Part shown: piece by piece, positions 1-22,366 of the stretch
Numbering within the stretch: the stretch's first letter is position 1
How the letters are laid out: every line of letters starts with the position of its first letter
Source: a bacterium
Lineage (GTDB): Bacteria > UBP6 > JAFGXH01
Reading direction: 5' to 3'
Assembly (NCBI GenBank): GCA_027064085.1
Contig: JAMOQH010000010.1
Coordinates: 1 to 22,366 of the forward strand
Length of the DNA stretch: 22,366 bases
The notes under the pieces: model-generated
Told to the model about the DNA's origin: nothing
Seen by the model: the letters and a program-made list of their open reading frames with translations, nothing else
The model's database searches: none
Program-made: the position numbers and the translations under genes

Positions 1-1
1 G

Positions 2-838
2 CTTTATTGGTTTAATTGTTTAAATTATGATTATATTATTTTAGAAGTTGGAATGGGGGGGCGTTTTGATGCAACAAATATTATAGATGCGTCTTATTCT
101 GCAATTACAAGTATTGCTCTAGACCATACTTCCTATTTAGGTGATACAATAGAAAAAATTGCTTTTGAAAAAGCTGGAATAATAAAAAAAGGACAAATTT
201 GTGTTTTAGGTAATTTACCGTCAAAGGCTTGTGAAGTGATAGAAAATATTGCAAATGAAAAAGGAGCAATGATATTTAACTCTACTTTTATATCCTTAGA
301 TAATTTTAATACAGAAAACATCAAACTAAGGGGAGAATATCAGAAATATAATGTAAAAACTGCTATTATGCTTTCAATGGTTATTTTAAAATCTAAATTT
401 AGGGTTGAAATTACTTCTAAAGGAATACATAACGCTTATTGGCCTGCTAGATATGAAAAAATATCCGAAAATCCTTTAATAATTAGAGATGTCGCTCATA
501 ATCTAGAGGGAATGAAAGCTTTATACGAAAGTCTTGATAAAGATTATGGTGATTACAGAAAGATAGTTGTTTTTTCTGTAATGCAGGATAAAGATTATAA
601 TGGTATGTTGAAAGTTATAGATAGTTTTAGTGACTATAATATATTTACTTCTGTTAATATGGATAGGGCATTATCTCCATCTGTATTGATGGGGTTGAGT
701 AATAAAAAGTCCGTTATTGAACTTAAACCTAAGAAGGCTTTAAATAGGGCTGTTGAGTTATGCAAAAATAAAAAGGATATGATTATCATAACTGGGTCAA
801 TATTTTTAATGGAAGAAATAGGTGAATACGATGTTTAA
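2..838 (+). CDS. folC: Folylpolyglutamate synthase / dihydrofolate synthase (FolC), 5'-truncated by the window edge
   Basis: FolC adds glutamate to dihydropteroate or folates using ATP, in the cytoplasmic folate pathway. The reading frame is open from base 2, so the gene starts outside the window. About 278 codons are present, against roughly 420 for the family. Near the left end EVGMGGRFDATN matches the FolC/Mur-ligase signature, followed by LDHTSYLGDT and IAFEKAGIIKKG, which are typical of the central ATP-binding domain. The Mur-ligase C-terminal domain starts around RDVAHNLEGM, equivalent to the family's D-x-AHNPxG loop, and ends with a Rossmann-like stretch (IIITGSIFLMEE). An internal ATG at 53 lies inside the GMGG motif and is not a plausible start. 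The downstream gene follows after 9 bp, so the two are probably co-transcribed. Which of the two activities it has cannot be told from this fragment. Confidence 0.93.
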   Translation, partial: LYWFNCLNYDYIILEVGMGGRFDATNIIDASYSAITSIALDHTSYLGDTIEKIAFEKAGIIKKGQICVLGNLPSKACEVIENIANEKGAMIFNSTFISLDNFNTENIKLRGEYQKYNVKTAIMLSMVILKSKFRVEITSKGIHNAYWPARYEKISENPLIIRDVAHNLEGMKALYESLDKDYGDYRKIVVFSVMQDKDYNGMLKVIDSFSDYNIFTSVNMDRALSPSVLMGLSNKKSVIELKPKKALNRAVELCKNKKDMIIITGSIFLMEEIGEYDV

Positions 839-847
839 AGGAGAATA

Positions 848-1663
848 ATGGAAAAGCACAGTGTTGAGATTTTTAATAAAATAAATGAATTAATAGGAGA
901 AGGTAAAGAATTTGCTTTAGCTACAATAATAAAGGCATCAGCTGGTTCTCCAGGTAGAACGGGTTTTAAAATATTAGTTTTTAAAGATGGTTCAACTTTT
1001 GGAACTGTTGGTGGTGGTGAATTAGAATTTCAAACAGTACAAAATGCTGTTAAAGTGATAGAAAAACAAAAATCTAAAACTTTAGACTATAAATTAACTG
1101 AAGATTTAAAAATGGCTTGTGGTGGAAGGGTTGAATTGTTTATAGAGTATTTCGCTCCTATAAAAAAAGCTTGGCTTTTTGGTGGAGGACATATGGCGCA
1201 GGCTTTAACTCCTCTTTTAGATTCGGTAGGTTTTAATGTTATTGTTATTGATAACAGAAAAGAGTTTGCCCAAAAGGATAGGTTTAATGGTGTAAGTGAA
1301 GTTATAAATAAAGATTATCTAGAATTTGCTGAAGAGTTTACTCCATCAACCGATGATAGTGTAATAATTTTTACACATGGACATACTTATGACTATGATA
1401 TTTTAAATATTTTATGTAAAAGGGGGATAGATATTAAGTATTTAGGTGTAATTGGTGCTAAAAATAAAATAAAAATGATAAAAGAAAAAATATCTGCTTT
1501 TAATTATAAAAATGATTTAATAAATGAAGTTTATGCTCCAGTTGGATTAAATATTGCAAGAAGAACAACAAGTGAAATTGCTATTGCTATTGCGGCTGAA
1601 ATAGTTGCAATATATAATAATGTAACAGAGATTCAGTTTATGAGCAAAAAAAATGAAAAATAG
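848..1663 (+). CDS. XdhC/CoxI-family protein (molybdenum-cofactor maturation factor of molybdo-hydroxylases)
   Basis: XdhC proteins bind molybdenum cofactor and help its sulfuration and insertion into xanthine dehydrogenase-type enzymes. The 271-aa product has the full two-domain layout. The N-terminal XdhC_CoxI domain (about 10-105) carries GSPGRTG (33-39), GGGELE (55-60) and the conserved CGG (91-93). The C-terminal Rossmann domain (about 108-255) has FGGGHMAQAL (111-120), an acidic strand end at IDN, FTHGH (175-179), and the family's ending APVGLNIARRT followed by an Ala/Ile-rich helix. The ATG is preceded by AAGGAGAA at good spacing and lies 9 bp after folC. No molybdenum hydroxylase subunit lies in this window, so the client enzyme is either elsewhere or not a xanthine dehydrogenase. 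The family call is firm; the client is unknown. Confidence 0.9.
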   Translation: MEKHSVEIFNKINELIGEGKEFALATIIKASAGSPGRTGFKILVFKDGSTFGTVGGGELEFQTVQNAVKVIEKQKSKTLDYKLTEDLKMACGGRVELFIEYFAPIKKAWLFGGGHMAQALTPLLDSVGFNVIVIDNRKEFAQKDRFNGVSEVINKDYLEFAEEFTPSTDDSVIIFTHGHTYDYDILNILCKRGIDIKYLGVIGAKNKIKMIKEKISAFNYKNDLINEVYAPVGLNIARRTTSEIAIAIAAEIVAIYNNVTEIQFMSKKNEK

Positions 1664-1674
1664 AAAAATAAAAA

Positions 1675-1703
1675 TTTACAAGGCTTTTTATTTGTGATAG
1701 AAT
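1675..1703 (+). promoter_or_regulatory. Predicted sigma-70-type promoter for the FHA-GGDEF gene
   Basis: TTTACA (1675-1680) and TAGAAT (1698-1703) are separated by exactly 17 bp in the gap after the XdhC gene. Transcription would start near 1710, about 19 bp before the ATG at 1729. A TAGAGG ribosome-binding site sits at 1716-1721. Both hexamers are close to consensus, but AT-rich DNA yields chance matches. Confidence 0.5.
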
Positions 1704-1728
1704 TACATCAAGTTTTAGAGGTTTAGTT

Positions 1729-2619
1729 ATGTATGAAGAAGGAAGAACCGTAATATCTAAGAATCCTTTTTTAAATCAAAATGAAAAGAATAAAGATGCA
1801 TATTTAGTTGAAATAAGAGGAAATGATATAGGGTTTTCTTATGCTCTAGAGGATACAACTACAATTATTGGTAGGTCTTCTGATTCTAATTTAATGTTGT
1901 TTTCTGATTCTGTATCTAGAAACCATCTCTCTATTATTAAACTTTCAGATAATACATATTTGATAAAGGATAATAATTCAACTAATGGTGTATATGTTAA
2001 TGGTATAAAAATACAAGAAGTAACCTTGAGAGATTCCGATATTATTAAAATTGGAGATTTTGGATTTAAGTTTTTAGATGAGCATAATGATGAGTCTCAA
2101 TATCACAAAGAGTTGTATAATTTAAAGAATTTTGATTCTTTAACACAAATTTATAATAAAAGGTATTTTAATAGTCGTTTAGAGTATGAATTTGAACGAG
2201 TAATTAGATATAATAAAGAATTATCATATGTTATTTTGGATATAGATTTTTTTAAAAAAGTAAATGATACCTATGGTCATATTGCAGGTGATTATGTTTT
2301 AAAGGAGTTCGCTAAAATTATAAAATCTACAATCAGAAAAACTGATATTTTAGGAAGAGTTGGTGGTGAAGAATTCGCAATTATTATTCCAGAAACTCCT
2401 AAAATGGGGGCAGTTATTTTAGCCGAAAAAGTTAGAAGGCTTGTTGAGTTACATAAATTTGTATTTAAATCTGATGTTATTCCTGTAACTGTTAGTATGG
2501 GAGTTATTTCAATGAGTAATTTTGAAATAATTCCAACTCTAAATGACTTTATAGAAAAAGCTGATGATTTGTTATATCTTGCTAAAGGTGAAGGTCGTAA
2601 TCAAGTGCGATATCTTTAA
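1729..2619 (+). CDS. FHA-GGDEF diguanylate cyclase
   Basis: This is a soluble 296-aa signalling protein predicted to make cyclic di-GMP from two GTP and to be localised or controlled through a phosphothreonine-binding FHA domain. The FHA domain spans about 25-116 and shows the invariant residues: IIGRS (46-50), SVSRNH (61-66) and NSTNG (83-87). The GGDEF domain spans about 134-296, with DxLTxxxNKR near its start, DIDFFKKVND (171-180), GHIAGD (183-188) and an intact GGEEF signature (212-216). An RxxD motif at 203-206, five residues before GGEEF, matches the allosteric c-di-GMP inhibition site. There is no membrane segment. The FHA domain implies input from a Ser/Thr kinase; the only kinase-like protein in the window (6392-8752) appears catalytically dead. 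FHA-GGDEF fusions are known in Bdellovibrio and myxobacteria. The next gene starts 7 bp downstream. Confidence 0.93.
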   Translation: MYEEGRTVISKNPFLNQNEKNKDAYLVEIRGNDIGFSYALEDTTTIIGRSSDSNLMLFSDSVSRNHLSIIKLSDNTYLIKDNNSTNGVYVNGIKIQEVTLRDSDIIKIGDFGFKFLDEHNDESQYHKELYNLKNFDSLTQIYNKRYFNSRLEYEFERVIRYNKELSYVILDIDFFKKVNDTYGHIAGDYVLKEFAKIIKSTIRKTDILGRVGGEEFAIIIPETPKMGAVILAEKVRRLVELHKFVFKSDVIPVTVSMGVISMSNFEIIPTLNDFIEKADDLLYLAKGEGRNQVRYL

Positions 2620-2626
2620 AGGAAAC

Positions 2627-3679
2627 ATGATAAAAATATTAAAAATAAAAAAAATTACTTCCGAAATTTTAGATAGTATCAATTCTAAAAAGTATTCAGA
2701 AGTGTACATAAATTGGCTTTTGAATAATGAACAAGATTACTTATATGATAATCAGTTAAAAACATCTATTATAAAAAATATAAATACTCCCATAGAGTTA
2801 TTACTGAAATTTTATGAAACCGATAATTATAATACTGAAATATTAATTAATTCAATAAGTAAAAAAATAATAGATTTAAATGATATTCTTTACTTAAAAG
2901 AAATTTTTTTTAAATATGAAAATGATAAATTAATTGTTGAAGCTATTTCTAAAAATAAAATTCTTGATAGAGAATTAATAGATTTAATTATTAAGAATCA
3001 TACGAATTTTATTGTAAATCTTATAAATAATGATAAATTAACTTTAGATGAAATTATAAAAATTAATGATAATTCTTCTTATGGTTTAAAAGAGGACGCT
3101 TACAATTATTTAAACTTATATGTTTCAAGTATTGATTCTTCAATAAAATTAGAAAAATTAATGAATTATACTTCTAAAGATTTAAATTATTTTATTGCCC
3201 AAAATAATTATATTAGTGATGAATTATTTAGTATACTTTCTCTTAGTAATGATTTTAGAACAAGAGCAATACTTGCAGGAAGGATAGATACGCCAATAGA
3301 AATTCTTTATTCTTTTATTGATGATGAAAGTGATACTGTTAGGCTTGCTTTAGCAAAAAATATAAATATTGATAAAAAAATTCTTTCATCTTTAGCTACA
3401 GATAGCAAGGTAACAATAATTAAAGAAATTATTAAGCATGCTAAAACGGATACAACAATTCTTGATTTAATAATAGGCTCTAGCAGTGTATTAGATAGTA
3501 CGAAAAAATTAGCAAAAGAACAGTATAATAAATTAGATAATTTAACTGTAAGTTGTAATTTTGATTATTATAATATTATAGAACAGTTAAAATCAGGAGA
3601 AGTCTCTGAAATTATATTTGATAATGAAAATAAGATTGAAAATAATAGGAAAACGATATTAGTAACTCTAGGCGACTAG
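2627..3679 (+). CDS. LRV/HEAT-like helical-repeat protein of unknown function
   Basis: I do not recognise a named family for this 350-aa protein. It is almost entirely short paired helices. Two stretches look like variant leucine-rich (LRV) repeats: residues 48-78 (NINTPIELLLKF) and especially 213-272, where RIDTPIEILYSF, then DDESDTVRLALAKNI, then KKILSSLATDSKV follow one another with the typical N-x-(D/N)-x-P/K-x-x-(I/L)-L spacing. Such solenoids usually bind proteins. There is no signal peptide or membrane helix, so it is probably cytoplasmic. I chose ATG 2627 because AAAGGA (2618-2623) precedes it and it starts 7 bp after the GGDEF gene stops. A longer frame opening at 2564 would overlap that gene by 56 bp. 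The close coupling suggests a partner or target of the FHA-GGDEF protein, but this is inference. Confidence 0.75.
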   Translation: MIKILKIKKITSEILDSINSKKYSEVYINWLLNNEQDYLYDNQLKTSIIKNINTPIELLLKFYETDNYNTEILINSISKKIIDLNDILYLKEIFFKYENDKLIVEAISKNKILDRELIDLIIKNHTNFIVNLINNDKLTLDEIIKINDNSSYGLKEDAYNYLNLYVSSIDSSIKLEKLMNYTSKDLNYFIAQNNYISDELFSILSLSNDFRTRAILAGRIDTPIEILYSFIDDESDTVRLALAKNINIDKKILSSLATDSKVTIIKEIIKHAKTDTTILDLIIGSSSVLDSTKKLAKEQYNKLDNLTVSCNFDYYNIIEQLKSGEVSEIIFDNENKIENNRKTILVTLGD

Positions 3680-3734
3680 CAGTAATTGATTGATTTTATT
3701 GATAAATAAAAAATGAAAAAATAAAGTCAAAAAT

Positions 3735-3763
3735 TTGATTTATTATTGTTGAATATGTATCAT
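3735..3763 (+). promoter_or_regulatory. Predicted sigma-70-type promoter for the sigma-region-4-like gene
   Basis: TTGATT (3735-3740) and TATCAT (3758-3763) have a 17-bp spacer. The ATG at 3792 lies 28 bp beyond the -10, with AGGGG (3781-3785) as ribosome-binding site. The small inverted repeat TCAAA-AA-TTTGA (3728-3739) overlaps the -35 and could be an operator, though it is short. The preceding gene ends at 3679, so this 112-bp gap is the likely start of a new transcript. Confidence 0.5.
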
Positions 3764-3791
3764 TGTGGTTATCTAGATAGAGGGGTGTTTC

Positions 3792-4265
3792 ATGGGGCGA
3801 AATAAAAAGGAGAAGTTAGTAAAACCTAATAGTAAAGTAAAAGTTTCTGGAATTAAAAGGGGTGTTACAATTTCATGTAAGTCATTAACGAGAGAAGAAG
3901 TAGTTCTAAAATCTAAATTAGATGCTCAAAACTTTGTATTAACAAGGCCAAAAACAAGAGCTGAATGTAAAAATATGGAGGGACCTTGTCCCTATGTTGG
4001 TTGTAAGTATAATTTATATCTTGATATAAATAAGAATAATGGATCAATTAAATTTAATTTTCCCGATTTAGAGTTTGATGAATTAGAGGAAACTTGTGCT
4101 CTTAATATTATTGAGAAGGGAGAAACCACCCTTGAAGATATTGGTAAGCATATGAATCTAACAAGAGAAAGAGTTAGGCAAATTCAGGATAATGTTATTG
4201 AAAAGCTTAAAAAATCAGGTCTTTTTCCTGAAGAAGTGCTTGATTACTATAATATAAAAGAATAA
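3792..4265 (+). CDS. Small Cys-rich DNA-binding protein with sigma-70 region 4 helix-turn-helix
   Basis: A 157-aa protein whose C-terminal part (about 102-141) is a sigma-70 region 4 HTH. TTLEDIGKHMNLTRERVRQIQ has the sigma recognition-helix pattern and is followed by a basic helix (EKLKKSG). Regions 2 and 3 of a sigma factor are absent, so it cannot be a complete sigma. A basic N-terminus (1-25) leads into a compact Cys block: C59, C66 (GPCPYVGC) and C71, followed by YNLYLDI and later FPDLEFDELEETCALN with C102. These four Cys could bind zinc or an iron-sulfur cluster. I recall similar proteins with CP(Y/F)V.CK..LYLD and an FPDLE...ETCALD segment in deltaproteobacteria, without an assigned function. 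Likely a transcription regulator. Its own promoter is predicted upstream, and its stop overlaps the next ATG by one base (TAATG). Confidence 0.82.
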   Translation: MGRNKKEKLVKPNSKVKVSGIKRGVTISCKSLTREEVVLKSKLDAQNFVLTRPKTRAECKNMEGPCPYVGCKYNLYLDINKNNGSIKFNFPDLEFDELEETCALNIIEKGETTLEDIGKHMNLTRERVRQIQDNVIEKLKKSGLFPEEVLDYYNIKE

Positions 4266-5779
4266 TGAAGCTAAAAATTTTATTATTCTTTCTCTTTACT
4301 AGTTTGAGTGCTAATGTAATAGACAAAAACTCATATTCTTACGAAGTTTTTAAAAGTTATAAAAAAGTTGGTATAGAAACATATAAAATTGAAAAGAAAA
4401 CTTCTTTTATTCTAAATAGTAAATTAAATATTACTTATAACAAAGAAGATTATAATTTTTTTTATAAAATATCTTATCTTCATAGTAACTTTGATAAACT
4501 CATAAGTATTGATATGAAAATAAATAATAAAAAACATATAGCTTATTCATTTATTAAAGGTTTAAATAATAAAAGTGAATTCATTAAATTATCTAAAAAC
4601 TCATATTTATTTGAACCATTACTAGTTTCTACTATCTATTCTTTTTTAAATTCTAAGAAAAAAAATATTAAGTTATTTAATCCTTCTGAAAATAAGATTG
4701 TTAAAGCAATATTTACTTATAAAGGATATGATAACAAAAAAATAAAGGGTAAAAATTATCAACTAAAAAGATATAATTTAATTTATGAAGATAATAGTTT
4801 TGAGATATTTGTAGATAAATCAAATATTATTGTTTTTGTTGATTGGAGCAGTTTAGGCTACACTTCAGAGATAAAAAATATTATTATTACCCCTTTTCAA
4901 GCAAGTTTAGTAAAGCAAAATTATAAATTGATAATAAAAAAAGTTAAAATCAATAAATATCCAGTTAAAATATATAAATATTATCCAAAAAATAAAAAAA
5001 ATGGGAAAAAAATATTTATTATTGATGGAGTGATGTTTCCACGCCTAAGTAATGATAGTGGAGATACTTTATCAGAAAATATTTTTTTTAATAAGCTAAT
5101 AAATAAGTTATCTAAAAGAGGTTATAGGTTTATAAGATATTCATTTGAAGATTTTAGTAATAAGAATTTTAAATCATTAGATTTAAATCAAAAATATAAA
5201 ATAGTCAAAAATCTTTTAATAATGAATAAGCAGTATAATAACATTATTGCTATTGGTTGGGGTGATATTCTTAGTTTTAAATTGTTAAAAGATTTTAATA
5301 AAAAAATAAAAAAAATAATTCTTTTAAATCCGATGTATTTAAATTATTTAACTATGTTAAAAGCTCAAACAGAATTAGAGTTTTTTACTAAAAAAGAACA
5401 AATAAGTTTACAAAAATCCTTAAGAAAATTAATTAAAAAAGTATATTCAGATAATGAAGTTATTTTTAATAAAAAAGTAGTTAATACAAATTACTTTAAA
5501 GAGCTTTTTAAAGTAAAAATTGAGAATTATTTTAAATATATAAATAAAAACATAAAAATACATATACTAACAGCAAATTATGACAGTGATATTAATAGCA
5601 GTAATGGTTGGGTACTATATTCTAAAATTAAGAATAATAAAATTAAACACAAAGAATTTATTGGTTTAAATCATTATTTTTATAAAATTCCTTATAAGTC
5701 ATTTGCATTTTCTTACAATAAGAGTTTTAAAATTGATAGAGATTTTATAAGAAGTTTAGAAAGATCACTAAGAAAATAA
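4265..5779 (+). CDS. Secreted protein: beta-rich N-terminal domain plus degenerate alpha/beta-hydrolase-like domain
   Basis: The 504-aa product begins with a short Sec signal (hydrophobic 4-16, probable cleavage near SLSA, residues 13-16), so it is probably periplasmic. Residues about 22-205 are beta-rich, with tyrosine- and lysine-rich strands resembling DUF3108-like periplasmic domains; this is a weak resemblance. Residues about 230-480 have an alpha/beta-hydrolase order: strand KIFIIDG (249-255), helix, strand NNIIAIGWGDIL (325-336) where the nucleophile elbow should be, IILLNP (351-356), IHILTANYDSD (432-442) for the acid strand and GLNHYF (467-472) for the histidine loop. The elbow reads G-W-G-D instead of G-x-S-x-G, so the serine nucleophile is missing and the protein is probably not a classical esterase. 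It is translationally coupled to the sigma-like gene and ends 1 bp before a convergent gene, with no hairpin between. Function unknown. Confidence 0.7.
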   Translation: MKLKILLFFLFTSLSANVIDKNSYSYEVFKSYKKVGIETYKIEKKTSFILNSKLNITYNKEDYNFFYKISYLHSNFDKLISIDMKINNKKHIAYSFIKGLNNKSEFIKLSKNSYLFEPLLVSTIYSFLNSKKKNIKLFNPSENKIVKAIFTYKGYDNKKIKGKNYQLKRYNLIYEDNSFEIFVDKSNIIVFVDWSSLGYTSEIKNIIITPFQASLVKQNYKLIIKKVKINKYPVKIYKYYPKNKKNGKKIFIIDGVMFPRLSNDSGDTLSENIFFNKLINKLSKRGYRFIRYSFEDFSNKNFKSLDLNQKYKIVKNLLIMNKQYNNIIAIGWGDILSFKLLKDFNKKIKKIILLNPMYLNYLTMLKAQTELEFFTKKEQISLQKSLRKLIKKVYSDNEVIFNKKVVNTNYFKELFKVKIENYFKYINKNIKIHILTANYDSDINSSNGWVLYSKIKNNKIKHKEFIGLNHYFYKIPYKSFAFSYNKSFKIDRDFIRSLERSLRK

Positions 5780-5780
5780 A

Positions 5781-6389
5781 TTACCAATCTGGATTATCAT
5801 TAGGTTCTTCTTTTTTGTTTAAGCCTAAAATAAAAATTTCTCTACTTTCTTTTCTTGAGCTATTTGGTTTCAGTATGCTTACATTATTATAGTGTTTCTT
5901 CATTTTAAGCATAAAATCTTGGAATTCTCCTCCTTGAAAAATTTTTACCAATAAGTAACCACCTTTTTTTACAAGCTGAAGAGATAAATAAAGTGATTTT
6001 TCACAGAGTCCAACGGATTTAAGATGATCAGTGTTCTTATGTCCTGTTGTATTTGGGGCCATGTCAGATATTACTCCAGAATATGTTTTAGCGAATTTTC
6101 TATATGTTGATAACTCTATTTCAAAAACATCTCCTTGTATAAATGGTGCATTTTTTGATATTTGTTTAGGTCTTTCTTTTAAGTCTATTCCAAGAATGAG
6201 TCCCTTTTCTCCAACTACTTTAGAAGCATATTCGCTCCATGAACCTGGTGCTGCTCCAAGTTCTAAAACTTTCTGATTTGTTTTTAAAAAATGTTTTTTA
6301 GAATTAATTTCTTTTAATTTATAAACAGATCTTGCGGAATAATTTTCTTCTTTTGCTTTTTTATAATAATAATCTTTTACTTTTTTCAT
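5781..6389 (-). CDS. rlmE: 23S rRNA 2'-O-methyltransferase RlmE (FtsJ)
   Basis: RlmE methylates the 2'-O of U2552 (E. coli numbering) in the 23S rRNA A-loop of the assembling large subunit, using S-adenosylmethionine. At 202 aa the length is normal. SARSVYKLKEI (18-28) carries K24, LELGAAPGSWS (43-53) is the SAM-binding loop, GDV (86-88) follows, SDMAPNTTGH (108-117) carries D109, LLVKIFQG (146-153) carries K149, and SSRKESREIF carries E184. Together these complete the K-D-K-E catalytic tetrad. The first codon at 6389 directly follows the pseudokinase gene (2 bp gap), so it is the last gene of a minus-strand operon. The downstream neighbour on the plus strand ends 1 bp away, tail to tail. Assignment is firm. 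Confidence 0.96.
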   Translation of the reverse strand: MKKVKDYYYKKAKEENYSARSVYKLKEINSKKHFLKTNQKVLELGAAPGSWSEYASKVVGEKGLILGIDLKERPKQISKNAPFIQGDVFEIELSTYRKFAKTYSGVISDMAPNTTGHKNTDHLKSVGLCEKSLYLSLQLVKKGGYLLVKIFQGGEFQDFMLKMKKHYNNVSILKPNSSRKESREIFILGLNKKEEPNDNPDW

Positions 6390-6391
6390 AT

Positions 6392-8752
6392 TTAAGCTTT
6401 AATAGATTGTTTAATATCTTTTCTAAGTTGAAAATACTCTTCTGATAAAACATATTTTAATAGATGCTTCATTCTTTCACTAGCAGATAACTTTATATTA
6501 ATATTTTCATAGTTTAAAAATGTTTTTAATGTTTCATTTAAATTATTAGAAACAATCAGTGCGAACCTGTCTGATGCCATTTCAATTAATTTCATTGATT
6601 CACCTATATCTGGTTGAGCCTTTCTTGTATACAAATGCTCATTCATAAGCATTACAAGACGTAATATATCCATTCTTTTTAATTTTTTAAGAGCTTTTTG
6701 TCTTTCTAATTCTTTAAATAAAATATTACTTATTTTACTATTATACATGCTTCTTGAAGATGGAATTACAAATTTCATTACTCCATAAAAAATATCCTTA
6801 ACCGTTTGTACATCATATAGGAAGTTACCAACAATACTAGAGTGAGCTAAAAAAACTAATTTACTAAGTAATACTTTAAATTGCATGTTCTCCATATTTT
6901 CACATAAATCTTTTTTTATAACAATGTGTATTAATTCATCTCTTTTATATATGGCAGTTGAAACACTTTTTTCATTATATATATCTTGATTTGTTAATGA
7001 TATTTTTAAGTTTTTTAATCCAGATAGCTTTAGTATCTCTTTAATAATTTCTTTTTTTTCAGGCTCATTGATAAGAATAGAATAGTTACTCAGCGGTGCT
7101 ATAGTTTTTATTATCTGTAGATTATTTTGAAGAGTATTATATAATACTTGCATTACCCCAGATGTATTGAAATAGAGTTTTTGAGGTAAAATTTTTTGTA
7201 GGTTATTTTCTGTTAGTATAGATTTGTTAAATACCCAGTTAATCTCTTTGCCAGATTTAAATAATAAATGACTATTTGTTTTATCATTCATGAAATTAAG
7301 TAAATTAGATATAATAAAAGCTTCATCTATCATTTCTTTATCACTATAATATGAGTATAAGGTTTTTAAATTATCTAAATCAATAGGATTTTTATTTAAT
7401 TGTTTTTTAGCTATTTTAAATTCTTTTTCAGTAACTTTTTTTATATTTAATGAAGGTGGTGCAATAGGAATTGTTGGAGGAATAACTTTTTTTATAATTA
7501 TTTCTGGTTCAATTTCTTCAAGTTTTATTTCTTCTAATTCTTCTATCTTGATATCTTCATCTATGTTTTCTAATTTTTTTGTTTTAGTGTTTTTGTCTAT
7601 GTTTTCTATTTCTTCTATCTTAATATCTTCATCTATGTTTTCTATTTCTTTTGTTTTATTATCTTTATCTAGGTGATTTTTTTCTTCTCCATTTGTTTCT
7701 AGAGTAGCAAAATTTTGCTCCTTTGGTTCATCAGGAGATTTATTCATCTCTTTTTTGACTGTGTCATTAGGTAAGCTTATTTCATCAAGTATAATATCAT
7801 TTAATGAAATCTTTTGTGTTGTAAAATTATTATTGCTTTTAGTATTTAAGTAGTTGTCTATAGTATCTTTTATTGATTTCTTATTAAATTCTCTGTTTTC
7901 ATAACTTATTTGAGTCATAGTTTTTATGATCTCTTTAATTTGTTTTTCTGTTTTAGTTTCTTGCTTATCTGAGATGGTGAAGTCTGTATTTATTAAGGAT
8001 TCCCAAATCTTTCCAATAGAAAAGATATCTGCCTTTTTGGTTATAAGTCTATCTCCTTTTAATAGTTCTGGAGCAATATACTTAGAAATATTTTCTTGAA
8101 AATAGAAGAACGGTTTAATGAAATTGGATAATATTTTTATTACCTTATAGTTAAAAACTTTAAATTGATTATTTCCAAGACTTACTATATTTGACGGGGA
8201 TAAAAAAATATGTGGTTTAGAACTATTTTCATACCATTTTGATAAAAATAATATTAGGCTTAGGGTATATTCTTCTGAAAGATTAGTTGTTGTATTTAAA
8301 ACATCTTGAACTGTTTCAAGAGTAAAATACTCTAATAAAAAAAATATATTACCATTTTTTAATCCATACTCAATAATTGCAATATTTTCATCAATATTGC
8401 TTTCATCTAGATTATCAAATTCTTTTTTTAATTTTTTTTCTATTTCAGAGGCATCAAGTGGAGATATTTTTGATACTTGCAAAATAAATTTTTTTTCATT
8501 ATATGTTACAGAGTAATAAGAAAATGGATAATGATTTCCAAGAAATTCATTAACTTTATATTTATCTAGGTATTTCGCATCCTTTGCAAGTATTGGATAT
8601 GCTATGTTATTTTCAATAAATGGATTTGATGTAACAACGACACTTTCTTCTAATTGTTCTTTATTTAGGCCTACCATATTAAAATTACAATGAGGACAAA
8701 CTTCTACTTCAAAAGGTAGATCTATTTCTTTTTTACAATTAGGACAAATCAT
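6392..8752 (-). CDS. Zinc-ribbon pseudokinase with acidic repeat linker and unknown C-terminal helical domain
   Basis: The 786-aa product starts with a CxxC...CxxC zinc ribbon (C3, C6, C19, C22). Residues about 64-255 follow the protein-kinase fold order but lack the catalytic residues. The VAIK lysine position appears as Q92 (FILQV), the HRDLKPEN loop reads HIFLSPSN (181-188) so the catalytic Asp is Phe, and the DFG position reads NYK (201-203). The structural APE motif (APELLKGD, 227-234) and the following DIFSIGKIW helix are kept. A low-complexity acidic linker (about 310-425) contains a 24-residue duplication (370-393 and 394-417), then a Pro-rich segment (425-434). The C-terminal half (about 440-786) is helical. 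EMASDRFALIVS (724-735) resembles the E-xx-x-D-xxA second motif of M48 peptidases, but no HExxH is seen. No membrane helix. ATG 8752 overlaps the stop of the lipoprotein gene (TAATG). Probably a scaffold or sensor. Confidence 0.8.
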   Translation of the reverse strand: MICPNCKKEIDLPFEVEVCPHCNFNMVGLNKEQLEESVVVTSNPFIENNIAYPILAKDAKYLDKYKVNEFLGNHYPFSYYSVTYNEKKFILQVSKISPLDASEIEKKLKKEFDNLDESNIDENIAIIEYGLKNGNIFFLLEYFTLETVQDVLNTTTNLSEEYTLSLILFLSKWYENSSKPHIFLSPSNIVSLGNNQFKVFNYKVIKILSNFIKPFFYFQENISKYIAPELLKGDRLITKKADIFSIGKIWESLINTDFTISDKQETKTEKQIKEIIKTMTQISYENREFNKKSIKDTIDNYLNTKSNNNFTTQKISLNDIILDEISLPNDTVKKEMNKSPDEPKEQNFATLETNGEEKNHLDKDNKTKEIENIDEDIKIEEIENIDKNTKTKKLENIDEDIKIEELEEIKLEEIEPEIIIKKVIPPTIPIAPPSLNIKKVTEKEFKIAKKQLNKNPIDLDNLKTLYSYYSDKEMIDEAFIISNLLNFMNDKTNSHLLFKSGKEINWVFNKSILTENNLQKILPQKLYFNTSGVMQVLYNTLQNNLQIIKTIAPLSNYSILINEPEKKEIIKEILKLSGLKNLKISLTNQDIYNEKSVSTAIYKRDELIHIVIKKDLCENMENMQFKVLLSKLVFLAHSSIVGNFLYDVQTVKDIFYGVMKFVIPSSRSMYNSKISNILFKELERQKALKKLKRMDILRLVMLMNEHLYTRKAQPDIGESMKLIEMASDRFALIVSNNLNETLKTFLNYENINIKLSASERMKHLLKYVLSEEYFQLRKDIKQSIKA
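7541..7644 (-). repeat. Two 32-bp near-identical direct repeats, 72 bp apart, inside the pseudokinase linker
   Basis: Bases 7541-7572 and 7613-7644 are the same 32-mer with one mismatch (G versus A). The 72-bp period equals 24 codons. Read on the minus strand they encode two copies of ENIDEDIKIEE (371-381 and 395-405), so the acidic linker grew by in-frame duplication. Confidence 0.85.
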
Positions 8753-9372
8753 TATTTACCACCTTCTTCTTCAGTTTTTTTTAAATTAATTTTTTTAGTA
8801 ATATTAAATTTTCCATCAGAGTTGCTGTCTATTTGTATTTCGTATAGAACCCCATCTTTATATAATGATTTATGATCAACTAATCCATCTAGGTTTCTAT
8901 CGGATAATGTCATTGTAATTTTTTTGTTTTTATCATAGTTTATAATAGTATAAGGTTTTTTAGTAATGTTATTAATCAACTCTCTTTTATGAATTATACC
9001 ATTTTTATAATAGTCAATAACATCATGCTTTAAATCAAAATCAAGGTCTGAGTATATCTTTTCAATTTCTTTTTTAGAATTATATATAATAATCATATCC
9101 ATCTTACCATCACTATTAAAGTCATATTCTTTGGTATATAGGATCTTTTTATTATTTTTAATCTTATGAGTTAATTGAATTTGAGGATTTTTAGACGATT
9201 CAGGATATTTTTTGGTATCTTGAATAAAAAAGATTTTTGTTGTTTGAGTTTTTGTATCAATTTTTAATTCTTTTTTTATTTCTAATTCCTTTTTTTCTTT
9301 TTGTACTTCTTTTTGTGAAGAACATGATATTGATAAAACTATGATTAAGCTAAATATTGTAAATTTAAGCAC
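8752..9372 (-). CDS. Lipoprotein with repeated EF-hand-like (D-x-N-x-D-G) calcium-loop motifs
   Basis: The 206-aa product has a lipoprotein signal: hydrophobic 4-15, then LSIS-C with Cys17 as the lipidated residue, followed by a Lys/Glu-rich tether (about 20-45). The body contains three short loops of the calcium-binding pattern: DFNSDGKMD (84-92), DRNLDGLVD (158-166) and DSNSDGKFN (182-190). Each is followed by a beta-strand (IIIY, HKSLYKDG, ITKKIN), and a degenerate fourth lies near 109-117. This layout resembles antifreeze/toxin-complex-like repeat lipoproteins seen in myxobacteria, which lack a known function. The start is GTG 9372, with GGAG (9378-9381) five bases upstream. It is the first gene of the minus-strand operon with the pseudokinase and rlmE, and overlaps the next gene by one base. 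Probably membrane-anchored in the envelope. Confidence 0.78.
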   Translation of the reverse strand: MLKFTIFSLIIVLSISCSSQKEVQKEKKELEIKKELKIDTKTQTTKIFFIQDTKKYPESSKNPQIQLTHKIKNNKKILYTKEYDFNSDGKMDMIIIYNSKKEIEKIYSDLDFDLKHDVIDYYKNGIIHKRELINNITKKPYTIINYDKNKKITMTLSDRNLDGLVDHKSLYKDGVLYEIQIDSNSDGKFNITKKINLKKTEEEGGK

Positions 9373-9398
9373 CTTCTCTCCATAAATATAATAATAAC

Positions 9399-9426
9399 AT
9401 TATACTTATTTTATCATTATTTTCAA
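9399..9426 (-). promoter_or_regulatory. Predicted sigma-70-type promoter for the lipoprotein-pseudokinase-rlmE operon
   Basis: On the minus strand TTGAAA (9426-9421) and a perfect TATAAT (9404-9399) are separated by 16 bp. Initiation would be near 9392, about 20 bp before the GTG start at 9372. This is the best-matching promoter of the 143-bp divergent intergenic region. Confidence 0.62.
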
Positions 9427-9472
9427 ATTTTTATCACTATCTTAAATAAATAATAGATTTATTATATGTTTT

Positions 9473-9503
9473 TTGATATATAGTTATACAATTACACTAT
9501 ATT
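9473..9503 (+). promoter_or_regulatory. Possible promoter of the 9516-14645 operon
   Basis: TTGATA (9473-9478) lies upstream of several candidate -10 boxes. TATATT at 9498-9503 (19-bp spacer) and CACTAT at 9495-9500 (16-bp spacer) are the nearest. The GTG start at 9516 follows closely, with AGGGG (9507-9511) as ribosome-binding site. Weak, but it is the only gap in which this operon could start. Confidence 0.35.
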
Positions 9504-9515
9504 TGTAGGGGTATT

Positions 9516-9980
9516 GTGATTTTAAATAAAAGTTTGAAGATAAATGAAAGACTAACTGGTACCTATAGAGATATTAATACACCTCTTGATATAAAGACTA
9601 TGGTTATTGATTTAACATCAAAAGCCAAAAGTATTAAAAACTTTTTAGATAGGAAATCTGCTTTAAATTTTTTAACAACAAGAATAGAAGGGAAGTTATA
9701 TATAGAAACGGTTGCAAGAGATACTAAAATATATGGACATATCTTATATAATCTAAAAAATGGAACAATAGATTATTATATTAATTTTCAGAATAATAAT
9801 AAAGAATTTTTTTACATAAAAGCTAAAAAAACAATGTCTTTAATAGGATTTGCTAATTCATTTATAGTTCTAGATGGAAGTATTTATAATAAATTAACAC
9901 ATGATAAAATTTCAGACATTCATCTTACGTCTAATAATAAAGGTTTTATTAAAATGTTTAAAAATATAAAAATTACATAA
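9516..9980 (+). CDS. Hypothetical 154-aa protein upstream of the RNase G gene
   Basis: I do not recognise the family. The protein is 154 aa, without signal peptide or membrane helix. It appears beta-rich after residue 50: RIEGKLYIETVARDTKIYGHILYNLKNGTI-type alternating strands, then FFYIKAKK and FIVLDGSIYNKL, with a basic C-terminus. That pattern could suit a small barrel such as PilZ, but the PilZ RxxxR and DxSxxG signatures are missing. The GTG start has AGGGG five bases upstream; a later start at Met30 is possible but has no better ribosome-binding site. It is the first gene of its operon, 11 bp ahead of the ribonuclease gene, which suggests a link to RNA metabolism by position only. Confidence 0.6.
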   Translation: MILNKSLKINERLTGTYRDINTPLDIKTMVIDLTSKAKSIKNFLDRKSALNFLTTRIEGKLYIETVARDTKIYGHILYNLKNGTIDYYINFQNNNKEFFYIKAKKTMSLIGFANSFIVLDGSIYNKLTHDKISDIHLTSNNKGFIKMFKNIKIT

Positions 9981-9991
9981 TAGGTGGTAAA

Positions 9992-11770
9992 TTGGATAAA
10001 ATATTAATAAATAATAAATTCTATGAAACGAGGGTTGCTTATATCAAGGATAATTCATTATTTTACTATTTTAATGAAAATAAATCAGATATATCAATTG
10101 TTGGAAATATCTATAAAGGAAAAGTTACACGAGTATTATCTGGTCTTCAATCAGCATTTATTGATATAGGGCAAGATAAGGCAGCTTTTTTACATATGAG
10201 TGATTTATGGTATCAACATATTAGTAGAAGCGATTTAGATAAACCAATTCCCGCTGATACAGATATTTCTGATTTAATTTCTGTTAATGATGAACTATTA
10301 GTTCAAGTAAGTAAGGACCCTATTTCAACTAAAGGTCCAAGAGTTGTAACTCTTTTATCTATTCCAGGAAGATTTCTAGTTTTTTTCCCACTAGGTAACA
10401 AAATTGGTATATCTAAAAAAATAGATTCAGAAAACGAGAGGACAAGATTAAAAAGAATAATCAATAATTATAAACCTAAGGATACTGCTTTTATAGTAAG
10501 AACCGCCGCCGAAGGGGTAAGTAGTGATTTACTTGAAAATGATATGAGAATTTGTATGCAACAATGGATTAATATCGTTAAAAGGCAATCAAGCTTAAAG
10601 GCTCCTCAATTACTCTATGAAGATTTAATTCTTCCTTTAAAAATAACAAGAGATATGCTGAATAACAATGTTTCAGAAATGATAATTGATGACGAAGAAC
10701 TCTATAAAAAAATTATTAATTTCGTTGAAGAATTTATGCCTTCCCAAAAGAGCAAAGTTAAATTATATGATAATAATGAATTAGAACTTTTTAAAAGATA
10801 CAATTTAGAAGGAAAAATAAAAAAATTAGACAATAAATCTGCTTCACTAAAATCTGGGGGAAATATAATTATAGAGCAAGTTGAAGCGATGACTGTAGTT
10901 GATGTAAACACTGGAAGTTTTGTTGGTAAAAATTTACATCATGATGATACTATATTACGAACAAATAAAGAGGCAATGAGTGCTGTCGCCGAACAAATAA
11001 GACTTAGAAATATTGGTGGAATAATAATTGTTGATTTTATTGATATGAAATTAGATTCTGATAAGGAAATTCTTATAAAATATGCAGAAGAGATTACAAA
11101 AGATGATAGAGCTAATGTTACTATTCATGGTATTACAAGGCTTGGATTAATGCAAATCACAAGAAAAAGAATTTCTGATTCTCTAAGAAGAAGTTCTACT
11201 ATTACATGTTCTGTTTGTAATGGCAGGGGAACAGTTAAAACTCATGAAACAATAACTCATGAGATATATCAAAAAATAATAGAAATGGATAAATCATATT
11301 TAAGAAATAAAATTATTGAAGTATCTGCTGAGGGTGAGTTATTAAAGTATATAAATAGTTACCAAAGTAGTAATCTAAATAAACTCAAAAAACAATTTTA
11401 TTTAGATAATATTGTTTTAAAAAAGAATGGCAAGTTAATTCATGGGCAATTTAATATTGTTGTAAAGCAAAAAGAAATTTCTGAAATTAAAGAGCTTAGT
11501 AATGATAAAATAATAGCTCCAGTTAATGAAAAGCTTATTGTTCCTGCTAAAGAGAATGATCCTGTTATTGTTAATAATGAAGAGGCCGTAGAAGTACCTA
11601 AAATAAAAACGGCCAAAAAGGTGGTAAAACCAAAATCTGTAAAAACCGTAAAAAAAACTACTACTAAAAAGGTAACGACTAAAAAAACAACTACTAAAAA
11701 AGCAGTAGTTAAAAAGGCAAAAGTTACTAGAAAAGTCAAAGACAATGTTAACATTGAGGAGAAAATATGA
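9992..11770 (+). CDS. rng: RNase E/G-family endoribonuclease (RNase G-like) with Lys/Thr-rich C-terminal tail
   Basis: A single-strand-specific endoribonuclease that matures rRNA and starts mRNA decay in the cytoplasm. The 592-aa protein has an S1 domain (about 37-120; GNIYKGKVTRVL, FIDIGQDKAAFLH), a 5'-sensor/RNase H-like region, and the DNase I-like catalytic core. VVDVNTGSFVGK (302-313) and IIIVDFIDMK (344-353) supply the metal-binding aspartates D304 and D348. CSVCNGRG (406-413) is the CxxC zinc-link that holds the dimer. The core ends by about 495, which is RNase G-sized. Residues 538-583 form a low-complexity tail of KTTTKK-type repeats with no counterpart in E. coli RNase G, resembling histone H1-like tails. 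The start is TTG with AGGTGG (9982-9987) upstream; the next gene overlaps by 4 bp (ATGA). Choosing rng rather than rne rests on length. Confidence 0.92.
   Translation: MDKILINNKFYETRVAYIKDNSLFYYFNENKSDISIVGNIYKGKVTRVLSGLQSAFIDIGQDKAAFLHMSDLWYQHISRSDLDKPIPADTDISDLISVNDELLVQVSKDPISTKGPRVVTLLSIPGRFLVFFPLGNKIGISKKIDSENERTRLKRIINNYKPKDTAFIVRTAAEGVSSDLLENDMRICMQQWINIVKRQSSLKAPQLLYEDLILPLKITRDMLNNNVSEMIIDDEELYKKIINFVEEFMPSQKSKVKLYDNNELELFKRYNLEGKIKKLDNKSASLKSGGNIIIEQVEAMTVVDVNTGSFVGKNLHHDDTILRTNKEAMSAVAEQIRLRNIGGIIIVDFIDMKLDSDKEILIKYAEEITKDDRANVTIHGITRLGLMQITRKRISDSLRRSSTITCSVCNGRGTVKTHETITHEIYQKIIEMDKSYLRNKIIEVSAEGELLKYINSYQSSNLNKLKKQFYLDNIVLKKNGKLIHGQFNIVVKQKEISEIKELSNDKIIAPVNEKLIVPAKENDPVIVNNEEAVEVPKIKTAKKVVKPKSVKTVKKTTTKKVTTKKTTTKKAVVKKAKVTRKVKDNVNIEEKI
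11603..11740 (+). repeat. Lys/Thr-rich low-complexity repeat region in the ribonuclease tail
   Basis: Imperfect repeats based on AAA-ACT-ACT-ACT-AAA-AAA encode KTTTKK/VTTKK/TTTKK units at residues 551-570, flanked by AKKVVKPK and VVKKAKV. The composition is unlike the rest of the gene, and the reading frame is kept open to the stop at 11770. Confidence 0.7.
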
Positions 11771-13335
11771 AAATCATAATTTTAATAATGTTCTTATTGT
11801 TTACAACAAATATAATAGCTGGAGATTATACAAAAGGATTAAATAATCCTAAAACTCAGGAAAAAACACTTAATGAAATTTTAGCTTTTGGTGAAGATGC
11901 TAATGTTAATGTTAAAACTCTTCTAAATTTATTAAAAAAAGATGATGAAAAAATTTCCAAATTAACTTTTAAAGTTATTTTAATAGTAGGAAGTGATACT
12001 GAAATTGAAAAGGCTATAAAAATAGCTGTTAATTCAAAACACAAAACTATTGTAACTATTGCTATTGATAAACTTAAAAACTTAAAAGATAAGGAATTGC
12101 TTGCTAGTATTGTTGTTGATTTGTTAGACTCAAAAGATAAGCTTATAAAAGGGAAAGCTATTTTAATGGCCGGGAATTTAAAAATTAAAAAATCTGTAAA
12201 TAAATTAAGTAATATTCTTTTAGACACTTATGTTACTCAGCATATTAGCTTAAATAAACAGGCTGCAAAAGTATTGGGACAAATTGGTGATACAAAAGCA
12301 ATTTCTGCATTGATAAAGGGGTTGTTTATTAAGAAAGATTTTAAGAGTACAAATAATAAAGGTACTACTTTTGTATTTGCAAGAAATTCATTGGTTAAAT
12401 TTGGAAAAGATGCTTTAAAAGAAGTAATAAAAGCTTTAAACAATGAAAATAGTGATTTTAATAGTTTTGTTAGAGATAATAAATTAATACCTTCTAATGT
12501 AAGATATAATTTAATAATTATGATTGGAGAGCTTGGCAATAGATCAAATTATAATATTCTTAAAAAATATATTAATGATGAAGATTTAGGCGTTAGAGTT
12601 TTAACAGAAAAAATAATTGGAACATTTGGAATTAAGAAATCTATTTCTGTTTTAATTAAAAAATATAAAAAATTAAAAAAAGAATTAAGAATTACAAAAG
12701 ATAATGAAGTTATTAAAAATATTTCTAGGGAAATTAACCAAATTAACTATTCTTTAGCTATGATAGGCGGAAAAAAGGTTGAAAAGCATTTTGTTAAAGA
12801 AATTTTATCCAAACCATTAAAAACAGAAAATAAGATACATTATGAATTAATATTTAGTGCATTAGAATCTTTTTTAAATTTTGCATCTTATAGATACTAT
12901 AAAGTATACAAAAAAGCTTATAGGAAAGTAAAAGGTAAAAATAACAAACAAAAGATTAAAGAATATCTTGATATTATGCTTGTTGCTAAAAAATGTAAAA
13001 ATAAAGTAAAATGCTATGCTAAATATCTTGATGATAAAAAAAATATCAAAGATGTTAAGTTGTATAATTCTAAGAAAATAAAAGCTATTTATATGCTTAG
13101 TAGTTTTAAAAAAGCTAAAAAAAGAAAGTTAGCATTAAGTGTAATTCTTAATAAAGGATTGTTAGATAAAGATCCTGAGATAAGAGAAGCTGCTGCTATT
13201 GCTGTTTATAAATTAGCTAGAAAATCAGATATCCCTAAAATAGAAAAGTTTATTAAAAAAGCTAATGACTTAGAATATCTTAAAAGAGAAAAAAATAGAT
13301 TTTATAAAATATTAATTAATGTAAAAAATAAATAG
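11767..13335 (+). CDS. Secreted HEAT-repeat protein
   Basis: A 522-aa protein with a clear Sec signal (hydrophobic 3-16, cleavage probably after IIA at 18), so it is likely periplasmic. The mature part is a series of paired helices with HEAT-like signatures. Examples are DKLIKGKAILMAGNLKIKK, NKQAAKVLGQIGDTKAISALIKG, VRYNLIIMIGELGNRSNYNILKK and DLGVRVLTEKIIGTFGIKKS, then near the end DPEIREAAAIAVYKLARKSDI. These repeats cover about 40-330 and 420-510, with a Lys-rich helical segment and two Cys (near 400) between. HEAT solenoids mediate protein-protein contacts; no catalytic motif is visible. It overlaps the ribonuclease gene by 4 bp (ATGA) and precedes tsaC by 7 bp, so it is translated from the same message although its place in the cell differs from its neighbours. 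Function unknown. Confidence 0.8.
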   Translation: MKIIILIMFLLFTTNIIAGDYTKGLNNPKTQEKTLNEILAFGEDANVNVKTLLNLLKKDDEKISKLTFKVILIVGSDTEIEKAIKIAVNSKHKTIVTIAIDKLKNLKDKELLASIVVDLLDSKDKLIKGKAILMAGNLKIKKSVNKLSNILLDTYVTQHISLNKQAAKVLGQIGDTKAISALIKGLFIKKDFKSTNNKGTTFVFARNSLVKFGKDALKEVIKALNNENSDFNSFVRDNKLIPSNVRYNLIIMIGELGNRSNYNILKKYINDEDLGVRVLTEKIIGTFGIKKSISVLIKKYKKLKKELRITKDNEVIKNISREINQINYSLAMIGGKKVEKHFVKEILSKPLKTENKIHYELIFSALESFLNFASYRYYKVYKKAYRKVKGKNNKQKIKEYLDIMLVAKKCKNKVKCYAKYLDDKKNIKDVKLYNSKKIKAIYMLSSFKKAKKRKLALSVILNKGLLDKDPEIREAAAIAVYKLARKSDIPKIEKFIKKANDLEYLKREKNRFYKILINVKNK

Positions 13336-13342
13336 GGTAAAA

Positions 13343-13930
13343 TTGAAAGAATCCGTTGAGCTTTTAAAAGCTAATAAAGTAATAATATTTCCTGCTGAGA
13401 CTTTATATGGGTTTTCTTGTTCTTTTTATTCTGATAAAGCAATTAATAGAGTTTTTAAAATAAAAAAACGAGAAAATACTAAACAGTTTATTGTTCTTGT
13501 TAAATCTTTTGAAATGGCTAAAGAAATCGTTAAAATTGAAAACTATAAATTAAGTTTTTTAAAAAAATATAATTATTGGCCTAATCATTTAACGATTATT
13601 TTTAATTCTAAAATAGATAAATATAAAACTTTAGCTATAAGATATTCAAACTCTAAATATATTACTAAATTATTTGAAGAGATTGATTTTCCTATTATTT
13701 CAACTTCTGTAAATTATTCAAATGAACCTATAATAACTAATATAAAAGATATAATAATGGAGTTTAATACACAAGTTAATTATATTAATACTTCTTCTCC
13801 TGATGGTAATGGTAGCGCTTCAACGATTATAGATTTTAGTACTAGGGAGCTTAAATTGATAAGAGAGGGAGAAGTTCCATATAGTAAAATAAAAGAAGAT
13901 TACAATGAATTCAGAAATAACAATAAATAA
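13343..13930 (+). CDS. tsaC: Threonylcarbamoyl-AMP synthase (TsaC/YrdC/Sua5 family)
   Basis: Makes threonylcarbamoyl-AMP from threonine, bicarbonate and ATP, the first step of the t6A37 modification of ANN-decoding tRNAs. The 195-aa protein is the short TsaC form without the Sua5 C-terminal domain. Conserved YrdC elements are present: IIFPAETLYGFSC (14-26), KIKKREN (39-45, the KxR motif), QFIVLV (48-53), WPNHLTIIF (79-87, the W-P-(G/N)-x-(L/V)-T signature), LAIRYSNS (97-104), ISTSVNYSNEP (119-129) and SASTIIDF (158-165), ending with REGEV. The start is TTG, preceded only by a weak AGGGT. The gene overlaps trmN6 by 26 bp, supporting a joint tRNA-modification operon. The remaining t6A genes are not in the window. 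Confidence 0.93.
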   Translation: MKESVELLKANKVIIFPAETLYGFSCSFYSDKAINRVFKIKKRENTKQFIVLVKSFEMAKEIVKIENYKLSFLKKYNYWPNHLTIIFNSKIDKYKTLAIRYSNSKYITKLFEEIDFPIISTSVNYSNEPIITNIKDIIMEFNTQVNYINTSSPDGNGSASTIIDFSTRELKLIREGEVPYSKIKEDYNEFRNNNK

Positions 13931-14645
13931 ACTTTTTAAAGAGCAAATAATTATAAAACAGTATCAAAAAGGATATCGATTTTCTATTGATTCTCCAATT
14001 TTAGCTGATTTTGTATATGAAGATAATAATAAAAATACTTACCTTGAAATAGGTACTGGAAGTGGGATTATTCCTATAATGATGTCTTTTTTTGATAAAA
14101 AAAATGACTGTATTAAAAAGATTTATGCTGTAGAGTTACAAGAAAGTCTTTGTAAACTTGCAAAAGAAAACTTTAAGCTAAATGAAATTAAAAATATAGA
14201 ATTGCTTAATGAAAATATTAAAAACATAAAGAAACTTATTGAGCCAAATATTATTGATGTGGTTTTTAGCAATCCTCCATTTTTTGAAATTTCCAAGGGG
14301 AGAGTAAATCCTAATAATGAAAAATTCATAGCTAGGCATGAGGTTCATTTGAATCTTTTTGAGTTAATAAAAATATCTAATTATCTACTCAAAGCTAATG
14401 GAAAACTAAAAGTAATTTATCCTATTGAAAGATTGAGCCAGATTTTAATTGCTTTAGAAAAATATTCCTATGGTATTTCAAAGATAGTAATAATTTATCC
14501 TAAAAAAGGAGAAAATGCTAAATTAATAATGATTGAAGCAATAAAAGGTAAAAAATCTATTGAAACCAAAGTTTTACCACCTCTTTATATTAATAAAAAT
14601 AATGAAGAATATAGCGATTTTGTTAATGGGATATTGAAATTATAG
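13905..14645 (+). CDS. trmN6: tRNA1(Val) A37 N6-methyltransferase-like protein (TrmN6/YfiC family)
   Basis: The family transfers a methyl group from SAM to N6 of A37 in tRNA1(Val) in E. coli. This 246-aa protein shows the family's N-terminal pattern QYQKGYRFSIDSPILADFV (19-37), the SAM motif LEIGTGSGIIPI (47-58), an acidic strand end AVELQ (75-79) and the adenine-N6 catalytic motif NPPFF (123-127). Next come RHE (residues 143-145) and a C-terminal stretch with IIYPKKGENAKLIMIEAIKG, typical of YfiC-type enzymes. The start overlaps tsaC by 26 bp; no strong ribosome-binding site is visible, so translation is probably coupled. The exact substrate tRNA in this organism cannot be read from sequence. 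It is the last gene of the 9516-14645 operon; no hairpin terminator follows. Confidence 0.88.
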   Translation: MNSEITINKLFKEQIIIKQYQKGYRFSIDSPILADFVYEDNNKNTYLEIGTGSGIIPIMMSFFDKKNDCIKKIYAVELQESLCKLAKENFKLNEIKNIELLNENIKNIKKLIEPNIIDVVFSNPPFFEISKGRVNPNNEKFIARHEVHLNLFELIKISNYLLKANGKLKVIYPIERLSQILIALEKYSYGISKIVIIYPKKGENAKLIMIEAIKGKKSIETKVLPPLYINKNNEEYSDFVNGILKL

Positions 14646-14671
14646 AATAGTGGTATGCAATTAATGTTTAC

Positions 14672-14756
14672 TGTAAAGAATTGTTGCGTTATCGTATTTA
14701 TGTGAAAAATCAAGTTGTTATATTGTGATTATTCTTATGTTGTAAAGAAATGTTGC
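14672..14756 (+). repeat. Pair of 16-bp direct repeats upstream of the PqqD operon
   Basis: TGTAAAGAATTGTTGC (14672-14687) recurs as TGTAAAGAAATGTTGC (14741-14756), 15 of 16 bases identical, 69 bp apart start to start. They lie in the 207-bp gap between trmN6 and the PqqD gene. The spacing is about 6.6 helical turns. They could be operator copies for a regulator of the downstream operon. No regulator gene is adjacent. Confidence 0.7.
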
Positions 14757-14770
14757 ACCCTTGAAAACTC

Positions 14771-14782
14771 TAAAAGCTTTTA
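14771..14782. promoter_or_regulatory. Perfect 12-bp palindrome TAAAAGCTTTTA
   Basis: A 12-bp perfect palindrome 15 bp downstream of the second 16-bp repeat and 25 bp before a TATAAT. It could be a dimeric-regulator site or part of the promoter region. AT-rich palindromes of this size do occur by chance. Confidence 0.35.
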
Positions 14783-14806
14783 AAATGCTTAGAAAAAGTT
14801 GGAAAA

Positions 14807-14812
14807 TATAAT
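14807..14812 (+). promoter_or_regulatory. Candidate -10 box of the PqqD/ATP-grasp operon
   Basis: A perfect TATAAT lies 40 bp upstream of the ATG at 14853. No good -35 hexamer stands 16-18 bp before it (that position reads AATGCT). The promoter would need an activator or a different -10, which fits the repeat pair upstream. An AGGAGG ribosome-binding site is at 14843-14848. Confidence 0.35.
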
Positions 14813-14852
14813 GCTGTAATTTATGTGTTGATTGGTTTTCTTAGGAGGAAAC

Positions 14853-15098
14853 ATGGAAGATTATAGCAAATTATCAAGTTTAGCAATTAGTGATAGTGGA
14901 TTTATCTTTAATCCATTAAATGGAGATAGTTTTACTCTAAATCCAACAGCTAAACTTATATTAAAGAATTTAAAAGAAAATAAAAGTAAATCAGAAATTT
15001 TAGATATTATTACTGAAAAATTTGATGTTGATAAAAATGATGCGGAAGTTGATTTCGATAATTTTATTTCACAGTTATCAATGTATAAATTGGTTTAG
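14853..15098 (+). CDS. PqqD-like small protein (RiPP-recognition-element type fold)
   Basis: An 81-aa protein with the PqqD-family pattern. Short N-terminal strands LAISDSGFIFNP and DSFTLNPTAKLILKNL are followed by a helix (KSKSEILDIITEKFDVD) and a C-terminal helix (VDFDNFISQLSMYKLV). PqqD proteins bind a peptide substrate, usually a RiPP leader, and present it to an enzyme. No radical-SAM enzyme or obvious precursor peptide is encoded next to it. An acyl-carrier Ser in a DSL context is absent, so it is not an ACP. I chose ATG 14853 because AGGAGG (14843-14848) precedes it; a TTG at 14832 would add seven residues and put the ribosome-binding site inside the gene. The ATP-grasp gene starts 9 bp downstream. 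The role as carrier or adaptor for that ligase is inference. Confidence 0.83.
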   Translation: MEDYSKLSSLAISDSGFIFNPLNGDSFTLNPTAKLILKNLKENKSKSEILDIITEKFDVDKNDAEVDFDNFISQLSMYKLV

Positions 15099-15107
15099 GG
15101 GATAAAA

Positions 15108-16142
15108 ATGAATTTAAATATTGCCATTACCGGAATAAATGCTACTGATAATCCTGGGCCAGGTTCTTCTGTTGTTAGAGGAATAAGATTTAATAAAGAA
15201 TTTAATGGAAGGATAGTTGGCCTTGCTTATGATACTATGGATCCCGGTATTTACCAAAAAGGGCTTGTTGATATCACTTATATGATACCATATCCTTCAC
15301 AAGATCCTGAAGCTATATTTGAAAGAATTAAACAAATTAATGATATTGAAAAAATTGATGTTTTAATTCCTACATTAGATGCAGAGCTTTTAACCTATAT
15401 TAGTTTAGAAGAAAAATTAAAAAAAATAGGCATAAAAATGTTTTTACCAACAAAAGAAAGTTTTAATATGAGAAGTAAAAATATTTTAGCTGAATTTTGT
15501 GAAAAAAATGGAATTTCTGCGCCTAAAACTATTTCTGTTAGTTCTGTTGATGAAATTTATAAAATGGAATTAAATTATCCTGTTTATGTTAAAGGAATCT
15601 TTTATGATGCTTACATTGCCTATTCATATTCTGAAGCTGCCGCAGCATTTTATAAGATTTCTGCTAAATGGGGTGTTCCTATTGTAATTCAGGAGTTTAT
15701 TAATGGGGAAGAGTTTGATGTAGTTGCTCTTGGAGATGGAAAAGGTGCAACTATAGGTGCTGTACCTATGAAAAAAATGTCTTTAACTGAAAAGAAGAAA
15801 GCTTGGGCTGGTGTTTCTATAGATAATAAAAATTTGATAGATATTACTAAAAAATTAGTTAAAGCTCTAAAATGGAGAGGGCCAATGGAAGCTGAGATTA
15901 TGGTTGATCATAAAAGTTCAAAAATGTATTTGATTGAAATAAACCCTAGGTTTCCAGCATGGAGTATTTTAGCACCTTGGAGTGGGCAAAATTTACAGTA
16001 TTCACTTGTTGAGTTAGCCTTAGGTAAAAATGTTGAGCCATTTGAAAATTATAAACATGGAAAATTATTTATAAGATATTCTATGGAGGTAATGGCAGAT
16101 ATAAAAGATTTGGAACAATTAGTAATGAATGGATTTTTGTAG
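15108..16142 (+). CDS. ATP-grasp ligase (CarB-like carboxylate-amine ligase of unknown substrate)
   Basis: ATP-grasp enzymes activate a carboxylate as acyl-phosphate and join it to an amine, thiol or other nucleophile. The 344-aa protein has the three-part layout. The N-terminal pre-ATP-grasp Rossmann domain (1-115) carries NPGPGSSVVRGIR (15-27) and DVLIPTLDAEL (84-94). The central lid domain has YPVYVKGIF (157-165, ATP-binding K162) and IVIQEFINGEEFDVVAL (192-208). The C-terminal metal site has GPMEAEIMVD (258-267) and YLIEINPRFPAW (274-285) with E277 and N279. Both magnesium ligands are intact, so it should be active. A ribosome-binding site AGGGGAT overlaps the PqqD stop. The next gene, a PLP decarboxylase, starts 9 bp downstream with AGGAGAT. 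The substrate is unknown; biotin-carboxylase- or CarB-specific domains are absent. Confidence 0.9.
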   Translation: MNLNIAITGINATDNPGPGSSVVRGIRFNKEFNGRIVGLAYDTMDPGIYQKGLVDITYMIPYPSQDPEAIFERIKQINDIEKIDVLIPTLDAELLTYISLEEKLKKIGIKMFLPTKESFNMRSKNILAEFCEKNGISAPKTISVSSVDEIYKMELNYPVYVKGIFYDAYIAYSYSEAAAAFYKISAKWGVPIVIQEFINGEEFDVVALGDGKGATIGAVPMKKMSLTEKKKAWAGVSIDNKNLIDITKKLVKALKWRGPMEAEIMVDHKSSKMYLIEINPRFPAWSILAPWSGQNLQYSLVELALGKNVEPFENYKHGKLFIRYSMEVMADIKDLEQLVMNGFL

Positions 16143-16151
16143 GAGATAAGA

Positions 16152-17507
16152 ATGAAAGAAAGATATGAATCCCCAATAATAACAAAAAATATAAGTGGTT
16201 TTTCTAATAAATTTGGAATGTCTTCTAAATTGGATATTCTTGACAATATTGATGGTGTTAGAGTTGAAAAATTATTATCAGAGTATGGAAGTCCTTTATT
16301 TGTATTTTCAGAAAAAACAATAAGAAAAAGATTTCAAAGATATTTAAATGCGTTTAAAAGATATTACCCTAAAACTCATTTTGCTTGGTCTTATAAAACA
16401 AATTATTTACAAGCTATTGCTTCTATTTATCATAGTGAAGGAAGTATTGCTGAAGTTGTTTCTGATTTTGAATATGAAAAAGCTAAGAAATTAGGGGTTG
16501 ACCCTAAAGATATTATTTATAATGGTCCTTTTAAAAAAGAAGATAGTTTAAGAAAAGCATTAAGAGATGGTTCTAAAGTTCATGTTGACCATTTTGATGA
16601 ATTATCAACTATTGAAAAATTAGCAGATGAATTAAATATTAAACCTAAAATTGCAATTAGAATTAATATGGATACGGGAATTGCTCCTCAATGGAGTAGA
16701 TTTGGTTTTAATTATGATAATGGAGAAGCTGAAAGAGTTATTAAAAGAATACATAGAAATGGAAAACTAATTTTAAATGGTTTGCATACACATATAGGTA
16801 CTTTTGTTCTTTCTCCTGATGCATATAAAAATGCACTAGCAAAATTAATTAATTTATATAATTTAGCTCAAGAGAAATATGATTTTAAAATTGAATATTT
16901 AGATTTAGGAGGGGGTTTTCCTTCTAAAAATAGATTAAAAGCTCAATATTTACCATCAGCAATTGCTATTCCTTCTATAGAGCAGTATGCAGAAAAAATT
17001 ACAGATTATTTACTTGATAATTTTAGTGTGGAAGATGGGCCTGATTTGTATTTTGAAACAGGACGAGCATTAATTGACGAAGCAGGATATTTATTATCAA
17101 CAGTTCATGCTACAAAAAGAATGCCCGATACAAGAAGAGCTGTAATTATTGATGCAGGTGTGAATTTATTGTTTACTTCATTTTTTTATGATATAAAGAT
17201 ACTTGCAACAAAATCTTATCATGGGACTATGGAAAATAGTATTATTTATGGTCCTCTTTGTATGAATATTGATGTTATTAGAGAAAGTATACAATTGCCT
17301 TACTTAACTCCAGGTGACAACTTAGTGTTACATCCCGTTGGAGCCTATGGAGTAACTCAATGGATGCAATTTATTCAAATGAGGCCTGCTGTTGTATTAA
17401 TAACAGAAAATAAAAAGGTATTAAAAATAAGGCGAGCTGAAAATATTGATGATGTTGAAAATCCTGAAATTTTACCTGAGCAATATGCTCTAGTAGAGGA
17501 GATTTAA
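16152..17507 (+). CDS. PLP-dependent decarboxylase of the LysA/ornithine-decarboxylase (fold type III) family with altered substrate pocket
   Basis: A 451-aa fold-III decarboxylase or related enzyme. The alanine-racemase-like barrel starts with SPLFVFSE (47-54). The PLP lysine is K82 in FAWSYKTN (77-84), followed by HTHIGT (212-217), LDLGGGFP (250-257) for phosphate binding and FETGRALIDEAG (301-312). The C-terminal domain has a GPLC motif (367-370) and GAYGV (397-401) with the cofactor-site Tyr399. Diaminopimelate decarboxylases read CESxD here and ornithine decarboxylases CDGxD. This protein reads C-M-N-I-D (370-374), so the acidic residue after Cys370, which contacts the substrate's distal amine in ODC, is methionine. 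A substrate without that amine, or one carried on a protein, is possible. It lies between the ATP-grasp gene (9 bp) and the urea-transporter fusion (2 bp). Not a housekeeping LysA on this evidence. Confidence 0.87.
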   Translation: MKERYESPIITKNISGFSNKFGMSSKLDILDNIDGVRVEKLLSEYGSPLFVFSEKTIRKRFQRYLNAFKRYYPKTHFAWSYKTNYLQAIASIYHSEGSIAEVVSDFEYEKAKKLGVDPKDIIYNGPFKKEDSLRKALRDGSKVHVDHFDELSTIEKLADELNIKPKIAIRINMDTGIAPQWSRFGFNYDNGEAERVIKRIHRNGKLILNGLHTHIGTFVLSPDAYKNALAKLINLYNLAQEKYDFKIEYLDLGGGFPSKNRLKAQYLPSAIAIPSIEQYAEKITDYLLDNFSVEDGPDLYFETGRALIDEAGYLLSTVHATKRMPDTRRAVIIDAGVNLLFTSFFYDIKILATKSYHGTMENSIIYGPLCMNIDVIRESIQLPYLTPGDNLVLHPVGAYGVTQWMQFIQMRPAVVLITENKKVLKIRRAENIDDVENPEILPEQYALVEEI

Positions 17508-17509
17508 AT

Positions 17510-19603
17510 TTGAATACTACTATATTGAAAGATTTTACAAAAGCTAGTTTATTAAGTTATTCACAGATTTTCTTTTCATATAGTCAGATACTGGGTTTGT
17601 TATTGTTATTATTAACATTTTTTTCTCCATATATAGGTTTATTTGGTTTACTAGGCGTTATATTGTCAAATTTGTTGTCTTACCTATTTAATTACAATAA
17701 AGAGCACATACAAAAAGGATACTTAGGCTTTAATTCATTGTTAATGGGAATGGAAGTTGCATATTTTTTTAAGCCTAGTCTTGCAACTTTTATTTTATTA
17801 TTTACACTTATTGTTTCTACACTATTTTTAACTATAGTATTAAATCATTTATTTTATTTGTATCTAGGGGTGCCTTCATTAACTCTACCTTTTGTATCTA
17901 TTAGTATTATTCTTTATTTTGCTACTTATAACTACACAGGTTTAACTTTAAGAGATAGTCATGATTTAGCTTTTCATAGTTTTAATCTTTTAAGTAATTA
18001 TCCCTCCATTGAGATGTTTTTTAAGTCTTTGAGTATAATATTTTTTCAAAATAATGTCTTAGTAGGTATTTTAATATCAGTTATTATGTTTTTTTATTCA
18101 CCAATAATGCTGTTTTTATCTTTAATATCATTTTTTTCCGGGCTAGGTTTTTACAGTATTATGGGGGGATCACTTGTTGGTGTAGAAAATGCTTTTGTTG
18201 GGTTTAATTTTATATTTTCTGGTATTGCGGTAGGTGGTATATTTTTTGTTTCTTCTATTTCATCTTATACTTTGATGATATTTACAGTATTAATAACGGC
18301 ATTGGTGTCTTCTTCTATAAAAACATTTGTTATTTTTTATGGAATGCCTGTATTCGCATTACCATTTAATTTAGTTATTTTTATGATATTAATTGCTTTT
18401 AAGCAGAGGGGAAGGGATAATTTTCCTAAAATTGTTGATTTCGTGCCTGGAAAACCAGAAGATAACTTGAATTTTTATAATAAAAATATAAAAAGATTTG
18501 GTTCAAACTATATTAATAAAAATTTAGTTTTACCAATAAAAGGAATTTGGAAAATTTCTCAAGGTGCAGATGGTAAAGAAACTCATAAAGATAGATGGAG
18601 ATGGGCTATTGATTTTCAAAAATTAAATTATGACAAGAAGGTTTATAATAATAGTGGTGATAGTTTAGATGATTATCCAACTTATAAAGATAATGTTTAT
18701 TCACCAATAGATGGTGTAGTTGTTTTAATTGAAAATAAAATTGAAGATAATAAAATAGGTGATGTAAATATTAAGCATAATTGGGGAAATTTTATTATCA
18801 TTGATGCAGGTTTTGGTATTTATGTTAAATTAGCTCATTTATTAAAGGGGAGTATTAAAGTTAATATTAACCAAAAAGTTAAAATTGGTGAAGAATTAGG
18901 GAAGGTAGGTAACTCAGGAAGGTCTTCTTATCCTCATTTACATTTTCAGGTTCAAGCTATGCCTATTGTAGGGGCAGATACGATAAATTTTGCATTTTCT
19001 AATTATATTTTACATAATAAAGATAATTCAGAGATAAAGATAAAGGAATTACCCAAAACTAATGATATTATTGAAAACTTAGAACAAGATAATAGATTGA
19101 GTGATGTTTTTAATTTATATATTAATAGAGAATTTACTTATAAATATAATAATGAAGAAGAAGTTGTTAAAGTTGATATTGATTTTTATGGAAGAATGTT
19201 TTTACTTTCTAATAATGGTGCTAAGTTATATTTTTCAAAAACAGACAAAATTTTCTATTTTTTAGATTTTGAGGGGCCTAGAAATTCTGTATTATATGAG
19301 ATTTATTTAATGATTCCTATGGTCGTTTTACAGTATAAAGAGAATTTAAATTGGTCTGAATTATTATATTTTTCTCCAAGTGGAATATTAAAAAACTATA
19401 TTAGTTTTTTATATTCATTTATACATTCGCCATATAAAAAGTTTAAGCTAAAATATGGTAAGAAAGTTAAATTTAATGGCAAATTATCTTACTTAATATA
19501 TTCCAATGATAATAAGTTAATTTTCAGTGAAGAAAACTTCTTGCTAGGAGTAAAAAGAGGAGATGATATGATTTTAGAGCAAATTAATAAGGAGGAATTG
19601 TGA
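17510..19603 (+). CDS. Urea-transporter (UT) domain fused to an M23-type peptidase domain
   Basis: The 697-aa protein has two parts plus a tail. Residues about 10-297 are very hydrophobic and carry the two related UT half-repeats: GYLGFNSLLMGMEVAYFF (70-87) and GVENAFVGFNFIFSGIAVGG (224-243). UT proteins are channels for urea or similar small amides. Residues about 340-482 are an M23 (LytM-like) domain with AIDF (366-369), VYSPIDGVVV (396-405), KLAHLL (440-445), GNSGRSSYPHLHFQV (467-481) with H443, H476 and H478. The first ligand motif HxxxD reads R-W-A-I-D, so the usual first zinc His is not in place. The last 200 residues form an unrecognised beta-rich tail. Start TTG 17510 has AGAGGAGA upstream. 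Basic residues (KQRGR, 298-302) right after the last helix hint that the M23 domain could face the cytoplasm. UT-M23 fusions exist in other bacteria without known function. Confidence 0.85.
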   Translation: MNTTILKDFTKASLLSYSQIFFSYSQILGLLLLLLTFFSPYIGLFGLLGVILSNLLSYLFNYNKEHIQKGYLGFNSLLMGMEVAYFFKPSLATFILLFTLIVSTLFLTIVLNHLFYLYLGVPSLTLPFVSISIILYFATYNYTGLTLRDSHDLAFHSFNLLSNYPSIEMFFKSLSIIFFQNNVLVGILISVIMFFYSPIMLFLSLISFFSGLGFYSIMGGSLVGVENAFVGFNFIFSGIAVGGIFFVSSISSYTLMIFTVLITALVSSSIKTFVIFYGMPVFALPFNLVIFMILIAFKQRGRDNFPKIVDFVPGKPEDNLNFYNKNIKRFGSNYINKNLVLPIKGIWKISQGADGKETHKDRWRWAIDFQKLNYDKKVYNNSGDSLDDYPTYKDNVYSPIDGVVVLIENKIEDNKIGDVNIKHNWGNFIIIDAGFGIYVKLAHLLKGSIKVNINQKVKIGEELGKVGNSGRSSYPHLHFQVQAMPIVGADTINFAFSNYILHNKDNSEIKIKELPKTNDIIENLEQDNRLSDVFNLYINREFTYKYNNEEEVVKVDIDFYGRMFLLSNNGAKLYFSKTDKIFYFLDFEGPRNSVLYEIYLMIPMVVLQYKENLNWSELLYFSPSGILKNYISFLYSFIHSPYKKFKLKYGKKVKFNGKLSYLIYSNDNKLIFSEENFLLGVKRGDDMILEQINKEEL

Positions 19604-20841
19604 TATTAATATATTTTCTATTGCTATTTCAAAATTATAGTGAGCAAGATTATGTAGCTGAAATATCTAAAACAAAGGATATTTCTAAAGTAGAAACTAT
19701 TTATCAAGAAGCTAATAAATTATATCCAGAAAGTTATAATATTAATTTAAATACTGCTTATAAATACTTGTTATTAAAAAAATATAAAAAATCTTATGTT
19801 TTGTATAAAAAATCTTATGTTATTTATCCTGCATTTGATGCACTACTTGGTTTGACCTATACACAAGTGGAGTTGAATAAATTCAAAGAATTATTGAAAG
19901 TGACAAGTACATATAAATATAAAAATAAAGAGCTTGAGAAATGGATATACCTAAGGCGTTCTTATGCATATTTAAGGCTTGAAAACTATGATAATGCTAT
20001 AATAGAAGCAAACAGGGGATTAAAAAAATATCCTGATTTTAAAGAACTAATCAAAAATAAAAAATATGCCTTAAAAATGAAACCTAGACTTTTAGTTGAT
20101 ATTATCCCTATATGGGGAATGGTAAATTATAAAAATACCGATAATAAGATTTCTTATAGTTATTGGGGGGGAGTTGTATATTCTAGATATGGAGCTTATA
20201 ATTTGGATTTAGGATATACGCAAGCTACAATAGAAAATCAAGACGAAACATTAATAGAAAATAATTTAGACTTTGGAATAGGATATAATAAAAATTATAA
20301 TACTTATTTCCACCTTAAAAAGATATTTTTAGATTCTAGTGATGCAATAATCCCCTATTTACATTTAGGTTATAATTTTAAAAAATTGAGTCTTATTACG
20401 GCTTTTTCTGTATCGTATTATGAATACTTAAGTAATTTGGTTTATCAAGGGGGATTGTATTCATATTTTTATTTATTTAATAAAAAAGTTATTCCTTCAT
20501 TAGGGCTTGGCTATAAATATTTAAAAAGAGATAAGAATACCTCGCTTCCATACTTTGAGATAGGATTAAATTTATACTTTATAGAAAATTTAGGAATAAA
20601 AACATTATTTAGATATGGAGAGCATAGTTATTTCGTTTCTTATGGAGGAATAGTGTATAGTTCACTTGATGATGTTAATTGGATGTTTGAGGGAGGAATC
20701 GATATTAAGTTATCAGACTTTACGGTAAGTCCTATTTATAGATACTATTCTATGAATATACCTTTTTCTAGTGGGCAAATGGGGAAGAAAAATACAAGTT
20801 CAAAATCATTTTTTACAGTAGTTTTAGGTTATAAGTTTTAA
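19600..20841 (+). CDS. TPR protein with C-terminal outer-membrane beta-barrel (YaiO-like)
   Basis: A 413-aa protein starting with a short hydrophobic segment (1-10), probably a minimal signal. Residues about 15-160 are TPR-like helices, including NLNTAYKYLLLKKYKKSYVLYKKS, LRRSYAYLRLENYDNAI and NRGLKKYPDF. From about 165 to the end come alternating amphipathic strands rich in Tyr and Gly (SYWGGVVYSRYG, YNLDLGYTQA, YLHLGYNF, PSLGLGYKY, YFEIGLNLYF, SPIYRYYS). The sequence ends VVLGYKF, with the terminal Phe expected for BAM-inserted barrels. The TPR-plus-barrel order resembles YaiO-type outer-membrane proteins. GTG 19600 overlaps the previous stop by 4 bp (GTGA) and has GGAGGA just upstream. It would put an outer-membrane component in the same operon as the inner-membrane UT-M23 protein. 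Confidence 0.78.
   Translation: MILIYFLLLFQNYSEQDYVAEISKTKDISKVETIYQEANKLYPESYNINLNTAYKYLLLKKYKKSYVLYKKSYVIYPAFDALLGLTYTQVELNKFKELLKVTSTYKYKNKELEKWIYLRRSYAYLRLENYDNAIIEANRGLKKYPDFKELIKNKKYALKMKPRLLVDIIPIWGMVNYKNTDNKISYSYWGGVVYSRYGAYNLDLGYTQATIENQDETLIENNLDFGIGYNKNYNTYFHLKKIFLDSSDAIIPYLHLGYNFKKLSLITAFSVSYYEYLSNLVYQGGLYSYFYLFNKKVIPSLGLGYKYLKRDKNTSLPYFEIGLNLYFIENLGIKTLFRYGEHSYFVSYGGIVYSSLDDVNWMFEGGIDIKLSDFTVSPIYRYYSMNIPFSSGQMGKKNTSSKSFFTVVLGYKF
19783..19821 (+). repeat. 21-bp-period tandem duplication in the TPR region
   Basis: The 18-mer TATAAAAAATCTTATGTT at 19783-19800 recurs identically at 19804-19821. The 21-bp period is seven codons, giving YKKSYVL then YKKSYVI. It lies in a helix of the second TPR, so the helix has been extended by two turns. 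Confidence 0.8.
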
Positions 20842-20850
20842 GGAGTATTT

Positions 20851-21468
20851 ATGAAGAAATTATTATTAATATTATTGTTATTAACAGCAAGTTTATTTTC
20901 TGCTGATTTAACAGATTATCAAGAAAATTATTTTAAGAGTTTTACTCTTGAGGAAAATAAAAAATATGATGAAGCAATAGAACTATTGGAAGCCATTTAT
21001 CCTAAATATAAATATGATTATGAGCTTAATTTAAGGTTGGGTTGGTTAAATTATACAAATAAAAAATATCAAAAAAGTATAGAATATTTAAAAAATGCAA
21101 ATAATATTCAAAAAAACTCTATCGAATCATTAAATATGATATTATTGCCATATACCGCATTGAAAGATATTAAAAATGTAAAAAAATATGCTTCACTTGT
21201 AATAAAAAAATCTCCTGCAAATTATTATGCATTAATTAGATTGGCTTATGCTTATTATTCTGTTGAAAAATATAAAGAAGCATTGCATCAATATAAAGTG
21301 TTAATTTCCTTTTTTCCCAGCGATACAAGTATTAAACTAGGATTAGGATCAACATATTTAAAATTAAAAGACTTTGTTAATGCTCAAAAATACTATTTGG
21401 AAATTTTAAAAGTTTCACCATATCATGAAACTGCTTATAAGGGATATTTAGCTACAGTAAAAAAATAG
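20851..21468 (+). CDS. Secreted tetratricopeptide-repeat protein
   Basis: A 205-aa protein with a clear Sec signal (hydrophobic 4-16, cleavage after LFSA at 18), so it is periplasmic or surface-exposed. The mature part consists of TPRs. Recognisable units are ENKKYDEAIELLEAIYPKY, YELNLRLGWLNYTNKKYQKSIEYLKNA, YYALIRLAYAYYSVEKYKEALHQYKVLISFFP and KLGLGSTYLKLKDFVNAQKYYLEILKVSP, with the typical W/L-G-Y-A-F-A-P positions. TPRs act as protein-binding scaffolds. It starts 9 bp after the TPR-barrel gene, with AAGGAG as ribosome-binding site, and is the last gene of the PqqD operon. It probably assists the barrel protein or the product's passage across the periplasm, by position only. Confidence 0.85.
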   Translation: MKKLLLILLLLTASLFSADLTDYQENYFKSFTLEENKKYDEAIELLEAIYPKYKYDYELNLRLGWLNYTNKKYQKSIEYLKNANNIQKNSIESLNMILLPYTALKDIKNVKKYASLVIKKSPANYYALIRLAYAYYSVEKYKEALHQYKVLISFFPSDTSIKLGLGSTYLKLKDFVNAQKYYLEILKVSPYHETAYKGYLATVKK

Positions 21469-21579
21469 CCTGAGTATAAATATTATTGATGAAGTTTGTG
21501 ATTCCTCGTTTGTTCTTTACAAGCCATTTATTTTATCTTTTACTATGTTAATCTCTTTGTAATCTCATAAAAACTACAT

Positions 21580-21594
21580 ATTACGAATTGTAAT
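21580..21594. other. Short inverted repeat ATTAC-GAATT-GTAAT in the 189-bp gap before the nuclease gene
   Basis: Two perfect 5-bp arms flank a 5-bp spacer within 21469-21657, the gap between the TPR gene and the Rpn-like gene. It has no U-tract and is not a terminator. It may be an operator or chance. Two 7-bp copies of TAATCTC (21549-21555, 21560-21566) lie just upstream. No gene, tRNA or terminator is visible in this gap. Confidence 0.25.
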
Positions 21595-21613
21595 TAAATA
21601 AAATTTTCTCTAC

Positions 21614-21642
21614 TTGCACATTTAAATAAAAGAAGTTATACT
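21614..21642 (+). promoter_or_regulatory. Strong sigma-70-type promoter of the Rpn-like nuclease gene
   Basis: TTGCAC (21614-21619), a 17-bp spacer and TATACT (21637-21642) come close to the consensus. Initiation is expected at about 21648-21650, which is where the AGGAGGT ribosome-binding site (21648-21654) begins. The ATG follows at 21658. The message would thus have an extremely short 5' leader. Confidence 0.65.
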
Positions 21643-21657
21643 AAAATAGGAGGTCAA

Positions 21658-22366
21658 ATGGTGAAAAATAAGGATAAAAATAAAATAGAAAACCGTTATG
21701 ATAAAATCTTAAAAGAGCTTTTAGATAATAAAATATTAATGAAACAATTAATTACAGGATTCATTAATGAAGATTGGGTTAAAAATATAGATTTTAGAAC
21801 TTTAAAAAAAGAAAAAACAGATTTTTTATCAGAAGACTTAAAAGAATTTAGAAAAGATTTACTTTGGAGTGTTAAACTTAAAGGCAATAAAATTTATTTT
21901 TATATTCATATAGAATTTCAATCACTACCCGATAGGAAAATGCCTTTTAGATTTTTAATTTATGATAGCTTATTGCATATTGACATACTAAAAAATAGAA
22001 ATAAGAATGATAAAGATAAAAAATTACCATTTATTTTACCTATATTATTTTATATAGGAGAGACTAAGTGGAATTTTGAATTTGATTTAACTAAATTAAT
22101 AGAACAGCCATTTGATAATGCAATAAATTATATAGCTAAATTTGATATTTATAAAATAATGTTAAATGAAAAGAGTTTAAAAGACTTAAAAGCAATAGAT
22201 AATTTATTGAGTAATATTTTAGCAACGGATAATAAAGAAATAAATCAGGAAGACTTAGATGAAATAATATTAAAAATAAAGCAAATATTATCAGGTTATG
22301 ACAAAGAAAAAGAATTAATAATGCTTGATAAAATTAATAAATTTGTTAAATTAATATCAAGTGATA
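21658..22366 (+). CDS. Rpn/YhgA-like PD-(D/E)XK nuclease ('transposase' family), 3'-truncated by the window edge
   Basis: The open frame runs 236 codons to the end of the window without a stop. The N-terminal half matches the RpnA/YhgA-like family (PF04754 type), recombination-promoting DNA endonucleases once annotated as transposases. RKDLLWSV (65-72) supplies the metal-binding D67. YIHIEFQSLPDRKMPFR (82-98) supplies E86 and Q88, the family's E-x-Q variant of the E-x-K motif. LPFILPILFYIGETKW (123-138) matches the LP-x-VLPIVLYNG-xxxW segment. The catalytic residues are intact, so the visible part is not a pseudogene. The C-terminal helical region continues past the edge. It has its own strong promoter and perfect AGGAGGT and is not part of the PqqD operon. 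Such genes usually occur in many copies and move between genomes. Confidence 0.88.
   Translation, partial: MVKNKDKNKIENRYDKILKELLDNKILMKQLITGFINEDWVKNIDFRTLKKEKTDFLSEDLKEFRKDLLWSVKLKGNKIYFYIHIEFQSLPDRKMPFRFLIYDSLLHIDILKNRNKNDKDKKLPFILPILFYIGETKWNFEFDLTKLIEQPFDNAINYIAKFDIYKIMLNEKSLKDLKAIDNLLSNILATDNKEINQEDLDEIILKIKQILSGYDKEKELIMLDKINKFVKLISSD

Follow-up and report, generated by a model that had tools for sequence, protein, structure and literature searches.

A conserved six-gene bacterial cassette with an RRE leader motif on the N-terminal tail of its decarboxylase

Six consecutive genes of the window, which is the whole 22,366-nucleotide stretch of DNA analyzed, almost certainly form one conserved system, and they seem to represent an undescribed system that builds a small amide-type molecule and handles it at both membranes. 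The parts belong to known families, and their combination and the presence of an RRE leader motif on an enzyme appear to be new. The openly accessible literature yielded no paper that describes this combination of genes, in agreement with the first-pass annotation, which knew of no characterized pathway with these genes. The favored reading, with a rough probability of 0.55, is that an RRE-scaffolded complex of the ligase and the decarboxylase yields an omega-acylated amine, which is handled by the envelope half of the cassette.

Gene order and distribution of the cassette

The six ORFs occupy positions 14853-21468 of the plus strand with consecutive gaps of +9, +9, +2, -4, and +9 bp, so the coordinates agree with the layout first annotated (gaps of -4 to +9 bp), and the 207-bp leader described there as repeat bearing does contain one 16-bp direct repeat. 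The features are as follows.

14672-14687 and 14741-14756, plus strand: two copies of the 16-bp direct repeat, in the leader 14646-14852
14853-15098, plus strand: PqqD-fold protein, a discrete YxxP-type RRE (PF05402, 47.8 bits; cut-off, 23.4)
15108-16142, plus strand: ATP-grasp ligase of the PRK12767 / carbamoyl-phosphate-synthase-like type (ATP-grasp_3, 37.1 bits; cut-off, 23.2)
16152-17507, plus strand: PLP decarboxylase of the alanine-racemase fold (LysA-fold; Orn_Arg_deC_N, 122.3 bits; cut-off, 23.4)
16152-16217, plus strand: N-terminal tail of the decarboxylase, residues 1-22, with box 1 YESPII (RRE motif) and box 2 ...NKFG
17510-19603, plus strand: UT-M23 inner-membrane fusion protein (Pfam, AlphaFold2, Foldseek)
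17543-18397, plus strand: UT-fold channel domain of UT-M23 (UT, PF03253, 183.3 bits; cut-off, 25)
18533-19009, plus strand: M23 domain of UT-M23, predicted to be cytoplasmic (M23, 55.5 bits; cut-off, 28.7)
19010-19600, plus strand: conserved beta-rich C-terminal region of UT-M23 (AlphaFold2 secondary structure)
19600-20841, plus strand: outer-membrane TPR-barrel protein (AlphaFold2, Foldseek, VIA-align)
20851-21468, plus strand: small TPR protein with a signal-peptide-like N-terminus (TPR_2, 46.5 bits; Pfam)

The leader repeat reads TGTAAAGAA[T/A]TGTTGC, with the two copies 69 bp apart, and is a possible operator. No Rfam family matched positions 13900-22366, and promoter-like sites in the leader were no more numerous than in shuffled sequences. 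An anti-phage defense reading was rejected, with zero matches of the six proteins to the PADLOC models. Directly 3' of the cassette, an Rpn/YhgA-like gene (PF04754; 21658-22365, plus strand) is truncated at the contig end.

Distant carriers were found by scanning genome contigs with the decarboxylase, and the cassette was present in at least four phyla, the window's own included, which adds a conserved multi-phylum system to the known repertoire. All six genes in the window's order were found in a Chitinophagales MAG and the first four in an Oligoflexia MAG, while in a Nitrospira lenta MAG the barrel and TPR genes lay 5' of PqqD. Recurrence in distant phyla was the check proposed in the first-pass annotation for a single system, and the linkage is above chance because the block was found again in distant genomes. 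Unlinked neighbors in relatives were to speak against it; in the sister genus (G001, L019/L022), all six genes were together on one strand despite swapped halves (UT-M23, barrel, TPR, PqqD, ATP-grasp, and decarboxylase).

Whole-genome searches were made with UT-M23, the query being the window protein for the window's phylum and an alignment for the other groups. Full UT-M23 proteins were found in 22 of 396 genomes from the order of the Chitinophagales record, 10 of 368 and 4 of 395 from the phyla of the Oligoflexia and Nitrospira records, respectively, and 2 of 28 from the window's phylum; additional matches in the last two phyla consisted of UT alone or M23 alone.

The order PqqD, ATP-grasp, decarboxylase, and UT-M23 was kept in 32 of 39 loci (window counted), several of which are closely related and hence non-independent, and many of the genomes are MAGs. 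It was on one strand outright in 31 loci, and the 32nd (L024) was counted after allowing for an over-long ORF call. The remaining seven were one permuted locus (L022), three cut by contig ends, two without the first half locally, and one decayed fragment. In most loci the small TPR gene was a conserved neighbor of the other genes. G937, one of the two without a local first half, has a split cassette, with its ATP-grasp gene on a different contig. Genome G452 (L086) showed the variant order barrel, UT-M23, and TPR, and no ATP-grasp gene was found in its assembly, which may be incomplete; the envelope half may thus exist there without the biosynthetic half. Pairwise distances of the four families across the 32 loci correlated with r of 0.87 to 0.93, as expected under co-inheritance.

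Viral carriage was dropped, as neither UT-M23 nor the decarboxylase retrieved a viral relative when used as a query. On plasmids, the matches were limited to remote LysA-type enzymes and to UT or M23 domains in separate proteins, and the two plasmid decarboxylase neighborhoods checked, from Halorussus and Streptomyces, were without the cassette. On the Streptomyces decoyicus plasmid (L120:3677-6721), a same-fold decarboxylase has an acyl carrier protein and a hypothetical protein beside it and an MMPL transporter at a greater distance; the group may be a BtrK-like carrier pathway. Contig DYRY01000130.1 (L026/L115), labeled Anaeromyxobacter dehalogenans, shares a decarboxylase fragment with contig C241 of G002, a genome from the window's family. 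It retains only the 80-residue end of the cassette decarboxylase, hence a decayed cassette, and is probably a mislabeled or contaminant record.

The PqqD protein and the decarboxylase tail

In genome mining, an RRE is taken as a sign that a ribosomal peptide pathway is present. The closest solved proteins to the cassette PqqD were the lasso RREs TbiB1 (E 8e-11) and TfuB1 (E 4e-10). Discrete RREs bind leaders with the motif [Y/W]xxPx[L/V/I/F/A], and in LppB, residue N33 fixes the proline kink, D70 forms a hydrogen bond with the tyrosine of the leader, and F74 packs against the proline (PMC13381572). These residues align with N30, D67, and F71 of the cassette PqqD, which were kept in 33/33, 32/33 (one Glu), and 33/33 sequences, respectively.

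A matching motif, overlooked in the first-pass annotation, was found at the start of the decarboxylase (MK-x-x-Y-E-x-P-x-I...G-x-x-N-K-F-G), whose fold begins near residue 33. The tail of about 22 residues follows the pattern [Y/W]xxPx[I/L/V]...KxG, resembles the tags that mark peptide antibiotics, and is not covered by the alignments with the solved relatives. The [Y/W]xxPx[I/L/V] part was present in all 35 intact cassette decarboxylases (34 with Y and one, L084, with W), against a background of 6 out of 466 other long ORFs from the same loci with the broader motif within their first 30 residues. Conservation was concentrated in two boxes, Y5, E6, P8, and I10 and then K20, F21, and G22, with variable linkers between them; P8 and G22 were kept in 26/26 and Y5 and K20 in 25/26 sequences of alignment A10, K20 being replaced by Pro in L025.

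A separate motif-bearing small ORF near the cassette was absent from 32 of 33 loci, and the sole one, in the remaining locus, was inside a transposase-like fragment; for motif-bearing small ORFs in these 33 loci, a separate RiPP precursor gene was therefore rejected. With the leader motif on the tail, the RRE residues kept, and no separate precursor of this kind, the simplest reading is that the cassette PqqD docks on the decarboxylase tail, which is probable. The motif on the enzyme would explain the PqqD protein with no need for a precursor peptide of its own. It suggests a use of RREs outside RiPP pathways, in which the RRE binds the tail of an enzyme; if true, stand-alone PqqD/RRE genes without precursors would be read differently. 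A second PqqD/RRE gene was observed in the window's genome on contig C179 (L021, about 10030-10291, plus strand), flanked by a gene for a very long protein rich in cysteine and one for a lipoprotein-like protein.

Simple docking does not explain why box 2 (KxG) is conserved. A reading in which the tail is a substrate carrier takes up this point: the RRE would present the tail, the ATP-grasp enzyme would add an amino acid (e.g., gamma-linked glutamate) at KxG, the enzyme would decarboxylate the tethered residue, and M23 would free the product or the tail at the channel. The two boxes with variable linkers (P8 and G22 in all sequences, K20 in all except one), the fact that no other precursor or carrier protein was found around the cassettes, the conserved metallopeptidase domain, and the precedent of BtrK acting on carrier-bound glutamate (PMC7857480) are consistent with it. 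However, such a tail modification is without a known case, box 2 may equally be a docking or active-site element, and the Pro of L025 replaces the very lysine concerned, so this reading is considered unlikely. Its specific form, with the enzyme as its own carrier in cis or across a dimer and release by M23 at the channel mouth, is a little more doubtful; if true, it would amount to a RiPP-like pathway without a precursor peptide. The favored reading keeps the tail as a docking site.

The envelope proteins

The AlphaFold2 model of UT-M23 (pLDDT 87.5) comprised a complete UT fold and an M23 fold. The UT domain matched dvUT with a Foldseek TMt of up to 0.86 and 3k3f with Z of 36.6, and UTs have 10 TM helices with pseudo-twofold symmetry (PMC10541013). 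The modeled M23 domain has the M23/LytM fold (Z about 15), and its residues H359 and D368 (H-x8-D), H443, and H476-x-H478 were all invariant (38/38). The beta-rich C-terminal region was barely covered by structure matches.

The first-pass annotation had implied a periplasmic M23 and a small, urea-like amide as cargo, and neither proposal was borne out. In UT proteins, the number of TM helices is even and both termini are cytoplasmic; no membrane helix was found to separate UT from M23, and the stretch that follows the last TM helix is positive (6.5 K/R versus 3.1 D/E), with a concordant contrast in loop charges. UT homology and charges therefore favor a cytoplasmic M23 domain, which we regard as likely and which is unusual. 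The outer filter positions of dvUT and UT-A2 are E187 and Q231, respectively (PMC4357013). Among 38 homologues, the position of dvUT E187 was occupied by A (26), S (4), T (3), G (2), and I, V, and W (1 each), and by Glu or Gln in none, so urea is not to be assumed as the cargo. The fusion challenges the roles usually assigned to UT and M23 domains.

The same topology bears on a cell wall system, in which a periplasmic M23 would cut peptidoglycan peptides, the enzymes would modify a peptide with DAP or lysine that is inserted into the wall or salvaged from it, and the UT domain would be a membrane anchor or a recycling channel. The M23 fold is nearest to murein peptidases and LytM-domain regulators with its active residues intact, and the decarboxylase ancestry is LysA-like. 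However, the established cytoplasmic C-terminus of UTs and the charges around the TM helices favor the other side for the domain, and proteins matching the cassette M23 occur in haloarchaea, which are without murein; this system is quite improbable. The haloarchaeal M23 proteins were plasmid matches (H45, H51, H52, H59, and H64) with 29-35% identity to the cassette domain.

The TPR-barrel protein was modeled by AlphaFold2 from 27 aligned sequences (pLDDT 85.7, pTM 0.58), with a predicted TPR solenoid at about residues 1-152 and a 14-strand barrel at about 164-413. No Pfam family matched the barrel part, the gene having a weak TPR match alone. The best Foldseek match was BcsC (E 2.9e-8), and in VIA-align the barrels of CymA, OmpG, PelB, and BcsC scored Z of 15-17, tied by BamA and others, so that the match points to a general class and a TPR part plus an outer-membrane barrel is the only safe label. 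The barrel had been called YaiO-like, a label that no family match supports, as no YaiO model was among the Pfam and NCBIfam matches. The small TPR protein is presumably periplasmic. The earlier proposal that the cassette has inner- and outer-membrane parts stands.

The enzymes, the proposed pathway, and known systems

In the decarboxylase, the PLP lysine K82 and the catalytic C370 were invariant. The sequence GPLCMNID replaces the Cys-Glu loop of LysA, with C370-M371 in 26/26 enzymes and Cys-Glu in 1twi and in the control L028, the one clean LysA of that alignment. The closest solved enzyme was the N-citrylornithine decarboxylase 7kh2 (322 bits, versus 232 for LysA 1twi), which has Cys-Met at the same place. 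SbnH, AcsE, MccE, and BtrK decarboxylate amino acids that are acylated, modified, or bound to a carrier, and they form one polyamine-unrelated group with FigC (PMC7857480). By analogy, the distal end of the substrate may be acylated, and an amino-acid-derived product, as first proposed, is supported. The ATP-grasp protein scored 95 bits against NF009405, under the cut-off, and K162, Q195, E202, E261, E263, E277, N279, and R281 were invariant (n = 34).

Given this closest solved enzyme, a siderophore or polyamine-amide pathway would make an N-acyl diamine akin to the rhizoferrin intermediate N-citrylputrescine for metallophore export. The six genes are, however, without an NIS synthetase and a TonB-type receptor (Pfam), and the FslC model NF041039 gave 235 bits against a cut-off of 500, so this pathway is very improbable.

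An ordinary LysA with unrelated neighbors, a lysine-biosynthetic enzyme, can hardly be meant: although no other full-length LysA-fold protein was found in the window's genome or in the sister genome (G001/G028), the cassette enzymes scored 212-234 bits with the LysA model TIGR01048 (233.7 for the window enzyme; cut-off, 297.9), the Cys-Glu loop is replaced in all 26, the six-gene linkage is conserved, each of three distant genomes encodes, in addition to its cassette enzyme (212-229 bits), a separate true LysA (369-544 bits), three cassette-free phylum mates (G003, G016, and G023) likewise gave no LysA match, and no DapB C-terminal domain was found in the window's genome. LysA identity was rejected on the model score, the loop, and the separate LysA. 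The refuting possibility raised earlier, that this is the organism's only LysA, thus fails on the distant genomes, even though the enzyme is the sole full-length homologue in its own genome. The lysine/DAP pathway of the window's genome is apparently decaying or different. A 90-residue LysA remnant adjoining parA/parB was seen on its contig C139 (L020:4714-4986, minus strand).

The preferred reading, the scaffolded ligase-decarboxylase complex, starts from what was computed, namely, linkage, domains, conserved catalytic residues, the tail motif, and matching RRE residues; docking, the complex, the order of reactions, the side of M23, and export are what we infer. PqqD would bind the YxxPxI tail and hold the decarboxylase in a complex that probably includes the ATP-grasp ligase. 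The ligase would join a carboxylate and an amino acid to an omega-acylated or carrier-bound amino acid, from which the decarboxylase would strip the alpha-carboxylate, as FslC/FigC do on N-citrylornithine and BtrK on glutamyl-BtrI. This class of reaction, ligation and then decarboxylation to an omega-acylated amine, is moderately favored by analogy. The product would meet UT-M23. The M23 domain, which probably faces the cytoplasm, may bind or cleave an intermediate attached to a peptide where the channel opens, and the small product may pass through the altered UT pore. The TPR-barrel and TPR proteins would carry it across the outer membrane in the manner of TPR-plus-barrel exporters. Export is somewhat preferred to import. 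It is hard to accept that an acylated amine leaves through UT, since proteins of this family are passive channels that conduct very small molecules.

Among known systems, the RREs TbiB1, TfuB1/FusB1, LppB, and PbaB1 share with the cassette PqqD the fold, a sequence relationship, and the leader-binding Asn, Asp, and Phe. The lasso and LPP RREs likewise have a [Y/W]xxPx[L/V/I] ligand in the same operon, but theirs is a short precursor peptide, whereas the cassette motif is the N-terminus of a PLP enzyme, and the six genes are without the lasso protease or cyclase.

FslC/FigC (7kh2), SbnH, AcsE, MccE, and BtrK have the same alanine-racemase fold with the catalytic Lys and Cys as the cassette enzyme, and FigC also its Cys-Met substrate loop. 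In contrast to FslC/FigC, the cassette enzyme adds the RRE-leader-like tail, scores about half the FslC model cut-off, and is paired with an ATP-grasp ligase instead of an NIS synthetase. BtrJ and BtrK of butirosin biosynthesis are a pair of ATP-grasp ligase and decarboxylase of the same fold, as in the cassette, but the carrier-protein domain of that pathway is absent from the six genes (Pfam).

The complete UT fold is common to dvUT, UT-B, and the cassette protein, which differs by the fused M23 and beta-rich domains and by a filter residue that is mostly Ala. BcsC and PelB have a TPR solenoid followed by an outer-membrane barrel, as does the cassette protein; in comparison, its TPR part is short, 14 strands are predicted, and the cassette is without a polysaccharide synthase.
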